Part shown: piece after piece, positions 1 through 64,000 of the stretch
How positions within the stretch are numbered: position 1 is the stretch's first letter
Layout: each line of letters starts with the position of its first letter
IMG/VR virus record: IMGVR_UViG_3300035670_000073
Location: 1-64,000 of that record
Length of the DNA: 64,000 bases
Strand: one strand, 5' to 3'
DNA from: a virus
Translations under genes and position numbers: made by a program
Notes under the pieces: generated by a model
What the model saw: the letters and a program-made list of their open reading frames with translations, nothing else
The model's database searches: none
Told to the model about the DNA's origin: nothing

Positions 1-262
1 AGACTATTTTCAAGGTTGAGGTGGTGACTTGGTGTAGGGGAACAGTCCGCACGGTTTACTTAACTGTAAAAGAGAGCGCTCCGACTGGCGCAGTCACCCT
101 CAACCCCAAAGATTTTAAAAAAAGTTCTTTACAAGTCAGAAAGTTCTGATAAGATATTTTCAAGATTGACGATTAAGTTCATCCGGTTGTTATCCGGAAA
201 ACCAAGAAATAGAGGGCAGTGGGTTACGATTCACTGATAAATACTTGGATGTCAATCTTAAG
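1..262 (+). ncRNA. Two folded RNA domains of unknown class
   Basis: There is no protein gene here. By-eye pairing shows two closed domains, each preceded by a similar TTTTCAAG stretch. The first is closed by GTTGAGG (15-21) with CCTCAAC (98-104), stacked through a TG bulge on GTGACT (24-29) with AGTCAC (92-97), and is followed by C and CCA. The second is closed by AAGATTGAC (162-170) with GTCAATCTT (251-259). It holds TCCGG/CCGGA around TTGTTAT (182-198), CCAAG/CTTGG (202/244) and CAGTG/CACTG (217/232). The TTGTTAT loop would read as an Asn anticodon, but no canonical D or T arm can be built. I take these as structured RNA or decayed tRNA-like units; the class is unknown. Confidence 0.5.
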
Positions 263-267
263 ATTTT

Positions 268-343
268 GGTCTATTGTTGAATGAGTTTATCATAGAATCC
301 TGTCACGATTCAGTAACGAGTGCGAATCTCGTATAGACCGCCA
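268..343 (+). tRNA. tRNA-Asp (GTC)
   Basis: The acceptor GGTCTAT pairs with ATAGACC. The anticodon stem GAATC/GATTC holds loop CTGTCAC (anticodon GTC). The T-arm is ACGAG-TGCGAAT-CTCGT. Discriminator G is followed by an encoded CCA. The T-loop starts TG rather than TT. It is the only fully canonical tRNA in the first 1.2 kb. Confidence 0.93.
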
Positions 344-346
344 CTT

Positions 347-467
347 TTGTTAGTTATAGATGGTATTATATGAGTAGACGGAGAATGATGCCGACACGAT
401 TGTCGGTAATCGCCCAGTAGGGGTATAATACAGGCAGTTAAATGCGGTCATCGAAGCTAACAAACCA
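347..467 (+). ncRNA. tRNA-acceptor-like closed RNA, 121 nt
   Basis: TTGTTAG (347-353) pairs with CTAACAA (457-463) and is followed by A and CCA, exactly like a tRNA acceptor end. The interior is too long for a tRNA and has no readable anticodon arm. It holds a strong stem GTATTATA/TATAATAC and a hairpin CCGAC/GTCGG. It could be a tRNA-like domain of a larger RNA or a decayed tRNA with an insertion. The function is unknown. Confidence 0.4.
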
Positions 468-482
468 ATTTTTTTGTTCTTT

Positions 483-972
483 TTGATATATGGCGGAAAT
501 AGACGCAAGGTGATAGGACTAATGACAATAGTCTGACTTTGTTGGGGTTAAACTCAATGAAAAATCATCTGAATGTATTTGAAATAATACAGAAGAGTTA
601 AAGCAAACATACACAAGGAAATAACTTGAAAGAAACTTTAGCAAGGGCAACCACCAAACTTCGTGAGGGTAATCAATCCCTCTATATCAACAATTTTAGT
701 TCTTTTAATAATTTTTGGGTTCAACCGCTAATGAAAGGTGTCACCTATTGGTTTAGGGGATGGACACTGCGGATCGGAAAATAACCAATACACCGCATGA
801 ATCCAAAACAATTTTGTTTGGGGTGTTACCGAAAGGTAATTGAGATGCAACAGAGAGATACTTATCTAGCGTTAGATCAGATATGAGTGTAATTATATCT
901 GTGATGCAAGTGTTAATGTTACACCATTAATAAACTGCCGCTGAATATGTAGAAATGCTCTTGCCTCAAACA
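483..972 (+). ncRNA. Large ornate structured RNA, unknown class
   Basis: Three consecutive domains are closed by long stems: TTGATATA/TATATCAA (483-490/683-690), an 11-bp TTTTGGGTTCA/TGAATCCAAAA with one G-T pair (713-723/798-808), and TGTTTGGGG/CCTCAAACA (815-823/964-972). The second contains a TATTGGTT/AACCAATA pseudoknot (746-753/783-790). The third contains a GAAA tetraloop hairpin (826-839). It also has two hairpins whose loops are complementary, GTGTAA (887-892) and TTACAC (919-924), a likely kissing pair. Such length and ornament next to phage tRNAs recall the GOLLD and ROOL families. Membership is inference and untested here. Confidence 0.55.
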
Positions 973-989
973 TAGATTTTTTTGTATAA

Positions 990-1062
990 TATATACAGGC
1001 GGTCATTCTAAACTGAGCTGATCACCAGTGGTGAATGAGAGGTTCAAATCCTCTGTATACTA
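990..1062 (+). tRNA. Degenerate tRNA-like gene, identity unclear
   Basis: It has tRNA length and a canonical T-arm, AGAGG-TTCAAAT-CCTCT (1038-1054). This is followed by GTATACT, which pairs only partly with TATATAC (990-996). No normal D-arm is visible. The anticodon region can only form ACTG/CAGT around a 10-nt loop, so no anticodon can be assigned, and CCA is not encoded. It is probably a decayed tRNA or the tRNA-like end of the preceding RNA. Confidence 0.35.
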
Positions 1063-1070
1063 TATAAATA
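1063..1070 (+). promoter_or_regulatory. T4-late-promoter-like TATAAATA
   Basis: An exact match to the T4 late -10 octamer, between two tRNA-like units. The phage encodes a gp55-like sigma (34696-35700), so the site is plausible. One AT-rich octamer is weak evidence. Confidence 0.25.
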
Positions 1071-1090
1071 ACAAGGTACAGATAGACGCG

Positions 1091-1155
1091 TAAGTTCAGC
1101 ATTCGGGTAATGCGCCGGTAATTACAGGAGACTAGGTTCAATTCCTAGGGACTTA
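1091..1155 (+). tRNA. Truncated tRNA-like gene
   Basis: The acceptor TAAGTTC/GGACTTA, a D-arm GCAT-TCGGGTA-ATGC with a GG, and a T-arm CTAGG-TTCAATT-CCTAG are all present. Only 18 nt separate the D and T stems (about 23 expected), and no 5-bp anticodon stem can form. The anticodon arm therefore looks truncated, and CCA is not encoded. It is probably a pseudo-tRNA. Confidence 0.4.
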
Positions 1156-1225
1156 TAGGGAACATATCGCTATCACCATATGGTGAATGTGAGTGAGATC
1201 CTGAAAACTTGTTATATTTTTCCCA

Positions 1226-1253
1226 TTGACTTCTAGAAAAAAGCTGGTAGACT
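1226..1253 (+). promoter_or_regulatory. Early promoter P1 (TTGACT-16-TAGACT)
   Basis: A -35 TTGACT and -10 TAGACT spaced by 16 nt, 17 nt before the ATG at 1271. It is the first of a series of near-identical promoters in 1.2-5.8 kb. The TTG could be read as a start codon but is better explained as the -35 box. Confidence 0.7.
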
Positions 1254-1270
1254 TAAAAAGTAAATTAAAT

Positions 1271-1465
1271 ATGACCGAAATTAATTTAAAAGCTTTTGAC
1301 AAAGCGTTGGATCAAGCCAAAGAATCTTGTTATCGTATCGGAGCCGAACATCCTACTGATCCCGCCGTGGAATCCACATTGAGCCATTTGATTAACGCAA
1401 TTGAAATGTTAGCTGATGCGGTTAATTCACATTATCATATTAAACTAGATCAAGATACTCCATGA
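1271..1465 (+). CDS. Hypothetical 64-aa early protein
   Basis: I do not recognise the family. The predicted protein is small, acidic and mostly helical (residues 3-50), with no membrane segment or metal motif. I chose the ATG at 1271 because the upstream in-frame TTG at 1226 is the -35 box of promoter P1, so the transcript should start near 1260. The stop codon overlaps the -35 element of the next promoter, so each gene here carries its own promoter. Small early phage proteins with strong promoters often act in host takeover; that role is inference only. Confidence 0.6.
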   Translation: MTEINLKAFDKALDQAKESCYRIGAEHPTDPAVESTLSHLINAIEMLADAVNSHYHIKLDQDTP

Positions 1466-1489
1466 CTTCCCTGTAGAAGCCTGTAGACT
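1462..1489 (+). promoter_or_regulatory. Early promoter P2 (ATGACT-16-TAGACT)
   Basis: A -35 ATGACT overlaps the preceding stop codon and a -10 TAGACT follows after 16 nt. The ATG at 1501 lies 11 nt after the -10 box, leaving a 5' leader of only a few nucleotides and no Shine-Dalgarno. Confidence 0.65.
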
Positions 1490-1500
1490 GTTCCCACGAT

Positions 1501-1836
1501 ATGAGAAATAATAAAACCGCTACTTTTAAGTTTGAACCAACCAATAGTAAAGATAACCTGCCATTCCAATGTAACGGTTATTCAATCGCTGATAAAGGCC
1601 CAGTCGGTTTCTACAAAAACCTCAATACAGCATTCAAAGGCATCATCTTCAAAGATCAAATGAATAATGTCACTTACTTTGATATTGATTACGGCCTGAT
1701 CAAGACATTCAATGAATCTGTTTGGGGTAATGATCAATTCGTCTTTCAACCGCAAATGAAATGCTTGAAGATTTGCGCATGTAATGCTACTGTTTCTAAT
1801 GTAACTAACTGTAACACTAACTCTACCTCCCATTAA
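1501..1836 (+). CDS. Hypothetical 111-aa early protein
   Basis: Unrecognised. It is a soluble-looking protein with many aromatic and Asn residues. The C-terminal tail is rich in Cys, Asn and Thr (three Cys around residues 87-93, CLKICAC, and one more near residue 103). That spacing could bind metal or form disulfides, but it matches no zinc motif I know. Its own promoter P2 sits directly upstream, and the next gene starts 4 nt after the stop and is probably co-transcribed. The start is supported by promoter spacing, not by a ribosome binding site. Confidence 0.6.
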   Translation: MRNNKTATFKFEPTNSKDNLPFQCNGYSIADKGPVGFYKNLNTAFKGIIFKDQMNNVTYFDIDYGLIKTFNESVWGNDQFVFQPQMKCLKICACNATVSNVTNCNTNSTSH

Positions 1837-1840
1837 TTAT

Positions 1841-2137
1841 ATGAACCAAGATAACCAAGAACTCACGCCCGAACAAGAACAAGCTATGGACGAACAGTAT
1901 CATAAGGAACTGTCCGAATATGTAGCAAATCTACCAACTCCTTCTCCCGAAGATATTGCGCTGTACAGCCAAAAGATTGATTTTATGAATCAAATCCATG
2001 CTGAAATCAAAGCCAAGTTCCCAGACTTTCAGCCCGAATATGACCCAATTGAAGAGTTTACAGACGAATTTCCCAAAGGCAAGTACCTTGATACAACCTA
2101 CAAGGTCGCCCCATTCAATTCCAACGACGAGGCTTGA
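1841..2137 (+). CDS. Hypothetical acidic 98-aa protein
   Basis: Unrecognised. It is strongly acidic, rich in Glu, Asp and Gln, with a predicted helical N-terminal half (residues 8-30) and Pro-rich segments (PTPSPED). There is no Cys or membrane segment. It begins 4 nt after the previous stop without its own promoter, so it should be read from P2 as the second gene of a two-gene unit. Its stop lies next to promoter P3. Acidic small phage proteins include DNA mimics, but nothing specific in this sequence shows that. Confidence 0.6.
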   Translation: MNQDNQELTPEQEQAMDEQYHKELSEYVANLPTPSPEDIALYSQKIDFMNQIHAEIKAKFPDFQPEYDPIEEFTDEFPKGKYLDTTYKVAPFNSNDEA

Positions 2138-2161
2138 CAGACCCTAAAACCCTGATACACT
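2134..2161 (+). promoter_or_regulatory. Early promoter P3 (TTGACA-16-TACACT)
   Basis: A consensus -35 TTGACA overlaps the end of the upstream gene; -10 TACACT follows after 16 nt. Only 6 nt separate the -10 box from ATG 2168, so the transcript would begin at or next to the start codon (leaderless). Confidence 0.75.
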
Positions 2162-2167
2162 GTTTTT

Positions 2168-2734
2168 ATGATCAAGGATCTACCAAAGAAGTTTGTCAAG
2201 AACTGTGATGGTGTCGGTGACAATACATTTATCCAAATAAAGAAAGAGGGTAATGTATATATGTACCGACGTGAACGCATGGACGGTACCCTCAAGGGTT
2301 ACGAAGTCTTCATTGGAAAGTTTATCGCAAAAGGCACTCCTCTTCCAGGCGGCGCTGTAGAAAAGGAAGATCGTATCCAATATCCCGGCAGTGCCGCATT
2401 CGGTAAAATCGCTTTTGACTGTCGTACAGAGGAAGCGGCTGAGGAACGGTACGAACAGCTCCTAAAGAAATCCAAGGACAGCCAAGACGCAAAGGAAGAG
2501 GCTGCCAGAACCGGTAAACCCAACAAGGGTAGACGGCCAAAGGCTAAGGTGGATGTACAACCTCCTACAGGCAAACGCTTTACGATGAAGTTTCTTGTAA
2601 GTTCTACAGGTTACAATCAGCCTCAGTTGTATCCTGTTGTGAGGCAGTGGGTAAAATCGGGGGTTGTCACTGTTGTAGGAAAAGAGAAGGCTGAAGGTCG
2701 TGGAAAGCCTTCGCTTGTGTATGAGGCGGTGTAA
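2168..2734 (+). CDS. Putative winged-helix DNA-binding protein
   Basis: The 188-aa protein has an N-terminal domain of about 90 residues (unrecognised), a basic Lys/Arg/Pro linker (about 105-130, KGRRPKAKVD) and a C-terminal segment (about 133-188). The C-terminal part reads like a winged helix: FTMKFLVSSTGYNQPQLYPV, a recognition-helix-like QWVKSGVVTVVGKEK, then a basic wing RGKPSLVYEAV. That layout fits a small transcription regulator; the family assignment is by pattern only. It is driven by the leaderless-type promoter P3. A repeated 26-nt hairpin element follows the gene. Confidence 0.6.
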   Translation: MIKDLPKKFVKNCDGVGDNTFIQIKKEGNVYMYRRERMDGTLKGYEVFIGKFIAKGTPLPGGAVEKEDRIQYPGSAAFGKIAFDCRTEEAAEERYEQLLKKSKDSQDAKEEAARTGKPNKGRRPKAKVDVQPPTGKRFTMKFLVSSTGYNQPQLYPVVRQWVKSGVVTVVGKEKAEGRGKPSLVYEAV

Positions 2735-2750
2735 GTGGTTCGGTAGGAAA

Positions 2751-2776
2751 GGTTTGGGGTGATCCTGTAAAACCCC
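2751..2776 (+). repeat. GGTTTGGGGTGATCC hairpin repeat, copy 1
   Basis: The element can fold as GGGGT with ACCCC and recurs at 3590-3622 with an enlarged loop. Both copies lie just after a small gene and before the next transcription unit. It could be a weak terminator or RNA processing site. Confidence 0.5.
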
Positions 2777-2778
2777 GC

Positions 2779-2806
2779 TTGACATCTCCTGTGGTTGGTG
2801 TAGACT
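2779..2806 (+). promoter_or_regulatory. Early promoter P4 (TTGACA-16-TAGACT)
   Basis: Consensus -35, 16-nt spacer, -10 TAGACT; ATG 2818 lies 11 nt downstream with no ribosome binding site between. Confidence 0.75.
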
Positions 2807-2817
2807 AGTCTCACAAT

Positions 2818-3024
2818 ATGAATAAGCAATTGGTTGTTGGTGATGTGGTTCAGTACGGTAAGGTACATATGCGAGTTAGGGCTGTGTTCAAGAATACCGT
2901 GAACCTCGGACATGTATGGGGTAGCAAGACGATTGTCAAGCAGGTACCTCATAATCAAGTAAAGGAGGATTATCAGAATTGGTACAATAACTGGACCCAG
3001 AGTGAACAATATCAGTGTATGTAA
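2818..3024 (+). CDS. Hypothetical 68-aa early protein
   Basis: Unrecognised. The N-terminal half (VVGDVVQYGKVHMRVRAVF) has the alternating hydrophobic pattern of a small SH3-like or KOW-like beta barrel, followed by a polar aromatic tail. Similar short VGDVV segments occur in other proteins of this region (4164 and 5815), so a shared small beta fold is possible. The start is fixed by promoter P4, 11 nt upstream. Confidence 0.6.
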   Translation: MNKQLVVGDVVQYGKVHMRVRAVFKNTVNLGHVWGSKTIVKQVPHNQVKEDYQNWYNNWTQSEQYQCM

Positions 3025-3091
3025 AAGGGTTGCCATAGCGCATATTAACGCTATGTTTTACTTTTGATTGTAAACTACGATCAACATAGGC

Positions 3092-3119
3092 TTGACAAAC
3101 CAAAACTTTAATATAAACT
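3092..3119 (+). promoter_or_regulatory. Early promoter P5 (TTGACA-16-TAAACT)
   Basis: Consensus -35 and a -10 TAAACT with 16-nt spacing. Two consecutive ATG codons begin 4 and 7 nt after the -10 box; the second would coincide with the expected +1, a leaderless layout. Confidence 0.7.
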
Positions 3120-3123
3120 GTTT

Positions 3124-3237
3124 ATGATGAAGATCAAAGTTAGGAAAGAGTGGAACATGGATCCTCGTATGAGGATTGTAGCTAGTAAGAAGGTTTATAA
3201 CCGTAAGAACAAATGGGGAAGGAACTACGATGAGTGA
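3124..3237 (+). CDS. Small basic 37-aa protein
   Basis: A short frame starting with two ATG codons right behind promoter P5. The product is strongly basic (about a third Lys plus Arg) with no recognisable domain. The gene overlaps the following frame by 8 nt (ATGAGTGA), an arrangement typical of translational coupling, which supports both as real. Such small basic proteins may bind nucleic acid; that is inference. If transcription starts at the second ATG, the protein would be one residue shorter. Confidence 0.5.
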   Translation: MMKIKVRKEWNMDPRMRIVASKKVYNRKNKWGRNYDE

Positions 3238-3355
3238 TAAACATAAGATACGGGCTAGGCGTAAGGAAAAGCAAATTAAGCATCAACGAGATCGTACTAG
3301 AAACAAGCGAGATTTGCGTAAGTCACTGAATAATGATAATCAGGAGGGAGAATAA
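3230..3355 (+). CDS. Small highly basic 41-aa protein
   Basis: It begins inside the stop of the preceding gene (ATGAGTGA overlap). The protein is one charged helix dominated by Lys, Arg, Gln and Asp from residue 3 to 35. No family is recognised. Coupling to the previous basic peptide suggests the two are made together; RNA or DNA binding is a guess from charge. A GGAGGGAGAA stretch near its end may serve as a ribosome binding region for downstream translation. Confidence 0.5.
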   Translation: MSDKHKIRARRKEKQIKHQRDRTRNKRDLRKSLNNDNQEGE

Positions 3356-3383
3356 AACAAAACAAAAACTGAAAGGAAATACT

Positions 3384-3578
3384 ATGTTTGACAAAATTGA
3401 ATATTACGGTAAGGTACTGCTAACAATCTTTACTATTTGTAGTCCCGCCATCTTCTTTGGATTGGCTTGGATTTATACAGATCAAACAGGATTGTCTACA
3501 CTTTGTACACTACTCGGTATCTTCTCATTTGATTGGGCTGATAAGGCCAAGATGCCTGAAAAGCCAATCAAGGCTTAA
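3384..3578 (+). CDS. Small inner-membrane protein, 64 aa
   Basis: Two hydrophobic segments (about residues 9-30 and 36-50) predict a small membrane protein with both ends short and polar. I chose ATG 3384, preceded by AAAGGAAA as a ribosome binding site, over an in-frame upstream start at 3333 that lies inside the previous gene. It follows the two basic peptides and is probably in the same transcript from P5. The role is unknown; small phage membrane proteins often act in superinfection exclusion or lysis control, but nothing specific is seen. Confidence 0.55.
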   Translation: MFDKIEYYGKVLLTIFTICSPAIFFGLAWIYTDQTGLSTLCTLLGIFSFDWADKAKMPEKPIKA

Positions 3579-3589
3579 CAATATAAAAA

Positions 3590-3622
3590 GGTTTGGGGTG
3601 ATCCTATATATTATAAAACCCC
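3590..3622 (+). repeat. GGTTTGGGGTGATCC hairpin repeat, copy 2
   Basis: It matches the element at 2751-2776 in its first 15 bases and in the closing AAAACCCC, with a longer AT-rich loop. Conservation of both arms and not of the loop suggests that the hairpin is what matters. Confidence 0.5.
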
Positions 3623-3632
3623 AGTTTATTTT

Positions 3633-3857
3633 ATGTACATAGACATACGAGATGAGTTCAGTCTGTCTTTCTTCGGTAGAAGCTTCAATTTAGCATTAGC
3701 AACTCATCAATGTGTCTCTTGTGGTAAAAGTGCAGATACCTTCAAAGATGTAGTCTCAGCTGAAGAATACTATATAAGCGCACTCTGTCAGAAATGTCAA
3801 GACGAAATCTTCAGTGAATCGGAAAAAGAACAGCTTGACGAATCGGATCCCTTCTGA
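3633..3857 (+). CDS. Small zinc-ribbon protein, 74 aa
   Basis: Two CxxC knuckles (QCVSCGK near residues 26-32 and LCQKCQDE near 51-58) are spaced as in a treble-clef or zinc-ribbon fold, followed by an acidic tail. Zinc binding is well supported by the motif, but the target (DNA, RNA or protein) is unknown. No family promoter is visible upstream, so it may be read through from the previous unit past the hairpin repeat. Its 3' end overlaps promoter P6. Confidence 0.6.
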   Translation: MYIDIRDEFSLSFFGRSFNLALATHQCVSCGKSADTFKDVVSAEEYYISALCQKCQDEIFSESEKEQLDESDPF

Positions 3858-3863
3858 TACCTT
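3835..3863 (+). promoter_or_regulatory. Early promoter P6 (TTGACG-17-TACCTT)
   Basis: A weaker member of the family inside the end of the zinc-ribbon gene. The 9 nt from the -10 box to ATG 3873 (ending CCACA) match the layout of P7 and P8. Confidence 0.55.
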
Positions 3864-3872
3864 ATATCCACA

Positions 3873-4118
3873 ATGACACTGAACCAGTTCCAACAGGCCT
3901 TCGCCATCGCCAAGGATTTCAACCGTGATCTGTCCAATGTGGACGACTCCATCCTCTACGGATACGGTTTGGCAAGCTTTAAGCCGGTACACACGACTCT
4001 GGAGGCTGTAGCCAAGACGATTCGTTGGCAAGCTCTAATGATGAATGGAGAGTGGGATGCTGAGGCACTGAACGAGGTGGCTGAGAATGGAAGGAAGAAT
4101 TTCTTGGTCCTCGGTTAA
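3873..4118 (+). CDS. Hypothetical 81-aa early protein
   Basis: Unrecognised, mostly helical by composition, without Cys or membrane segment. Codons are more GC-rich (ctg, ttc, gac) than in the structural block. The start is set by promoter P6, 9 nt upstream, and the sequence just before the ATG (CCACA) is shared with genes 4164 and 5611. No function can be proposed from sequence. Confidence 0.6.
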   Translation: MTLNQFQQAFAIAKDFNRDLSNVDDSILYGYGLASFKPVHTTLEAVAKTIRWQALMMNGEWDAEALNEVAENGRKNFLVLG

Positions 4119-4126
4119 AAAAGCTG

Positions 4127-4154
4127 TTGACTTCCTCACTAGAGCCTGTATACT
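4127..4154 (+). promoter_or_regulatory. Early promoter P7 (TTGACT-16-TATACT)
   Basis: The closest to consensus of the series. ATG 4164 follows after 9 nt (GTTTCCACA), leaving a 5' leader of 0-4 nt. Confidence 0.78.
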
Positions 4155-4163
4155 GTTTCCACA

Positions 4164-4520
4164 ATGAAAAACAACAAGATCACCGTCATCTATCCCGATG
4201 AGTTCACCGCTAGCTTCGTCATCAAAACCGATAAGGCTACCGATCACCACGATCTGCTTGAAATGGTCTTTGATCAATGGAACTCTGGATCGCCTAATGA
4301 ATGTGAACTATTTCGTAATAGCAATATTCGTTCACTCAGCGTTGGAGATGTAGTTTGTATCAATGGCAGATATCATATGTGTAAATCGCTTGGATGGAAA
4401 GAAATTACTCCCGAAGAAGTTAATGAATTAGAGAATGCGGTTTCAAACCATCCAAATCGTATTAACGGATCGTGGTTTGCTTTGAATGCTGTTATACGAG
4501 AACCCCGTTGGGCGAACTAG
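4164..4520 (+). CDS. YodL-like domain protein, 118 aa
   Basis: The segment RSLSVGDVVCINGRYHMCKS followed by LGWKEI resembles the signature of YodL-like domains in mobile elements (residues about 56-82). The N-terminus has the alternating pattern of a small alpha/beta domain. The C-terminal half (residues about 65-115) aligns with a broken reading frame at 5368-5553, so a paralogous pair once existed here. Its last 29 nt overlap, tail to tail, the GIY-YIG endonuclease on the opposite strand. Promoter P7 gives a nearly leaderless transcript. Biochemical function is unknown. Confidence 0.6.
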   Translation: MKNNKITVIYPDEFTASFVIKTDKATDHHDLLEMVFDQWNSGSPNECELFRNSNIRSLSVGDVVCINGRYHMCKSLGWKEITPEEVNELENAVSNHPNRINGSWFALNAVIREPRWAN

Positions 4521-5322
4521 TTTCAATATACCATCCATAAACAGATTTTCTTTTTCCTTTAATAAGATCACATATGTTGGATGCTGGTATGTTGTATTTT
4601 TTATAAAAATCTCTTCGGGTCATATTTTCTGTACGTAACAACTTGTCATTTTTCCAAGTGTAAATAGTTTTATCAACTATAACATCAACCATTTTGTTTA
4701 TTTGATTTTCTGTTGGTCGCTTGCCAAATCGGTGATTTTTTTCTCTAAGTTGAGATAACGAAATTTTCCTTTTAGTCTCTACAGAATGTCTTCTGCCTTT
4801 TCTGATAATAGATAATTTTTTACGATATTCTTCTGACATTTCCATCCCCTTGTTCCACGAAGGTTTTCCTTTTCGACGTTCACTCCACATTTTTTTAGTT
4901 TCTTCGGTATGTTTTTTACCTCGTCTATTGTTAGACATTAAATTTTTGGACTCATTGCTGTGTTTTCTACCAAACATTCCATTTTTGTTACCGAATAATG
5001 TTGGTCCATCTGAACTTTCACTAATGTTATAACTATTGTCGATTCCATTTTTGCGATCTTCAATAAGTTGATCTATATACTTTTGTTCGGTTTCTTTATG
5101 ACAAATTGTGACATCAATAATTTCCGTAATTACAAATTCAAATGAATGTTCTCCATCTTTGTTCCACGCACGTTGTAAATGTGAGTTTATGTGACAGTTT
5201 TTCCGCAATCGTTTCCTGTGATCATACCATCTCTTCTTAAAGTTTTTGGTCCTACCAACATAATATTTTCCATTTAGTTTGTTGACAATTTTATAGATGC
5301 CGCCTTGTGTTGTAATAGTCAT
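4492..5322 (-). CDS. GIY-YIG homing endonuclease with NUMOD repeats
   Basis: The N-terminal GIY-YIG nuclease domain (residues 1-95) shows GGIYKIVNKLNGKYYVGRTK and the downstream KKRWYDHR. It is followed by repeated DNA-binding motifs (KNGMFGRKHSNESK, RRGKKHTEETKK and a third copy near residue 155), typical of NUMOD3 modules. A C-terminal WYIET segment resembles the end of intron-encoded endonucleases. It lies opposite to the surrounding early genes and separates an intact YodL-like gene from the remnant of its paralog, as expected of a mobile endonuclease. Its start is ATG at 5322. Confidence 0.88.
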   Translation of the reverse strand: MTITTQGGIYKIVNKLNGKYYVGRTKNFKKRWYDHRKRLRKNCHINSHLQRAWNKDGEHSFEFVITEIIDVTICHKETEQKYIDQLIEDRKNGIDNSYNISESSDGPTLFGNKNGMFGRKHSNESKNLMSNNRRGKKHTEETKKMWSERRKGKPSWNKGMEMSEEYRKKLSIIRKGRRHSVETKRKISLSQLREKNHRFGKRPTENQINKMVDVIVDKTIYTWKNDKLLRTENMTRRDFYKKYNIPASNICDLIKGKRKSVYGWYIETSSPNGVLV

Positions 5323-5346
5323 ATGATATAAGTATTACCAAGATAG

Positions 5347-5553
5347 ATAAAAAGTTACAAAAACATTGTTTGTATCAACGACACTTATTATCAATGTGCT
5401 AGCTTTGGTTGGAATGAGGTGGATCAAGATTATGTAAATAAGCTGGAAGCTGATGTTGCTAATCATCCTCGTCGCAGGGATGGAGCTTGGTTCACGCTTG
5501 AGGATGTGATGTGGGAGCGTAACAAGCGGGCTGGATTTGTCGCCGGTGTCTAA
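5347..5553 (+). pseudogene. 3' remnant of a YodL-like paralog
   Basis: An open frame without a start codon encodes a segment beginning VCINDTYYQCASFGWNEV and ending GAWFTLEDVMWERN. It is clearly related to residues 65-115 of the intact gene at 4164. Similarity starts abruptly at GTTTGTATCAA (5368), just beyond the endonuclease start. The 5' half and the promoter are gone. I infer that insertion or homing of the GIY-YIG gene removed the front of this copy, or that recombination between the pair did. Confidence 0.7.
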
Positions 5554-5573
5554 AAAAATAGTTCAAGAGGGGC

Positions 5574-5601
5574 TTGACTTCCCATACAGTTCGTCTACAC
5601 T
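5574..5601 (+). promoter_or_regulatory. Early promoter P8 (TTGACT-16-TACACT)
   Basis: Spacer 16 nt; ATG 5611 follows after GTTCCCACA (9 nt), almost the same sequence as after P7. Confidence 0.75.
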
Positions 5602-5610
5602 GTTCCCACA

Positions 5611-5766
5611 ATGAACGACATCAACAACACCAACACCGACAACGAACTCCACGATATGGTCCGGATCTCCGTTGAAGAGATCTACACCGAAGACGAAACC
5701 ACCGACATGGACGCCTTTGAAGCCTTCCTCCTCCGTAACAGTCGCATGACCGACTATACCGAATAA
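5611..5766 (+). CDS. Small acidic 51-aa early protein
   Basis: Strongly acidic and Thr/Asn-rich, with one predicted helix (residues about 12-40). Codons are very C-rich (acc, gac, atc), unlike the AT-rich rest of the phage. This may mean recent acquisition or selection for high expression. The start is set by promoter P8 and the short CCACA leader. The stop is followed after 8 nt by the next promoter. No family is recognised. Confidence 0.6.
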   Translation: MNDINNTNTDNELHDMVRISVEEIYTEDETTDMDAFEAFLLRNSRMTDYTE

Positions 5767-5774
5767 AAAAGCTG

Positions 5775-5802
5775 TTGACACTACCAAAAAACCTGATACA
5801 CT
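5775..5802 (+). promoter_or_regulatory. Early promoter P9 (TTGACA-16-TACACT)
   Basis: Consensus -35 with a 16-nt spacer; the 12 nt to ATG 5815 leave a leader of about five nucleotides. Confidence 0.75.
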
Positions 5803-5814
5803 CTTATCCGTAAT

Positions 5815-6333
5815 ATGACTACTACCTCTGCTACCAAGTCCTCCGTTCGTCGTGGTGATTATGTCACCCTCAACTCCAACGTCACCAGCTACAACACCGT
5901 CGTCACCGCCGGTACCAAGTGCCGAGTCTGGAAGGCCAAGCGTGACGGTACGCTCTACACCACTCCCGAGAACGCTCACTACAACCTCGTCGTCAGACAG
6001 TCCGATGTCACCAAGGCTGAGTCGCCTAAGGCTAATGTCAAGGTTGGTGATATTTTTAGTTGCTCTTGGGGTTATGAACAGACCAATGTGGATTTTTATA
6101 AGATCGTGGCCGTTCTTCCCAATAGCGTGAAGTATGTCAGTATCGGTGAGACTCGTAACTACAATGGACCCATGTCCGGTGAGTGTATGCCTGATGAAAC
6201 TGCTATCGGTACCGAAGTGAAGACCGCTCGTATCAAGGTTTACAATGACGGCTCTGTCCACTTTAAGATTAGCAGCTACTCCACGGCGTTTCCTTGGAAC
6301 GGCAAGCCTCAGTTCTTCAGTGAGTGGCACTAA
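5815..6333 (+). CDS. Hypothetical 172-aa early protein
   Basis: Two small beta-rich modules: residues about 10-65 (VRRGDYVTLNSN, a short barrel-like segment) and about 75-165. The second contains VGDIFSCSWGYEQTNVDFYK, a segment I associate with uncharacterised phage and plasmid proteins. No catalytic motif is visible. Codon use is C-rich like the preceding gene. The opposite strand is also open but has no promoter or codon signature and is discounted. It is the last gene of the early rightward block and is followed by a GC-rich hairpin. Confidence 0.65.
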   Translation: MTTTSATKSSVRRGDYVTLNSNVTSYNTVVTAGTKCRVWKAKRDGTLYTTPENAHYNLVVRQSDVTKAESPKANVKVGDIFSCSWGYEQTNVDFYKIVAVLPNSVKYVSIGETRNYNGPMSGECMPDETAIGTEVKTARIKVYNDGSVHFKISSYSTAFPWNGKPQFFSEWH

Positions 6334-6640
6334 GTGCTTAGGGGTACCCCAAGCGGGGGTACCTTAAATAAGTGCTTGACGGGGGTGGGGGTATATATCT
6401 CCACCCTTTTTATATAAGTTGACGGCCCTCCCCACCCCGCAGCCCCGTCAAGTGGTTCTGAACATGGAAAGACCCCGCGCCACCCCCGCGCGGGGAGCCA
6501 TACAACACACATGGTAGTTTTTTTGTTGGGAACTTTGCATATGTGTTTGTTGCGGTTTTTGTGGGGTACTTTTTGACTTTTTTATAGTGGGTTGTAATTT
6601 AGCAGTGGGGAAAATTTTTTATATGGGAAATTTGCATATA
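6334..6640. other. GC-rich intergenic region with hairpins
   Basis: A 307-bp gap between convergent genes, without a protein frame I trust. It holds a perfect 8-bp hairpin GGTACCCC/GGGGTACC (343-350/356-363 of the 6-kb block) right after the stop at 6333. It also holds an inverted repeat CTTGACGGGG (6375-6384) with CCCCGTCAAG (6443-6452), and CCCCGCGC/GCGCGGGG (6473-6480/6488-6495). The surroundings are unusually GC-rich. A two-way terminator zone is the simplest reading; an origin or packaging site cannot be excluded. Confidence 0.5.
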
Positions 6641-7108
6641 TTATATGGGTCTAACATGTCTTGCTGGGTTACCGTATGCGATATAATTTGGTTTAATATT
6701 TTTTGAAACTACGGATCCTGCTCCTATCATTGCGTTTTCGCCTATGGTGGTGCCGCAGATAATGGTAGTATTTGCGCAGATACTTGCTCCTTTTTTTATT
6801 AGAGTTTTTCTAAATTTTGAGGACCAGTCGCCTAGGGCGCGTGGAAATATATCATTGGTGGTTACAACATTAGGTCCGATGAATACATTATCTTCTATGT
6901 ATAGTCCTTCGTATATTAGGCTATGGTTTTGTATTTTGCAATTATCGCCTATGGTTACATTGGGTCCGATGTATACGCCTTCACCTATGACACAATTTTT
7001 ACCTATGGTAGTATTTTTGCATATATGGGAGAATGCCCATATTTTTGTATTTTCTCCTATATTTTGGGGTTGTGTATCGATTATTGCGGTAGGATGAATG
7101 AAGATCAT
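6641..7108 (-). CDS. Hexapeptide-repeat acyltransferase (WlbB-like)
   Basis: The whole 155-aa protein is a left-handed beta helix of [LIV]-G-x4 hexapeptides (IGENTKIWAFSHICKNTTIG, VYIGPNVTIGDNCKIQ, AMIGAGSVV). The NPARHVRPI end is typical of sugar N-acetyltransferases acting on UDP-linked amino sugars (WlbB/WbpD/FdtC type). It would acetylate an amino group on a nucleotide sugar in the cytoplasm for surface glycan synthesis. It is the last gene of a leftward set with the two genes at 7111 and 7773, separated by only 2 nt from the first. The substrate is unknown. Confidence 0.85.
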   Translation of the reverse strand: MIFIHPTAIIDTQPQNIGENTKIWAFSHICKNTTIGKNCVIGEGVYIGPNVTIGDNCKIQNHSLIYEGLYIEDNVFIGPNVVTTNDIFPRALGDWSSKFRKTLIKKGASICANTTIICGTTIGENAMIGAGSVVSKNIKPNYIAYGNPARHVRPI

Positions 7109-7110
7109 AT

Positions 7111-7776
7111 TCAGAATGTTTTGACTATTTCTTTATTATTGAAGCAAGTGGATGGGTCGAAGTAGCTTTTGTTATAAAAGTGGCTTAGGTGTATTGCGTG
7201 TGCTTTTTTTAGGATATGTTGTTTATATTTTTTATCTGATTCTATTCGTCTACTGAAGAGCAGATCTGAACTACTGTATGGCCAACTTAGAGTTTGAAAT
7301 GGGTATTCTTTCCAGATGTGTTTTTTCATACCTGTGTAGCACCAACCGGTGAAAGCGGTATGTATTATATCTGGAAGACTGTTAATTTCGTGAGTTTTGT
7401 AGCAATGGGTATGAAAATTATTTGTGAATTTACTTGTTGTAAAACTTGGTTTAAAAATATAGTTTTCGAATTTTTCTGGTTTTACTATGGTGGTATAGTG
7501 TGCGTTTTGTCGTATTAGGCACCATGCGCTTAATATATCATAGAACTGTAGATTATGTTTTAATGATTCGAAGTGATTATGATTTAATAAGGCGTCATCG
7601 CTTGTGATGAAGTAGTATTTGAAATTTGAATTTTCTATGAAGTCATTAATAATTGGTGCTAATTCATATTCTTTGTATCCTTTGAACCAAATTTTTTCAC
7701 AATTTAATTTATTATTACAATCTATTACGGACTGAATGTTACGGATGGACATTATCATTAATACCGTATCGTTCAT
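7111..7776 (-). CDS. Putative glycosyltransferase, 221 aa
   Basis: The protein has a Rossmann-like beginning (VLMIMSIRNIQSVIDCNNKL), a central FITSDDALLNHNHF resembling the metal-binding DxD region of GT-A enzymes, and a C-terminal half rich in His, Trp and Tyr. No exact family is recognised. Its location between an acetyltransferase and a gene that it overlaps by 4 nt (ATGA) supports a role in building a surface sugar. Glycosyl transfer is inferred from the motif and the neighbours. Confidence 0.5.
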   Translation of the reverse strand: MNDTVLMIMSIRNIQSVIDCNNKLNCEKIWFKGYKEYELAPIINDFIENSNFKYYFITSDDALLNHNHFESLKHNLQFYDILSAWCLIRQNAHYTTIVKPEKFENYIFKPSFTTSKFTNNFHTHCYKTHEINSLPDIIHTAFTGWCYTGMKKHIWKEYPFQTLSWPYSSSDLLFSRRIESDKKYKQHILKKAHAIHLSHFYNKSYFDPSTCFNNKEIVKTF

Positions 7777-8441
7777 ATGATATAAGTGTAGTAGTGTAGT
7801 ATATCGTTAATTATATCCAGCGAATTTTTATTATGCAATTGATTTGGGTGATAATTTATATCTGGTATTTGGGTATTTGGAATATAATATCTACCTACAT
7901 GTAATCCCAGATAATATTGTTTATTTGGATCATCTGTTTTATATTTTACATCTACGATATTATCGAATTCGGTTGTTGAGTATACTGTATCATTTTTTAT
8001 TGATATATCGCATTGCATATCTCGTTTAAATTTTTCTATTACATTCATCCACACATATAATTCTCTATCGTCTTTTGGGTGTAGAGTAAAGTTTACCAAT
8101 TTGAATTTACAATCAAGAGTATCTGTTGTGTATAACTCATTATTGTAATAAATTTCTATATAATACGGTACAAAATGTTTTACGAAACTTGGTATGAGCC
8201 AACAACCTAAATTACAATTATTTGTTGTCAGGTGAGTTTTATCTGTTGAAGTTTCTAATTCTTCGATTGTTGCGGTTATGCCTAATTGATCTGGGTGAGT
8301 TTGTAGGCTTCGTTTAATTTTTTTGTGTAGAAAGTATGTTTTAACCATATAATGCATATGTTTATCTTTTACATATTCCGTATCAAAAAAATTATTATTA
8401 ATAAGTAATCCGTCGCTATAATCTACTGTAAAATTGTGCAT
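7773..8441 (-). CDS. Hypothetical 222-aa protein of glycan set
   Basis: Unrecognised. No signal peptide or membrane segment. There are several Trp and Tyr residues and many charged stretches. It is the first gene of a leftward three-gene unit and overlaps the next gene by the ATGA of translational coupling, so it probably shares their glycan-related role. A TATAAT-like -10 can be seen on the minus strand about 25 nt upstream of its start. It is AT-rich, unlike the early block. Confidence 0.55.
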   Translation of the reverse strand: MHNFTVDYSDGLLINNNFFDTEYVKDKHMHYMVKTYFLHKKIKRSLQTHPDQLGITATIEELETSTDKTHLTTNNCNLGCWLIPSFVKHFVPYYIEIYYNNELYTTDTLDCKFKLVNFTLHPKDDRELYVWMNVIEKFKRDMQCDISIKNDTVYSTTEFDNIVDVKYKTDDPNKQYYLGLHVGRYYIPNTQIPDINYHPNQLHNKNSLDIINDILHYYTYII

Positions 8442-8538
8442 AAGTTAATTATATCTATTTGATTTTTTGCTAATGATTTTTTTTTAAATTAAAATATTTC
8501 TTAGGATATATTTTGCATTATATATGTGAATACAAGTT

Positions 8539-8682
8539 ATGTTGAATGAAGAACAGAGGATTGTATTGGGGTGGGTAATTACTGTTGGCAGCAGTTGTGG
8601 ATTGGTTGCGTTGAGTAGTTTGGTGGTGTATAGTATCTATGCGTTATATAGGGTGATACGGAATTTCAGTAAAAAATATTAA
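8539..8682 (+). CDS. Small membrane protein, 47 aa
   Basis: One long hydrophobic segment (residues about 9-38, VLGWVITVGSSCGLVALSSL onward) is flanked by an acidic N-terminus and a basic C-terminus, giving a predicted Nin-Cout or Nout-Cin single-pass peptide. It starts at ATG 8539 and ends 9 nt before the carbamoyltransferase, so the two are probably co-transcribed. Function unknown. Confidence 0.5.
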   Translation: MLNEEQRIVLGWVITVGSSCGLVALSSLVVYSIYALYRVIRNFSKKY

Positions 8683-8691
8683 AGTTGATGT

Positions 8692-10332
8692 ATGAAAATT
8701 TTATCTATTGTATATGGAACTCATTGTGCTGGAATTACATTAGTTGATAACGGCAATATTTTATATTGTTATGAGGAAGAACGATTTACTAGAATAAAAT
8801 CGTGTATAGATTTTGATCAATCTACATTTAGATTTCCTTACATGTGTTTGTTGGAACTATTTTATAAGAATAAGTTGGATTTTAAATCAATCGATTATTT
8901 TTTATTTCCACATGACAACGAAAAATGTGATGAATTTATAAATAAATGTTTATCACAGTTTATTGATATATCTGATCTTAAAGATAAGGTTAAATTTTAT
9001 GATCATCACGATGCTCACTGTGTTTTGGCGTATTATACAAGTGGATTTATTAATGATAAATGTTTAGTTATATCTATGGATGGTAGTGGCGATGGTTATT
9101 CTGCAAAGTATTATTTGGGTGAAAATAATGAATTAAAATATGTTGATGGTATTACTGATGATTGTGTTTCATTGGGAATGTTTTATTGTTTACTGACAGA
9201 ATTTCTGGGATTTAAACGATTAAAAGATGAAGGTAAAATTGTAGGTATGTCTTCTCATGGTTGTTTTGATGAATATATTTATAAAATATATAATGATATA
9301 ATTGGTGATATTAAACATGTTTCTACAAAAAAAATGCCATATGGCAAAAATTTTGAATATATCTTCACGGAGTTTTACAAACGATATTTTGAATTTATGG
9401 GGGATGTATACTATAAAAATAAAAAAAATTTATCTAATTATGCATATACAGGACAATATATTTTTGAAGAAAAAATTTTACAGATATTAAATAACTTACA
9501 TAAAACATATCCTGAATACAAAAAATTATGTTTGAGTGGTGGAGTATTTGCAAATGTAAAATTAAATAAAAAGATAAATGAATTAGATTGGGTAGATGAA
9601 GTTTATATTACGCCGCCTATGGGTGATGAAGGTTTGACATTGGGATCTGCTCTAATGTGTCAATCCAATGAACATAAAAAAGTTTTTAAATTGAACGATG
9701 TTTATCTTGGTAGTTCTTATTCCAAAGAAGAAATTGATGATACAATTAATATAACATTTAAAGATTATAAATTTAAAATTGAAAATTTAGATTCAAATAA
9801 AATTGCAAATTTATTATATAATGGAAATATAATCGGACTATTTCAAGGTCGAATGGAATACGGTCCACGTGCATTGGGAAATAGAACTATATTGGCAGAT
9901 GCATCTAAAAAAGAAACTTATAAAAAATTAAACGATCGATTGCAACGTAACGATTTTATGCCATTTGCACCTGTTGTTTTGGCAAAATATGCAGATCAAG
10001 TTTTTGATATTAATAAAAGTAGATATACAGCGGAATTTATGACGATGTTATATGATACAAAAGTCGAATGGCAGGATCGTATACCCGCTGCAGTTCATCC
10101 TGTTGACAAAACCGCTAGAATACAATTAGTATATAAAGAAAAAAATAAATTATTATATGATATATTGATATCGTTTTATAATCTGACAGGCATTCCTTTA
10201 TTAGTGAATACATCATTTAATGTACATGAAGAACCAATCGTATGTTGGCCTGAAAATGCGGTGAATCATTTAATAAATGGAATTGTAGATTATTTAATAA
10301 TTGAAGATCGATTGTATTTTCTAGAAAAATAA
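8692..10332 (+). CDS. NodU/CmcH-type carbamoyltransferase
   Basis: The 546-aa length and motifs fit O-carbamoyltransferases of the NodU/CmcH/TobZ family. The N-terminal ASKHA-like (Kae1) domain has the HHDAH metal/ATP site near residues 105-109, MDGSGDG near 127, and LSGGVFANV near 281. The C-terminal YrdC-like carbamoyl domain contains EYGPRALGNRTILADA near 386. Known members form carbamoyl-adenylate from carbamoyl phosphate and ATP and transfer it to a hydroxyl of a sugar or nucleoside. Next to acyl- and glycosyltransferase genes it probably decorates a glycan; DNA-base modification is an alternative. Confidence 0.9.
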   Translation: MKILSIVYGTHCAGITLVDNGNILYCYEEERFTRIKSCIDFDQSTFRFPYMCLLELFYKNKLDFKSIDYFLFPHDNEKCDEFINKCLSQFIDISDLKDKVKFYDHHDAHCVLAYYTSGFINDKCLVISMDGSGDGYSAKYYLGENNELKYVDGITDDCVSLGMFYCLLTEFLGFKRLKDEGKIVGMSSHGCFDEYIYKIYNDIIGDIKHVSTKKMPYGKNFEYIFTEFYKRYFEFMGDVYYKNKKNLSNYAYTGQYIFEEKILQILNNLHKTYPEYKKLCLSGGVFANVKLNKKINELDWVDEVYITPPMGDEGLTLGSALMCQSNEHKKVFKLNDVYLGSSYSKEEIDDTINITFKDYKFKIENLDSNKIANLLYNGNIIGLFQGRMEYGPRALGNRTILADASKKETYKKLNDRLQRNDFMPFAPVVLAKYADQVFDINKSRYTAEFMTMLYDTKVEWQDRIPAAVHPVDKTARIQLVYKEKNKLLYDILISFYNLTGIPLLVNTSFNVHEEPIVCWPENAVNHLINGIVDYLIIEDRLYFLEK

Positions 10333-10335
10333 TAT

Positions 10336-10506
10336 TTGACTTTTTTAAAATAAAGTGATATATATTGATGTAACGATGAACAACTATTATACAGATAATA
10401 TTAAGTGGCATACATTTACGAATTGTAAGTGTGGTGTCGGTGATATTGTATAGGGTTGGAAGTCAAACAATATTAACCGTCACCTTAAAAAGTGGCGGTT
10501 TTTTAT
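10336..10506 (+). ncRNA. Short promoter-to-terminator transcript 1
   Basis: A promoter TTGACT-17-TATATA (10336-10364) and a strong intrinsic terminator (ACCGTCAC/GTGGCGGT plus T-run, 10476-10506) enclose about 135 nt. The only frame inside is 25 codons (10376-10453) with a CxC. It is matched by a similar unit at 19505-19656, and each sits immediately before a tRNA-array promoter. It could be a small RNA or a micropeptide gene. Confidence 0.5.
10476..10506 (+). terminator. Intrinsic terminator
   Basis: An 8-bp stem (one G-T pair) with loop CTTAAAAA, followed by six T and an AT stretch; it separates the short transcript from the tRNA promoter. Confidence 0.85.
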
Positions 10507-10514
10507 TTTGGTTA

Positions 10515-10542
10515 TTGACGATTTGTAAAACTATGATATAGT
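10515..10542 (+). promoter_or_regulatory. tRNA-array promoter (TTGACG-16-TATAGT)
   Basis: It lies right after the terminator; the predicted start is near 10549, just before the conserved leader RNA. The same -10 TATAGT with 16-nt spacing occurs before the second array (19667-19694). Confidence 0.75.
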
Positions 10543-10548
10543 AAATAA

Positions 10549-10715
10549 ACAATAAGGTTTGAAACTCCATCTGTTGAACCTCCCTGAGATAATAAAAGGG
10601 GTAAAGATCTCAAAAAATCAATTGATTGGTCCGTAGGTGATATGTATCGTACAGAACCCAAAGGGCGATGACGGAATTGTTGAGGTGATTTCCGTGAATG
10701 TTGAAGTAAGGAAAA
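10549..10715 (+). ncRNA. Conserved tRNA-array leader RNA, copy 1
   Basis: It shares two blocks with 19701-19805: a stem-loop around TTGAAACTCYATCTG (stem AGGTT/AACCT here, GGGC/GCCC there, i.e. compensatory change), and a 3' block containing GGTGATATG, CAGAACCCAAA and GGCGATGACGGAA. This copy carries an extra TGAGAT/ATCTCA hairpin between the blocks. It lies between the array promoter and the first tRNA. Family unknown. Confidence 0.65.
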
Positions 10716-10722
10716 TTTTAAT

Positions 10723-10814
10723 GCCTCTATGACCGGAATTGGTTATCGGCCTTGTTTTGTAAACAAGTATGGGTTAATAACCCTTTGTCAGTTCGAATCT
10801 GACTGGAGGCTCCA
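10723..10814 (+). tRNA. tRNA-Thr (TGT) with long variable arm
   Basis: The acceptor GCCTCTA/TGGAGGC, anticodon arm CTTGT-TTTGTAA-ACAAG (TGT), T-arm GTCAG-TTCGAAT-CTGAC and CCA are clear. Between them lies a 13-nt variable hairpin GGGTT-AAT-AACCC, a class II feature normally confined to Ser, Leu and Tyr tRNAs. The Thr assignment rests on the anticodon alone. Confidence 0.85.
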
Positions 10815-10860
10815 ATTTAAATTAAATATTTTTCAAGTTTTACTCTGGCTCCATTTCAAT

Positions 10861-10935
10861 GTTGCTCGTAACATAAAAGTAATGTCGTAGTTTGTGAAGC
10901 TACCCAAGTGGGGGCAGTACCCATCGAGCAACCCA
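10861..10935 (+). tRNA. tRNA-His (GTG) with altered T-loop
   Basis: The extra 5' G (10861) opposes C73, the His identity pair. Acceptor TTGCTCG/CGAGCAA, D-arm ACAT-AAAAGTA-ATGT without GG, anticodon arm GTAGT-TTGTGAA-GCTAC, and T-arm GTGGG-GGCAGTA-CCCAT. CCA is encoded. T-loop and D-loop are both non-canonical. Confidence 0.9.
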
Positions 10936-10942
10936 AATTTAT

Positions 10943-11023
10943 GTACCGTTGCCCGACAAGTGAAGGGGTCAGTCTGCAAAACTGATAATATTTTGGTTGG
11001 AGCGTTACCAACACGGTACTCCA
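10943..11023 (+). tRNA. tRNA-Cys (GCA) with altered T-loop
   Basis: Acceptor GTACCGT/ACGGTAC, anticodon arm TCAGT-CTGCAAA-ACTGA, T-arm GTTGG-AGCGTTA-CCAAC, discriminator T and CCA. The D-loop GACAAGTGAA lacks GG. Confidence 0.9.
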
Positions 11024-11030
11024 AGTTTAT

Positions 11031-11105
11031 ATAGACGTGGCAGACAAGAAATGCAGCAGTCTCCAAAACTGCTTTATGTGGGAGCGTTACCCACCGTCTA
11101 TGCCA
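11031..11105 (+). tRNA. tRNA-Trp (CCA) with altered T-loop
   Basis: Acceptor ATAGACG/CGTCTAT, anticodon arm GCAGT-CTCCAAA-ACTGC, T-arm GTGGG-AGCGTTA-CCCAC, discriminator G, CCA. The D-loop AGACAAGAAAT lacks GG. Confidence 0.9.
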
Positions 11106-11121
11106 ATTTTAAGTTTTTAAT

Positions 11122-11197
11122 TCCTATCTATCATAACTGGTAATGAGACAAACTGTTAATTTGTAATATCTCTGTTCAAATCAGAGGGTAGGAGCCA
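11122..11197 (+). tRNA. tRNA-Asn (GTT)
   Basis: Acceptor TCCTATC/GGTAGGA, anticodon arm ACAAA-CTGTTAA-TTTGT, canonical T-arm CTCTG-TTCAAAT-CAGAG, discriminator G, CCA. It has a normal elbow, unlike its neighbours. Confidence 0.92.
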
Positions 11198-11204
11198 ATT
11201 TTAT

Positions 11205-11290
11205 GGGATATTATACCACTAAAGACATGGAACGCACTGTAAATGCGTTGTCTTCGGGCTGGGTAGGAGCGTTACCTACATATCCCACCA
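11205..11290 (+). tRNA. tRNA-Tyr (GTA) with altered T-loop
   Basis: Acceptor GGGATAT/ATATCCC, anticodon arm ACGCA-CTGTAAA-TGCGT, a class II variable arm, T-arm GTAGG-AGCGTTA-CCTAC, A73 and CCA. The D-loop has no canonical GG next to the T-loop change. Confidence 0.9.
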
Positions 11291-11297
11291 TTTTAGA

Positions 11298-11437
11298 TTA
11301 TGTGTAGCTCAGCGGTAGAGCAGAATTCCTAACTATGGGGTAAGCCCGTAAAAATCTTATGTTAGGTCGTAAAATTTTCTTGTAGGATATCTTACAAGTT
11401 GTAAAGGTAGCCGTTGGTTCAAATTCAACCATACAAT
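11298..11437 (+). ncRNA. tRNA body with about 100-nt anticodon-region insert
   Basis: A canonical D-arm (GCTC-AGCGGTA-GAGC) and T-arm (GTTGG-TTCAAAT-TCAAC) are joined by an acceptor with one mismatch (TTATGTG/CATACAA). About 100 nt replace the anticodon arm. The insert folds as CCTAAC/GTTAGG with an inner GGG/CCC, then CTTGTA/TACAAG. No anticodon can be assigned and CCA is absent. It may be a tRNA with an intron-like insert, or a tRNA-like scaffold for another RNA. Confidence 0.45.
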
Positions 11438-11462
11438 CTAGTTTTTTTAATATATATGATAT

Positions 11463-12128
11463 ATGAATAAAGATTTTAATAGACGTGCATTTACATTGAT
11501 AGAATTGTTGGTGGTGATTGCTATTATTGCAATATTGGCTGGTATGTTATTACCGGCTTTAAGTGGTGCAAAAAGCAAAGCGCAACAAATAAAGTGTCTA
11601 AATAATGCAAGGCAATTGGGTATTGGATTAGAACAATACAAGATTGATTATAGTGATAGTATACCGCCAAGAAGTTTGACTAATCAATGGCCGATGGCGT
11701 TGAAACCATACTTTGAAAGTCAGAATGTGTTAATGTGTCCTGTAGATAAGTTTACAAATAATTTGGTTGAAACGAATATAAATAAAGCTAATAGAAGTTT
11801 TATAATCAATGGATTTAACGATTATTATTTTGATATATTTGATGGTGATTGGGATGTTTTGGAGGAACCAGTGAAAGCTAGTTCAATACCATTTGTGAGT
11901 GAGACTGTTGTATTTGGAGAAAAGACGGGTAAATCAAAACATTTTTATATGGATATATTTGAAGGTAAAGGAAATGATGTAACTGAATTAGATTTTAAAA
12001 AGCATAATGGTGGCTCTACATATATTTTTGTTGATAGTCACGCATCATATTTAAAGTTCCCAAAAGCTTTTCAACCAGAAAATCAATGGGCAATAATTTC
12101 AACATATAGAACCAATTACAATTTTTAA
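11463..12128 (+). CDS. Pseudopilin-like protein (prepilin FTLIE start)
   Basis: The N-terminus has a basic leader, then [20 protein letters not shown]: a type IV prepilin signal (cleavage before F10, Glu at mature position 5) continuing into the hydrophobic pilin helix. The C-terminal region contains [15 protein letters not shown], an H-X9-D motif (H near 181, D near 191; Ser replaces the usual Gly), seen in pseudopilins of Planctomycetota, Verrucomicrobiota and Lentisphaerota. If exported it would sit in the inner membrane or a type II secretion pseudopilus. It lies inside a phage tRNA array, so it was probably acquired from a host. Confidence 0.8.
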
Positions 12129-12199
12129 TGGCTCAGCAGCTCCAATGTAGAGCAGAAGTTTGAAGCACTTCGTGTTGTCAGTTCAAGTCACATCCACCA
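12129..12199 (+). tRNA. Truncated tRNA-Phe-like gene (GAA)
   Basis: The anticodon arm GAAGT-TTGAAGC-ACTTC gives GAA (Phe), and a D-arm-like GCTC/GAGC is present. The T-arm TGTCA-GTTCAAG-TCACA has a C-C mismatch. Only about 3 bp of acceptor (TGG/CCA) remain before the encoded CCA, four short of normal. It may be a decaying gene or need partner processing. Confidence 0.55.
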
Positions 12200-12208
12200 A
12201 TTTTTAAT

Positions 12209-12281
12209 GGTCCTATGATGTAATGTAGCATCTGTGCCTGATTAGCGCAGCGTTCTGGTTCAAATCCAGATGGGACTACCA
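12209..12281 (+). tRNA. tRNA-Ile (GAT)
   Basis: Acceptor GGTCCTA/TGGGACT, D-arm GATG/CATC, anticodon arm TGTGC-CTGATTA-GCGCA, canonical T-arm TCTGG-TTCAAAT-CCAGA, A73 and CCA. Confidence 0.92.
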
Positions 12282-12305
12282 TTTTATTAAAAAATATATA
12301 TTATT

Positions 12306-12965
12306 ATGAAGATATTGTTTTGTTTACCGGGCAGAGAATATAGTGGCAATTTTTTGAGATGTTGGACTGAACTAATTGCACATTGTCATAGTAAGAATTA
12401 TCAAGTGATGGTTAACCAGCAATATAGTTGCAACATATATTATGTGCGTAACATGTGTTTGGGTGGTTCAATTGCAAGAGGAGAAAATCAAAAACCATTT
12501 GATGGCAAATTGGACTATGACTATATGATGTGGATTGACAGCGATATATTGTTTAGTGCGCAACAGTTTCAAAGGTTATTGGATCATAAGCAAGATATTG
12601 TAAGTGGATTATATTTGATGGACGGCGGCAAAGCTTATGCAACTGTTGAAACATGGGATGAAGATTTGTTTAAAAAGAATGAAGCTTTTCACTTTATGAC
12701 GACTGATGATGTAGGCAGAATCAAGCGAGAAAAGACACTTTTACCGGTAGTTTATACAGGTTTTGGGTTTATTTTGGTCAAAAAGGGGGTATTTGAGAGT
12801 ATGCAGTATCCGTGGTTTAGGCCTGAATTTGTGGATATAAAAGGATGTAAAGACTTTACAATGGAGGATGTGGCATGGTGTAGAGAGGCTACTCGGTTAG
12901 GTTATAAGGTAAATGTTGATTTAGAAGTGGTTGTTGGACATGAAAAAACGAAGATTTATATCTAA
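12306..12965 (+). CDS. GT-A type glycosyltransferase
   Basis: The 219-aa protein starts with a nucleotide-sugar-binding beta strand (ILFCLPGREYSGNFL) and has the catalytic DxD in MMWIDSDIL (D78 and D80). It ends with a conserved MEDVAWCREA-like segment near residue 188 that resembles the E/D-E/D-D box of GT2-like phage transferases. It would transfer a sugar in the cytoplasm to an unknown acceptor (protein, glycan or modified base). It follows directly after the tRNA array and ends before a structured RNA. Confidence 0.75.
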   Translation: MKILFCLPGREYSGNFLRCWTELIAHCHSKNYQVMVNQQYSCNIYYVRNMCLGGSIARGENQKPFDGKLDYDYMMWIDSDILFSAQQFQRLLDHKQDIVSGLYLMDGGKAYATVETWDEDLFKKNEAFHFMTTDDVGRIKREKTLLPVVYTGFGFILVKKGVFESMQYPWFRPEFVDIKGCKDFTMEDVAWCREATRLGYKVNVDLEVVVGHEKTKIYI

Positions 12966-12986
12966 TTTTGATTCTACTTATAGAAG

Positions 12987-13075
12987 TGTTTGGTGTTAAC
13001 CGCACTTTTTATCGTTTCGTGTGTGTGAGTAGTTGACGAAGGAGAACGAATTGGCAGATCAACTAGCACCAAACA
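12987..13075 (+). ncRNA. Pseudoknotted small RNA, unknown
   Basis: The gap between genes is closed by TGTTTGGTG (12987-12995) with CACCAAACA (13067-13075). Inside, TCGTT (13012-13016) with AACGA (13045-13049) crosses AGTTGA (13031-13036) with TCAACT (13059-13064), forming a pseudoknot. It is not a tRNA. It could be a stand-alone RNA or a leader of the acetyltransferase gene. Confidence 0.45.
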
Positions 13076-13117
13076 TATTTAATATTTTTGTAACATTGAT
13101 ATTAATATTTATAATAT

Positions 13118-13501
13118 GTGGTAATTAGAATAACTTCTAAAGAAGCAAAAAATTTGACATTTGAGGAAGAAAAAGCCTGTAGCAAATTAATTTCTACAGG
13201 CTCTATTTTTAATTTGTATACTGATTGTTGCAGTCCAGATAAAAAAATAAAGAACAGAGTTTTTTTAGCAAAAGAAAATGGCAAAGTTATTGGTTGGTCT
13301 ATTATAAAAGAACGAGCTAAATATAAACTTACTAAGTACGAGTTTATGATTTATATAAAACGAAAATATAGACGAATGGGTATTGGGACTAAAATGTATA
13401 ATCGTTCAAAGAAATTTTTTAAATTAAGAGACGGTGAGATTTTGGTATATACAACCGATAAAGCTAACAAACAATTTTTTAATAAATTGCGAAATTTATA
13501 A
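13118..13501 (+). CDS. GNAT family acetyltransferase
   Basis: A 127-aa protein with the GNAT core: beta strands, then FMIYIKRKYRRMGIGTKMYN (residues about 77-96) carrying the acetyl-CoA-binding R-x-x-G-x-G/A loop, and a final strand ILVYTTDKANKQFFNKL. It would acetylate an amino group of an unknown target. The start is GTG 13118, since the overlapping ATG two bases earlier runs into a stop. Its 3' end overlaps tail to tail with the nuclease gene on the minus strand by 6 nt. Confidence 0.75.
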   Translation: MVIRITSKEAKNLTFEEEKACSKLISTGSIFNLYTDCCSPDKKIKNRVFLAKENGKVIGWSIIKERAKYKLTKYEFMIYIKRKYRRMGIGTKMYNRSKKFFKLRDGEILVYTTDKANKQFFNKLRNL

Positions 13502-13951
13502 TCCAGCTTCTTTATAAGAAAGATTGACAATTTTAGCATCAATCAATTTTTTTCTATTTGCTAGATGTTGAGATTTTACATTATCTTTATTTTCGCCTAG
13601 ATATTTTACGGCGTAGTTATTTTTTATAAGTTCTTCGTTGAGAATTTTTTTAGTAGTTGGATTTATAATTTCACCGAGCAGTCTACCAAATTTTTCTTCG
13701 CTGTTACTTAGATATGTTCTTATTACAACAGTTTTGTCTTTACATTCGTCAATAAATTTTTTAGTATATTCTTTACTAGCGGTGCCAAATATTTTTTCAA
13801 TTTTATCACTTGTTCTACTTTCGGGAGTATCTACACCGAGCAATCTAACTTTTTGGTTGGCTAATTTTACATTAAATCCGAGATCAATATCAACTGTTAT
13901 GGTATCACCATCAACAATATCAATAACTGTAGCGTTGTATTCGTAGGGCAT
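13496..13951 (-). CDS. Thermonuclease (SNase-like) protein
   Basis: The 151-aa protein matches the staphylococcal nuclease fold: VIDIVDGDTITVDIDLGFNV (residues 9-28), RLLGVDTPES (about 37-46) with the conserved Asp-Thr-Pro, and a later FGRLLGEI strand with the catalytic-type Arg. Family members cleave DNA and RNA with Ca2+. No signal peptide is seen, so it would act in the cytoplasm, perhaps in host nucleic acid degradation or DNA repair. Its start ATG is at 13951. Confidence 0.85.
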   Translation of the reverse strand: MPYEYNATVIDIVDGDTITVDIDLGFNVKLANQKVRLLGVDTPESRTSDKIEKIFGTASKEYTKKFIDECKDKTVVIRTYLSNSEEKFGRLLGEIINPTTKKILNEELIKNNYAVKYLGENKDNVKSQHLANRKKLIDAKIVNLSYKEAGL

Positions 13952-13968
13952 ATACTATATATATTATT

Positions 13969-14133
13969 ATGAAGAATGAGACTCTCTACAAAAAGTTTAT
14001 ATACATGAAGAACGAAATACACAAACACAAGTGGTTAGAGAGTGAAAAGGCTAATAAAGACATTGGATTTGAGAATGCTTTAGTAGATTGGATACAGAAA
14101 CATAGAGTTGATTGGCGAAAATCTGTTAATTAG
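13969..14133 (+). CDS. Small conserved-looking 54-aa protein
   Basis: It starts at ATG 13969 behind an AT-rich TATATATATTATT stretch. The sequence is helical and amphipathic, with an end (FENALVDWIQKHRVDWRK) that resembles short proteins I associate with marine T4-like phages; this is recollection, not a search. The stop overlaps by 3 nt the end of the converging beta-helix gene. No biochemical function is suggested. Confidence 0.55.
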   Translation: MKNETLYKKFIYMKNEIHKHKWLESEKANKDIGFENALVDWIQKHRVDWRKSVN

Positions 14134-15983
14134 GTTATTATCAATGTTTGTGATGTACTAGCGTCACTTGTTTGTCCTCCTATAGCAGCAGTTGCTGTTA
14201 TGGATAACAATCTAGAAGCAAATATTTCATTTGAAGATGTTATATATGTTGGGCCCACACATCTTGTTGCCATAGAGGAGTCTCTTGGAAATATAATGTA
14301 ACTATATACAGCCGATTGTGGAACAGCACCTGATGCCCAATCCGGCGGAGTTCCATCCCAATATCCTTTTTTAATTACATTTAAACTACTAGTAACCATA
14401 TCATACGGATGTACCAAAGTAGAACTGGCAAAATATGCAATATGATGACTTGGCCAAAATCCACCACCCATACCTACGAAGTAATTATATGTTGTTGGTC
14501 CATCCGATAATATCACTGTATTATCTCTCATATCTATATTTTTGAAATTTGCAATTTGATTTGTTGACGGCCAAGTTTGTGATGTAAGAGTTATAAAATT
14601 CCAAGAACTGCTACAATAATTGTCTTGAATTTTTGAACCGGTTACTTTGTAACTATCAATGTAAAAACACGGACCTTGTACATTTTTGAATGTATTTTCG
14701 TAAAATGATCCAGAATAATTTCCACCGAAACTAATAGCGTGGATTGGGCTTCTATGATCGTCATCAAACAATAGATCTATAAATTGATTGTTTTTTACAA
14801 CCGAACCGGATCCGTGTACAGCTATACATGTATATTCTGGAATATGAGATGTTGTAACTGTTGGATACTGTTCAGGTCCGTCTTTAACTCCATTTTGTGT
14901 AAATATACAATTTTCTATCTTAGGTCCGAGATTTGTTTTCCAATTAGCAGTAGGTGGTTGTGACAGTATTACGAAAGTTTCCGCTAAACCAGGACTTGGA
15001 TTTGTTGAATCGTATTCATACACAGTATTTCCAACGCCGAAATCAACAAATTTACATTTATTTATTCTGTGATTTGTTCCTATTAGAGAAAGACAATCAC
15101 TTGTCGGACTGTTTGTTGTGTAATTATTAGTATGATTACCATCAAAAGTTATTCCTTCAATTAAAACATTATCAGTACTATTTACACCAAATGTTGCACC
15201 GTAAGCTTGTATCATTCTGTTAGAAGTTATTGTGTAATAACTTGCGTAATATTTTGAACTGTTGTAAGTTATAGTAACTTCATTACTTGTAGCAAAATTA
15301 CTTGAACCTTGATATGAAGGTGTCATGTTCACACCACATTTATAAACTCCCGCTGCAGCACCTCCGGCTGCAAGTGTGATTGTATATTCGGAACTATTAG
15401 CACCCGATATTAAAACATTATTTTTGTACCAATAATAAGCTGAAGGTGTAGTATGTTGATCTCGCCAACATATTTTTAAAGTAGTGGTACCACCCGAAAT
15501 TTCACCTGTACTTGTGTTTGTTATTCCCGTTGGCACTATAGGAAATGTAGCATATCCTCCTATTAAATCAGATTCATCTACTCGTTTCAATATTGTGTTG
15601 TCAATTCCAGAACCACTGATTGTGATCTTATTATTTAATGGAGAATATCCTAATATTAATAAAATGTCAGCTGCCGGAGCGGCAGTTGTCCAAAAAGGGT
15701 CTGTACTTTTTCTTCCCCACCAATGAGTTCCTGTACTTATTGAACAAGATGTATAATTCCATAATATTGAATAAACATATGGGATTATGTTTTCTTGACC
15801 GATTCTATATCCATAATATTCAGGTTTATTTTTTGGTGTATTTGCAGGTGCTGACCATCCACTTGGATTAATTGTTACACCCCATTTTGGCAAGCCGGGT
15901 TCATATACACCAGGGCTAGGTTCAACATAATAATTTGTTCCCGTCAAATATCTAGGGGCTAATAATGGATTTGGTGTTGACAT
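14130..15983 (-). CDS. Beta-helix tail protein with inserted Ig-like domain
   Basis: About 617 aa. After an N-terminal domain comes an Ig-like segment (residues about 150-245; CWRD..., YYWYKNNVLISG, GVYKCGV with paired Cys). A long run of parallel beta-helix rungs follows (N- and G-rich coils such as VLIEGITFDGNH, HRINKCKFVDFG, SVVKNNQFIDL), as in pectate-lyase-like tailspikes. It probably binds or degrades a surface polysaccharide. I prefer the ATG at 15983, because an earlier in-frame ATG (16010) lies inside the upstream gene. It is paired with the Ig-repeat protein upstream. Confidence 0.7.
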   Translation of the reverse strand: MSTPNPLLAPRYLTGTNYYVEPSPGVYEPGLPKWGVTINPSGWSAPANTPKNKPEYYGYRIGQENIIPYVYSILWNYTSCSISTGTHWWGRKSTDPFWTTAAPAADILLILGYSPLNNKITISGSGIDNTILKRVDESDLIGGYATFPIVPTGITNTSTGEISGGTTTLKICWRDQHTTPSAYYWYKNNVLISGANSSEYTITLAAGGAAAGVYKCGVNMTPSYQGSSNFATSNEVTITYNSSKYYASYYTITSNRMIQAYGATFGVNSTDNVLIEGITFDGNHTNNYTTNSPTSDCLSLIGTNHRINKCKFVDFGVGNTVYEYDSTNPSPGLAETFVILSQPPTANWKTNLGPKIENCIFTQNGVKDGPEQYPTVTTSHIPEYTCIAVHGSGSVVKNNQFIDLLFDDDHRSPIHAISFGGNYSGSFYENTFKNVQGPCFYIDSYKVTGSKIQDNYCSSSWNFITLTSQTWPSTNQIANFKNIDMRDNTVILSDGPTTYNYFVGMGGGFWPSHHIAYFASSTLVHPYDMVTSSLNVIKKGYWDGTPPDWASGAVPQSAVYSYIIFPRDSSMATRCVGPTYITSSNEIFASRLLSITATAAIGGQTSDASTSQTLIIT

Positions 15984-15988
15984 GTTTT

Positions 15989-16729
15989 TTAAGTTAATGT
16001 AAATGACCAATTACCTTCGCTATCAGCGGTTGTTGTACCTATCGGACTTTCATTATTATAAACCGTGACTGTGCTTAAAGCAGGCGCTGTACCTGTAATT
16101 GTAGGTGTCGTGTCATCTGTAGGTGATGTGAATGTTACAGTGGGAACGGTTATTTCAAGTATTGTAAAATTTACAACTTTACTGGAATTGCTGAATTCCG
16201 TTCCGTTTGAAGCTACGGCAGTTATTGAATGATTTCCGAATGATAGATTCGTTGTTACGGTAAATTCCCATTCACCAAGTTCGTTAGATGTAGTTTGACC
16301 AAGTAATTGACCACCGTCGTAAATGTAAATTTGTAGATTGGCGTCTGAAAATCCTGATATAGAAGGAGTTCTATCATATGTTGTACCAATTTCATCAACA
16401 ATTGGAACAGATAAACTTTTTACTTGTATAGGTTTCGCTGGAACATATTTTTTAACACTGCCTATAAATTTTTCACCTTGATTTGTATAAGAATAAAGTA
16501 CTACATTAAATCCGTTTATGGTATTTATGGTTACTAATTTAAATTGATATTTTTTATAAAGTTCGTTATAATAATACCAACTTTCTATTATTTTATTTCC
16601 ACTTACATTAAATGCTATTTTTTTGGCAGCAGTTCTTATTGTTGGATTAGGATCGGTCTCGGAAATAGAAGTTAACCAACTAATTAAGTTGTTTTGATCT
16701 AAAAGATATGTATAGTTTACCAATGCCAT
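15989..16729 (-). CDS. Bacterial Ig-like repeat tail protein
   Basis: A 246-aa protein with an unrecognised N-terminal 100 residues, followed by two Ig-like repeats of about 75-80 aa. Both show the Big-type pattern (RTPSISGFSDANLQIYIYDG then GEWEFTVT; TTPTITGTAPALSTVTVYNN then GNWSFTLT). Such repeats are common in phage tail and capsid decoration proteins that contact glycans. It is the first gene of a leftward pair with the beta-helix protein, 5 nt apart, so a receptor-binding complex is likely. Confidence 0.7.
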   Translation of the reverse strand: MALVNYTYLLDQNNLISWLTSISETDPNPTIRTAAKKIAFNVSGNKIIESWYYYNELYKKYQFKLVTINTINGFNVVLYSYTNQGEKFIGSVKKYVPAKPIQVKSLSVPIVDEIGTTYDRTPSISGFSDANLQIYIYDGGQLLGQTTSNELGEWEFTVTTNLSFGNHSITAVASNGTEFSNSSKVVNFTILEITVPTVTFTSPTDDTTPTITGTAPALSTVTVYNNESPIGTTTADSEGNWSFTLT

Positions 16730-16735
16730 TTAATC

Positions 16736-16743
16736 TATAAATA
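16736..16743 (+). promoter_or_regulatory. T4-late-promoter-like TATAAATA
   Basis: An exact match to the T4 late -10 octamer in the short divergent gap. The ATG of the rightward gene at 16769 lies 25 nt downstream, a suitable distance. Confidence 0.4.
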
Positions 16744-16768
16744 TAACTAACTTTGAATATTTATTAAT

Positions 16769-16990
16769 ATGATACGATTAAATCCATTGAGAAGAACACT
16801 TGCTGAATCCGATTCTATAGGCGATGATATTAAGAATGAATTAAATGATAATCAAGTGCTTAGGGTTGAGTCACTTAAGAATAGTACCGGTGATTTACAA
16901 ATATTAGTAATACACTTAAGTAACGGTAAATCTATTAAGATAGGTGGATTTTCTGATGATGATGTAATATCTGCTGAAATAACCCTATAG
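16769..16990 (+). CDS. Hypothetical 73-aa protein
   Basis: Unrecognised. There is an acidic helical first half, then a beta-rich half (LQILVIHLSNGKSIKIGGF). It follows a TATAAATA late-promoter-like site and lies 19 nt before the 399-aa gene, so the two are probably co-transcribed late genes. It may be a virion-associated protein. Confidence 0.5.
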   Translation: MIRLNPLRRTLAESDSIGDDIKNELNDNQVLRVESLKNSTGDLQILVIHLSNGKSIKIGGFSDDDVISAEITL

Positions 16991-17009
16991 TTTTTATATT
17001 TATTAGGGT

Positions 17010-18209
17010 ATGAAACTTAGAGATTTTAAAAAGCTGATATTAGAAACCATTAAAGAATCCAATGAACAGGCATTGGTTCCGTTCCAACAAATTGCACAAT
17101 CTACCAATAGTGTAGAAGACTTTATGAAGAAGTTGGTTGGAAAGAAGTTAAAAAATTTGTTGAATGCTACTAGTTTTTCTAGGTTACATGTGATGAACAA
17201 GTATCCAATCGGTGGAAGTGTTGATGATCAAGATCTACAAGTGTTATTAAGTAATTTGATGGATTCGGTTACTAGTTTCATCAATTTTCGTAAGCTTGAT
17301 GTAATAAATAGACAACGAGATGCTTGGGACAAAGAACACTATTCCAAACCTGAATATAAGGATTGGCAACAAAAGAGATCGCTTACATTCAAATCATATT
17401 TAAATGCTAAAAAGACAGGCGATCAATCTGCAATTGAAAAAGCAACTAAAGAAAAAGATGATGTAATGTCGGCTGATCCAACATTGGGTGATTATAGAAA
17501 AATGATGGATGATATGGAAAAGTTAGTAAGTGATTTTCATAATAGTCCATTGACTTTACAAGATGTGTTGCCAAGTCCCGATGACAGTGATAAAGATAAA
17601 CAAAGATGGCAATCAGTTGAAAAGAATTTTAATAAACTCAAAGATAGAATTTCTATGAACGAAACAAAACTTAAACAATTAATTAAACAACTGATTAAAG
17701 AAGAATTGGATGCTTACGATTTAGAAGGTAATTATCCAGCGGCTACTGTTCAAGTATTTACTGGCGGTGGTCGTGAAGGTACTACACTATTATTATATAA
17801 AGGTGCTTCAAAATCAGGCAGTGAAAGAACTGCTGATGTAGTATACAAGACAAGTACTCCATTCAATTATATTTTAAATACAGTAAATAAGCCAAGCAGC
17901 AATCGTGACGATGAAGATGTAAAGTCAATTTTAAGAAATTTGACACCTGAAGAGTTGGAGATATTAAGTATTGAAAGGAAGATTGTTACTACTAATATTC
18001 CAAATGAGATATTAGATTTGACCGGTAAAAATATTCCAATAAAAAAAGAAAGTGGTGATCCATTCAGAGATATTGTGAAACAAAATGCAAAAATTTATAG
18101 AGATAATGAATTAGATCGTAGAGAAAAAGAAGATTATGCTAGATGGTTAGCCGTAAATAAACCAGACGAATTGAAGAAGAAATTAAAAGCATTAAAGAAA
18201 AATAAGTAA
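17010..18209 (+). CDS. Hypothetical 399-aa protein, possible virion part
   Basis: The start MKLRDFKKLILETIKE resembles the helical N-termini of several virion proteins in this phage (compare 39298, MKIEALKEYIKKTVQQ), and a similar MNETKLKQLIKQLIKEEL recurs near residue 216. This suggests two fused modules, each beginning with an amphipathic helix. Highly charged and mostly helical with no catalytic motif. A strong terminator follows. A structural or scaffold role is inference from these features. Confidence 0.55.
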   Translation: MKLRDFKKLILETIKESNEQALVPFQQIAQSTNSVEDFMKKLVGKKLKNLLNATSFSRLHVMNKYPIGGSVDDQDLQVLLSNLMDSVTSFINFRKLDVINRQRDAWDKEHYSKPEYKDWQQKRSLTFKSYLNAKKTGDQSAIEKATKEKDDVMSADPTLGDYRKMMDDMEKLVSDFHNSPLTLQDVLPSPDDSDKDKQRWQSVEKNFNKLKDRISMNETKLKQLIKQLIKEELDAYDLEGNYPAATVQVFTGGGREGTTLLLYKGASKSGSERTADVVYKTSTPFNYILNTVNKPSSNRDDEDVKSILRNLTPEELEILSIERKIVTTNIPNEILDLTGKNIPIKKESGDPFRDIVKQNAKIYRDNELDRREKEDYARWLAVNKPDELKKKLKALKKNK

Positions 18210-18235
18210 TTAATTAACAACAACTTACGCAAATT

Positions 18236-18273
18236 GAAACGATTAATTTAACCCGTTAATCGTTTCGTTTTTT
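18236..18273 (+). terminator. Intrinsic terminator
   Basis: A perfect 11-bp stem GAAACGATTAA/TTAATCGTTTC with a 9-nt loop, followed by GTTTTTTATT. Confidence 0.9.
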
Positions 18274-18274
18274 A

Positions 18275-18302
18275 TTGACATAAATTAAATTACAAATATA
18301 AT
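18275..18302 (+). promoter_or_regulatory. Promoter (TTGACA-16-TATAAT)
   Basis: Perfect sigma70-like boxes right after the terminator. ATG 18311 starts 8 nt after the -10 box, again leaving almost no leader. Confidence 0.8.
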
Positions 18303-18310
18303 AATAAAAT

Positions 18311-18631
18311 ATGAATACATTAACAAAGTTAGAAATGGCTAATATGGTTCTAAACGAAGATAAAAAGAACCAAATTAAAACTATGTTGAAAACTCATTAT
18401 GGAGTCGCTGATGTACAATATAGAGATATGTCTTATGGTATCTGTATTGACATTGAAGGCGTCAATAGTTTTAGATTTATTAAGAATGCCATTGGTAAAG
18501 TTTTAGATGTAACTGAAGATACCATCAGCGTTCTAACAGAAAATGAAGAAAATTTTAAAGCTTCATATGTCTATCTACCAGAGAAAGATAGAGCGCTTAG
18601 TAAGAGACTCAAGAAATTAAATAAATTTTAA
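18311..18631 (+). CDS. Hypothetical 106-aa protein
   Basis: Unrecognised. A helical start (TKLEMANMVLNEDKKNQIKT) is followed by an alpha/beta segment. It has its own consensus promoter, with 8 nt from the -10 box to the start codon, so it is probably an early gene translated from a leaderless or near-leaderless mRNA. No motif suggests a function. Confidence 0.6.
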   Translation: MNTLTKLEMANMVLNEDKKNQIKTMLKTHYGVADVQYRDMSYGICIDIEGVNSFRFIKNAIGKVLDVTEDTISVLTENEENFKASYVYLPEKDRALSKRLKKLNKF

Positions 18632-18729
18632 CAGTTTTATAAAAAATATATATAATAAGATTTAGGATTACTCCTAAAAATGTGGCCGGTGTCACATTAT
18701 AAACAAAACAAAAAGGAAATATTAATATT
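18632..18729 (+). promoter_or_regulatory. Structured leader of the outer-membrane gene
   Basis: A TATATATAATAAG box is followed by two hairpins, TTAGGA-TTAC-TCCTAA and ATGTG/CACAT, then AAAAAGGAAA as ribosome binding site 8 nt before ATG 18730. It may stabilise or regulate the mRNA. Confidence 0.45.
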
Positions 18730-19443
18730 ATGAAGAAACTATTATCAGTATTAACAGCATTGTTGGTATCAGTATTTGGCCTTTCGGCTGCTGATGCTGG
18801 CTCACCAATTAGTCTTACACTAGATGGTGGTTATAACAACTACTATGTAGTTGATGGCGTTGCTTACACTCTTGCCACTCCATACGGAGCACTTGGTGTT
18901 AGCAAATCATTCAAGTATGTAGACGCTTACATCGGAGGCGTATTTTTATCTGATGAAGGAAGAAACCAAACTCATTGGACCCTCGGCCTCGGTAAGAGCA
19001 TTAAGGTTTATGGTGATTTCGCCCTTCGTGGCGATGTAACCGCAACTCGTCATCAAATCACAGCCGGAACACTTCAAAGTTCAACTGAACTCGGTGCTAA
19101 GTTGTCTCTTGAGAATCCATATGTAACTCCATATATCCGCGGCGCTTTCTTCCAAGAAACTCAACAAAGTGGTTATTTCGTTGGTGCTTCCCGTGAACAA
19201 AAATTGTTCCTCGGATTTGTCATTACACCAGCGGTTGAATGGGGTCGTATGACCTCGTATGATGCTGTCAATGTACATGGTACCTTGACTCGTCCAATCA
19301 ACACTCCAATTGGTGTCGTTACACCATATGTTGATGTAGGTTGGTATGATAACAACTTTGATGTTGTAAAGAGTGCTAACCTCGGCGTTAAGCAATTCAA
19401 GAACACCGTTGTTTATAGCGCTGGTGCTAAGTTCACATTCTAA
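18730..19443 (+). CDS. Exported outer-membrane beta-barrel protein
   Basis: A clear signal peptide (KK, then a 15-residue hydrophobic core, predicted cleavage near residue 21-23) is followed by alternating, Gly- and aromatic-rich beta strands, ending in a C-terminal Phe (KFTF) typical of BAM substrates. The length of 237 aa suits an 8-10-strand barrel. Codons (ctc, cgt, ggc) are more GC-rich than neighbouring phage genes, suggesting host origin or high expression. A phage-made outer membrane protein could block superinfection or alter the host surface; that is inference. A strong terminator follows. Confidence 0.75.
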   Translation: MKKLLSVLTALLVSVFGLSAADAGSPISLTLDGGYNNYYVVDGVAYTLATPYGALGVSKSFKYVDAYIGGVFLSDEGRNQTHWTLGLGKSIKVYGDFALRGDVTATRHQITAGTLQSSTELGAKLSLENPYVTPYIRGAFFQETQQSGYFVGASREQKLFLGFVITPAVEWGRMTSYDAVNVHGTLTRPINTPIGVVTPYVDVGWYDNNFDVVKSANLGVKQFKNTVVYSAGAKFTF

Positions 19444-19469
19444 TCTAAATTAGATTAAATTATAATAAG

Positions 19470-19503
19470 CCCGTTGGAGAAATCCAGCGGGTTTATTTTT
19501 TTA
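19470..19503 (+). terminator. Intrinsic terminator after the barrel gene
   Basis: The stem CCCGTTGGA/TCCAGCGGG (one G-T pair) with a GAAA loop is followed by TTTATTTTTTT. Confidence 0.92.
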
Positions 19504-19504
19504 T

Positions 19505-19656
19505 CTGACATTTGAGAATCTTTATGATATATATTGTTGTATGTTAAACACAGTTTCACAACCATCGAGTAGTCAAGTACCACAAGGTACATGATTGGCA
19601 TGGTTGTTTGTTGCTTAAAAAATAACCCACCAATCTGAAAAAGATGGTGGGTTTTT
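19505..19656 (+). ncRNA. Short promoter-to-terminator transcript 2
   Basis: A promoter (CTGACA, 17 nt, TATATA at 19528-19533) and a terminator (ACCCACCA/TGGTGGGT plus T-run, 19625-19656) enclose about 115 nt with only a 17-codon frame. The layout and the GATATATATTG -10 region match the unit at 10336-10506. Both lie just before a tRNA-array promoter. Confidence 0.5.
19625..19656 (+). terminator. Intrinsic terminator
   Basis: The hairpin ACCCACCA/TGGTGGGT is followed by TTTTTG. Confidence 0.85.
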
Positions 19657-19666
19657 GATTTGATAG

Positions 19667-19694
19667 TTGACAGTATTAAATTTAGTGGTATAGT
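19667..19694 (+). promoter_or_regulatory. Second tRNA-array promoter (TTGACA-16-TATAGT)
   Basis: Consensus -35 and TATAGT -10, the same pair and spacing as before the first array; predicted start near 19701. Confidence 0.78.
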
Positions 19695-19700
19695 TAGTAC

Positions 19701-19805
19701 ATAATGACGACGGGCTTGAAACTCTATCTGGTGTGCCCTTAAACACTTGATCGGTCACTGGGTGATATGCTTTGTGCAGAACCCAAATGGCGATGACGGA
19801 AATAG
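19701..19805 (+). ncRNA. Conserved tRNA-array leader RNA, copy 2
   Basis: It matches copy 1 (10549-10715) in TTGAAACTCTATCTG within a stem-loop closed by GGGC/GCCC (19712-19715/19735-19738), and in the GGTGATATG, CAGAACCCAAA and GGCGATGACGGAA block. The latter folds as TGGGT/ACCCA. It is shorter than copy 1 because the middle hairpin is missing. It directly precedes tRNA-Val. Confidence 0.65.
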
Positions 19806-19815
19806 TAATTTTTAC

Positions 19816-19891
19816 GGGCGAGTAACTTAGTGGCTAAAGTAGCACACTTACACTGTGCCTATCGGGGGTTCAAGTCCCTCCTCGCCCACCA
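19816..19891 (+). tRNA. tRNA-Val (TAC)
   Basis: Acceptor GGGCGAG/CTCGCCC, anticodon arm GCACA-CTTACAC-TGTGC, T-arm GGGGG-TTCAAGT-CCCTC, A73 and CCA. Confidence 0.95.
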
Positions 19892-19959
19892 TTTTTAATA
19901 AAAAATAAGCGTTCAGTTGAACTCTTATCTATTTATTACCAAAGATATGATATTGTACT

Positions 19960-20655
19960 ATGAAAAGTAAAATTTGGAATATTTCAAAAGAAGATTTTGA
20001 AAAAATTATTAAAAGTAATAGTTGTATGTCCGATGTTTGTAAAACATTGAACATGAGAAAAGAAGGCGGAAATTATAGAACAATAAAACGAAGAATACAA
20101 ATTGAAAAAATTGATACATCACATTTTCTTTCTAAGAACGAAATTTTTTCAATTAAAAATGCTAATACAATTTCTAAAGATGAGTTATTACTTAGATTGA
20201 AAGAAAATTCCGACATAGAAACAGTTTGGTTAAAAAATAAATTAATAAAATTTAATTTAGTAGAAAATAAATGTGCTGAATGTAATATAAGAGATATATG
20301 GAATAATAAACCAATAAAATTACAATTAGATCACATTGACGGTGATCATGTTAATAACACTTTATCTAATTTAAGATTGTTATGTCCAAATTGTCACTCA
20401 CAAACAGACACGTATTGTGGAAAATCTAAAAAAACTAAAAAATATAATTGTATAGAATGTAAGTTAGAAACTAGTGGTTATACTAATGTATGTAGAATAT
20501 GTTCTATGAAAAAATTAAGAAAAGTAGAGAGACCTTCTAAAGAAATATTAGAACAAGAAATAAAAAATAATACATTTTTATCGTTGGGTAAAAAATATGG
20601 CGTGTCAGATAACGCAATCAGAAAATGGTGTAAATATTATTCAATAGATTTTTAA
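19960..20655 (+). CDS. HNH homing endonuclease
   Basis: The 231-aa protein has an HNH core: CAECN (about 106-110), LQLDHIDGDHVNNTLSNLRL (about 124-143) with the His-His and Asn of the beta-beta-alpha metal finger, then CPNCHSQTDTY (zinc knuckle). A second CxxC pair follows (about 168-193), and a C-terminal helix-turn-helix (LGKKYGVSDNAIRKWCKYY) should bind DNA. The position inside a tRNA array and the AT-rich codon use fit a mobile free-standing endonuclease. Confidence 0.88.
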   Translation: MKSKIWNISKEDFEKIIKSNSCMSDVCKTLNMRKEGGNYRTIKRRIQIEKIDTSHFLSKNEIFSIKNANTISKDELLLRLKENSDIETVWLKNKLIKFNLVENKCAECNIRDIWNNKPIKLQLDHIDGDHVNNTLSNLRLLCPNCHSQTDTYCGKSKKTKKYNCIECKLETSGYTNVCRICSMKKLRKVERPSKEILEQEIKNNTFLSLGKKYGVSDNAIRKWCKYYSIDF

Positions 20656-20664
20656 AATTTTAAT

Positions 20665-20743
20665 CGGAGTATTCGGGAGCGGTCACCCGGCCAGTTTTGG
20701 GAACTGGACAATTTCGTTGGTTCAAATCCAACTACTCCGACCA
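20665..20743 (+). tRNA. tRNA-Pro (TGG)
   Basis: Acceptor CGGAGTA/TACTCCG, anticodon arm CCAGT-TTTGGGA-ACTGG, T-arm GTTGG-TTCAAAT-CCAAC, A73 and CCA. It begins right after the HNH gene. Confidence 0.95.
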
Positions 20744-20748
20744 TTTTC

Positions 20749-20833
20749 GGGCATATGGCGAAATTGGCAGACGCGCAAGATTTAGGTTCTTGTGGATTAC
20801 TCTGTGGGGGTTCAAGTCCCTCTATGCCCACCA
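20749..20833 (+). tRNA. tRNA-Leu (TAG)
   Basis: Acceptor GGGCATA/TATGCCC, Leu-type D-arm, anticodon arm CAAGA-TTTAGGT-TCTTG, a long variable arm, T-arm with TTCAAGT, A73 and CCA. Confidence 0.95.
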
Positions 20834-20839
20834 ATTTGA

Positions 20840-20930
20840 GGTGAGGTGGCTGAGTTGGTTTAAGGCACCTGACTTGAAATCAGACGAGGTTTAAAAGCCT
20901 CCGGGGGTTCGAATCCCTCTCTCACCACCA
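20840..20930 (+). tRNA. tRNA-Ser (TGA)
   Basis: Acceptor GGTGAGG/TCTCACC, anticodon loop CTTGAAA on a CTGA/TCAG stem, class II variable arm GAGG/CCTC, T-loop TTCGAAT, CCA encoded. Confidence 0.93.
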
Positions 20931-20934
20931 TTTC

Positions 20935-21012
20935 AATACAACTCTACGAGCTTAGAACCGAGGACTGATAATGTTCGTCCCTTGAAGAAATCGGAGATGC
21001 TTTAAATAATTT
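20935..21012 (+). ncRNA. Structured spacer RNA between Ser tRNAs
   Basis: An 85-nt spacer with nested stems CCGA/TCGG (20958/20991) and GGAC/GTCC (20962/20977) around a TGATAATGTTC loop. It contains CTGATAA and GAAA-like segments but not a full hammerhead core. Unknown; possibly a processing element or a tRNA remnant. Confidence 0.3.
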
Positions 21013-21015
21013 TAT

Positions 21016-21108
21016 GGAAGTGACGTAGATAGTCAGGTTTCTACAGCAGTTTGCTAAACTGCCGTGGTTTAAAAGCCACTGAGGGGGCAGCACCCTTCGC
21101 TTCCGCCA
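21016..21108 (+). tRNA. tRNA-Ser (GCT) with altered T-loop
   Basis: Acceptor GGAAGTG/CGCTTCC, anticodon arm GCAGT-TTGCTAA-ACTGC, variable arm GTGGTTT/AAAGCCAC, T-arm GAGGG-GGCAGCA-CCCTT, G73 and CCA. The T-loop matches the His tRNA variant (GGCAGTA) except for one base. Confidence 0.9.
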
Positions 21109-21135
21109 TTTTTATTAAAATAATAGAGTGGTTTA

Positions 21136-21648
21136 ATGAGCGTAAGCATATTTATCTATATGACATTAAATAGAACTCCTAATCATAAGTGTGACAATAT
21201 AAATTGTAACAATATTTTATATAAAAGACCGGTTGAAAAAAAGAAATATTGTTGTCGTAAATGTTATTTCAATACAATCACTAAACGAGTTGTTATAAAT
21301 TGTAAATTTTGTAATAAATCATTTTTACCGGAACGATTTGCACAAAAATTTTGTAGTAATGTTTGTGCAGCATCAAATCTAAGAGGACCATATTCAAAAG
21401 ATAAATTTAGATCAAAAACTCAATATAGATTGAAATTACTCAAAGATAAATTTAACTTTAATCATTGCATGGTAAATGGATGTACTTATAATAAAGTTTA
21501 TAACGTTCATCGTTTTATTGAAGGAAAAGACGGTGGAAAGTATGAAGTTGGAAACATGTTTGCAATATGTCCGAATCATCACGGTGAGTATCATGCTAGA
21601 TTAATTAAATTTGAAAAAATTAGTGATTGTGAATTAAAAATAATTTAA
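21136..21648 (+). CDS. HNH-type zinc-finger endonuclease
   Basis: A protein of up to 170 aa. There are three N-terminal CxxC or CxnC pairs (CDNINCNN, YCCRKC, CKFCNKSF...FCSNVC) forming zinc fingers. A C-terminal NVHRFIEGKDGGKYEVGNMF...ICPNHHGEYH follows, with the His, Asn and His order of an HNH finger. It is a probable homing endonuclease in the tRNA array, unrelated in detail to the one at 19960. The start could instead be ATG 21160 (162 aa); neither has a convincing ribosome binding site. Confidence 0.75.
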   Translation: MSVSIFIYMTLNRTPNHKCDNINCNNILYKRPVEKKKYCCRKCYFNTITKRVVINCKFCNKSFLPERFAQKFCSNVCAASNLRGPYSKDKFRSKTQYRLKLLKDKFNFNHCMVNGCTYNKVYNVHRFIEGKDGGKYEVGNMFAICPNHHGEYHARLIKFEKISDCELKII

Positions 21649-21654
21649 ATTTTT

Positions 21655-21725
21655 GCGGGTATGATGTAATAGTAGCCTGAGGCTCTTCCAAAGCCTATGT
21701 GCGGGTGCAATTCCCGCTACCCGCT
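21655..21725 (+). tRNA. tRNA-Gly (TCC)
   Basis: Acceptor GCGGGTA/TACCCGC, anticodon arm AGGCT-CTTCCAA-AGCCT, T-arm GCGGG-TGCAATT-CCCGC (G at position 55). The 3' end reads T then CAC, so CCA is not encoded. Confidence 0.9.
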
Positions 21726-21735
21726 CACTTTCAAT

Positions 21736-21809
21736 TGGGGATTTGCATAATGGTAGTGCAGTTGACTTTGGATCAACTAGTGGTGGTTCGATTCCACCAT
21801 CCCCTGCCA
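21736..21809 (+). tRNA. tRNA-Gln (TTG)
   Basis: Acceptor TGGGGAT/ATCCCCT with an open first pair as in Gln tRNAs, anticodon arm GTTGA-CTTTGGA-TCAAC, T-arm GGTGG-TTCGATT-CCACC, G73 and CCA. Confidence 0.94.
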
Positions 21810-21814
21810 ATTTT

Positions 21815-22002
21815 AAAATATCGTTTACCGATTGTAGTGTCGGACACTACGATATGTAAATGGGATAATAAGATTTGATCGTTAGTGATATAGAATTGTA
21901 AAACACCTCCCGTGGAGGAGGAGAAGGGTGAAGTTGACGTTAGATAGACATTGGAACAAAGGTGAAATCCTCGTATATTCGCAACCCACGGTCATCCAAT
22001 AA
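21815..22002 (+). ncRNA. Structured RNA, unknown, within tRNA array
   Basis: A gap of about 190 nt with no frame. Pairings seen: ATATC/GATAT (21818/21851) enclosing GTAGTGT/ACACTAC (21834/21844), CCTCC/GGAGG with a CGT loop (21906-21918), and ATTGGA/TCCAAT (21950-21955/21995-22000) closing a 39-nt domain. It is not tRNA-like. A stable RNA co-transcribed with the tRNAs is the likely reading. Confidence 0.4.
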
Positions 22003-22032
22003 AAAACGCCGTACTTTATGAGGTACGGCGCT
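22003..22032 (-). terminator. Terminator of the leftward small membrane gene
   Basis: The stem CGCCGTAC/GTACGGCG; on the minus strand it is followed by TTTTTTATT. It lies 22 nt beyond the stop of the gene at 22054-22206. On the plus strand the T-run is weak. Confidence 0.8.
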
Positions 22033-22053
22033 TGATTTAAGTTAGGAGAATAA

Positions 22054-22206
22054 TTACTTTTTGATAATTTCTTCTACTTTTTCTTCTACTTCCTTGATGA
22101 CTTCTTTAGCGGCGTCATCAATTTTCTTAGCTCTGAGTGGGTTATTCTTTACGAATAGGAATACTCCTACTGCTGTTGCTATTACTAATACGATTGTTAA
22201 TATCAT
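22054..22206 (-). CDS. Single-pass membrane protein with charged helix, 50 aa
   Basis: A short N-terminal transmembrane segment (MILTIVLVIATAVGVFLFV) is followed by a basic KNNPLRAKK and a charged amphipathic helix to the C-terminus (KEVIKEVEEKVEEIIKK). AAAGGATAATT provides a ribosome binding site before the ATG (22206) and a good terminator follows, so the gene is real although short. Topology is probably N-terminus in the membrane and helix in the cytoplasm. The plus-strand frame over the same bases is rejected. The role is unknown; membrane-anchored coiled helices can modulate host or phage membrane complexes. Confidence 0.75.
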   Translation of the reverse strand: MILTIVLVIATAVGVFLFVKNNPLRAKKIDDAAKEVIKEVEEKVEEIIKK

Positions 22207-22233
22207 AATTATCCTTTGTTTAATTTATGTATA

Positions 22234-22241
22234 TATAAATA
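22234..22241 (+). promoter_or_regulatory. T4-late-promoter-like TATAAATA
   Basis: An octamer about 40 nt before tRNA-Ala; it could drive late transcription of the Ala, Gly and tmRNA genes. Weak evidence on its own. Confidence 0.35.
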
Positions 22242-22279
22242 TCAATTAGTGGGTGTAGAATACTATATATTTTTTGTAC

Positions 22280-22355
22280 GGGCTCGTAGCTCAGTTGATA
22301 GAGCGGTAGCTTTGCAAGCTATAGGTCGCAGGTTTGAATCCTGTCGGGTCCACCA
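22280..22355 (+). tRNA. tRNA-Ala (TGC)
   Basis: Acceptor GGGCTCG/CGGGTCC with the G3-T70 pair that defines Ala tRNAs, canonical D-arm, anticodon arm GTAGC-TTTGCAA-GCTAT, T-arm with TTTGAAT, A73 and CCA. Confidence 0.95.
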
Positions 22356-22367
22356 AGTTTAGAGAGC

Positions 22368-22441
22368 GCGGGTATGATGTAGTGGTAGCCTGCAACCTTG
22401 CCAAGGTCGACGTGCCGGTTCGATTCCGGCTACCCGCTCCA
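22368..22441 (+). tRNA. tRNA-Gly (GCC)
   Basis: Acceptor GCGGGTA/TACCCGC identical to the TCC isoacceptor at 21655, anticodon loop TTGCCAA, T-arm GCCGG-TTCGATT-CCGGC, T73 and CCA. Confidence 0.94.
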
Positions 22442-22450
22442 AAATTTTAT

Positions 22451-22834
22451 GGGCGTGTACTGGTATCGATTTAAAAGTACACTTATATTAGGCATGTAGA
22501 GGATAATAGTTGGCCTCTTTAATCATCTATTAAAACATTAACTGCTGAAGATAATGTAATCAGCTATGACTTCTCTTATGATGATGTCGTAGCACTAGCT
22601 GCCTGAGTTGCAGCGCATTCAATATTATGATATCTGATAGTGATATTGGGTGTAAACCATCAGATTGAGACTGTTAATTTGATTTATGTTGACGGTCAAA
22701 TTTTTATAAATCTTAAGAATAATATTTTTAGATATTTTTAATTATTATTCCTAACAATATTAAAATATATAAGCATGTAGTCTGGTATAGGTTACCTTTT
22801 AAAGACGCGAGTTCAACTCTCGCCACGTCCACCA
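22451..22834 (+). ncRNA. ssrA: Phage-encoded tmRNA
   Basis: The tRNA-like ends GGGCGTG and CACGTCC carry the Ala-type G3-T70 pair and an encoded ACCA. The 5' part has TGGTATCGAT, as in tmRNA (TGGATTCGAC), and the 3' end has the T-arm GCGAG-TTCAACT-CTCGC. The reading frame begins at GCT 22544 and ends at TGA 22604-22606, encoding AEDNVISYDFSYDDVVALAA, with the usual ALAA degradation signal. Together with SmpB (not seen here) it would free stalled ribosomes and tag products for proteolysis. Confidence 0.95.
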
Positions 22835-22836
22835 AT

Positions 22837-23055
22837 TTACGGTTCAAAATCAATATAACTATCTATAACAACTATACCACCTGTATCACTTATAATGTAA
22901 CCTTCATCAGATAAATACTTTAATAAGTGTTCTCTACAGTGTTCATCTTCGTACATATCACATTTTTCGGGATGTCTTAATACAACGAATCTATCGTCCC
23001 ATATTGTAATTTCATGATTATTAACTTTGATATCGTGAAAATTTACTTGTGACAT
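22837..23055 (-). CDS. Hypothetical 72-aa acidic protein
   Basis: Unrecognised. An alpha/beta pattern with two Cys and two nearby His (ECDMYEDEHCREH-like region, residues about 32-43) might bind a metal, but matches no standard finger. The C-terminus is hydrophobic and acidic (GGIVVIDSYIDFEP). It ends next to the tmRNA 3' end and is transcribed toward it. Divergent AT-rich promoters probably lie between it and the gene at 23083. Confidence 0.5.
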   Translation of the reverse strand: MSQVNFHDIKVNNHEITIWDDRFVVLRHPEKCDMYEDEHCREHLLKYLSDEGYIISDTGGIVVIDSYIDFEP

Positions 23056-23082
23056 ATATAATAAATATCTATAAACAAAACT

Positions 23083-23259
23083 ATGAGTAATATCAAATTA
23101 ACAAAACAACAAGCAGAACAAAAAGTATATGAATTAACCGAGAAGCTTCTTTATGTAAAGAAAGATTTCAAGGATGTAGCCGCTGGATATAAAGAAAAAA
23201 TGAAGGAAATTGAAGCGGAGATTAAAGCAATTGTTGAAGAAGCTAGTTCAACACAATAA
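23083..23259 (+). CDS. Small coiled-coil protein, 58 aa
   Basis: Almost entirely helical with heptad-like spacing (ELTEKLLYVKKDFKDVAAGY onward), highly charged. A bidirectional terminator hairpin follows at once. It is similar in style to the neighbouring coiled-coil gene at 23308 and may be an accessory or scaffold protein. No known family recognised. Confidence 0.6.
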   Translation: MSNIKLTKQQAEQKVYELTEKLLYVKKDFKDVAAGYKEKMKEIEAEIKAIVEEASSTQ

Positions 23260-23265
23260 ACAAAA

Positions 23266-23294
23266 AAGCCGGTCATTAAGACCGGCTTTAATTT
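23266..23294. terminator. Bidirectional terminator
   Basis: A perfect 9-bp stem AAGCCGGTC/GACCGGCTT with an A-run before and a T-rich stretch after, placed between the convergent genes at 23083 and 23308. Confidence 0.88.
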
Positions 23295-23307
23295 TGCACT
23301 TATTTAA

Positions 23308-23598
23308 TTAAGCGGTTGTGGTTGGAGGAACTGCTTTGAAAGTACCATCTCGTAGATTCAAGCTACCATTACCATATTTTGCAGCTAACTTGTTCAAAAC
23401 AGTTTCTTCTTCCTTTTGAATAGTTTTCCAAGAATCAAGTAGTTCAGTTTTCTTATCTGCAAAAGCTTTCTTTGTTTGTTCTAGATCAATTTCTTGTAGT
23501 TGTAATTGACCTAGTTCAAAGATCTTTTGTTGATATTTAGCTTGTAAACCTGCAATTTCTTGCATTTCCTCTTCTGTAAATTTAATAACATCACTCAT
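23308..23598 (-). CDS. Coiled-coil protein, 96 aa
   Basis: Helical from residue 8 to about 75 with hydrophobic heptads (EMQEIAGLQAKYQQKIFELG and the segment QLQLQEIDLEQTKKAF), then a short beta-like tail rich in Gly, Pro and Thr. It resembles small coiled-coil proteins I associate with marine T4-like phages; this is recollection only. It is read leftward toward the bidirectional terminator. Possibly virion-associated. Confidence 0.6.
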   Translation of the reverse strand: MSDVIKFTEEEMQEIAGLQAKYQQKIFELGQLQLQEIDLEQTKKAFADKKTELLDSWKTIQKEEETVLNKLAAKYGNGSLNLRDGTFKAVPPTTTA

Positions 23599-23690
23599 AG
23601 TATTTTAGTAAGTTTTCTAATATATATTAAAAAAAATTTTAAAAAATATTTTTAATTGTTTAATAAATTATTATAAAGTAATATCATATT

Positions 23691-24050
23691 ATGGCGAAAT
23701 TAAAAAAGAAAATAATTGAAGTAGACGGAGAAATTTCAAAACTAAGTAAAGATTTAACTATTATTAAAAAACTTTATACAATAGGTGGATCACAACATTT
23801 TGTTTTTAAAAATATACCGGAAGAATTAAAATTAGATAAGTCTGTGGAAAAAGGAAGAAGAGTATTAACTGCTTATTATCCAGAAACACATGATATCTAT
23901 TTAGTTACATTTTACAATGTTGGTGAACCAAGTTATCCTTTTGGTGGTGTAAGAGTCTACAATAGATCATTGGATGAATATAAAATTTTGTATCCGGAAT
24001 GTGTTGTCAAGCACAAAAATGTAGAATTTTATAACAGAAATTTAGAATAA
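23691..24050 (+). CDS. Hypothetical 119-aa protein
   Basis: A basic helical N-terminus (LKKKIIEVDGEISKLSKDLT) is followed by a beta-rich domain with several Tyr and Phe (YPETHDIYLVTFYNVG, YPFGGVRVYN). No family recognised and no catalytic motif. AT-rich codon use is typical of this phage. It precedes a new consensus promoter. Confidence 0.55.
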   Translation: MAKLKKKIIEVDGEISKLSKDLTIIKKLYTIGGSQHFVFKNIPEELKLDKSVEKGRRVLTAYYPETHDIYLVTFYNVGEPSYPFGGVRVYNRSLDEYKILYPECVVKHKNVEFYNRNLE

Positions 24051-24062
24051 TAAAAAAAAGTT

Positions 24063-24090
24063 TTGACGAACGCAAATTCGTATGTATAAT
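24063..24090 (+). promoter_or_regulatory. Promoter (TTGACG-16-TATAAT)
   Basis: It is followed by a leader of about 75 nt with the hairpin GTAAGA/TCTTAC; in contrast to the early promoters, this one has an untranslated leader before ATG 24170. Confidence 0.75.
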
Positions 24091-24169
24091 TAACTTATGT
24101 AAGACTGGTAATCTTACACAACTAATATTTTACCAATTATTAAAAAAACAAATAGTAAAAATAGACAAT

Positions 24170-24340
24170 ATGTCAAATAATAATGTTAAGTATGTAGTCA
24201 TTAGGAATGGTGCAAGGGTTTCTGATTCAGAATACATCTCAAGGGATGATGCTAAGACCGAGTATGATCATTGGCACAAGATTATTACTCGTTGGCCAGA
24301 TGGTAGTAAGTTGGAAATTGTTGAAGTGAAAGGTAAGTAA
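24170..24340 (+). CDS. Small 56-aa protein
   Basis: A compact alpha/beta pattern (KYVVIRNGARVSDSEYISRD, then a Trp/His-rich helix and the strand KLEIVEVKGK). It looks like small phage proteins with an R-N-G turn and a final strand, but I cannot name a family. It is read from the promoter at 24063 and followed after 2 nt by the next gene, so the two form an operon that ends at a UUCG-loop terminator. Confidence 0.55.
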   Translation: MSNNNVKYVVIRNGARVSDSEYISRDDAKTEYDHWHKIITRWPDGSKLEIVEVKGK

Positions 24341-24342
24341 TT

Positions 24343-24564
24343 ATGGGATTACGAGAACAAATTAGAAAAGCAAATAGTGATAGTGAGATCAAGACACTCT
24401 TGGAAAGAGGCAAGTCCTATGAGTTTGCATCAAATATAACCAAGAATTCTTGGCGTTCAACTGCTAGGTTTAGATTGGCAGAACTAACTAATCCGATTCC
24501 ATCACAAACTCCAGACAAACCTGTTGAGTCTAAAAAGGTTAAGAAAAATAAGACTAAAAAGTAA
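24343..24564 (+). CDS. Small basic 73-aa protein
   Basis: A helical first half (LREQIRKANSDSEIKTLLER) and a strongly basic Lys-rich tail (KKVKKNKTKK). The tail suggests nucleic acid binding or a flexible anchor. It is the second gene of a two-gene unit, 2 nt after the previous stop, and is followed by a strong terminator. Confidence 0.55.
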   Translation: MGLREQIRKANSDSEIKTLLERGKSYEFASNITKNSWRSTARFRLAELTNPIPSQTPDKPVESKKVKKNKTKK

Positions 24565-24586
24565 GATAGTAAACAATACTATTGTA

Positions 24587-24615
24587 GGCGTTACTTCGGT
24601 AACGCCTTTTTTATT
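24587..24615 (+). terminator. Intrinsic terminator with UUCG loop
   Basis: GGCGTTAC-TTCG-GTAACGCC followed by TTTTTTATTTT. Confidence 0.93.
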
Positions 24616-24638
24616 TTCTAAATACTATTTATTTACGA

Positions 24639-24986
24639 ATGAGTAAGTTATTGACTCCATTGGTTTTGCCGTCTGACTATGACGAAATGGAGAGTTTTAT
24701 CATCAACAATAAAGTAAAATTAACAGAACATGTTGTATCGGCTGTACAACATGCGGTTAGTAACGATATTCCATCTGTAGAATTATTTAGTTTTAAAGAT
24801 TCAGATTTTATTGTTATTTTGGAATACCCCTCATTTAAAGACAACATAGAAAATATATTTAAGTTTTATGTTGAAACGGAACAATATGAGTTCTGCGATC
24901 GTGTTAGTAAACTAAAAAAAATATTAGAAAAACATGAGCAAGAAAAACAAAAAAAGAGACACAAGTCCAAAAATTCATCAAAATGA
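24639..24986 (+). CDS. Hypothetical 115-aa protein upstream of PhoH
   Basis: An alpha/beta protein (VELFSFKDSDFIVILEYPSF, a central strand-turn-strand) with a Lys-rich C-terminal tail (EKQKKRHKSKNSSK). Its last 53 nt overlap the PhoH-like gene in another frame, so translation is probably coupled. No family recognised. It may act with PhoH, but only position suggests that. Confidence 0.55.
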   Translation: MSKLLTPLVLPSDYDEMESFIINNKVKLTEHVVSAVQHAVSNDIPSVELFSFKDSDFIVILEYPSFKDNIENIFKFYVETEQYEFCDRVSKLKKILEKHEQEKQKKRHKSKNSSK

Positions 24987-25653
24987 TAAACTTAAAGATT
25001 GTATAAAGATAAATGATAGAGAACTAACACCAAAACAAGTAGAATTATTAAAAACATTAAGAGATAAAGATACTAAAATGGTTTTTATATCCGGACCAGC
25101 AGGTACATCAAAAACATTTACTTCGATTTTAGCGGGATTACATTTAATAAACGAAAAAAGAGTTAGTGAAATAATTTATGTAAGAAGTGCTGTAGAAAGT
25201 AGTGATAGTAAATTAGGATTTTTGCCAGGCGAAATGGATGATAAATTGAGTCCATACATACAACCACTTATTGATAAACTGGAAGAATTATTACAACGAT
25301 CGGATATAGAAAAACTTAAAAAGGAAGAAAGAATTCATGGTTTTCCAATTAACTTTTTAAGAGGTTTAAACTGGAATGCTAAGGTAATTGTAGCAGACGA
25401 AGCACAAAATATGACTAAGAAAGAACTTGTTACGCTTATAACAAGAGTAGGTGAATTTAGTAAGTTATATATTTGTGGAGATCCAGATCAAAGCGATATA
25501 AACGGTAAAAGTGGATTTGTTTCTATAATGAATTTGTTTGATGATGAAGAAAGTAGACAGAACGGCATATTTATATTTAAGTTTGACGAAGACGACATTG
25601 TAAGAAGTGGTCTCGTAAAATTTATATTAAAAAAACTAAAAAAGATGGTGTAA
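24934..25653 (+). CDS. phoH: PhoH-like ATPase
   Basis: The 239-aa protein has a Walker A motif GPAGTSKT (54-61), Walker B VIVADEAQNM (about 153-162) and the PhoH sensor region CGDPDQSDI. These define the PhoH family of P-loop NTPases (helicase-related), widespread in marine phages. The role in infection is unresolved; RNA or phosphate metabolism has been proposed. The start overlaps the preceding gene, with AAAACATGAGCAAG giving an ATG without a strong ribosome binding site. Confidence 0.9.
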   Translation: MSKKNKKRDTSPKIHQNDKLKDCIKINDRELTPKQVELLKTLRDKDTKMVFISGPAGTSKTFTSILAGLHLINEKRVSEIIYVRSAVESSDSKLGFLPGEMDDKLSPYIQPLIDKLEELLQRSDIEKLKKEERIHGFPINFLRGLNWNAKVIVADEAQNMTKKELVTLITRVGEFSKLYICGDPDQSDINGKSGFVSIMNLFDDEESRQNGIFIFKFDEDDIVRSGLVKFILKKLKKMV

Positions 25654-25675
25654 ACTATAATTATTAGTAATAACT

Positions 25676-28441
25676 ATGCCAATTTTGTCAAATCAAGGAA
25701 GAACAGTTCCAGAATTGCCTTCATTATCTTCGGATAATATCGGTAATTCAGACTTATTAATTATTCAGAACATTGCTAGCAATTCTACAAAAAGATCTTC
25801 AGTTCTTAGTTTTTGTACTAAAGCAGCAAATGTAATAACCGCTTTTTCAGATTTAAAATTTACAGGTGCAAATAATTCTTTTACAGGATCAATCAATAAT
25901 TTAGTTGATAACTATTCTGTAATAACTCAAGCAATTCCCAACATTGTTAAAAGAATAAAGGTAACCGATTATCTTGAAATCGGGCAAAATTCATCTGTAG
26001 TAACAAATTTAACAGCTTATGTAAATAATTTTGTTGTAAATCAAACACAAAAAAGTAGTACTTCTTTACAGTTAATTGGGAATGGTAGTAATAGTTCGAT
26101 TACTATACAAGGATATCCTAGTGGACTCAATGTTATAAATACTCCTGTGACAGTTGAAACTATTTTTGCAAATTCATTTGTAGGAAATTTAACAGGGGAT
26201 GTAAATGGAAATATAAATTCTACAGGTAATAGTAATTTTTTCAATGTAGATATTGGTAATAATTTAACAGTTGCCTATACAATTATAAACAACGCCGACA
26301 TAAATGGTGGTACAATTGATAATTCAGTAATAGGCAATTCACTACCAAGTAGAATTACAGGATCTAAAATCTTAGCTAAAAATGGTTTTGAAGGTAATTT
26401 AACAGGCAATGTTACAGGAAATTTAACAGGCACAACTGTAACAGCTAATAATATTATAGGATTGGATGATATAATCGGAAATCTTACTGGAAATGTTAAT
26501 GGAACCGTTTCTGGAAATGTATCCGGCGATTTAACTGGAGATGTTTATAGTTCTACTGGTAATAAAGTTTTGGACAATGGACCAGGCGCTGCTAACAAAT
26601 CAAGTTTTTATGGTACTGCTTCTTATTCTAGAAACGGATTAAATTTTTCTTCATTTTCTTCTAGTTATGCATTAACAGCTTCGTGTGCAAAAAGAGTTGT
26701 GGGTAATGTATTAGGTAATGTCAAAGGTGATGTCGAAGGTAATGTAGTAGGTGATTTAACAGGAAATGTTTTGGGTGATGTAACGGGTGATATTAGATCT
26801 AATTTAAATCAAATTGTTTTAGATAATGGTACCGGAGTTCCTAATACAGCAACATTTTATGGTACAGCTAGTTATGCCAGAAACGGTAAACAATTTTCAT
26901 CTTTTTCAAGTAGTTATGCATTTACCTCGTCATTTGCTAACAGAGCAATGTCTAGTTCTTATGCACTTTCATCTTTGAGCGTGGCAGGTGTTGTTGATTC
27001 AGCACTTCAAGCTAATCAAGCTATTTTAGCAAAAACCGCATCATTCATAAATCAATTTAATAATAAAACTTATGCTTTACCATATTATAATGGTATAAAT
27101 CTCGAAAATACACCTGAATATAATCAGTTAACATTTTTTCCGAATTATCCGTATCCAGCTTGGTCGGGAGGTGCTGGAGGAAATACTGGATTCGGATTTT
27201 TAAAATTGTCTGGAAGTCCCGTTCAAAGAAGAAATTATTTAAACATAGATACAAAAGCTACGAATGGAATTGGCCAATCACATTTAGTTTTATCTGTAAA
27301 TAATAACTTATTAAATAGATATCCATTTTCAAGTCCTTTTTATCAAACATTTAGCTCATTTGGTCCGGAAAATTGGGATTTATTTACAGAAAAGAGTGGT
27401 AGTTTTTTCCTACAATCTAATATTAATTCTCTTAATTTTACAAATGAAATATATAAATCGGCTTGTGTTGGTAATAGAGCAGACGCATCATCTTTAATTA
27501 ATTCTTTTAAAATAATCAGAAATAATGTATATTTCTGGGCAGATCGATACAATGTTTCGACACCTTCCAGAGATGGTTCGATTGGAATTGGTGTTCCTTT
27601 ACTAAACGATTCACCGGCAACGAATTCACCATTAAAAGCAAGATTGCATATTAATGTATATAGTGCAAGTGTCGCTAATATTTCAACGGGTAACTGGACA
27701 GATCCAGCAACCGTAAATCACCAACACGGTGCTATATTAGTTACCTATGGTACCGGAAGTGATGCAACTTATTCTAGAAAAACATTTGTAGTTTCTTCAA
27801 GTGGTAACATTTATGCAGCCGGAAATGCTAATTTTGCCGGATACACAACAGGGTCCTTTAGAGGAAGAACAGGTTGGACATTAAATGGTAAAAATGTTAG
27901 TTTTTGGGGTACAGGAAGTCACACAGTTAGTAGTAGTTATTCATTAAGATCAAGTGATTCTTTAGCAAGTATGACATCCAGTTATACATCTTTGCTACCA
28001 TTTCAATTATTTAATAGTGTAAATTATGGTACTAGAGACGGTTCATCAACTTCAAATCCATCAACAGCAGCTAATTATCCTGTACCGATTGGTGATCCAT
28101 CAGGCCCAACTCGCGTACAACCTTTAGTAATACCGGCCGGCAAAAAATTAAGGTGGTTTAAAATTTCAGGAACTATTAAAGCTCCGACTACAAATAATTA
28201 TCAAATTGCAGGTGTAACAGTAAATGCCGAATCATCACCTTTACCGGCTTCTACTACATTTTCTAGTTTAGGATGGGGAACATCTTATAATTTAAGTGCG
28301 AATAGTGTTCTTCCATTTACAATTGAAGGTTCCCTCGGTGGTAGATCACTAACAACTCTTACCATGAATTTAAATATAATTCCAGCTGGTATACCTGAAA
28401 ATAATTTAACAGCATATGTTATTGTCTACTATGATAATTAA
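25676..28441 (+). CDS. Large fibre/adhesin with GNLTGNV repeats
   Basis: A 921-aa protein. The N-terminus (VPELPSLSSDNIGNSDLLII, then RSSVLSF) matches the anchor module shared with the genes at 28456 and 28995. Residues about 160-400 are repeats of G-N-[LV]-T-G-[ND]-V type, as in beta-helical fibre shafts. A duplicated block of about 60 aa (VLDNG-G, FYGTASY-RNG, FSSFSSSYA) occurs twice. The C-terminal 500 residues are Ser/Thr/Asn-rich beta structure. It is probably a long tail fibre or adhesin for host recognition. Confidence 0.7.
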   Translation: MPILSNQGRTVPELPSLSSDNIGNSDLLIIQNIASNSTKRSSVLSFCTKAANVITAFSDLKFTGANNSFTGSINNLVDNYSVITQAIPNIVKRIKVTDYLEIGQNSSVVTNLTAYVNNFVVNQTQKSSTSLQLIGNGSNSSITIQGYPSGLNVINTPVTVETIFANSFVGNLTGDVNGNINSTGNSNFFNVDIGNNLTVAYTIINNADINGGTIDNSVIGNSLPSRITGSKILAKNGFEGNLTGNVTGNLTGTTVTANNIIGLDDIIGNLTGNVNGTVSGNVSGDLTGDVYSSTGNKVLDNGPGAANKSSFYGTASYSRNGLNFSSFSSSYALTASCAKRVVGNVLGNVKGDVEGNVVGDLTGNVLGDVTGDIRSNLNQIVLDNGTGVPNTATFYGTASYARNGKQFSSFSSSYAFTSSFANRAMSSSYALSSLSVAGVVDSALQANQAILAKTASFINQFNNKTYALPYYNGINLENTPEYNQLTFFPNYPYPAWSGGAGGNTGFGFLKLSGSPVQRRNYLNIDTKATNGIGQSHLVLSVNNNLLNRYPFSSPFYQTFSSFGPENWDLFTEKSGSFFLQSNINSLNFTNEIYKSACVGNRADASSLINSFKIIRNNVYFWADRYNVSTPSRDGSIGIGVPLLNDSPATNSPLKARLHINVYSASVANISTGNWTDPATVNHQHGAILVTYGTGSDATYSRKTFVVSSSGNIYAAGNANFAGYTTGSFRGRTGWTLNGKNVSFWGTGSHTVSSSYSLRSSDSLASMTSSYTSLLPFQLFNSVNYGTRDGSSTSNPSTAANYPVPIGDPSGPTRVQPLVIPAGKKLRWFKISGTIKAPTTNNYQIAGVTVNAESSPLPASTTFSSLGWGTSYNLSANSVLPFTIEGSLGGRSLTTLTMNLNIIPAGIPENNLTAYVIVYYDN

Positions 28442-28455
28442 TATATTTATAAAAT

Positions 28456-28989
28456 ATGTCAACACCTTGTAATAGTTTAAATGTTCAATTAATTAAAGTA
28501 AGCCAATTAGCTAATTATACTTCATTAAAAGATGCTGATATTTTAATGATAGTTGAAAATACTAGTGGTACGAAATATTCAAGAAATTCAAGCTTGAGTA
28601 GTGTAAGAAGTTATATTTTAGATAATGGATTGTCTGGATTTCCATCTACATCTTTTCTCTCAAGTACAGATACTAATAATTTAAATAGTTATACAAGTGG
28701 TGGGGTATTTAGTTATACACATAATTTTAGCTCAGTACCAAGTATGTTTCGTGCCGTGCTTTATTGTAATGCAAACGATGGTACTTATTCATCTTCAAAT
28801 GAAATAGATATAAATAGTTGTTTTAATAATGATAGTAAACCTTTTGCAACAGTATCTGTGAGCACGACTGACATTAAAGTTTCAATGTCATCATTTTCCT
28901 CAGTAAAAGTTTATCCAAAATCTACGCCTTTTTCGGAATTTTCTTTAAATAAACTAAATTGGCAGATTAAAATCTATGTCTGGAAATAA
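28456..28989 (+). CDS. Short adhesin with shared anchor module
   Basis: A 177-aa protein. Residues 1-55 (NVQLIKVSQLANYTSLKDAD, ILMIVENTSGTKYSRNSSLS) correspond to the anchor of the 28995 gene. The rest is one small beta-rich domain (YTHNFSSVPSMFRAVLYCNA..., KINWQIKIYVWK-like end) resembling the terminal domains of small tail proteins. It could be a short fibre or a cap that uses the same attachment point as the longer ones. Confidence 0.6.
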   Translation: MSTPCNSLNVQLIKVSQLANYTSLKDADILMIVENTSGTKYSRNSSLSSVRSYILDNGLSGFPSTSFLSSTDTNNLNSYTSGGVFSYTHNFSSVPSMFRAVLYCNANDGTYSSSNEIDINSCFNNDSKPFATVSVSTTDIKVSMSSFSSVKVYPKSTPFSEFSLNKLNWQIKIYVWK

Positions 28990-28994
28990 ATCTT

Positions 28995-30668
28995 ATGTCA
29001 AGTACATGTAATGTAATAAATGTAAATCAAATTAAAGTTAGTGATTTAGTAAGATATTCTACACTAACAACAAAAGATTTTATTTTGACAATCGAGTCAG
29101 GATCGTCAAACGATCTTTATTCTAGAAGAAGTACATTTGGTGATATTGCAAAATATCTATCAAATATCACAAGTTCGTTCACTGGTTCGTTCAGTGGATC
29201 GGCAAAATTAATTGGTAAATTCACAGGTAGTTTTTCAGGCAGTTTTCGAGGAAAATCGAGCGGTAGTTTTAGTGGAAGTATGCAAGGGTTTTTACTTAGT
29301 AAAACTGCAAAATTAACAGGCAGTTTCAGTGGAAGTACATTCGGTACATTAATTAGTAAAACTGCAAAATTAACAGGCAGTTTCAGTGGAAGTACATTCG
29401 GTACATTAATTAGCAAAAATGCAAAATTAACAGGCAGTTTTAAAGGCAGTTTAACGGGCAGTTTTATCGGAAAATCAACTGGTAGTTTTAGTGGAAGTAC
29501 ATTTGGTGCATTAATTAGTAAAAACGCGAAATTAACAGGTAGTTTCAGTGGGAGTTATTTTGGTAAAATTTTAAGTAAAAATTCGAACTTAACAGGAAGT
29601 TTAACTGGTAGTTTTAGAGGTTATATAAGTGCATCAAATAAATTTAATTCTTCACAAAAAGCTGCATTTTATGGTACTTCAAGTTGGGCTAAAAACGCAG
29701 ATGTTTCTCTTATTACCAATTTATCTGTAGGAAATCCAACAGGTACCGGTACAGCCAATTATTCTACATATTGGAGTACTCCTGATATATTAGCTGGAAA
29801 TGATTATTTTAGAAGAAATAGTGTTACATCAGTTCCCGATTCTGGTGGCGCGGCAGGATGGCCAGGTTCTACAGGTAGAAATGTTCTTTATAGACCATTA
29901 TGGACAAATAACTATGTAGGAACTCATTTAATACAATTTTCAGCTTCCACATCAAACCAATACACATATGATATTGGATTACAATATTCTACAAATTATA
30001 TAAGAACAGGCGCTAATTTTGCAATTTACTATTCTGGATCAATTAATCAAGGAGAGTCTCTAGCTTTTGGAAAAGATGCACTTTGGAGACCTGATACTGC
30101 AGAAAAAACAGGATTTAGTGGATGGACTTCATTTGGAGTTCGACAAAGATTGGTTAGCGTTGGACATTTTGGAGCCTCTTACGGTGTTCAAGCACAGTTA
30201 CATGTACATCTAAGTGGTTCTAAAGGATGGCCATCTAATTATGTTGATGGTGCCGGCACTATTCAAACATATCGTCCTCTTGAAAATGTATTTCTTATAA
30301 CTTCAGGAAGTTCTTATACTAAATTGTTAAAAGTAAGTGGTAGTGGCCAATTAGATGTTAAAGGAGACATAGTAGCATTTTCTACATTTGCAACTTCAGA
30401 CGAAAGATTAAAGTATAATATAAAGCCTATCGAAAATTCAATAGACAAAGTTTCTTCACTAAATCCAGTTTCATTTGTGTGGTCTACTAATAATCAATCC
30501 GATTTTGGTTTAATCGCACAAGAAGTTGAGAAAATATATCCAGAGTTTGTTAAGGAAAACATGTCCGGATTCAAGACTATAAAATACAATTCGTTGATTG
30601 CACTTCTTATTAAATCTGTACAGGATTTAAAAGCCGAATTAGATGATTTAAAATCAAAAATAAAATGA
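28995..30668 (+). CDS. Tail fibre with C-terminal S74 chaperone domain
   Basis: A 557-aa protein: an N-terminal anchor (residues 1-60) like its neighbour, a shaft of 19-residue GSFSG-type repeats (about 70-215), and a beta-rich body. The C-terminal domain (about 468-557, SDERLKYNIKPIENSIDKVS ... GLIAQEVEKIYPEFV ... YNSLIALLIKSVQDLKAELD) is the peptidase S74 intramolecular chaperone. That domain trims itself after folding trimeric fibres. It is a trimeric receptor-binding fibre. The shaft has near-identical 57-bp tandem repeats at DNA level. Confidence 0.88.
   Translation: MSSTCNVINVNQIKVSDLVRYSTLTTKDFILTIESGSSNDLYSRRSTFGDIAKYLSNITSSFTGSFSGSAKLIGKFTGSFSGSFRGKSSGSFSGSMQGFLLSKTAKLTGSFSGSTFGTLISKTAKLTGSFSGSTFGTLISKNAKLTGSFKGSLTGSFIGKSTGSFSGSTFGALISKNAKLTGSFSGSYFGKILSKNSNLTGSLTGSFRGYISASNKFNSSQKAAFYGTSSWAKNADVSLITNLSVGNPTGTGTANYSTYWSTPDILAGNDYFRRNSVTSVPDSGGAAGWPGSTGRNVLYRPLWTNNYVGTHLIQFSASTSNQYTYDIGLQYSTNYIRTGANFAIYYSGSINQGESLAFGKDALWRPDTAEKTGFSGWTSFGVRQRLVSVGHFGASYGVQAQLHVHLSGSKGWPSNYVDGAGTIQTYRPLENVFLITSGSSYTKLLKVSGSGQLDVKGDIVAFSTFATSDERLKYNIKPIENSIDKVSSLNPVSFVWSTNNQSDFGLIAQEVEKIYPEFVKENMSGFKTIKYNSLIALLIKSVQDLKAELDDLKSKIK
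29301..29440 (+). repeat. 57-bp tandem repeat in fibre shaft
   Basis: Two nearly identical 57-bp units (29301-29357 and 29358-29414) and a diverging third encode the 19-residue KTAKLTGSFSGSTFGTLIS unit. Such DNA identity lets the shaft lengthen or shorten by recombination. Confidence 0.85.
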
Positions 30669-30669
30669 T

Positions 30670-32589
30670 ATGCCGATTAACGCAATTAATAAATTGGGGC
30701 CAATTTGTTTTAAAAGTGAGACTTTAAATTTTAGTTCCGGCTCTTCGATAAATTCCTTAATTGAAAATTTTAAATCTTTATCATCTGATAATTTTTCGTT
30801 ATCATCCTCGTTAACAGATATTTTAAAAAGAACAGGTGACACTTATACAAATACACAAACTACAAATGAAAATAACGCAGTAGGAACTTCTTTAACAAAC
30901 TATAAGATAAATTCACCAATACGATTTAGTTCATTTTACAATGCAACATATTTAAGTGCATCAATTAAAATAGATGGAAGCGATGGATCCGTAATTGCAA
31001 CTGCTTTTTCTCCGAGTGTAATTAGAACAAATAATTTCTTAACTCAAAATAATCAAGACCAAATATACAAATATACTTTGTATACAAAAACAGGTACTAC
31101 AACGCCGATCGTAGACAGTGGTTGGACAAAAGTTTATTCTTTTACGAAATCTGGGAACAATTTATACAAATTTTATGATTTAGTAAATGCAAATTCATAT
31201 AAAATAGTTGTAAAAGATTGTCTTTCCAATGCGTTTACATCAAGTATGTTTGTTGGAACGTGTACCGATACAGTTGTAACAAATAATTCTTATTATTATA
31301 AATCCAACAGTGTTTCATTCTCTGCAGCTGCGTCGATACTTCTAAAAGAGATAAATGATGATACGAATTTAAATTTAAATCAAAAATTAGATCTTATCAC
31401 TATAATAAAAAATTTAGAAAATATTATTAAAAATCCAAAAATTTATAAAATTTCTAATAATGTATTAACATTGGTTTTAACATATAAAGATTCAAACGAA
31501 AAAAATAGAAATTTATATTTTGACGGACTTATTTATCAAGATGTCAATAAAAATTATATTTTTAATGGATCGGTTTATGCACATAGTGTTGCTGGAAGTG
31601 TAATAGACTATTACTATTCTTTTGAAGATACTAAAACCTCTGGGACAATAAATTTGTATGTTATTGCCAATCAAACTGTAACCGGTACTAATTGCGCAAA
31701 TTCACCGTCTAAAATTGGTTATTTTCCTACATCAATTTATATTAATGGACCGGTTTGTGGAAATTTAGATTGTGGAACTGGAAAAGCTCAACCAGTATGT
31801 AATCCCACATCCTATTCACAAATTAGACATAGTGGAAGTTTTACTATTACAAATGATAATGATGATATCATGACTGTCGAGATAGAAAATGATTGGAAAG
31901 ATCCGATTGACGAATCTCCACCAGGTTTATTAGGACCGATTACAATACTACCTTCATATTCTTTTACAATTCCCGCGAAATCATCAAAAAAATTAAGTAT
32001 AAGATTCGGAAGTGAAAATGTTAGTCAATATCAACCGTCAAAATTTATACTTAAAACCAATGTTAATTTTTCTTTACCCTCAACTGTAGGTTATACACCA
32101 AATAGCCAGACTTCCGAAATACGTGCAATCTTCGATAAAAATTCATGTTTAATAGGCGTACCATCTCCATTTATAATTTCACAAGCAAGTAATGTAGGAA
32201 ATGTTTATTATACAGCCACAAACACGGATACATGGCAAACATCCAAGACAAAGCTTAATACTATTATATCAAATTCATACGGCATATATTCCGATAAATT
32301 ATATAGTACATCAATTGTTGATGCACTTCCTTTAACCGGATGTATATTACCGTCATCCATAACTGTAAATGGCGTTGTTTTGACATTAACATGGACTCAA
32401 ATTACAACATCACCAATACAAGCTAATTTATGCAATGATAATCAATTCAGTGGTACTTATAATGTCACCGTTTCGAACTCTATATACGGTTTATCATCAT
32501 TCTATATTTACTTTCTGAGAAAAAATGATAATTCTTTGGGTTCCTATATTAATTTAACACAATTAGGTGGTACTTCAAATCCATTTTAA
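30670..32589 (+). CDS. Large fibre-like protein, 639 aa
   Basis: A Ser/Asn/Thr-rich beta protein. The N-terminus (INKLGPICFKSETLNFSSGS) differs from the three preceding fibres, but gene order and composition place it in the same set. There are several Cys in the second half (VCGNLDCGTGKAQPVC) and a segment with Ig-like spacing (about 400-480, SGSFTITNDNDDIMTVEIEN ... SFTIPAKSSKKLSIRFG). It is probably a tail-associated adhesin. It is followed by the promoter of the small heat-shock gene. Confidence 0.55.
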   Translation: MPINAINKLGPICFKSETLNFSSGSSINSLIENFKSLSSDNFSLSSSLTDILKRTGDTYTNTQTTNENNAVGTSLTNYKINSPIRFSSFYNATYLSASIKIDGSDGSVIATAFSPSVIRTNNFLTQNNQDQIYKYTLYTKTGTTTPIVDSGWTKVYSFTKSGNNLYKFYDLVNANSYKIVVKDCLSNAFTSSMFVGTCTDTVVTNNSYYYKSNSVSFSAAASILLKEINDDTNLNLNQKLDLITIIKNLENIIKNPKIYKISNNVLTLVLTYKDSNEKNRNLYFDGLIYQDVNKNYIFNGSVYAHSVAGSVIDYYYSFEDTKTSGTINLYVIANQTVTGTNCANSPSKIGYFPTSIYINGPVCGNLDCGTGKAQPVCNPTSYSQIRHSGSFTITNDNDDIMTVEIENDWKDPIDESPPGLLGPITILPSYSFTIPAKSSKKLSIRFGSENVSQYQPSKFILKTNVNFSLPSTVGYTPNSQTSEIRAIFDKNSCLIGVPSPFIISQASNVGNVYYTATNTDTWQTSKTKLNTIISNSYGIYSDKLYSTSIVDALPLTGCILPSSITVNGVVLTLTWTQITTSPIQANLCNDNQFSGTYNVTVSNSIYGLSSFYIYFLRKNDNSLGSYINLTQLGGTSNPF

Positions 32590-32590
32590 T

Positions 32591-32618
32591 TTGACATTTT
32601 TTGTTTTTTGAGTAATAT
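32591..32618 (+). promoter_or_regulatory. Promoter of the small heat-shock gene
   Basis: TTGACA, 16 nt, TAATAT. A leader of about 95 nt follows with three hairpins (AGATGA/TCATCT, TGTAG/CTACA, TTAATAG/CTATTAA) before the ribosome binding site AAGAAAGG. Confidence 0.65.
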
Positions 32619-32719
32619 ATATTTTCAGATGATGTAAGTTATGTCATCTACTGTAGTGCCCGAGTGGGGCTACAAGGTTAATAGGTTAATAACTTAACTA
32701 TTAAAAGAAAGGTAAATAT

Positions 32720-33196
32720 ATGAGTATTGTTAGATATAATCCAAATGCATTCGCAGCACGCGAACAATTCTTAACTCCGTTTGATCGTGTTTTTGATGAA
32801 GTCTTTAACACAGCTTTTCCAGAACTAACCAAAGAATTTGGTGTAGGCTTTTTTGAAAAGCAAAGTTATCCCCGTGTAGATGTTGTTGACTATAACGACC
32901 GTGTTGAAATTCAAGCAGAAATTCCCGGTTTGTCCAAGGATGAGGTAGATGTAGAAGTACAAGATGATGTACTTACTATTAGCGGACAAAAGGTAAAGAA
33001 ACTTGATGATAAGAACAACGATGGTAAATACATTCGTAGAGAACTTAAACACAGTAGCTTTAAGAGAAGCTTTATACTTGGTGAAGTTATTGATAAAAAT
33101 GAACCAAGTGCTAAATTTGAGAATGGTCTGTTAACAGTTACTCTTAAAAAGGTAAAACCAACAGTGCCACCATCAAAGAAAGTTACTATTAAGTAA
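32720..33196 (+). CDS. Small heat-shock protein (Hsp20)
   Basis: A 158-aa protein with an N-terminal arm (FLTPFDRVFDEVFNTAF), an alpha-crystallin domain from residue about 48 (PRVDVVDYNDRVEIQAEIPG, LSKDEVDVEVQDDVLTISGQ) and the conserved A-x-x-x-N-G-L-L motif (AKFENGLLTVTLKK). The tail lacks a clear I-x-I but ends KKVTIK. It forms an ATP-independent oligomeric holdase. Small heat-shock genes are common in marine T4-like phages and may help virion assembly. It has its own promoter and ends at a strong terminator. Confidence 0.93.
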   Translation: MSIVRYNPNAFAAREQFLTPFDRVFDEVFNTAFPELTKEFGVGFFEKQSYPRVDVVDYNDRVEIQAEIPGLSKDEVDVEVQDDVLTISGQKVKKLDDKNNDGKYIRRELKHSSFKRSFILGEVIDKNEPSAKFENGLLTVTLKKVKPTVPPSKKVTIK

Positions 33197-33219
33197 TTTT
33201 GTAGGAATAAAGTGTTATG

Positions 33220-33251
33220 TTAACCCGTCATATTCGTGACGGGTTTTTTAA
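33220..33251 (+). terminator. Intrinsic terminator after hsp20
   Basis: AACCCGTCA/TGACGGGTT with a TATTCG loop, followed by a T-run. It lies inside a frame that could extend the next gene, which argues for the later start at 33271. Confidence 0.9.
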
Positions 33252-33270
33252 TATTTATATATTTATAGAT

Positions 33271-34263
33271 ATGATTAAATTAGAACATCTCGTAATAGTA
33301 ACTTCCATGTTAATAGCAGGATGTGCAGCTTATTTCAGTGTTTATGGTATCGGACTATTGTTTTCAGGCGCTACTATTGCTGCTATGATCATGGCAGGAT
33401 CTTTAGAACTTGGAAAATTAGTATCAACCAGCTGGTTGTTTAGAAATTGGCATAAAGCTAACATTCTACTTAAAACCTATATGACTATAGCTGTATTGGT
33501 ATTAATTTGTATAACATCCCTCGGTATATTTGGATTTTTGACAGCAGCATTTCAAAAATCTTCACTAGAAGCTGAATTAGCTACTACAAAAATTACCACT
33601 TTAGAAGAACAAAAGAATCAAGAAAATAAGAAAATTGAAGCTACAAAACAAGCTATAGATAATTTATTCAAGTTAAGAGGTAGTCAAGAAGGTAGATTAT
33701 CTGAAAGCATGACGAATGCTTTAATAGCTAGAAATCCAATACAATTACAAAATCTTCAAAATCAAATAAATGAACAAATTGAAGGTTTAAATAAACAAAT
33801 GGAAACTGAGAATGATAAATTAAAAGTTTCCAGCGAAAAAGTTGGTAAAATAGATGAAGAAATATTTAAATTAAAAACGGACAATAGTTCTAAAAAGGAT
33901 ATAACCACATTTAAATTTGTAGCACAAGAGTTTAATACTACTATACAAACAGTAGTAAAATGGTTTATTATTGTACTTATAGGAGTATTCGATCCATTAG
34001 CAATTGTATTACTTTTAGCATATAATACATCATTAAAAAGAGTAGATTTACAAAGTGATAAAGATTATGAACTGTACGAAGAAAATAAAAAAGAACAACC
34101 AAAAGAAGTGATTAAAGAAGTTGTAGTAGAAAAACCTGTAGAGAAGATTGTTGAAAAAGAAAAGATAATAGAAGTTGAAAAACCCGTTGAAAAAATAGTT
34201 GAAAAGATCGTAGAAGCACCTCGTAAAAGAGTTCCCAGTGTAAGAGGAATGTTTAGTTTTTAA
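33271..34263 (+). CDS. Membrane protein with long coiled coil
   Basis: About 330 aa: hydrophobic segments near residues 5-45 and 70-95, a charged coiled coil (about 105-215, ITTLEEQKNQENKKIEATKQ onward), a further membrane segment (about 225-255, VVKWFIIVLIGVFDPLAIVL) and a Lys/Glu/Val/Pro repeat tail (VEKPVEKIVEKEKIIEVEKP). I chose ATG 33271 because upstream in-frame codons cover a terminator. It resembles large membrane proteins of other T4-like phages; function unknown, possibly lysis or superinfection immunity. Confidence 0.65.
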   Translation: MIKLEHLVIVTSMLIAGCAAYFSVYGIGLLFSGATIAAMIMAGSLELGKLVSTSWLFRNWHKANILLKTYMTIAVLVLICITSLGIFGFLTAAFQKSSLEAELATTKITTLEEQKNQENKKIEATKQAIDNLFKLRGSQEGRLSESMTNALIARNPIQLQNLQNQINEQIEGLNKQMETENDKLKVSSEKVGKIDEEIFKLKTDNSSKKDITTFKFVAQEFNTTIQTVVKWFIIVLIGVFDPLAIVLLLAYNTSLKRVDLQSDKDYELYEENKKEQPKEVIKEVVVEKPVEKIVEKEKIIEVEKPVEKIVEKIVEAPRKRVPSVRGMFSF

Positions 34264-34309
34264 ATAAAAAAAGTTATTTATTTTTAAAACTAATATATTT
34301 AGATATAAT

Positions 34310-34450
34310 ATGGATAGTCAAGAAATAAATAATTTGTATAAAATTCTCAAAAAAGGATACAATAACTCCGATTGGGACATGATTCAAGAAGCAATAGATT
34401 ACATCTCTGAATATTTAGATGATGATGAAGAAAATGTAGATGATATATAA
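34310..34450 (+). CDS. Small acidic 46-aa protein
   Basis: One or two helices and a strongly acidic C-terminus (EYLDDDEENVDDI). It overlaps the next gene by 11 nt, which supports translational coupling. It is probably in the same transcript as the membrane protein and the late sigma factor. Nothing further can be said. Confidence 0.5.
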   Translation: MDSQEINNLYKILKKGYNNSDWDMIQEAIDYISEYLDDDEENVDDI

Positions 34451-34772
34451 TAAAATGATTTCAATTGTTTTAATTTTACTATTTGTTTCTTTAATTGTAA
34501 ATCTATTTTTACTGATTTCTCTTAAGAAATCATTTCAACAAACCGATTTATTAGAAGATTGGATAGTCGAATTTCAAAAATTAATTAATCAAACTTATAA
34601 TAAGTTGAAATTAATAGATGAAAAGCGTATATTTGAAAAAGATGATGATGTTGGTGTTTTATTTTCTGATTTATTAAACATCATAAAAATTACAAATGAA
34701 CGAATTCAACCAAATGATAACACAACAAATTTTGATGAAAAAAACAAAAAAGAAACCACAAAAGAAAGTTAA
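34440..34772 (+). CDS. Small membrane-anchored protein, 110 aa
   Basis: An N-terminal transmembrane segment (residues about 6-28, MISIVLILLFVSLIVNLFLL) is followed by a charged helical domain and an acidic, Asn-rich tail. ATG 34455 is an alternative start. It overlaps both neighbours, and the sigma-factor gene begins inside it in another frame. Coiled-coil anchoring in the inner membrane is likely; function unknown. Confidence 0.55.
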   Translation: MIYNKMISIVLILLFVSLIVNLFLLISLKKSFQQTDLLEDWIVEFQKLINQTYNKLKLIDEKRIFEKDDDVGVLFSDLLNIIKITNERIQPNDNTTNFDEKNKKETTKES

Positions 34773-35700
34773 AATTATAACCAAGATAATTAAGAAGAAA
34801 GTAAATCCTAAAAAATCATTAAAGACTGTTAAATCCGTTGATGTTAAGAAGAAACAAAAGAAAAAGGTTATATTAGAAGTTACAGTTAAAAAAAATCCTA
34901 TACATAGTGTAGAAGTTCCTCGTAATATAGAATATTCATTGGAAGAACAAACATCTAATTCCAAAAATTCGTTTGATGATATACTGGATGGCGACTCAAC
35001 TAAGAAAAAAAGGCGTGGTAGAAATAAAAAGGAAAAAATATATTTTAGCAAAAAAACGGAAGAAGCAATCGTTGAGTACAATGCTCAAGAAGATATGGAT
35101 AAACGCAATGAAATTTATGAGTCTAAAATAAAGCACAGTTTTGAAAAATTAGTAGAAAATATCTTCAATACATTTAAATTTACATATTTTGATAATAGTC
35201 CACTGGAAATTCAAAAGGAAACTGTAAGTCATTTGGTATCAAATATACATAAATTTCAAGCTGGTAAAGGTAAAGCATTCAGTTATTTTAGTATAGTTGC
35301 TAAGAACTATCTTATTTTTCATAACAATAATAATTACAAACGATTTAATCAACATGTAGATATTAGTGATACTCCCAGTGAAGACTCTGTTTGTTTACAA
35401 ACCGAAGATGCACATCATAAAGAAGTACAAACCAATGAATTTATGAAACTAGTGGTTAATTACTGGGAAAAGAATGTCACGAAAGTATTTACAAAAGTTA
35501 AAGATTTAAATATAGCATATGCAGTAATTGAATTATTTAGAAATTGTGATAGAATTGAAAATTTTAATAAAAAGACATTATATTTGTACATCAGAGAACT
35601 AAGTAACTGTAAAACTCAACAGATAACTAAGGTTATAAACAAGATGAAAAGTTATCAAAATGTTATAGTTCAAAATTATATTAAAAACGGAATAGTTTAA
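34696..35700 (+). CDS. Late sigma factor (T4 gp55-like)
   Basis: An extremely Lys-rich N-terminal extension (residues about 15-60) precedes a helical core. The segment HKFQAGKGKAFSYFSIVAKN then YLIFHNNNNYKRF (about 190-225) matches the conserved region 2-like part of phage late sigma factors. In T4, gp55 recognises TATAAATA with the sliding clamp. Exact or near TATAAATA sites occur in this window. The start may be ATG 34738 (320 aa), which avoids a long overlap. A terminator follows. Confidence 0.78.
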   Translation: MNEFNQMITQQILMKKTKKKPQKKVKIITKIIKKKVNPKKSLKTVKSVDVKKKQKKKVILEVTVKKNPIHSVEVPRNIEYSLEEQTSNSKNSFDDILDGDSTKKKRRGRNKKEKIYFSKKTEEAIVEYNAQEDMDKRNEIYESKIKHSFEKLVENIFNTFKFTYFDNSPLEIQKETVSHLVSNIHKFQAGKGKAFSYFSIVAKNYLIFHNNNNYKRFNQHVDISDTPSEDSVCLQTEDAHHKEVQTNEFMKLVVNYWEKNVTKVFTKVKDLNIAYAVIELFRNCDRIENFNKKTLYLYIRELSNCKTQQITKVINKMKSYQNVIVQNYIKNGIV

Positions 35701-35705
35701 CAATA

Positions 35706-35735
35706 AACCACTCAATTTGAGTGGTTTTTCTATTT
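35706..35735 (+). terminator. Intrinsic terminator
   Basis: ACCACTC-AATTT-GAGTGGT followed by TTTTCT, between the sigma factor and the baseplate block. Confidence 0.88.
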
Positions 35736-35743
35736 ATTGATAT

Positions 35744-36085
35744 ATGGATTTAAATTTTGAAATTTATAAAGGTAAAAACTTTTCAAGTCTTTGTAAAGAC
35801 ATAGTTAAAAATTCTGAAAATAAGAAGGATCAAATTGATGTTTTAATATCGGAATTAAGAACATTAATTAAAACAGTCAATGACGCCGTTATTATTGTTC
35901 CGCTTATTAAAGATTATTACGATGTGGGTGTTAAAAATGATGAACAGTTGATTAAATTAGCAGCTGTGGTACAAAGATTAGTAGCTAAAGGACAAGAAAC
36001 CGGTGAAGGCAATAGTATGATTCTAAGTGAGGAAGATAGAAAACAACTTATGGATGAAGTAATAACTATTAGTAAAGGTCAATAA
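35744..36085 (+). CDS. Hypothetical 113-aa protein starting baseplate block
   Basis: A helical protein (QIDVLISELRTLIKTVNDAV onward) without known motif. It is the first gene of a tightly packed rightward block (gap of 3 nt to the spike gene), so it is probably a virion, chaperone or tail assembly protein. Confidence 0.6.
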   Translation: MDLNFEIYKGKNFSSLCKDIVKNSENKKDQIDVLISELRTLIKTVNDAVIIVPLIKDYYDVGVKNDEQLIKLAAVVQRLVAKGQETGEGNSMILSEEDRKQLMDEVITISKGQ

Positions 36086-36088
36086 TCT

Positions 36089-37762
36089 ATGGTTTCAACC
36101 GATATATCAAAAACAGTTAAAAATGCTAATTTAAAGGATAGTAATCTTGGTCAAACTCATTTAATACCTTTAAATTTAGCAGTAGTGGTTGATGTTATAT
36201 CAACCGAAAATCATATCAAATTACAAGATCAATCAAAACCCCTTGTAAACCCACAACATTTACCATTGAATTATAATGGAGTTCCTGCAAATGTTAAGGA
36301 TGTAGATTATTCTTATGTTGGAAGAGCAAAAGTTCGTATTTTATCTCAAGAAAAAAAGACTCCAAAAGAAAAATTGCCATGGGCAATACCATTGGATCAA
36401 ACTATATCACAATATCCATTAGTTAATGAATTGGTGGTGGTGCAAAAAATAGGAGATACTTACTATTATTCAAAACCATTTAATAGATTTAATTTTCCAA
36501 ACAACATTGATTATAGTGTAGAAACTGTACATAGTGAAGATGGTAAATCGGCGGTACCGTTTTATTACGATAGTACAAGACAAACTTATACATCTGCTCC
36601 CATATATTCAAAATATAATAATGTAGGTTTCGCCGGAGATTATTTTATATTAAATAATAATATACGCAATATCGTAAGATACGAAGGTGATACTATAATT
36701 GAAAGTAGATTTGGTCAATCTATAAAAATGGGTGCTTACGATGATAACAGAGGTAACGACAAAAATAATTGGTATTTATCGTATGCACTGAATGCTAATT
36801 TGACCGATTCAAAAGGCGGTGGTTATGGTAATCCGATGATTATAATTCGTAATCGTCAAAGAAATATAGCAAAGGATAATGTAACGCCTGGAATACACAG
36901 AAAGTTACCTAAAATACCCAAAATAACGGATAAAGAAAAAAATTATGGTGGACAAATAGAAGAAGATATTAATAATGACGGATCAACTATAGCAATAACA
37001 AGTGGAAATACAACCAGTAAATGGGTTACTTCGGTTTATAAATCTATATTCGGTATTAATAAAACAAGCGAACCGACGGAGGAACAAACAAAATTCAATC
37101 CGAAAGGTTCTACTATTTTTACTTTTCCAACGCTTAACGGAGACCAGATTGTAGTTAATACAGACAGAATAATAATGCAAAGCAGACTCGCTGAAACCAT
37201 GCATTTCAGTAAAAAAAGATATGCTGTTACGACTGATAGTGAATATACTGTGGACGCGAATGATCAAATCGTATTAACCACTAACAATCTAACTTGTTTA
37301 AATTCGCCACAAATATTTTTAGGTCAGTATGGTGAAACTAACGAACCAGCTTTATTAGGTCAAACCACGGTTGATTGGTTATACGATTTATGTAATTGGT
37401 TATTAGATCATGTACATTGGTATCACCATGTACATCCATATCCACATAGCCATCCAGACGCAGGTGGCGAAGGACCAGCTAATACAATAGATGCCGTACC
37501 AGATCAAACACAAATACCTGTACAACAAATCACATTAAAATTGTTAAGAGACAATCTTCATAAAACACTTAGCAGACGAGTTTATTTAACGGGCGGTGGT
37601 TACGCGCCAGGTAGTAACGGTATTAAACCTATTGGAAGTGAAGGTGATTGTAAAGATCCAGTTGAAATCAATACGGTTACCGGCGCAGGTGTTGTCGGCG
37701 ATTTCAAGGGTAGAAATCGTCGTGAAGGGCCTGTACAAATTGAATTTGAATTTGAGGATTAA
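36089..37762 (+). CDS. Baseplate hub/spike protein, gp5 OB-fold type
   Basis: A 557-aa protein. Residues about 60-130 (GRAKVRILSQ, LPWAIPLDQTISQYPLVNEL, VVVQKIGDTYYYSKPFN) resemble the OB-fold of T4 gp5 and gpV-type spike proteins. A further conserved block (IESRFGQSIKMGAYDDNRGN, PMIIIRNRQ) lies near 205-260. A His-rich segment at about 438-458 (HVHWYHHVHPYPHSHPDAGG) could bind metal, as His-rich spike tips do. It would sit at the centre of the baseplate and pierce the outer membrane. Confidence 0.75.
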   Translation: MVSTDISKTVKNANLKDSNLGQTHLIPLNLAVVVDVISTENHIKLQDQSKPLVNPQHLPLNYNGVPANVKDVDYSYVGRAKVRILSQEKKTPKEKLPWAIPLDQTISQYPLVNELVVVQKIGDTYYYSKPFNRFNFPNNIDYSVETVHSEDGKSAVPFYYDSTRQTYTSAPIYSKYNNVGFAGDYFILNNNIRNIVRYEGDTIIESRFGQSIKMGAYDDNRGNDKNNWYLSYALNANLTDSKGGGYGNPMIIIRNRQRNIAKDNVTPGIHRKLPKIPKITDKEKNYGGQIEEDINNDGSTIAITSGNTTSKWVTSVYKSIFGINKTSEPTEEQTKFNPKGSTIFTFPTLNGDQIVVNTDRIIMQSRLAETMHFSKKRYAVTTDSEYTVDANDQIVLTTNNLTCLNSPQIFLGQYGETNEPALLGQTTVDWLYDLCNWLLDHVHWYHHVHPYPHSHPDAGGEGPANTIDAVPDQTQIPVQQITLKLLRDNLHKTLSRRVYLTGGGYAPGSNGIKPIGSEGDCKDPVEINTVTGAGVVGDFKGRNRREGPVQIEFEFED

Positions 37763-37765
37763 TAT

Positions 37766-39283
37766 ATGGCATTACAATTAGTAGACATATTTGGAAATTT
37801 ACAGCCTGACACAGGTAAAACGACCGAAATTCTTTCTGACAAGTTTGTATATACTTATTTTATTTTATATAAAAAATATAAATACCAATCATCTCAACGA
37901 TTATGGCAATATTTTACTAAAGTTAAAAAAATTACATTTTCTGACAAACCCAATTTATCTTCGTGGAATGATTATTCAACTAGTTTAAAGAATTCAGTAA
38001 ACGAATCTGTAGCAAAAGGCATAGCAACAAAAATAAATGATAATTCTTTTAAACTCGTTTATGGCGATTCAAAAGACATAATTAGAAAAATAGGAACGGT
38101 TTCACGGGTTATAACTTTTAATAATTTATATATACAAGATAATTATATTGATTCTACAGGTGGTACATATTCAAATTTTTACATAGATATAGAAGAAACT
38201 GATATCTTTAAAAGAACTGTGCGAGATAAATTGGATTGTTTATATCAAATCGGAAAATTAAAATATGGAAGTGGAGAAAAAGTTTTAGAAACTTTAAGTG
38301 ATCAGTTTTTCACCTTGTATTTTAAAATTCAAACATTTTATCCAAACAATGTTAATAAATCAAACTGGGAATCTCTTCTTACAGAAGGTGAACAGTTTGG
38401 AAAAGATTTCATAAATGAACATATAGATGAGGTGAAAAAAAATGTTCAAAGTGGTATTTGGAAAAAAGAAGATGTGCCGAGTTGTTTTTTACCAGATCCG
38501 GATCCAGCATTGCCAGGACCACCTACGCAAACCATATCCGGAGTAACTAATAAAGCTCCTACTGTTGATAATCCAAATATTAAATTGCCATCTCAAGAAG
38601 TAAAAAGTCTTACAGCAACATCTGCTACAGATGCAGTAGGACAAGCTCAAACACAAGCTACATCTTTAACAAATCAAGCACAAGGTGCAGTTTCATCAGT
38701 TACAGGTCAAGCACAAGGTGCTATAAATAATTTAACTCCGCAAGTTGGTCCTGCTATAAAAGTTGACGGATTAGGGAATGATTGGACTCCCGATAAATTT
38801 CAACCATCATCTATAGCCGGTAATACAAAATATGTAGATCCCAAAACGGGTGTGATAGGTTCAACCTCTACACTCGCAAAAGGTTTAACGGGAGCAGTGG
38901 CTGGTGGTGCTTTAGGTGCTGGAATAGGATCTTTGACCGGTGGAGGTACAGGTGCATTAGCAGGCGGAATAGGTGGTGCTGTCGCCGGTACCGGATTGGC
39001 AATAGGTGGAGTCACAGGCGGTGCTTTAGCAGGAGCTGGTTTAGGTGCTGGTATTGCGTCAATTGCCGGTGGAAACACTGCTACTATTGTAGGTGCCGGA
39101 GTTGGTGGTGCAACACTAGGAGCAGCAGCTGCCAAATTAAACGGTATAAAATCAACAATGCCTAAACCTAAAATACCAAAACCACCCAATACACCTCGTA
39201 TTAAAACTGTTAAAATACCTCGTCCGAATAGTACTAAAGGTGCTGAAACATTATTAAATTTACCTAAAACGCCTACTTTTTAA
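37766..39283 (+). CDS. Tail protein with glycine-zipper region
   Basis: A 505-aa protein. The N-terminal 240 residues are a globular, unrecognised domain. A Gln/Ala/Thr-rich linker follows, then a glycine-zipper segment (about 372-455, ALGAGIGSLTGGGTGALAGG and similar), and a Pro/Lys-rich tail. Glycine zippers insert in or span membranes, so this virion protein might enter the host envelope during injection; that is inference from the motif. It begins 3 nt after the spike gene. Confidence 0.6.
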   Translation: MALQLVDIFGNLQPDTGKTTEILSDKFVYTYFILYKKYKYQSSQRLWQYFTKVKKITFSDKPNLSSWNDYSTSLKNSVNESVAKGIATKINDNSFKLVYGDSKDIIRKIGTVSRVITFNNLYIQDNYIDSTGGTYSNFYIDIEETDIFKRTVRDKLDCLYQIGKLKYGSGEKVLETLSDQFFTLYFKIQTFYPNNVNKSNWESLLTEGEQFGKDFINEHIDEVKKNVQSGIWKKEDVPSCFLPDPDPALPGPPTQTISGVTNKAPTVDNPNIKLPSQEVKSLTATSATDAVGQAQTQATSLTNQAQGAVSSVTGQAQGAINNLTPQVGPAIKVDGLGNDWTPDKFQPSSIAGNTKYVDPKTGVIGSTSTLAKGLTGAVAGGALGAGIGSLTGGGTGALAGGIGGAVAGTGLAIGGVTGGALAGAGLGAGIASIAGGNTATIVGAGVGGATLGAAAAKLNGIKSTMPKPKIPKPPNTPRIKTVKIPRPNSTKGAETLLNLPKTPTF

Positions 39284-39297
39284 TAATTATATATAAT

Positions 39298-39756
39298 ATG
39301 AAAATTGAAGCTTTAAAAGAATACATCAAAAAGACTGTACAACAAGAAATTCGTTCAATTCTTAGAGAAGAATTAAAATATCAATTAACCGAGATATTAT
39401 TAGGTAACAATTCCAATGTTGTAGAATCTAAAAAAGACGAATCCATGAGTTTATCTTCACTTTTAGAGGCCGAACCCGAACCTATTAAACAACCGGTACC
39501 TAAAAAAACTGTGAAATACACCTCCAATCCGGTTTTGAACGAAATATTAAATGAAACTCAAGGCGGTATACCGAGAGAAGGTGAAATGGTTGGTCTAATA
39601 GGAGATGGATTTGGCGGTACAGTTGGACGAGAACAAATAAATGAGATTAAGGCACCGGAAAACGCTCCAAAAGAAGTTAAAACCGTATATCAAGCTATGA
39701 ATAAAGATTATAGATCTTTAATGAAAGCTGTAGATAAGAAGAGAAATAAAGGTTAA
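39298..39756 (+). CDS. Hypothetical 152-aa virion-type protein
   Basis: An amphipathic helical start (LKEYIKKTVQQEIRSILREE), a flexible middle and a Gly-rich conserved-looking stretch (GEMVGLIGDGFGGTVGREQI), ending in a basic helix. It lies between the glycine-zipper protein and the gp25-like gene (2 nt before the latter), suggesting a baseplate or tail-tube role. Not recognised. Confidence 0.6.
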   Translation: MKIEALKEYIKKTVQQEIRSILREELKYQLTEILLGNNSNVVESKKDESMSLSSLLEAEPEPIKQPVPKKTVKYTSNPVLNEILNETQGGIPREGEMVGLIGDGFGGTVGREQINEIKAPENAPKEVKTVYQAMNKDYRSLMKAVDKKRNKG

Positions 39757-39758
39757 AA

Positions 39759-40160
39759 ATGGCTAAGAAAGCAATAGGTCTTAAAATACCATTCAGATTA
39801 GGTAATGATGGTTATTTTGAAACGAATACAGATACAATTTCACAAGTATCAAGTAATATTCGTAACTTATTGTTGACTAAGCCGGGTGAAAGAAGGTTTA
39901 ATAATAGTTTCGGGTCATCTTTATATAAATTTTTATTTGAACAGAATGAATTAGACGAATCTAAAGATATTTTGATAAATTTAATTCAAAACGATTTAGA
40001 TAAATTCATGAACGGTGTAATTGTTACGGATGTAAAGGTAAAATTAACAGATAATCAAATCAATAATAATGATCAAACCAAAATATTTATAAGTGTAGAG
40101 TTCACTTATAGAGATCTATTAAGTAAAACTGAAGTAACAATCACAAATAATAACTTATAA
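39759..40160 (+). CDS. Baseplate wedge protein, gp25/GpW-lysozyme-like
   Basis: A 133-aa protein with the gp25 pattern: PFRLGNDGYFETNTDTISQV, SNIRNLLLTKPGERRFNNSF, GSSLYKFLFEQNE, then FISVEFTYRDLLSKTEVTI. The R-x-x-x-x-x-FG core after the GER turn is the hallmark of this sheath-initiator family. In T4 it joins the baseplate wedge to the sheath. Its stop overlaps the start of the gp6-like gene by one base. Confidence 0.88.
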   Translation: MAKKAIGLKIPFRLGNDGYFETNTDTISQVSSNIRNLLLTKPGERRFNNSFGSSLYKFLFEQNELDESKDILINLIQNDLDKFMNGVIVTDVKVKLTDNQINNNDQTKIFISVEFTYRDLLSKTEVTITNNNL

Positions 40161-42145
40161 TGAATCAATTAGTTAATAAAACTTTTAAAGCAAATACAAA
40201 AGATGTTTTGTATTTAAATCGTGATTTTACATCGTTAAAGCAACAACTAATTGATTTCACAAAACAATACTATCCACAAAGTTATAAAGATTTCAGTGAA
40301 AGTTCTCCTGGACAGATATTCATTGAACAAGCTTCATTCGTAGGCGATGTACTTTCTTATTATACCGATTATCAGTTCAAAGAAAGTTTCATACAATTTG
40401 CGAGTGAAAGAAAGAATTTAATAAATTTAGCACAAACTTTGGGTTATAAACCCAAAGTATCTTCCGTTTCAAGCGTAGATGTAGATTTATATCAATTGAT
40501 ACCATCTACTAGAACTTCATCTGTAGACGGTGAATATGTTCCAGATGACAGATACTGTTTGATATTGGCACCATATACTCAATTATCCAGTGTAAGTGGT
40601 ATATACTTTCTGATTGAAGACGGTGTTGATTTTAGCCAAGACACATCGTTTTCCCCACGTGAAATAAGTGTTTATAGTAGAGACAATACCGGAGCTCCAC
40701 TTTTTTACTTGTTGAAAAAAACAGTAAAGGCTTACTCCGGACGAGTTGTAGTAAAACAAATTTCAGTTGGCGATCCACAATCGTTCTTGAAATTAAAATT
40801 GGATGAAACTAATATTGTTAAAATAATAAGTGTAGTTGACTCAAATAATAATAATTACTACGAAGCACAGTATTTAGCACAAGATACAATACCAATAGTT
40901 ATTGATAATGTTCCATTAACAAATCAAACGCTTTCTAAGTACAGAGGTGATACTCCTAAAATTTTAAAATATTTGCGTACGGAAAATAGATTTATTACAA
41001 CAATTGACCAGAATAATTTTACTTATTTACAATTTGGAGCGAATACAGAAAATTTTCAAAATACAATTGTAATACCGAATCCATCAAATGTTGGTGTAGC
41101 TCTATCCAATTTAAATAATTTAAATATAAGTTTAGATGGAACTAATGTTTTAAAAAGCAACTCATACGGTGTAAGTCCATCCAATACAACATTAACGATA
41201 ACCTATGTAGTGGGCGGTGGTGTTCAATCAAATGTCAATTCCGAAGAAATTACTAAAATCGCTTTTACTAGTTATTTAAATGATTCTACATCGTTAACAG
41301 ATAGTGAAATTATATTATTAAATAATTTAAAAAATTCATTAAGAGTTTCCAATCCAAATTCATCAACGGGTGGTGGAGACGCAGATACAAATGAACAAAT
41401 AAGACAAAATTCAATATTAAATTTTTCTGCACAAAATCGAATGTTGACCGAGGAAGATTATTTACTCCGCGTATATTCTCTTCCAAATTATTTAGGTAGT
41501 ATTGCAAAAGCTTATGTAGAAAGTAATGCAACTCGTCAAATTCAATATAACGGTTTAATCAGAGGATTGGTAAATAATAGTAATAACGAAACTCTCGATT
41601 TATCACCCTTAAATCCCTTAGATCGACAAAAATTTTTACAATCAAACAATCCATTTACTAATAATTTGTATGTGTTGGGATACGACAACAATAAAAAACT
41701 AACTAAGATTAATCCAGCTACACTACAAAATTTGATCAATTATTTAAATAATTTTAAAATTATAACTGATAAAATTAATATTTTAGATGGTTATATAATA
41801 AACATCGGCATTGATTTTAAAATAACAGTTTTTCAAGGATTTAATAAAAGAGATGTTTTAAACGCATGTATTCAAACTATTCAAAACTTTTTAAACATTG
41901 ATAATTTATCTTTTAATCAACCAATTAATTTAAGTCAATTAACATTTGAAGTTATGAAAAATGAAGGTGTACAATCCGTTATTGAAATTAAAGTTAAAAA
42001 TTTAACTGTAGACGACGGGGATTATTCACCAATAGCATATAATTTGAGTATCGCAACCCAAAATAATATTATTTATCCTTCAAAAGATCCAGCTGTATTT
42101 GAAGTCAAATTTCCAACGAGTGATATAAAAGGCCTTGTAGTTTAA
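40160..42145 (+). CDS. Baseplate wedge protein, gp6/J-like
   Basis: A 661-aa protein. The N-terminal part (residues about 15-95: RDFTSLKQQLIDFTKQYYPQ, SPGQIFIEQASFVGDVLSYY, INLAQTLGYKP) and middle (GGGDADTNEQIRQNSILNFS, QNRMLTEEDYLLRVYSLPNY) match the Baseplate J/gp6 family. In T4 it forms the wedge iris with gp7 and gp53. Position directly after gp25 agrees with this order in many myoviruses. Confidence 0.88.
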   Translation: MNQLVNKTFKANTKDVLYLNRDFTSLKQQLIDFTKQYYPQSYKDFSESSPGQIFIEQASFVGDVLSYYTDYQFKESFIQFASERKNLINLAQTLGYKPKVSSVSSVDVDLYQLIPSTRTSSVDGEYVPDDRYCLILAPYTQLSSVSGIYFLIEDGVDFSQDTSFSPREISVYSRDNTGAPLFYLLKKTVKAYSGRVVVKQISVGDPQSFLKLKLDETNIVKIISVVDSNNNNYYEAQYLAQDTIPIVIDNVPLTNQTLSKYRGDTPKILKYLRTENRFITTIDQNNFTYLQFGANTENFQNTIVIPNPSNVGVALSNLNNLNISLDGTNVLKSNSYGVSPSNTTLTITYVVGGGVQSNVNSEEITKIAFTSYLNDSTSLTDSEIILLNNLKNSLRVSNPNSSTGGGDADTNEQIRQNSILNFSAQNRMLTEEDYLLRVYSLPNYLGSIAKAYVESNATRQIQYNGLIRGLVNNSNNETLDLSPLNPLDRQKFLQSNNPFTNNLYVLGYDNNKKLTKINPATLQNLINYLNNFKIITDKINILDGYIINIGIDFKITVFQGFNKRDVLNACIQTIQNFLNIDNLSFNQPINLSQLTFEVMKNEGVQSVIEIKVKNLTVDDGDYSPIAYNLSIATQNNIIYPSKDPAVFEVKFPTSDIKGLVV

Positions 42146-42146
42146 T

Positions 42147-43817
42147 ATGCATACATTTATTTATCCATCACAAGATACTTACATAAATAATTCTTCAAAA
42201 TTTATCGATAAAAATTTTGGTTTAGATGAAGTTTTGGAAATTTACGCTTCAAATTTAGGAAGTAAAACTACTTTTTTAAATAATTATTGGCATCCTGTTC
42301 CAGCCAATACATCTTCTTATGGAAATGAAGGTTGGTTGGCGTACTCAACTTCGTCCATTTTTATTTATTCAGGAAGTAAATGGAGATCATTTGGATTAAC
42401 TTCTTCGGTTGTACCAGGTACTTCATTTATAGCCAATTTTACTGGAAGATTAAAAAATAAACCAACAAATACAAAAATTGCTCTTTATTTATCAGGATCT
42501 GCCGATTATGCATCAGGATCATTTTCTGGCAGTGTTGTAAGTTCACAATGTTATACATCGTCCTACAGTGGTAGCTTTATAAGTTCAAGTGGTTGGGGTG
42601 GTATTATAAACACGGTTACATCAAGTAATTCTTATTATGTAGATGTAGTTAATTTTGTTGGATATTTTAAAGGAATTTATACAGGTTCATTTACCAGACC
42701 TACAACTGCTGATTATTTAATCAGACCGGAATTCAGTAGAACGTTAATCAAATTTGATTTGAATTCTTTGAGTGAATCAATTTCAAAAAACGAAATTAGT
42801 AGTTCAAATATTAAATTTATTTTAAATTTAAAAGCATGTGGCGCTAGAAATTTACCATTAAACTATAAATTATATGCATATCCTATCAGTCAAAGTTGGA
42901 ATAATGGCAATGGTAGATATGCCGACGATGGATCCGATTATGGTTCCAGCTGGAATTATACAAATTATTTAGATAACAATTATTGGTACAAGTATAATTC
43001 AACAGCTAGTTATCAACAAGTTGATTATCTTTTAACAGCATCCTATTCGTCAGCAAGTTTTCAAAAAGAAGGTGGAACTTGGTATTATAAAGTACCGGCG
43101 TCATATACTAATAAACCAAAATGGATTTGTAGTTCTTCATTTTTTAGTGGTTTAGCTAATTCGAGTTTAATTTGTAGTCAATCGTTTGGTTATGGACAAC
43201 AAAGTGATGTAAAGATGGATATAACTTCAATAGTTAGAAGTTGGTTATGTGGTTGTGTTCCAAATCAAGGATTGATATTATTAAGTTCATTTGAAATAAG
43301 TACGCCTCCACTTCAAAATACTAATGGATTATTACAGTTTTTTAGCAAAGAAACAAATACCATCTATAGTCCATATATTGATGTTGCGTGGGATGATAGT
43401 GTATTTAATACCGGTAGTTTAGCTCCATTAACAGGATCCGTTCAAAATTTAATTAATATTCAATACTTAAAAGATGAATATAAGGCTGGAAGTATACCAA
43501 GAATATTTGTATTTGCAAGAGATAAATATCCATTAAAACAATTTAATAAAGCATATCAACAACCGAATAATATTACGCCGAAATATTTACCATCTAAATC
43601 ATATTATATGATTAAAGACGCTGAATCGGAAGAAGTGTTAATTGATTTTAACGATTACACCAAATTGAGTTGTGATCCAAATTTAGGAAATTATTTCGCA
43701 TTGCAAACTACTGGATTACCACAAGAAAGATATTTGACAATATTTATAAAAATTGTTTACAGTGATAATACTGTAGATATTATAGATACACAAAAAGTAT
43801 TTAAAATAACAAGATAA
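42147..43817 (+). CDS. Baseplate-associated protein with DNRLRE-like start
   Basis: A 556-aa protein. The opening (IYPSQDTYINNSSKFIDKNF, GLDEVLEIYAS) and the later RTLIKFDLNSL..., PLNYKLYAYPISQSWNNGNG (about 190-260) resemble DNRLRE domains of surface adhesins. These have paired beta sheets and a typical D-T-Y-I-N start. A Ser/Gly-rich insert lies near 110-150. It may be a wedge-attached adhesin, in place of gp7/gp8-type genes. Confidence 0.6.
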   Translation: MHTFIYPSQDTYINNSSKFIDKNFGLDEVLEIYASNLGSKTTFLNNYWHPVPANTSSYGNEGWLAYSTSSIFIYSGSKWRSFGLTSSVVPGTSFIANFTGRLKNKPTNTKIALYLSGSADYASGSFSGSVVSSQCYTSSYSGSFISSSGWGGIINTVTSSNSYYVDVVNFVGYFKGIYTGSFTRPTTADYLIRPEFSRTLIKFDLNSLSESISKNEISSSNIKFILNLKACGARNLPLNYKLYAYPISQSWNNGNGRYADDGSDYGSSWNYTNYLDNNYWYKYNSTASYQQVDYLLTASYSSASFQKEGGTWYYKVPASYTNKPKWICSSSFFSGLANSSLICSQSFGYGQQSDVKMDITSIVRSWLCGCVPNQGLILLSSFEISTPPLQNTNGLLQFFSKETNTIYSPYIDVAWDDSVFNTGSLAPLTGSVQNLINIQYLKDEYKAGSIPRIFVFARDKYPLKQFNKAYQQPNNITPKYLPSKSYYMIKDAESEEVLIDFNDYTKLSCDPNLGNYFALQTTGLPQERYLTIFIKIVYSDNTVDIIDTQKVFKITR

Positions 43818-43818
43818 C

Positions 43819-44292
43819 ATGGCAAATATACCATTAATATATAATGTTTCTTTATCCGATGTACAGAGGTTTAAAGATTTAGGTACATTTACAAACAACT
43901 TTGATAATTTTGGGAATGCACAATTAGTTTATAATGTATCACAGTCTTATGAAGGTAAATTTAATTATGTTAAAATTCCACTTAAAAATTTTGAATATAA
44001 CATCGATAAAATAATCGATGTAAACGCCGTAGAATTTACCGAATTAAATTCACCTGTTCGTGAAGAAAAAAGAAATTTAAACGAAGTATTAACTCAATAT
44101 AACACATTGTTAGTTGAAAATCGAATATTAAATGAAACTGTCAATTCTTTAGTAGAAAAATACGAACAAAATGATGATAAACAAGTAATTGCTGCGATGA
44201 AGAATGAACTTATTAATTTAAGAATTAAATTGGGACAAGGAAATGTTCCTTCGGATTTTTCAGACGATTTTCCATTTTTACCATTAGCATAA
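43819..44292 (+). CDS. Hypothetical 157-aa baseplate-block protein
   Basis: A beta-like first half (IPLIYNVSLSDVQRFKDLGT) and a coiled-coil second half (about 80-140, LNEVLTQYNTLLVENRILNE). It lies 1-2 nt from both neighbours. A structural connector role is inferred from position only. Confidence 0.6.
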   Translation: MANIPLIYNVSLSDVQRFKDLGTFTNNFDNFGNAQLVYNVSQSYEGKFNYVKIPLKNFEYNIDKIIDVNAVEFTELNSPVREEKRNLNEVLTQYNTLLVENRILNETVNSLVEKYEQNDDKQVIAAMKNELINLRIKLGQGNVPSDFSDDFPFLPLA

Positions 44293-44293
44293 T

Positions 44294-47200
44294 ATGCCGT
44301 ACGATTATTTAACAATAAATCCAGAACAACTTAACTTCGGTTTAGTATCTGCTTCATATTTCGATACGGATTTGCAGAAATTATACGAACAAACTTTAGT
44401 ACCTGAAAAGGGGTTTTTCGGAGACGGAGACGATGATATTGTTGAATTAAGTTTATATGATACTAATCAAAATATTTTAGGTTTCAATAGAATTATTCCT
44501 AAAGTTACTTATTCAGTTGTACAGGGCAGTTTTAGAGATATTAATAACAATTTGCAATCGTATTCATATGCAAATCCAAGTACTAATATCGTAAGATATT
44601 CTAATGAAATATTATTGCACTCACAGTTTGATTTGAATTACAATCAAGTCAGTCCTGGTTTATATTATGTATTGTATAATCCAATCAGAAACATTGCTGG
44701 TAATCAAACTAATAATTTAGTAATTAAAGAAGTTTCTCCAAGTAGAACCGAATTACGATTATCATTTGCATTTGATACTGTTAAAAATGAACAATCTAGA
44801 TTAGACAGTGTAAAAATTAGAGCATTTGCAGATAAAAAATATATCTTTTTACAAATCGAAGACAACTTTGTTACAATAGTAGATAATAATCCAATTGAAC
44901 AAGATTTTGCTGCAAATGAAAATCAATATAATTTATATGAAATTTCACAGTTATTAGGTTTCAAAAATAAAGCAGATTTACAAGAGTACATATCTTCTAC
45001 TTATTACGGGTTTAATAAAATAATCAAAACAAACATAACAACTGAAGTATTAGAAACAAAAACTTTTGTCGGCATTGCTGAACAAATTAAAAATTTTTCT
45101 TATCGTTATAATGATGTCGAATTCATCAAAGAAGAAATATTAGAATCATTAAGAATAATTGTTTTAAAAGTCAGTCAAGATCGAATATTAGAAAGAACAT
45201 CTTTAAATCCAATTTCGCTAAATATCGTTTTAGATTTTTTCCAAAAAGTTATTTACAACGATTGGTTATTACCAAAAGTTTCAGAATTATTAGATAATTA
45301 TTATAACAATTTTTATGATTATTATAAAAATTCTTTAAATTTTAATAATGGAAGATTAATTAAAATTTTAAATCATACGAGTTATTTTAACGAAATTGAT
45401 AATTCAGTTAATATACAAATTAAACTAGATGAACCATTACCAACTGAATTCGATGTTAAAACTTTGTGTTGGATATCAAATATTAGCATTGCTCCAATTT
45501 ATTTTAAAGTTAATTTGTTTACGCAACAATTGTCGAGGAAGGTATATTTAAACGGTGTTAACTTTAATGTTGAAGTTCCTACTGTAAGTCCGACAAACCA
45601 AAAATTTGAAGATAACAACATAGATACATTAGATTATGCTAAAGTAAAATTAAAACAAAGAATAAACGATTTGTTTATAAATTTTGATGATTTTAATGAT
45701 TTTATAAATTATTCTTCAGCCGAGTTAAGAAGTAAAATAGCTAAAAATAAAATTTTATACTACGCTAATTTAGAAAATGAAAAAAATTTATTGATAACTA
45801 CAGCGAAGAATTCCGTTTATTCAATTTCAGCGTCTTATTCAAGAGATGTAAAATTAAAGACACAAGAACAAATTTCATTACTAAATACCTTTGACGATTA
45901 CGAATCTTATTTGTTTTTTAATACATCGAGTATTAATGAAAAAATCGAAAATGGCATTTCTTTTGATAAAAACAATTATAACAGTCTAACATATCAGTTA
46001 CCGGAATATATTAGGACCGATACAGAATCCGCCGATTATTTAAAATTTACAGCAATGATCGGTCATTTTTTTGATAATATACTTGTTTTTATTAAAAAAT
46101 TTCCTAAAAATTATCCAATCGTTAACGATGATAGAAATAATTATCCTAAAAACTATATTGAAGAATTGTTAAATTCATTAAATTGGAATGCAAATATTGC
46201 TAAGTTTGAACAAAGTGATTTAAATCAATTATATTTTACTAATACCGAAACTACAGGTTCTCTTTCGTCATCATATTTTGATTATGCAAAATCAATATTG
46301 AATAGATTAACTAACAATATAAGTGCAATATATAAGTCAAAAGGAACAGGTACATCATTTGATTTAATCAGAACAATTTTCGGTATACCTAAAGAATTAA
46401 TTCAGATTAAGGAATATGGAAGTCCGGATATATTATCTAACAAAACATCTTTTTATGAATATGACACTTTATTATATTTTACTAAATTTGACCGTGATAA
46501 TTATTTAAAATTTAATCATACTGGTAGTGATTCTTACTTTGTGAAATCAGAGTTCCAGTCAGTTAATCTGATTAACAACAATTTAACTCAAAGTATCGAA
46601 TATACATCCGTTTTTCAAGGCGTTTCTTCGGTTGAATTATCATTTAGATTAAATTCAATCAATTATGAATATGGCGAAAAAATACCTTTAATTAAAAAAG
46701 ATCGTATTTTCAACGATTGGTCAATTTATATTAAGAAAGATAAACAAAAAGAATCTGGAACTGTTATTTTTGAAATTAATCCGGTAGAAAACGAAAAAAC
46801 TTCAAGTATCAGAAGTTTAGAATTGCCATTTTTTAATAATAATTTTTACACATTACTTTTAAAACGAGAAGTTTTACCAGGATTTACTTTCGACGCTGTT
46901 AGCTTTAGTTCTAGTTTACAAAAGAATCAATATCCATCTATCGTTTTAGAAAACGAACCTACTTTTAATAATTTTGTTGTTGAAGATGATGGTGATTTTG
47001 TAGCAATACCTCCAATTTTAAACAAATTAACACAATCATTTTTCATTGAAAGTTCAAGAAAATATGTTCCACATCTTTATACTTTAGAAATAAATCAATA
47101 TGACGGCGAACAGTTAATTTTTAACAGTAAGAGTACAAAAATCATTACTTACGAAACTAATCGATTTTTTTCTTCGGGGAGTTATTATATTGGAAACTAC

Positions 47201-49012
47201 CCTCTTTCAAATAATAATTTTGTTGGTAATATAGACAAACTAAAGGTATTTAAAGACGCAATTTCCGATGCGGATTTTAATGAACATAGTTATAATTTAA
47301 ATTCAATATCTATTGAAAATAAGTCGGATCTTTACAGTAATTTATTTTATCTATGGAGTTTCGATACTCCAATAAATTTATATAATTCATCTTCAATCAG
47401 TTCTTCAATTTTAAATCAAAATTTAAAATATCAACTTAATAAATTTGAAGCATTTAATTTCAAACAAACCGATAAATATTTTAGTTCTCCAATTTGTGCA
47501 ACTTTGAAAGTAGACGAATTTCCATATCAATTTGATGTTTTAAAAATAAAACAAGTTATAAACACAAATAATTTCGGACCAAATTTTGCTGGAAATAATA
47601 AAATAAATAAAATATCAGAAACTGTTTCTTCTAATTTAGTTCCTTACGATTATTCTACATTTAGTACTGACATTATAGGTGATGATTCATCGTTGGTACA
47701 ATTTAGTATCAGTCCATATGACTATTTAAATGAAAAAATAAAAGATTTCGTTGGTAAAGAAGGTATTACGAATATTATAGGCGATCCTAAGTATTTAACC
47801 TCCCAAAATTATCCTGAATTGGTTCTTTTACAGAAAGATTTTAAAAAATTCAATCAGAAATATATCTATCCTCAAGAATTTTTTACAACTTATAAATTTT
47901 ATATTGATTTTTCAATCTTTGAATTTGTTAAAAATTTAAAACCCGCTAGAGTAAATTTATTGACCGGTTTGGTTTTACAACCAAGTTTATTAGAAAGAAA
48001 AAAATTTGGTTATAAAGATGTAAATTTTTCAAATACATCTATACTTTCAATAAATTTTGATAATAAAACCAATTTAGATTTATCAATTAAAAATACTAAT
48101 TTTACATCAAGTAATACAACAGTTTCAACTCTTGATAATCAGTACAAAACAGATCACAACACTTATAATTTTCACCAGTTTCAGATTAAAGACACGGTTG
48201 ATGATCGTGATTTTATTTATTGTAAATACGGTAAGCTCGTTAAAATGTCAGATAACGGATTTTTAGTTCGAGATGTTAATTTAGTCAATGATAAAGAATC
48301 ATACCAACTTGTAAACAATAGAATTCCAATCAATCAAAACATAAATGGTACTACGGGTACAGCGGGTACCGCAGGAAGTTCGGGTACTAGTGGTACAAGT
48401 GGTAAATTGAATGTAAACAGAGATAAATCTAATGGTTATGTTTGTACATTTTCTTCTTCATTTGATAGAGTTGAAATAATTGGATCGGGATCCGGATATA
48501 GTCTAAAAATAAATCCGTATGATTCATCCGGTACAAGTGGTACTTCCGGTAAAAATGTATACGCGTACAATTTACAAATTACAGGAAGCAAAGAATTATT
48601 AAATCCTTATTATGGTGTAAGAAATAGTGGATATTCAAGAAAACATCTTAGTAAAACCAGACTTGCTGGATCTAGATATAGATTCATAGCGTTATCCGGG
48701 TCGAAATATACGATACAAAACGGAATTAAAATATTAAATCCAGTTTCCGATTATAAAATCACTTATTATGATTATATTAAGGGTAAAAATGATAGTAATA
48801 CTACGGTTAATCGTCAAGGAATACCTAATGGGTCAGAACCTATAATAAGTGTACCCGGATTTTTAAGCTTAGATGTTGATAGCAATAACTTCCCAATATA
48901 TGGAAAAGTATTAACTCCTGAAGGAAGTGCTGCGGGTACATTTGAATCATTACCTCTAACAGCATCACAGTGTACGAGTGCAAGTTTAAATACTTATATT
49001 AAAAATTTATAA
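44294..49012 (+). CDS. Giant tail/baseplate protein, 1572 aa
   Basis: The largest gene in the window. A mixed helical/beta N-terminal half is followed by a LamG/concanavalin-like region (about residues 770-1040; e.g. SIEYTSVFQGVSSVELSFRL and RFFSSGSYYIGNYPLSNNNF with a beta-sandwich pattern). Collagen-like G-T-[SAT] triplets lie at about 1353-1376 and near 1415. The LamG fold usually binds glycans. It may be a gp7-like wedge protein extended by glycan-binding modules; the exact homolog is unclear. Confidence 0.6.
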   Translation: MPYDYLTINPEQLNFGLVSASYFDTDLQKLYEQTLVPEKGFFGDGDDDIVELSLYDTNQNILGFNRIIPKVTYSVVQGSFRDINNNLQSYSYANPSTNIVRYSNEILLHSQFDLNYNQVSPGLYYVLYNPIRNIAGNQTNNLVIKEVSPSRTELRLSFAFDTVKNEQSRLDSVKIRAFADKKYIFLQIEDNFVTIVDNNPIEQDFAANENQYNLYEISQLLGFKNKADLQEYISSTYYGFNKIIKTNITTEVLETKTFVGIAEQIKNFSYRYNDVEFIKEEILESLRIIVLKVSQDRILERTSLNPISLNIVLDFFQKVIYNDWLLPKVSELLDNYYNNFYDYYKNSLNFNNGRLIKILNHTSYFNEIDNSVNIQIKLDEPLPTEFDVKTLCWISNISIAPIYFKVNLFTQQLSRKVYLNGVNFNVEVPTVSPTNQKFEDNNIDTLDYAKVKLKQRINDLFINFDDFNDFINYSSAELRSKIAKNKILYYANLENEKNLLITTAKNSVYSISASYSRDVKLKTQEQISLLNTFDDYESYLFFNTSSINEKIENGISFDKNNYNSLTYQLPEYIRTDTESADYLKFTAMIGHFFDNILVFIKKFPKNYPIVNDDRNNYPKNYIEELLNSLNWNANIAKFEQSDLNQLYFTNTETTGSLSSSYFDYAKSILNRLTNNISAIYKSKGTGTSFDLIRTIFGIPKELIQIKEYGSPDILSNKTSFYEYDTLLYFTKFDRDNYLKFNHTGSDSYFVKSEFQSVNLINNNLTQSIEYTSVFQGVSSVELSFRLNSINYEYGEKIPLIKKDRIFNDWSIYIKKDKQKESGTVIFEINPVENEKTSSIRSLELPFFNNNFYTLLLKREVLPGFTFDAVSFSSSLQKNQYPSIVLENEPTFNNFVVEDDGDFVAIPPILNKLTQSFFIESSRKYVPHLYTLEINQYDGEQLIFNSKSTKIITYETNRFFSSGSYYIGNYPLSNNNFVGNIDKLKVFKDAISDADFNEHSYNLNSISIENKSDLYSNLFYLWSFDTPINLYNSSSISSSILNQNLKYQLNKFEAFNFKQTDKYFSSPICATLKVDEFPYQFDVLKIKQVINTNNFGPNFAGNNKINKISETVSSNLVPYDYSTFSTDIIGDDSSLVQFSISPYDYLNEKIKDFVGKEGITNIIGDPKYLTSQNYPELVLLQKDFKKFNQKYIYPQEFFTTYKFYIDFSIFEFVKNLKPARVNLLTGLVLQPSLLERKKFGYKDVNFSNTSILSINFDNKTNLDLSIKNTNFTSSNTTVSTLDNQYKTDHNTYNFHQFQIKDTVDDRDFIYCKYGKLVKMSDNGFLVRDVNLVNDKESYQLVNNRIPINQNINGTTGTAGTAGSSGTSGTSGKLNVNRDKSNGYVCTFSSSFDRVEIIGSGSGYSLKINPYDSSGTSGTSGKNVYAYNLQITGSKELLNPYYGVRNSGYSRKHLSKTRLAGSRYRFIALSGSKYTIQNGIKILNPVSDYKITYYDYIKGKNDSNTTVNRQGIPNGSEPIISVPGFLSLDVDSNNFPIYGKVLTPEGSAAGTFESLPLTASQCTSASLNTYIKNL

Positions 49013-49057
49013 TATATTTTTTAGATAAAAAACTAAAATCCAACATAATTATTGTAT

Positions 49058-49696
49058 ATGGCATATTTAGATAACAATGTTCTTACAGTCAACGCTGTAT
49101 TAACTAAAAAGGGACGTGAAATTTTAGCTAAAACCGGTGGTCTTAACATCACCGCGTTTGCTTTAGCTGACGATGAAATCGACTATACTCAATTTAATCC
49201 AACTCATCCGCTTGGAAGTGCATACTATGATATAGCTATTCGTAATACTCCCGTATTGGAACCAATTACCGACGAATCACAATTAATGAAGTATAAATTG
49301 GTAACTCTAAATGACGGCGTTACAGCTGTACCAACTATTAGTGTAGCACAATCTGTAATCACGATAGATAGAGATTATACAGGTGAAATTTTAATAAGTC
49401 CTAGTACCAATCCAACTTACAATGTTACATTGGGGTATACCGCTATATTGGCCAATAAAGATGTTGGAACTTTGATAGTTACCGAAACAAATAGTCTAAA
49501 TTCAAGTACAGCGACCGTACCATCATTTTCTGGAGATTTAGCTTCTCAAACTTCACAGTCCGTTATTGGTAATAAATTTAGATTTATTCCAAACGCAGGA
49601 TTATCCAAAACAACAACCACTAATATTACAATTATTGGAAATGAAAGTGGTGGAAATACAGCAATAACAGTAACAGTAACGGTACCTTCAACCTAA
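49058..49696 (+). CDS. Tail-associated protein with Ig-like C-terminus
   Basis: About 212 aa. Conserved-looking N-terminus (AYLDNNVLTVNAVLTKKGRE, LNITAFALADDEIDYTQFNP), which I associate with small structural proteins of T4-like phages; the C-terminal half is Thr/Ser-rich beta structure. The start is ATG 49058, two codons after an in-frame TTG. It begins a subset of adhesin-like genes after the giant protein. Confidence 0.6.
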   Translation: MAYLDNNVLTVNAVLTKKGREILAKTGGLNITAFALADDEIDYTQFNPTHPLGSAYYDIAIRNTPVLEPITDESQLMKYKLVTLNDGVTAVPTISVAQSVITIDRDYTGEILISPSTNPTYNVTLGYTAILANKDVGTLIVTETNSLNSSTATVPSFSGDLASQTSQSVIGNKFRFIPNAGLSKTTTTNITIIGNESGGNTAITVTVTVPST

Positions 49697-49705
49697 TTTT
49701 AATAT

Positions 49706-50842
49706 ATGATATTTAGCCAATTTAATCAAGATGATGTCGTCATTGGGAGAATAAACCAAGTTTCTTCCGGTATGTTTGGAACGGGAAGTTTATTTGTTAG
49801 TCAATCTACATTTATAACTCAATCCGGTAAATTTGGTCAAGGAATACAATTAACAGGATCGAGTGTTTATGATATTAAAAACGGACAGTATTATTTAGAT
49901 ATTTATTCAGGAGCAGATTTATATTTTGATATAGCATACGGTGATTATGTAAATAGTGGTAGTTCAAAATTTGATGTGGTAGATTCTGAAACGCCGGTAT
50001 TAGCTAATGAGACTAAAGTTATTTATTCACAATACAAAAATGTTTTATTACAACCGGGTGATGACTTATTTAGTTTTGCAACGGGAAGTATAAATACTAC
50101 GATTGATAGTGAAGCAATTTTTGTTTTAAATTTTGCAGCGGATAAATTTAAGGATCAAATTGATCCGGGTCAAATTCAAATTTGTTTGTCAGGATCTATT
50201 GCTCCAAAAAAGTTCACTTTTATTGATGATTCACAAATTATTAATAAACAACAAAATGTATATAATTTAATTTCAGGATCAATTATAAATGGTGTACCAA
50301 CGCCTTATTTGAAAAATGGTTCGCCTGTATATAATGGTATTGGACTATTTTATCCTTCTAATGGTATTGTAATATTTAATGCAATAAAATTAGATACTCT
50401 CATTGGTATAACTTCAACATCAAGCAATACTTCTACTTATCAAATTCGAAATCGTAATTTATTTACAAATGAAAGTGGAAATCCGTTTAAGTCAACCTAT
50501 TGGCGTCTTTGGACACGAGATTTTTATAATGCTTTGAGAAGATCGAAAGGTACGATGGGAATTCGTAAATCTGAATTTGTACCGTCCACCAACTACTTCG
50601 TTCGTGTTAAGAATAAAGAATTTAATTATAGTAATAATCCAACATTTGTATCGGATGGAACTGATGGTAAAACAAAAGGAACTATAATATATCAAGACTT
50701 AATCAATAATCCTCGAACATATATTACTTCCGTTGGATTATATAATGAAAATAACGAACTTCTAGCTATTGGTAAGTTAAGTAAACCTACACAAAAATCA
50801 TTCGATAACGAATTATTAATTAAAGTAAGAATAGACTTTTAA
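49706..50842 (+). CDS. Hypothetical 378-aa tail protein
   Basis: Beta-rich, Ser/Gly-rich N-terminal part. The C-terminal section (RDFYNALRRSKGTMGIRKSE, YITSVGLYNENNELLAIGKL, SKPTQKSFDNELLIKVRIDF) shares its ending pattern with the gene at 51568 (ITQVGLYANADLVAVAKLAQ, PIKNTGEIPINIIVKWDT). The two proteins therefore probably share a C-terminal baseplate-binding or tail-attachment module. Function otherwise unknown. Confidence 0.65.
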   Translation: MIFSQFNQDDVVIGRINQVSSGMFGTGSLFVSQSTFITQSGKFGQGIQLTGSSVYDIKNGQYYLDIYSGADLYFDIAYGDYVNSGSSKFDVVDSETPVLANETKVIYSQYKNVLLQPGDDLFSFATGSINTTIDSEAIFVLNFAADKFKDQIDPGQIQICLSGSIAPKKFTFIDDSQIINKQQNVYNLISGSIINGVPTPYLKNGSPVYNGIGLFYPSNGIVIFNAIKLDTLIGITSTSSNTSTYQIRNRNLFTNESGNPFKSTYWRLWTRDFYNALRRSKGTMGIRKSEFVPSTNYFVRVKNKEFNYSNNPTFVSDGTDGKTKGTIIYQDLINNPRTYITSVGLYNENNELLAIGKLSKPTQKSFDNELLIKVRIDF

Positions 50843-50872
50843 TTAATAATAAATCTTCCTATTTATATTAGG

Positions 50873-51571
50873 ATGATTAAATTTTTTAAAACACAAGATG
50901 TATTAACAACCAGATTTGTGGTAGCTAAACCACAAGTAATTGATAATATTTTTCTCGACTTGATTTTTGGAAATGACGGTGATGATGTTACATTTCCAAT
51001 AACGGTTCCATTTTTACAATGTAATAATAATTTTTCGGGAAGTTGTGAACCAATAAAAATTACGAATGCATATTTGGCAGATACAAATTTTATACAAAAC
51101 GATATACCAGACTTTTATATAGGTAAATATTTAAATTCTAGTTCTATTTTTTATCCTTCGAGTAGTGTTGAATGGTCAAATGAAACAAATCCTGTAAACA
51201 TAAATGGTACATATAAAGGACAAATATATAATACCATCGATAAAATGTATTATAATAATTACAATAATGCCTACAATAGATTTGGATTAAACGATACAGT
51301 TTTACAAAACAAAAAATTAAATTTAGCCAATGAATTTTCTCTTTATTCACTAGCTGTAAATCAGGCAGGGGATACTATTAGACCAAATACAGTAGTCATT
51401 ACTAATCAAACGGGTGATGTTTTGTCAGATATTTATGATGACGGTAACAATAACTTATTTTTGACAGGTAGTCATTTTGTCGATTATTACCAATTTAGTT
51501 CAAATTCAACATCTTTAGTTACTAGTTATGGTCAATATGGGTTAAGTTATTATCTTAAAAACAGCATATGA
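50873..51571 (+). CDS. Hypothetical 232-aa tail protein
   Basis: An Asn/Tyr/Ser-rich beta-type protein without a recognised domain. It overlaps the start of the 868-aa propeller gene by 4 nt (ATGA), so translation is coupled and the two proteins may form one complex. It starts after a short AT-rich gap with TATTTATATTAGG before ATG. Confidence 0.6.
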   Translation: MIKFFKTQDVLTTRFVVAKPQVIDNIFLDLIFGNDGDDVTFPITVPFLQCNNNFSGSCEPIKITNAYLADTNFIQNDIPDFYIGKYLNSSSIFYPSSSVEWSNETNPVNINGTYKGQIYNTIDKMYYNNYNNAYNRFGLNDTVLQNKKLNLANEFSLYSLAVNQAGDTIRPNTVVITNQTGDVLSDIYDDGNNNLFLTGSHFVDYYQFSSNSTSLVTSYGQYGLSYYLKNSI

Positions 51572-54174
51572 GTCTTTTAAATATTTATAATGAACTATAT
51601 GGCAAAACCGTTGCGACAAATGGTGATTATATAGCAATAGGAAATCCTCCATCCAAAAATTGGAATGAGTGTGAAGGATTCGGACGAATCGGTGAAGTAA
51701 TTTTGGTTAAAAAAAATAAGTTTAATAAAAATTATTCAGTTGTTAAAACATTTAAAAATTTATACAATAGAAATATAATAAATCCATATTATACTGAACA
51801 AAGTTCAAGTGCTGTTAATACATCGTCCTTTATAGCGAATTCTGGAAGTTTAAGTAATGTAAATGATAGTTGTAGTTTTTTAGTTATAGAAAAGGGAAGT
51901 GAATTTGTATATCAAAGTAAGTATGGAGAGTCAATAGATGTAAGTGATTTTTTCTTAGCAATTTCAGATTTATCTTACAGTCAAAGTTCATATCCAGATA
52001 ATTTTGTTACTAAAAATTCCGTTGATGTATATGAAATTAATCCTAATTATTTTTTGGAACTGAGCGGTGCACTGAGTGGTGCGATAACACCGTTGAATTC
52101 CGAATGTGATGAAGAAAATTTAAATAATTACGATTTGCCTGTATATCCCATTTTTACAGTAACTGGATCAGCAAATGAATCTTTTGGTAAAAGTGTTTCA
52201 ATTTCAAATAATTTATTAGCGGTAGGCGCTCCTACAGCTTTCAGTGGTAGAGGAGCGGTTTATGTTTATAGATATGACGATGTTGATTTTAAATACACTC
52301 TCGACGCAGTTTTAACCAGTAGTGTTATTGATGATCCGATACAAAAAGGATTCGGGTTTTCTTTAAGTATAGATAAATACTATGAAAATAAAATATTAGT
52401 AGGTTCTAATCAAATAAGTAGTAGTAAAGTATTTTTATTTAGATATTCAAATAAATGGGAAGTCTCACAAAAATTTATTAACATTACAGGTTCAAATTAT
52501 CTTTATGCACCCGAGACTTTTGGAAATACCTATCAATGGATACCATCCGGAAGTCTTAAAAAAGCTCAAGTAAATAATAATTTTGGCCATTCAGTTTCTA
52601 TAAATAAAAATGTAATAGTAATTGGAGCTCCAACAGAACTTTTGTATTACGAATATTCGGGATCAAATACCTTAAGAAGAAGAGGAAGTGCTTATATTTA
52701 TGCAAACAATCAGTGTTTAACCGGATCATCAAATTTTACTTTAGTTACCAAAACATACGGCGATGAAAAAACATTTAAAGATAATATGTTTGGTTATTCG
52801 GTTTCAACATTTGACGATTATATTTTGATAGGATCACCGAAACCTTATTTTCCGTTTAGTTCACTTTATCTTTCATCTTCTTTAAATAAATTTGATAAGT
52901 TTTTTGATATAAATGATTTTGGAGAATCCAGTTATAGTGGTCAAGCTTTACTTTACAAATTATCGGGGTCTACAATACGACAATTAACTACAGATCCAAT
53001 TTCTAAAAGAAAGGATTATGAAAATTCGTATAATGCATTTGGTAGCTCGGTTGCTGTTTCGGATAAAAATATAGTAATAGGCGCACCAATACCTTTAAAT
53101 GACGATTTATATTTGTTTTCACCATTTATAACAGAAACTGGTAGCTTAAACGATATGTCATATGTTAAAACTTCATCTTATAATCCAGAAAATTGTACGG
53201 ATGTCGCGAATGTGGTTTATTTTAAAATTGAAGATGCTGTCAATACTACAGGATGTAACGATACACTAATTGCAATTTGTGAAGAAAACGATCATATACA
53301 ACAACTAAAAGGTAGATGTTTTATCTACGATTTTAATGATTTACAAACAAATTATAACTTAGGAAATGTTTTCTACAATAATAATAGAGTAGTGATAAAC
53401 AACACAGGCAGTATTTTTAGTGTTTTCACCAGAGACCCAGAACGTACGGATTATCCATATGTTCATATGGAGTATGAAAGTCAAATCACTTTATATGAAA
53501 AACAATTTGTTTGTAAAGTAGAACCAGGTGAATTTAACATTTCAACAAACCCAACGGCTCTTAATTCTTATATCATCGATTATGGAATAATTAATTCACA
53601 AGTATTCAATTTTGAAAATTTAGATATCATACTAAGATTTATTAATTCAAAATTAACAACAACACAATCCGAAGAATGGTGGAATTCAATTGTACAAGGA
53701 GATGTGGAACAAAGTATTTTTGATTTTTATTCATCTCAAATAAAAAATTATACTGAAAACAAATTGAATAATGATATAAAATGTTTATGTATGACTAAAG
53801 ATTTTGATGTAAATCGAGATGGTATTGTTACCATTCAAGACGCAACTGCAATATGGAAATATTTTATAGAAGAATTAACATATAAAAATTACAAAAATTA
53901 CCTAAGCTTAAATTCAACCAGAAATAATTATGATGATATAATTAATTTTTTAAATAAAAAAACCGGTAAATTTAATGAAAGTATAATTAAAAAAGATTTT
54001 TTCAATTATCAATATAGTTCCTCTATCGATCCAACGGGATCATATTTAGCGCCTTATATAACCCAAGTGGGTTTATATGCAAATGCAGATTTGGTAGCAG
54101 TTGCTAAATTAGCTCAACCTATTAAAAATACAGGTGAAATTCCTATAAATATTATAGTTAAATGGGACACTTAA
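51568..54174 (+). CDS. Beta-propeller adhesin with dockerin-like loop
   Basis: An 868-aa protein. At least four FG-GAP-like blades are visible between residues about 205 and 520 (ESFGKSVSISNNLLAVGAPT, FGHSVSINKNVIVIGAPTEL, FGYSVSTFDDYILIGSPKPY, FGSSVAVSDKNIVIGAPIPL), as in integrin-type propellers. Near 746-765, DFDVNRDGIVTIQDATAIWK is a D-x-N-x-D-G calcium loop with dockerin spacing. The C-terminus shares the VGLYANADLVAVAKL module with the gene at 49706. It is probably a calcium-stabilised receptor-binding protein. Confidence 0.72.
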   Translation: MSLLNIYNELYGKTVATNGDYIAIGNPPSKNWNECEGFGRIGEVILVKKNKFNKNYSVVKTFKNLYNRNIINPYYTEQSSSAVNTSSFIANSGSLSNVNDSCSFLVIEKGSEFVYQSKYGESIDVSDFFLAISDLSYSQSSYPDNFVTKNSVDVYEINPNYFLELSGALSGAITPLNSECDEENLNNYDLPVYPIFTVTGSANESFGKSVSISNNLLAVGAPTAFSGRGAVYVYRYDDVDFKYTLDAVLTSSVIDDPIQKGFGFSLSIDKYYENKILVGSNQISSSKVFLFRYSNKWEVSQKFINITGSNYLYAPETFGNTYQWIPSGSLKKAQVNNNFGHSVSINKNVIVIGAPTELLYYEYSGSNTLRRRGSAYIYANNQCLTGSSNFTLVTKTYGDEKTFKDNMFGYSVSTFDDYILIGSPKPYFPFSSLYLSSSLNKFDKFFDINDFGESSYSGQALLYKLSGSTIRQLTTDPISKRKDYENSYNAFGSSVAVSDKNIVIGAPIPLNDDLYLFSPFITETGSLNDMSYVKTSSYNPENCTDVANVVYFKIEDAVNTTGCNDTLIAICEENDHIQQLKGRCFIYDFNDLQTNYNLGNVFYNNNRVVINNTGSIFSVFTRDPERTDYPYVHMEYESQITLYEKQFVCKVEPGEFNISTNPTALNSYIIDYGIINSQVFNFENLDIILRFINSKLTTTQSEEWWNSIVQGDVEQSIFDFYSSQIKNYTENKLNNDIKCLCMTKDFDVNRDGIVTIQDATAIWKYFIEELTYKNYKNYLSLNSTRNNYDDIINFLNKKTGKFNESIIKKDFFNYQYSSSIDPTGSYLAPYITQVGLYANADLVAVAKLAQPIKNTGEIPINIIVKWDT

Positions 54175-54203
54175 TTATATTTATTATATAATAGATTAAA
54201 ATT

Positions 54204-54713
54204 ATGCCAACTTTATCCGATTCAAAAACAGTAGATCGTGAATCAGTCAAAAAGAGCTTATATGATAGATATAATGCTCTTCAAAATGCAGGTGGCGCAT
54301 TTGATGCTTATGCTGCAACTACAAATACATCCGTTCTTGGAACTCAAGCTCCATTCGGATTTACACAAAAGTCTATAGACTGGACCATTCGTCCTGGCTT
54401 TGAACCTAAGATTTCGGGTGTTGTTGGTGGCGCTGGTCTACCTGGTGAAAATTTTAATGATGCGGCACTTAATTATGGCGACACCATAAATGGTGGTATT
54501 AGAGTAGATGGAGTAAACAAAATTTCTACAAACTGGAACGGTCAATCTTCACTTCAAGATGCTAAATATACAACCGATTCCGGGTTTAAGATAAAAATGC
54601 CACAAGGTATTACTCAGTTCAAAGATGCTACAGGTGAAAATTCAAAACAGCTTTCAATTTATATGAAAGGCTTTAATAGTACAAAATATAAAGACGGTTC
54701 ATTTACCCGTTAA
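54204..54713 (+). CDS. Hypothetical 169-aa structural protein
   Basis: Gly/Thr/Asn-rich with Ala-rich N-terminal helix (RYNALQNAGGAFDAYAATTN). No recognised motif. It closes the structural block, has a TATAATAG-type AT-rich upstream region, and uses favoured codons suggestive of high expression. It could be a minor tail or capsid component. Confidence 0.55.
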   Translation: MPTLSDSKTVDRESVKKSLYDRYNALQNAGGAFDAYAATTNTSVLGTQAPFGFTQKSIDWTIRPGFEPKISGVVGGAGLPGENFNDAALNYGDTINGGIRVDGVNKISTNWNGQSSLQDAKYTTDSGFKIKMPQGITQFKDATGENSKQLSIYMKGFNSTKYKDGSFTR

Positions 54714-54725
54714 TATATATTGTTA

Positions 54726-55238
54726 ATGGTTATATTGGGTTTAGACTCCTCTACATCAGTCACGGGATGGGCTTTCAGTGAAAACGGAAAGGTCCTAGAT
54801 GCTGGATTTATTGATACAAAAAAGTACGAAACTACCAAGGAAAAAACTTATAGTGTAATTAACTTTATTGAATCAAATAAATACAATGATAAATTTCAAC
54901 ATATTAACTTAGAAGCTGCTTTAAGCGGGTTTGCCGGCGGTTTCACAAGCCAACAGACAATTATAACACTCACCCGGCATAATGCTGTTTTCGCTTATAT
55001 TTTAGAAGAACACTTTAAAAAGAAAGTTAACTTGTTGAGTGTAAATACTATGCGCAAACAGTTATTTGGCAAGTGTAGAATTAAGGGTATGAAGTCCAAG
55101 GATTTTGTTAAACATCATCTTGAATTGTTGATGCCCGAAGTTAAAAACTTCACATTACTAAATAAAAAGAATAATTGGGATGAACGAAATGGTGACATGT
55201 ACGACGCGATAGTTTGTGCTTTGTATAAAAACTTGTAA
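54726..55238 (+). CDS. RuvC-like nuclease
   Basis: About 170 aa with the RNase H/RuvC core: ILGLDSSTSVTGWAFSENGK (first catalytic Asp near residue 6), INLEAALSGFAGGFTSQQTI (catalytic Glu near 60) and the C-terminal DERNGDMYDAIVCALY (two acidic residues). This is the order of Holliday-junction resolvases; the T4 functional counterpart is gp49, of a different fold. It would resolve recombination junctions before packaging. ATG 54726 is preferred over an in-frame TTG at 54720. Confidence 0.8.
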   Translation: MVILGLDSSTSVTGWAFSENGKVLDAGFIDTKKYETTKEKTYSVINFIESNKYNDKFQHINLEAALSGFAGGFTSQQTIITLTRHNAVFAYILEEHFKKKVNLLSVNTMRKQLFGKCRIKGMKSKDFVKHHLELLMPEVKNFTLLNKKNNWDERNGDMYDAIVCALYKNL

Positions 55239-55267
55239 AATATTATAATTTAGGTTACATTGGTTTA

Positions 55268-56185
55268 ATGGTCGGATTGCCTGTAATAGATACATTAACA
55301 AGACTCTTCAAGAATAAGCCTACTATACAAAAAGGTGGTGAAGAGATTCTAGTATTCTGTCCAAATTGCAAGCATCATAAGAAAAAGTTAAATATAAACA
55401 CTCAAACAGGATACTATCAATGTTGGGTATGTGGATTTAGTGGTAAGAGTTTTCATAGTTTGCTTAGAAAAGTAAAAGCTCCGAGTGAATATTATGAAAT
55501 TCTTTGTAAGGATAAACCCAAACGACATAATTTAGTCAAAATAGATCAAGCAAGACTTGAACTGCCGCAAGAATTTCATCCACTGTATAAACCATCAACC
55601 GATCCGGCTTATAAAAATGCTTTATCATATCTTTTTAAACGAAATATATCTGTACACGATGTTGTACGATATAATATTGGATATTGTCCAAGTGGAAATT
55701 TTGCAAATAGAATTATAGTTCCATCTTATGATGTCGATGCACAACTCAATTTTTATTGTGGTAGAGACTTTTGTGACGGATTTCTTAAATATAGATTGTG
55801 TGACGGCAGTAAAGATATGATCGGATTTGAACTGTTTACTGATTTTAATCATGAACTTACATTGGTTGAAGGTGTGTTTGATGCAATGAGTGTCAAATAC
55901 AATGTAGTACCACTGTTTGGTAAAACATTATCTAAAAAACTTAAAATTAAACTTATAGAAAATAGACCGCCTAGAGTAAATGTGTTGTTGGATAATGACG
56001 CTCTGACATCCAGTTTGAAAATTTGTGATTTTCTAATTCAAAACGGCATAAACACACATTTAGTTTTGTTAGATGGCAAAGATCCGAATGAGTTAGGACA
56101 TAATATAACTTGGCAAAACATACGAAATAGTGTTAAGATTAATGAAAGCATTTTATATCGTTATAAATTAACGAACAAATTATGA
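55268..56185 (+). CDS. DnaG-type primase (gp61-like)
   Basis: A 305-aa protein. An N-terminal zinc ribbon (CPNCKHH ... YQCWVCGFSGKS, residues about 31-63) precedes a TOPRIM domain: LTLVEGVFDAMSVKYNVVPL (Glu near 198) and NVLLDNDALTSSLKICDFL (DxD near 240), ending in LLDGKDPNELG. It makes RNA primers at the replication fork with a replicative helicase (not in this window). It overlaps the SbcD-SbcC fusion by 4 nt (ATGA), indicating an operon. Confidence 0.88.
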   Translation: MVGLPVIDTLTRLFKNKPTIQKGGEEILVFCPNCKHHKKKLNINTQTGYYQCWVCGFSGKSFHSLLRKVKAPSEYYEILCKDKPKRHNLVKIDQARLELPQEFHPLYKPSTDPAYKNALSYLFKRNISVHDVVRYNIGYCPSGNFANRIIVPSYDVDAQLNFYCGRDFCDGFLKYRLCDGSKDMIGFELFTDFNHELTLVEGVFDAMSVKYNVVPLFGKTLSKKLKIKLIENRPPRVNVLLDNDALTSSLKICDFLIQNGINTHLVLLDGKDPNELGHNITWQNIRNSVKINESILYRYKLTNKL

Positions 56186-59100
56186 TATTACTTAAAAATA
56201 CAGATAGTAAGATAAACGCAGTCGTACATATAGCAGATATTCATATCAGGCTTACCAAACGCCATGATGAATATCTAACTGTATTCAATAAGTTTTATCA
56301 ATCACTTGAAAAAGTACAAAAATTAAATGCTGTATTGGTTATTGCTGGAGATGTTTTTCATAACAAGAGTGATTTAAGTCCGGAATGTGTAAAGATTGGT
56401 AGCGACTTTCTTAAAAACTGTGCGGATAGAATACCTACTATATTGACTGCAGGTAATCACGATGCTACACTTGCTAACAAGTCACGATTGGATTGTTTGA
56501 CACCCATCGTTGAAGCTCTAGAACACGATAACTTGTATTATTTGAAGAGTACAGATGTATATCGTTATGAAAATATACTATTTAATAATTTCAGTGTATT
56601 TGATGATCCCGACAAATACATTAAGTATACGGATATTCCATCAAAATATAGAATGGAAACCGATCATCACATTGCACTCTTCCACGGGCCCGTACATAAC
56701 GCAATTACAGACATTGGATATGTTGTAAGTAATCGTTCTGTAATGAATGATATGTTTGACGGTCACCACATTGCGATGTTGGGTGATATTCATAAACATC
56801 AAATACTACAGGAGTACGATGATGTTGATAGTAAGCCCGTTATTGTATATGCCGGCTCAATGATTCAACAAAATCACGGCGAAGAACTTAAGGGTCACGG
56901 ATTTTTGATGTGGAATTTGAAACATAAGGTTTTCAAACACTATGAATTACAAAATGATTATGGTTATTATACTATAGAAATCAATAAAGGTAAATTAACA
57001 ACGGACATTAGTAATTTACCTAAAAAAGCTCGTATTCGTACAAAGTGTTTTGAATCTATTCCATCTCAAGTAAAAGAGGTGATGAATGATATCAAAGATA
57101 AGTGTGAGATTCTTGAATCAACATTTATACGAGTAGATGAGGCTGAAGTAGATTTAACGCTTAAAAACGGTCAAGTGTTTGATATTCATAATATCTTGGA
57201 TGTTGATTATCAGAATAAATTGATTGAAGATAATTTACTTGCTAAAAATACTGAAAAGACTTTGATTGAGAAGGTTAAGGAACTTAATAAAACTATCAAT
57301 AAAGAAATTGCTAAGGATAAAGCTCCTAAGAATATTCGTTGGAAGCCTAAGACTTTTGAATTTGATAATATGTTTAGTTACGGTGAAGGTAACTATATTG
57401 ATTTCACTAAGTTGAAGGGTACTATTGGACTATTTGCGCCTAATGCGAGTGGTAAATCTAGTATTATGGATGCTTTAGCTTTTTGTGTATTTGATAAGTT
57501 TAGTAAAGGATTTAAAGCTATACATGTTTTGAATACTCAAAAAATGAGTTTCAAGTGTAAATTCAATTTTGAGGTTAATGGTGTAGATTATTATATTGAA
57601 CGAGAAGGTAAAGCTGATAAGAAAGGTAATGTAAAGGTAGATGTCAAGTTCTATAAGATTGATAAAGGTAATGAAGTACCATTGAATGGCGAAGCTCGTA
57701 GAAGTACGAATGATATTATTAGAGATTATGTTGGTACATATGAAGATTTTATTCTTACGGTACTTAGTATTCAAAACAGTAAGGCTGGATCATTTATTGA
57801 TTTGGGTCAAACTGAACGAAAGGATCTATTATGCCAGTTCATGGGACTAAATTTGTTTGATCAGTTGTATACTATTGCCAATGATAACTTTAAAGAGACT
57901 AATACATTGTTGAAGAATACTAGTAAAGATCAGTTGATATCTGAACTTACGACTGTATCCGGTAGTATTACTACAAATAATAACAACATTGAAACTTATA
58001 CCAATATTGTTAAACAAAAGGAAGGTGAAAAGGATCAACTTAATAATAAGATGTTAGAATTGTCTAATACTCTTATTAAGACCGATTCATTTTCTTTTGA
58101 TATAACTAAGTTGGAACAAGAAAAGGTAGATTTGACTCGTAAGATTGATAAGGTCAATAATAATATCTCATCTGAGGGGGTTAAGTTAAAAACCATTGAA
58201 GATAGTTTAGTTGCATTGACATCATCACTTGCTGAATGTGACGGTATTGATGAAAAGTACGACGAGTACAAGAGTTGGAAACAAAAAGAAACTGAAAAAC
58301 AAAAAGAGATTGATACTCTGAAGCTTGTTATCAAGAATAAGGTAGAAAAACTTAAGAAACTTGAAGAACATAAGTATGATCCTAATTGTACTTATTGCGT
58401 CAACAATATTTTCGTTAAGGATGCTATAAAAACAAAAGAAGATCTTGAGTTGGATAAACAAAAAGCAACTAAAGTAGTTGGCGAGTTTAATGTTATCAAA
58501 GAGAAATTAGATTCTTATGGTGATATTGAAAAACAGAATAAAGAGTGTATCAAGTTAAACAACGAAAAACTTACATTGGAACGAAATAAGAGTTCCGTCA
58601 ATAGTTCCATATTACAGAATGAAAACACTTTAATCAACTTACAAAACAAGTTGAAGGGGGTTGACAATGATATACAAACTTTTTATACAAATAAAGAAGT
58701 CATAGAAAATAATGCAACTATTTTAACCAATGTTGAAAAAGTTAAAGCTGAAATTAAGACCCTTGAGAATGAGATTAAAGCTTTGAATAATAAGTTGTTT
58801 ACAGCTTCCGGCGAAAAAGGCAAGTTGGAACTTCAATATAAGAATCTTACAGATCAACTTAATAAAGTTAAAGAACTTGAAGAAAGTTATGAATCATACA
58901 AGTTATATACAAATATAATAAGTCGTGATGGTATACCTTATGAAATTATAACCAAGACACTTCCAGAAATTGAGAAAGAGGTTAATAATATTCTACATCA
59001 AGTAGTAGAGTTTAGTGTAACATTACATACAGACGGTAAGAATATTATGACTAACATAGTATATGATGATAAGAAATGGCCTCTTGAAATGGCAAGTGGT

Positions 59101-59367
59101 ATGGAAAAGTTTATAAGTGGATTGGCTATTAGAGTTGCACTTATTAATATTAGTAATTTACCGAGACCAAATATTATTTGTATTGACGAAGGATTTGGTT
59201 GTGCCGATAGTGATCATTTAAGTCAAATGGGAGCTTTATTTAGTTATTTGAAGAATCAATTTGATTTTATTTGGGTAATAAGTCATTTGGATCAAATGCG
59301 AGATATGGTTGATAACCAGATCGAAATAAAAAAAGAAAACGGTTATAGTAAGGTGCTATATATTTGA
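56182..59367 (+). CDS. Fused SbcD-SbcC (T4 gp47-gp46) protein
   Basis: A 1061-aa protein that joins an Mre11-type nuclease to a Rad50-type ATPase. Residues about 15-330 have ADIHIR, AGDVFHNK, GNHDAT, FHGPVHN and GDIHKHQ, the metallophosphoesterase motifs. From about 395, FEFDNMFSYGEGNYIDF leads to Walker A APNASGKSS (about 418-426). Coiled coils flank a CTYC zinc hook (about 737-740). C-terminal Walker B IICIDEGFG lies near 1000. In T4 these are two genes, 47 and 46. It would process double-strand ends in recombination-dependent replication. Confidence 0.92.
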   Translation: MILLKNTDSKINAVVHIADIHIRLTKRHDEYLTVFNKFYQSLEKVQKLNAVLVIAGDVFHNKSDLSPECVKIGSDFLKNCADRIPTILTAGNHDATLANKSRLDCLTPIVEALEHDNLYYLKSTDVYRYENILFNNFSVFDDPDKYIKYTDIPSKYRMETDHHIALFHGPVHNAITDIGYVVSNRSVMNDMFDGHHIAMLGDIHKHQILQEYDDVDSKPVIVYAGSMIQQNHGEELKGHGFLMWNLKHKVFKHYELQNDYGYYTIEINKGKLTTDISNLPKKARIRTKCFESIPSQVKEVMNDIKDKCEILESTFIRVDEAEVDLTLKNGQVFDIHNILDVDYQNKLIEDNLLAKNTEKTLIEKVKELNKTINKEIAKDKAPKNIRWKPKTFEFDNMFSYGEGNYIDFTKLKGTIGLFAPNASGKSSIMDALAFCVFDKFSKGFKAIHVLNTQKMSFKCKFNFEVNGVDYYIEREGKADKKGNVKVDVKFYKIDKGNEVPLNGEARRSTNDIIRDYVGTYEDFILTVLSIQNSKAGSFIDLGQTERKDLLCQFMGLNLFDQLYTIANDNFKETNTLLKNTSKDQLISELTTVSGSITTNNNNIETYTNIVKQKEGEKDQLNNKMLELSNTLIKTDSFSFDITKLEQEKVDLTRKIDKVNNNISSEGVKLKTIEDSLVALTSSLAECDGIDEKYDEYKSWKQKETEKQKEIDTLKLVIKNKVEKLKKLEEHKYDPNCTYCVNNIFVKDAIKTKEDLELDKQKATKVVGEFNVIKEKLDSYGDIEKQNKECIKLNNEKLTLERNKSSVNSSILQNENTLINLQNKLKGVDNDIQTFYTNKEVIENNATILTNVEKVKAEIKTLENEIKALNNKLFTASGEKGKLELQYKNLTDQLNKVKELEESYESYKLYTNIISRDGIPYEIITKTLPEIEKEVNNILHQVVEFSVTLHTDGKNIMTNIVYDDKKWPLEMASGMEKFISGLAIRVALINISNLPRPNIICIDEGFGCADSDHLSQMGALFSYLKNQFDFIWVISHLDQMRDMVDNQIEIKKENGYSKVLYI

Positions 59368-59368
59368 T

Positions 59369-60343
59369 ATGTTTATTTCTGATAGAGTATCTGTACCAAA
59401 TTTCGGCGAATTAACAATTAATGTTTGTGAAAATGGCACTTTTAGTACTATTAATGATTTTTCTATAAATTTTGAATTTATTATAGTTATAAAGAGCTTA
59501 GATACTTCACTGATCACACATGTAATGTATCATCATTGTCCAGTAGGTTATAATAATTGGACATATAATAACGAACTTTATTTTATAAAAGACATTATAA
59601 ATAAAAAGCATCCTGGATTTTCAATTGAAATATATGACAATTCCATGCAAACTTTATTATTATCCAAAAATTATCATGGAACTAAAAACTTTGTTTGTTT
59701 AGATTTAAGATCCAAACATTTGGATGTAACATATCCACCATATCATACTTTTTTTTATAAAGAAAATTTTAAAAATAAATGTGATGTTAGAGATAATGAT
59801 GTAATTTACGATTTGGGAGCTAATGTTGGTGCTTTTTCATTATATTGTTCTAATTTTAATATCAAAAAAATATATGCATTTGAACCAAATCCCGAAGTTG
59901 TACCATATCTTACAGAGAATTTAAATAAATATGGAAAAAATACAACAGTTTTTGACAAAGCGGTTTTAACTGAATTTAAAACTGTAAAGCTCGGATCTGT
60001 TGAATCAGATTCGAATACAGGAGGTTATTTTATTGCGGATAATGGAACAATTGAGGTTGAAAGTATAAATTTAGAAAGTTTTGTATTAAAAAATAATTTA
60101 GAATTACCAACTTATTTAAAAATTGACATCGAAGGCAGCGAATATGATTTTTTTGAAAAAACGAGCGATGATTTTTTCAAAAAAGTGAGATGTATATTTT
60201 TGGAATTTCACAATAACGATGGCAAAAATATTTTAAAAATAGTTGAAAGATTTAAAAAAATGGGATATGAAATATATCATGAACCAAATGCACTTGATTA
60301 TAAAATATCTCATATGAATACTATTTATTTTAAAAAATTATGA
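59369..60343 (+). CDS. FkbM-family methyltransferase
   Basis: A 324-aa protein. The SAM-binding motif DVIYDLGANVGAFSLYCSNF (about 146-165) is followed by IYAFEPNPEVVPYLTENLNK and the later LPTYLKIDIEGSEYDFF (about 248-265), the diagnostic FkbM order. An N-terminal 130-residue domain is unrecognised. FkbM enzymes O-methylate sugars or small molecules. It starts one base after the fusion gene and overlaps the next gene by 4 nt, so it belongs to a glycan set joined to the replication operon. Confidence 0.85.
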   Translation: MFISDRVSVPNFGELTINVCENGTFSTINDFSINFEFIIVIKSLDTSLITHVMYHHCPVGYNNWTYNNELYFIKDIINKKHPGFSIEIYDNSMQTLLLSKNYHGTKNFVCLDLRSKHLDVTYPPYHTFFYKENFKNKCDVRDNDVIYDLGANVGAFSLYCSNFNIKKIYAFEPNPEVVPYLTENLNKYGKNTTVFDKAVLTEFKTVKLGSVESDSNTGGYFIADNGTIEVESINLESFVLKNNLELPTYLKIDIEGSEYDFFEKTSDDFFKKVRCIFLEFHNNDGKNILKIVERFKKMGYEIYHEPNALDYKISHMNTIYFKKL

Positions 60344-62340
60344 AAAAATTGTTATTTGTAGCACCTCATCTTTCCACAGGAGGACAACCGCAATATTTAT
60401 TAAAAAAAATAAAAGCGTTAAACGATGAATATGAAATTCATTGTGTAGAATATAATGATCATACCGGGGGCGTATTAATTGTACAACGAGAACAAGTACA
60501 AAAACTTTGTGGTGAGAGATTTTATGTTTTGGATAATAATAAAAATAAATTGTTAGAAATAATCGAAAAAGTTAATCCTGATATAATTCATTTTGAAGAA
60601 ATGCCTGAGTATTTCATGGATATGAATTTGGCATTTAAAATTTATAAAAAAGATCGATATTATAAAATTATAGAAACTTCTCACGATAGCAGTTTTAATT
60701 CTGATAGGAAAAGAGTTTTTCCTGATCAATTTATTTTTGTTAGTAACTATCAGAAACAAAATGTAGAATCATTAAATATTGAATCCGATGTAATCGAATA
60801 TCCAATTGCTGTTAAGTTGAGGAAAAATCGTGATGAAGGTCTTAAGTTTTTGGGATTGGATATAAATAAAAAACATGTGTTTCATGTAGGTCTATTCACC
60901 CCTCGGAAAAATCAAAAAGAATTTATTGATTATGCACGTGCAATGGAAAATGAAAATGTACAGTTTCATTGTATAGGTAACATGGCAGATAATTTTAAAT
61001 TTTATTGGGAACCACTTTTAAAAAATTTACCAAAAAATGTTAAAGTGTGGGGAGAACGAAAAGATGTAGACAATTTTTATAGTTGTATGGATCTTTTTCT
61101 ATTTACGAGTCGTGGTCACGCGACCGATAAAGAAACGGCACCGATTGTTATAAAAGAATCGATTTCTTTTAATGTCCCTTCCTTGTTATACAATTTACCA
61201 GTTTACTTGGATAAATATAATAAGTTTGATAATATTAATTATCTGGATGAATACAATTTTCAGAAAAATGTTAATTTAATAAAGCGAAAATTGGGATTTA
61301 TTGAATCCGATGATGTGATTCTTAAAAAAGATAAAAAAGATATAATTGTTATTATTTCAACACATCCAAATCATATATCAATTGAAAATGCAACGAAAAT
61401 GTGTATTGAAAAAATTAAAAAATCCGGATATAAAGTTTTATTGACTTCACATTATCCAGTATCAAATAGTTTGCAAAATTTAGTCGATTATTATGTCTTT
61501 GATAAAAATAATCCTATATTAAAACACAATTTTTATAATCAGTGGCATTACTCGGATTTAAATTTTTCTGCAAAAGTTAATTTTGCGGCATCTGACAATG
61601 ATGATTACCATGGCCTAGCTGTACATTTAAATTATTTTAATGGTATAAGTTATGCAAAATCGTTGGGTTTTAAAAAATCTATTTGTTTGAACTATGATGT
61701 TATAGTTGATGAAAGTGATTTTTCACAACTAGAAAAAATGGAAAATGTTTTAGAAAAAAAAGATGCGTTTTTCTTTTATAATAAAGCGTCGGAAGGCGAT
61801 ACATTAAAAACTGTACTTTTTAGTGTTAATAATGATTTTTATTTAAAACGATTTAAATATTATTCACCGATTGAATACATGAATATTGTTTATAAATTTG
61901 AATGTAGCAACGGTTTAGAACAATTTTATTTTAATATTCTTAAAGATTATAAAGATTTTATTTTTATAGATTATCAACATAACGAAGAAACTTTTTTGAA
62001 AAACAGCAAACTGAATGCTTTTTCAATGGTAGAATATTTAACAGTTCTTCCGAATAAAAAAAATAATCAGTTTGTAATATTTAGCGTTTTCAGTAATAAA
62101 GTCGATGATCGTATTAATAATATGATTGTTAAAGAAAATGAAATTGTAGTTGATCAAAAATCGTTTGATATTAAAAATAATAATTTTTATTATTTATCAC
62201 ATCCATTCAAAGAAAATTGTGAATATGAAATAGAATCGGTTTTAACTGATAATAAGAATAATATTTTAAAAAGATATATAAAAAAGTTTAAAACAACCGA
62301 TGATATAGATATTAATGGTTATATTGATTTTAAAAAATGA
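60340..62340 (+). CDS. Two-domain glycosyltransferase (GT4 plus second domain)
   Basis: A 666-aa protein. Residues 1-320 form a GT4/GT-B pair: LLFVAPHLSTGGQPQYLLKK near the start, DIIHFEEMPEY, VFH VGLFTPRKNQKEF at about 180, and KETAPIVIKESISFNVPSLL at about 265 (the E-x7-E-like donor site). A second domain from about 330 (DIIVIISTHPNHISIENATK onward) looks like another transferase of GT2 style. It would build a surface glycan with its neighbours. The start overlaps the preceding stop (ATGA). Confidence 0.75.
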   Translation: MKKLLFVAPHLSTGGQPQYLLKKIKALNDEYEIHCVEYNDHTGGVLIVQREQVQKLCGERFYVLDNNKNKLLEIIEKVNPDIIHFEEMPEYFMDMNLAFKIYKKDRYYKIIETSHDSSFNSDRKRVFPDQFIFVSNYQKQNVESLNIESDVIEYPIAVKLRKNRDEGLKFLGLDINKKHVFHVGLFTPRKNQKEFIDYARAMENENVQFHCIGNMADNFKFYWEPLLKNLPKNVKVWGERKDVDNFYSCMDLFLFTSRGHATDKETAPIVIKESISFNVPSLLYNLPVYLDKYNKFDNINYLDEYNFQKNVNLIKRKLGFIESDDVILKKDKKDIIVIISTHPNHISIENATKMCIEKIKKSGYKVLLTSHYPVSNSLQNLVDYYVFDKNNPILKHNFYNQWHYSDLNFSAKVNFAASDNDDYHGLAVHLNYFNGISYAKSLGFKKSICLNYDVIVDESDFSQLEKMENVLEKKDAFFFYNKASEGDTLKTVLFSVNNDFYLKRFKYYSPIEYMNIVYKFECSNGLEQFYFNILKDYKDFIFIDYQHNEETFLKNSKLNAFSMVEYLTVLPNKKNNQFVIFSVFSNKVDDRINNMIVKENEIVVDQKSFDIKNNNFYYLSHPFKENCEYEIESVLTDNKNNILKRYIKKFKTTDDIDINGYIDFKK

Positions 62341-64000
62341 AAGTTATACAAGTACATCTAGGTCTGTTACCAATTCCACCTAATGGTTGGGGTGCTGTAG
62401 AAAAAATTATTTGGGAATATCATCAAAATTTGAATAAAAATGGATTGAGATGTGAAATAAAATATTTAAATGATATAACATACACAGATGACACTATAGT
62501 TCATGTACATGTTGCTAACTTAGCTAATGAATGTCATAAACGAGGTATTCCTTATATATTCACTATTCACGACCATCATGCTTATTTGTACGGAAAAAAC
62601 TCTGCATCATTTAGAGAAAATTTACAAGCTATTGAAAATAGTGTTTTATCGACTTGTCCGGCAAAATATTTAGTAGATTATTTTGGTAGTAAAAAATTAA
62701 GATATTTTCCACACGCCGTTAATACGGACCAATTTGTTTATAAAAATAAAATCAAATCAAATATTAAATTGCTTTGTGTTGCAAATAATGGATACGCAAA
62801 TAATCCATCGGCGGATCGGAAAGGATTTAGATATGCTATTCAAGCGGCTAAAGATTTGAATTTGCCAATTACAGTTGCGGGTCCATCTAATAATAAGATA
62901 TTTTTTGAATCTCTAAGTCAAGAATTGAACAATTATGAAAAATTAAACAAAGTATTTGATTTAAATGAAAATGATTTGATTGAATTATATAACGATCATG
63001 ACATTTTTATACATGCATCTGAATTAGAAGCAGGTCATCCAAATTTAACATTATTAGAAGCTATGAGTTGTGGTTTGCCAGTTGTAGCTACATTTGAAGA
63101 AAAAAAATATGATGGTATGATAGTCGTAAATAGAGATGTAGAAGAAATTAAAAACGCGGTTCAAACTATCGTAGGTAACTACAAACATTATCAAGATATA
63201 TCTTTAAAAACTGCCAAAATAAATTGTTATACAAATCGTATAAACGAACTAATTTCTTTATATGATTTGTATACAGAAAAACTTTTCGGTCAGAAATTTA
63301 AGACGATATATGAAAATGTAAATACATGTATAAAAGAAAATATAACTAAAAATACATTTTTTAATTTTTCATTTGATGATAAAGCTTTTGTAGAAATAAC
63401 AAATCCGGATGATCCAAATCAAATTTTTAATGTTAAGTTTATAAATAAAAACAATGATACACTAAATTACGAATCCGATTTAAAACATAATATGTGGGCG
63501 AGTTGTAATTATAATTACTATGTACCTTTTAATATACAAATTCGATCAAATAATCAACTTGTAGAAGATTTTTATTTAAATTTAAAAAATAAAAAAGTTT
63601 TAATAGAATATGAAGCAAATTCACTTGGAGATCAAATAGCTTGGATGCCGGTTGTAGAACAGTTTAGAAAAAAACATGAATGTGATTTGTATGTCAAATT
63701 TCCATTGAATTCATTATTTGAATCAAAATATCCAAATATTAAATTTATAAAAGAAAGAAAAGAAAAATTTTACGCTGTTTACAAATTAGGTTGGTATGTT
63801 GATGAAAAAACAGGTGTAAATAAAGATAGACATAGAATCGATCCACGTAAAGTATCACTACAACAAGTAGCAAGTGATTATTTGGGTCTTGATTATTATC
63901 CGGAAAAATGTTTAATTGATTTAAATATTAAAGATAGACCTTTAAATGAAAAATATGTAGTAATTGCAACACAAAGTACATCTCAAGCAAAGTATTGGAA
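62337..64000 (+). CDS. GT4 plus heptosyltransferase-like fusion, partial
   Basis: An open frame from ATG 62337 (ATGA overlap) to the window end, 554 codons without stop. The N-terminal GT4 part begins VIQVHLGLLPIPPNGWGAVE and has EAGHPNLTLLEAMSCGLPVV (about 229-248), the donor-binding E-x7-E region. From about 419, VLIEYEANSLGDQIAWMPVV, then DLYVKFPLNSLF and RKVSLQQVASDYLGLDY, resembles GT9 enzymes of the autotransporter O-heptosyltransferase type. Fusion of two transferases suggests sequential sugar additions. The 3' end is missing. Confidence 0.75.
   Translation, partial: MKVIQVHLGLLPIPPNGWGAVEKIIWEYHQNLNKNGLRCEIKYLNDITYTDDTIVHVHVANLANECHKRGIPYIFTIHDHHAYLYGKNSASFRENLQAIENSVLSTCPAKYLVDYFGSKKLRYFPHAVNTDQFVYKNKIKSNIKLLCVANNGYANNPSADRKGFRYAIQAAKDLNLPITVAGPSNNKIFFESLSQELNNYEKLNKVFDLNENDLIELYNDHDIFIHASELEAGHPNLTLLEAMSCGLPVVATFEEKKYDGMIVVNRDVEEIKNAVQTIVGNYKHYQDISLKTAKINCYTNRINELISLYDLYTEKLFGQKFKTIYENVNTCIKENITKNTFFNFSFDDKAFVEITNPDDPNQIFNVKFINKNNDTLNYESDLKHNMWASCNYNYYVPFNIQIRSNNQLVEDFYLNLKNKKVLIEYEANSLGDQIAWMPVVEQFRKKHECDLYVKFPLNSLFESKYPNIKFIKERKEKFYAVYKLGWYVDEKTGVNKDRHRIDPRKVSLQQVASDYLGLDYYPEKCLIDLNIKDRPLNEKYVVIATQSTSQAKYW

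Follow-up and report, generated by a model that had tools for sequence, protein, structure and literature searches.

Probable modular array of small structured RNAs beside a phage tRNA gene, with a kissing-loop RNA found in two phage lineages

Results

The window analysed here is the first 64 kb (64,000 nucleotides) of a 105.5 kb IMG/VR virus record, and its 5′ end holds an array of RNA units (Table 1) that was compared with the related loci L148, L149, L150, L152, L158 and L065. The units are separated by U-rich spacers, one of which is a common 22-nt sequence. The array is truncated at position 1 by the edge of the record, and as the record of L148 begins on the identical base (also position 1), assembly probably broke off here at a variable point of the array, which is likely to extend further upstream. 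The longest open reading frame in 483–972 encodes 52 aa, in agreement with the earlier note on this DNA that a protein frame is lacking there, and protein coding was rejected. The location beside tRNAs given in that note holds for tRNA-Asp, which is the only tRNA called nearby, most of the tRNA-like units not being recognised as tRNAs. Sites similar to the sigma-70-like promoter of Table 1 lie ahead of several 5′ units in the sequences of L148, L149 and L158, with the consensus scan giving seven sites against 4.7 expected, which is near the chance number. A sequence scan found no intrinsic terminators between the cassettes. Endonuclease genes are found between the units of some relatives, being of the HNH type in the record of L152 and endonuclease-VII-like in L149.

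Table 1. Features of the RNA array at the 5′ end of the window.
Feature	Position	Strand	Details
Whole RNA-unit array	15..1225	+	Compared with L148, L149, L150, L152, L158, L065
Unit A	15..107	+	Long terminal helix closes fold; also in L148
Sigma-70-like promoter TTTACA-16-TAAGAT	128..155	+	Consensus match only; upstream of unit B
Unit B	162..259	+	Long terminal helix; fold z −3.3; another unit in its place in L148
tRNA-Asp (GTC)	268..343	+	ARAGORN
Unit C, 113 nt	349..461	+	Also in L149 and L158; conserved in three loci
Cassette D, 208 nt	483..690	+	Closing stem 483–490/683–690; z −3.9; absent from L148
Spacer TTTTAGTTCTTTTAATAATTTT	694..715	+	Identical in L148, L065, L152 (directly after tRNA-Leu in L152)
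Cassette E	714..807	+	Closing stem 714–723/798–807; hairpins 738–767 and 768–797
Cassette F, 156 nt	816..971	+	P1 816–824/963–971; P2 825–840; H1 878–901; H2 911–932
F loop 1, GTGTAA	887..892	+	Pairs with 919–924
F loop 2, TTACAC	919..924	+	Pairs with 887–892
Unit I	988..1065	+	tRNA-like T-arm, no regular cloverleaf; conserved in L148, L149, L158, L065
Unit G	1090..1156	+	Cloverleaf: acceptor, D-arm, T-arm; hairpin with 3–4-nt loop at anticodon position
Conserved block GGGAAC..TATCGCTA..GTGAGTGAGATCCTGAAAACTTG, 3′ end of array	1157..1225	+	

In five loci, unit G still folds as a cloverleaf whose acceptor stem covaries, and a DNA pattern derived from it gave real matches in L148, L149, L150, L151 (the same contig as L065) and L158, all other matches being chance. 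With only a 3–4-nt loop at the anticodon position, G should not decode, and it was rejected as a regular tRNA, which would have a 7-nt anticodon loop. D, E and F were likewise rejected as tRNAs, none forming a cloverleaf with a 7-nt anticodon loop.

The three domains with closing stems described in the earlier note were recovered as cassettes D, E and F (Table 1), but their union into a single RNA of ~490 nt was not. L148, a near-identical strain, carries unit A, a different unit B′, then directly the TTTTAGTTCTTTTAATAATTTT spacer followed by E, F, I and G, and is devoid of tRNA-Asp, C and D, while L152, a different phage, presents tRNA-Leu, the 22-nt spacer, an unrelated unit, the F homologue and a slightly altered spacer, and thus has neither D nor E. 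D is therefore inherited independently of F, with E accompanying F in L148 and missing from L152, and this unit content leads us to read 483–972 as three adjacent cassettes of the array. In L149, L150, L158 and L065, this place is occupied by still other combinations of units. At the level of these locus comparisons, the cassettes are clearly separable, with the arrays of related phages carrying different sets joined at U-rich spacers.

The folding energies point the same way only in part. Folded separately, D and F reach z scores of −3.9 to −4.0 and −2.9 to −3.2, in keeping with the claim that the pairings exceed chance; this does not extend to E (only −1.3 to −1.55) or to the joint fold of 475–985 (511 nt), for which z is only −1.7 against shuffles. 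A single large and ornate RNA spanning 483–972 or 344–972, forming a kissing-loop multimer as a divergent relative of GOLLD or ROOL, would agree with the tRNA-side location and kissing loops common to both of those RNAs (PMC12286853), but given this joint fold, the persistence of F where D, or D and E, are missing, and the lack of any relevant Rfam match at E<10, we consider it very unlikely indeed, L148 and L152 having already largely refuted it.

Within E, 746–753 (TATTGGTT) is the perfect 8-nt complement of 783–790 (AACCAATA), a match reached in 1% of shuffles. The pairing itself, described before as an 8-bp pseudoknot, is thus present, but a loop-loop contact would describe it equally well, as the two hairpins of E abut at 767/768 and carry the complement in their loops; these hairpins do not belong to the minimum-energy fold when the loop contact is left out. 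E is otherwise known only as the nearly identical copy in L148, and a homologue of D was not found, with the folds of both cassettes being model predictions.

Both the GAAA tetraloop hairpin and the kissing loops claimed for the third domain were confirmed, the former at 825–840, with the kissing segments being exactly the two 6-nt loops of the neighbouring hairpins H1 and H2 of F. A 6-nt loop-loop match of this kind arose in none of 500 shuffles, and in ~0.7% of 300 in a second run. Unit J of L158 also has a 6-nt loop-loop match (0 of 300 shuffles), and unit H of L158 one of 5 nt (1% of shuffles); with some twenty units scanned, a lone 1% result means little, and it is F and J that stand out. 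Unit J (2819–2952 of L158) has the 10-mer AATAACCAAT in common with the second loop of E. This 10-mer is paired in J with J's own TGGTTAT loop, and J may be distantly related to E, the order of the hairpins being swapped.

Over 155 aligned positions, F differs by 22 substitutions from its homologue in L152 (1537–1697), whose loop pair reads GTGTGA and TCACAT. The model pairs 118 of the 156 positions of F, and 20 of the substitutions lie in paired positions. Four pairs are kept by double changes, at 822/965 in P1, 829/836 in P2, 913/930 in H2 and 891/920 in the kissing loop, with the remaining pair changes comprising nine compatible single-side changes and three breaks. When the same substitutions were shuffled over positions of the same base in 20,000 trials, the number of double changes was matched in 0.1% and breaks were as few in 0.1%, with no trial achieving both (<5e-5). 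The covariation sample consists of two diverged sequences only, the window and L152, and one of the four double changes leans on the model through a structure-placed gap in the alignment of H2, the columns of the other three being aligned identically by MAFFT. Of the covariation that the earlier note looked to as a check, compensatory changes were seen in F; D and E have no diverged homologue. On this two-lineage comparison, the fold of F, including its kissing loop, is evidently under selection, which upholds the description of a non-coding RNA that is structured, lies next to tRNAs and has genuine pairing between loops.

These compensatory changes also bear on whether the array is a graveyard of decaying phage tRNA genes that drift and do nothing. 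Units I and G do resemble altered tRNAs, several units go unrecognised as tRNAs, and the endonuclease genes in the arrays suggest selfish mobility; however, the changes in F are strongly compensatory, the cloverleaf of G is kept with a covarying acceptor across its five loci, and D, E and F have no cloverleaf at all. Such a graveyard seems to us quite improbable.

The stretch CUGCCGCYGAAUAUGUAGAAAUGCUCUUG is nearly identical in both lineages of F despite being largely unpaired in the model, as might be expected if F and its neighbours were base-pairing regulators that use this stretch to pair with host or phage mRNAs. Against this, complements to F longer than 12 nt were absent from the parts of the phage genome examined, and compact closed folds are less usual among base-pairing RNAs, making such regulators a doubtful proposition. 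By the same search, an antisense role for F against these parts of the phage's own genome was rejected.

A covariance model of F gave clear matches in the window record and in those of L148 and L152, and nothing beyond one chance-level match in 16 other records, whilst DNA patterns derived from F and run against IMG/VR and 84,980 bacterial and archaeal genomes returned L148 and L152 only. BLAST of 344–1260 against 50,697 phage records and 72,556 plasmids yielded chance matches only, with no T4-type match among the phage records by blastn. Searches with neighbouring proteins reached 54 loci through the carbamoyltransferase and 80 through a 172-aa protein, none of which showed the RNAs, and a 188-aa protein led to one true relative, L065. 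At the gathering score, the only Rfam matches in the window are tRNAs and a tmRNA elsewhere; GOLLD, ROOL and OLE gave no match over 1–1300, at either the gathering score or E<10, in a search run without a positive control. With no relevant Rfam match and occurrence in two phage lineages, F may fairly be called a new small RNA family, as the earlier note had allowed in speaking of a new class. Its other suggestion, a divergent member of GOLLD or ROOL, is disfavoured by the same Rfam result and by the separate inheritance of D and F.

Several further elements were observed elsewhere in the window and in related records. An RNA-like element that is conserved and has covarying helices (TTGAAACTCCATCTG ... 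TGGGTGNTATGC ... ACAGAACCCA ... GGCGAT) occurs at 10569–10680 and 19700–19805 of the window, at ~4180–4310 of L003, ~16995–17130 of L065 and ~430–560 of L147; in several phages it closely precedes tRNA arrays and itself follows a promoter-like sequence. It has no match in Rfam or the phage records, and is perhaps a leader or a new class of small RNA. The phage encodes a tmRNA (22451–22834) with predicted tag AEDNVISYDFSYDDVVALAA. A pseudopilin-like gene with a prepilin N-terminal motif lies within a phage tRNA array (11463–12128), its product weakly matching a Verru_Chthon cassette protein among others, which may hint at a host in the Verrucomicrobiota. The tRNA-like genes at 11295–11437 of the window and at 18592–18714 of L065 contain long additional stretches, which may represent an insertion or intron, and the latter gene scores above the Rfam tRNA cut-off despite its 123 nt. 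In L002, a long frame of collagen-like Gly-Thr-Ser-Gly repeats (16690–17544) extends beyond the opposite end of the record.

Discussion

We interpret D (208 nt), E (94 nt) and F (156 nt) as neighbouring small-RNA cassettes, part of a modular array that also contains tRNAs, tRNA-like units that do not decode, and further structured RNAs, a reading to which we assign a probability of about 0.6. The nearest known kind is the pair of stable RNAs C and D of the T4 tRNA cluster (“species 1 and 2”; rnaC 139 nt, rnaD 119 nt), which are likewise small structured RNAs within a phage tRNA cluster, are of similar size, lie outside Rfam and have no known function. The tRNA-like ends of the T4 RNAs (a T-arm-like stretch in rnaC and ...GCACCA in rnaD) are a further point of resemblance. 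A homing endonuclease gene stands beside the T4 RNAs, comparable with the endonuclease genes between the units of relatives of the array. However, no sequence relation between the two was found, and the T4 cluster has two fixed RNAs, whereas the array has many units that vary between relatives. Furthermore, E and F are not tRNA-like and have loop-loop contacts. The annotation of T4 describes its RNAs as small and stable, while those of the array are predicted only.

The arrangement of parallel neighbouring hairpins of similar length joined through their loops, as drawn here for F and E, is that of the purine riboswitch type. No sequence relation to these riboswitches is seen, and E and F are not the leader of a gene.

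GOLLD and ROOL are of phage or prophage origin, occur near tRNA islands and contain kissing loops (PMC12286853). The array resembles GOLLD in its phage or prophage origin, its tRNA neighbourhood (tRNA-Asp and tRNA-like units here), its kissing loops and its unknown function, and shares with ROOL the phage or prophage origin, the tRNA neighbourhood and, again, the kissing loops. GOLLD exceeds 800 nt in many members and has a conserved 3′ domain, in contrast to the separable units of 94–208 nt described here, and ROOL is one large RNA that builds a cage of eight chains, unlike cassettes that are inherited separately.

For the modular array, the following scheme may be envisaged. Sigma-70-like promoters would drive a precursor transcript of the array, from which cleavage at the U-rich spacers would release small RNAs, as in tRNA clusters, with the terminal helix sealing each unit into a stable RNA, and the contact of two neighbouring hairpin loops presumably keeping E and F compact. 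The favoured guess at their function, though one with the odds against it, is that the RNAs mimic tRNA-like host RNAs, or act as decoys of them, and in this way bind an RNA-acting host factor, which might belong to translation, to RNA processing or to a defence that cuts RNA; the turnover of units between phages would, as part of this same guess, reflect changing hosts. It is a longer shot still that the loop-loop RNAs (E, F, J and possibly H) and the non-decoding tRNA mimics form a rapidly exchanged toolbox with which phages counter RNA-targeting defence or translation control by the host. In its strongest form, this would have the loop-loop contacts made in trans, so that F, if this were true, would assemble into a small RNA-only multimer.

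The array also advises caution, as an “ornate” large RNA read from one genome may in fact be several small ones. RNAs near phage tRNAs, such as C and D of T4, GOLLD and ROOL, have no known function, and the array shows that these neighbourhoods can hold short, swappable cassettes joined at shared spacers. F is small (156 nt), its kissing loop is supported, and it would be easy to make and test.
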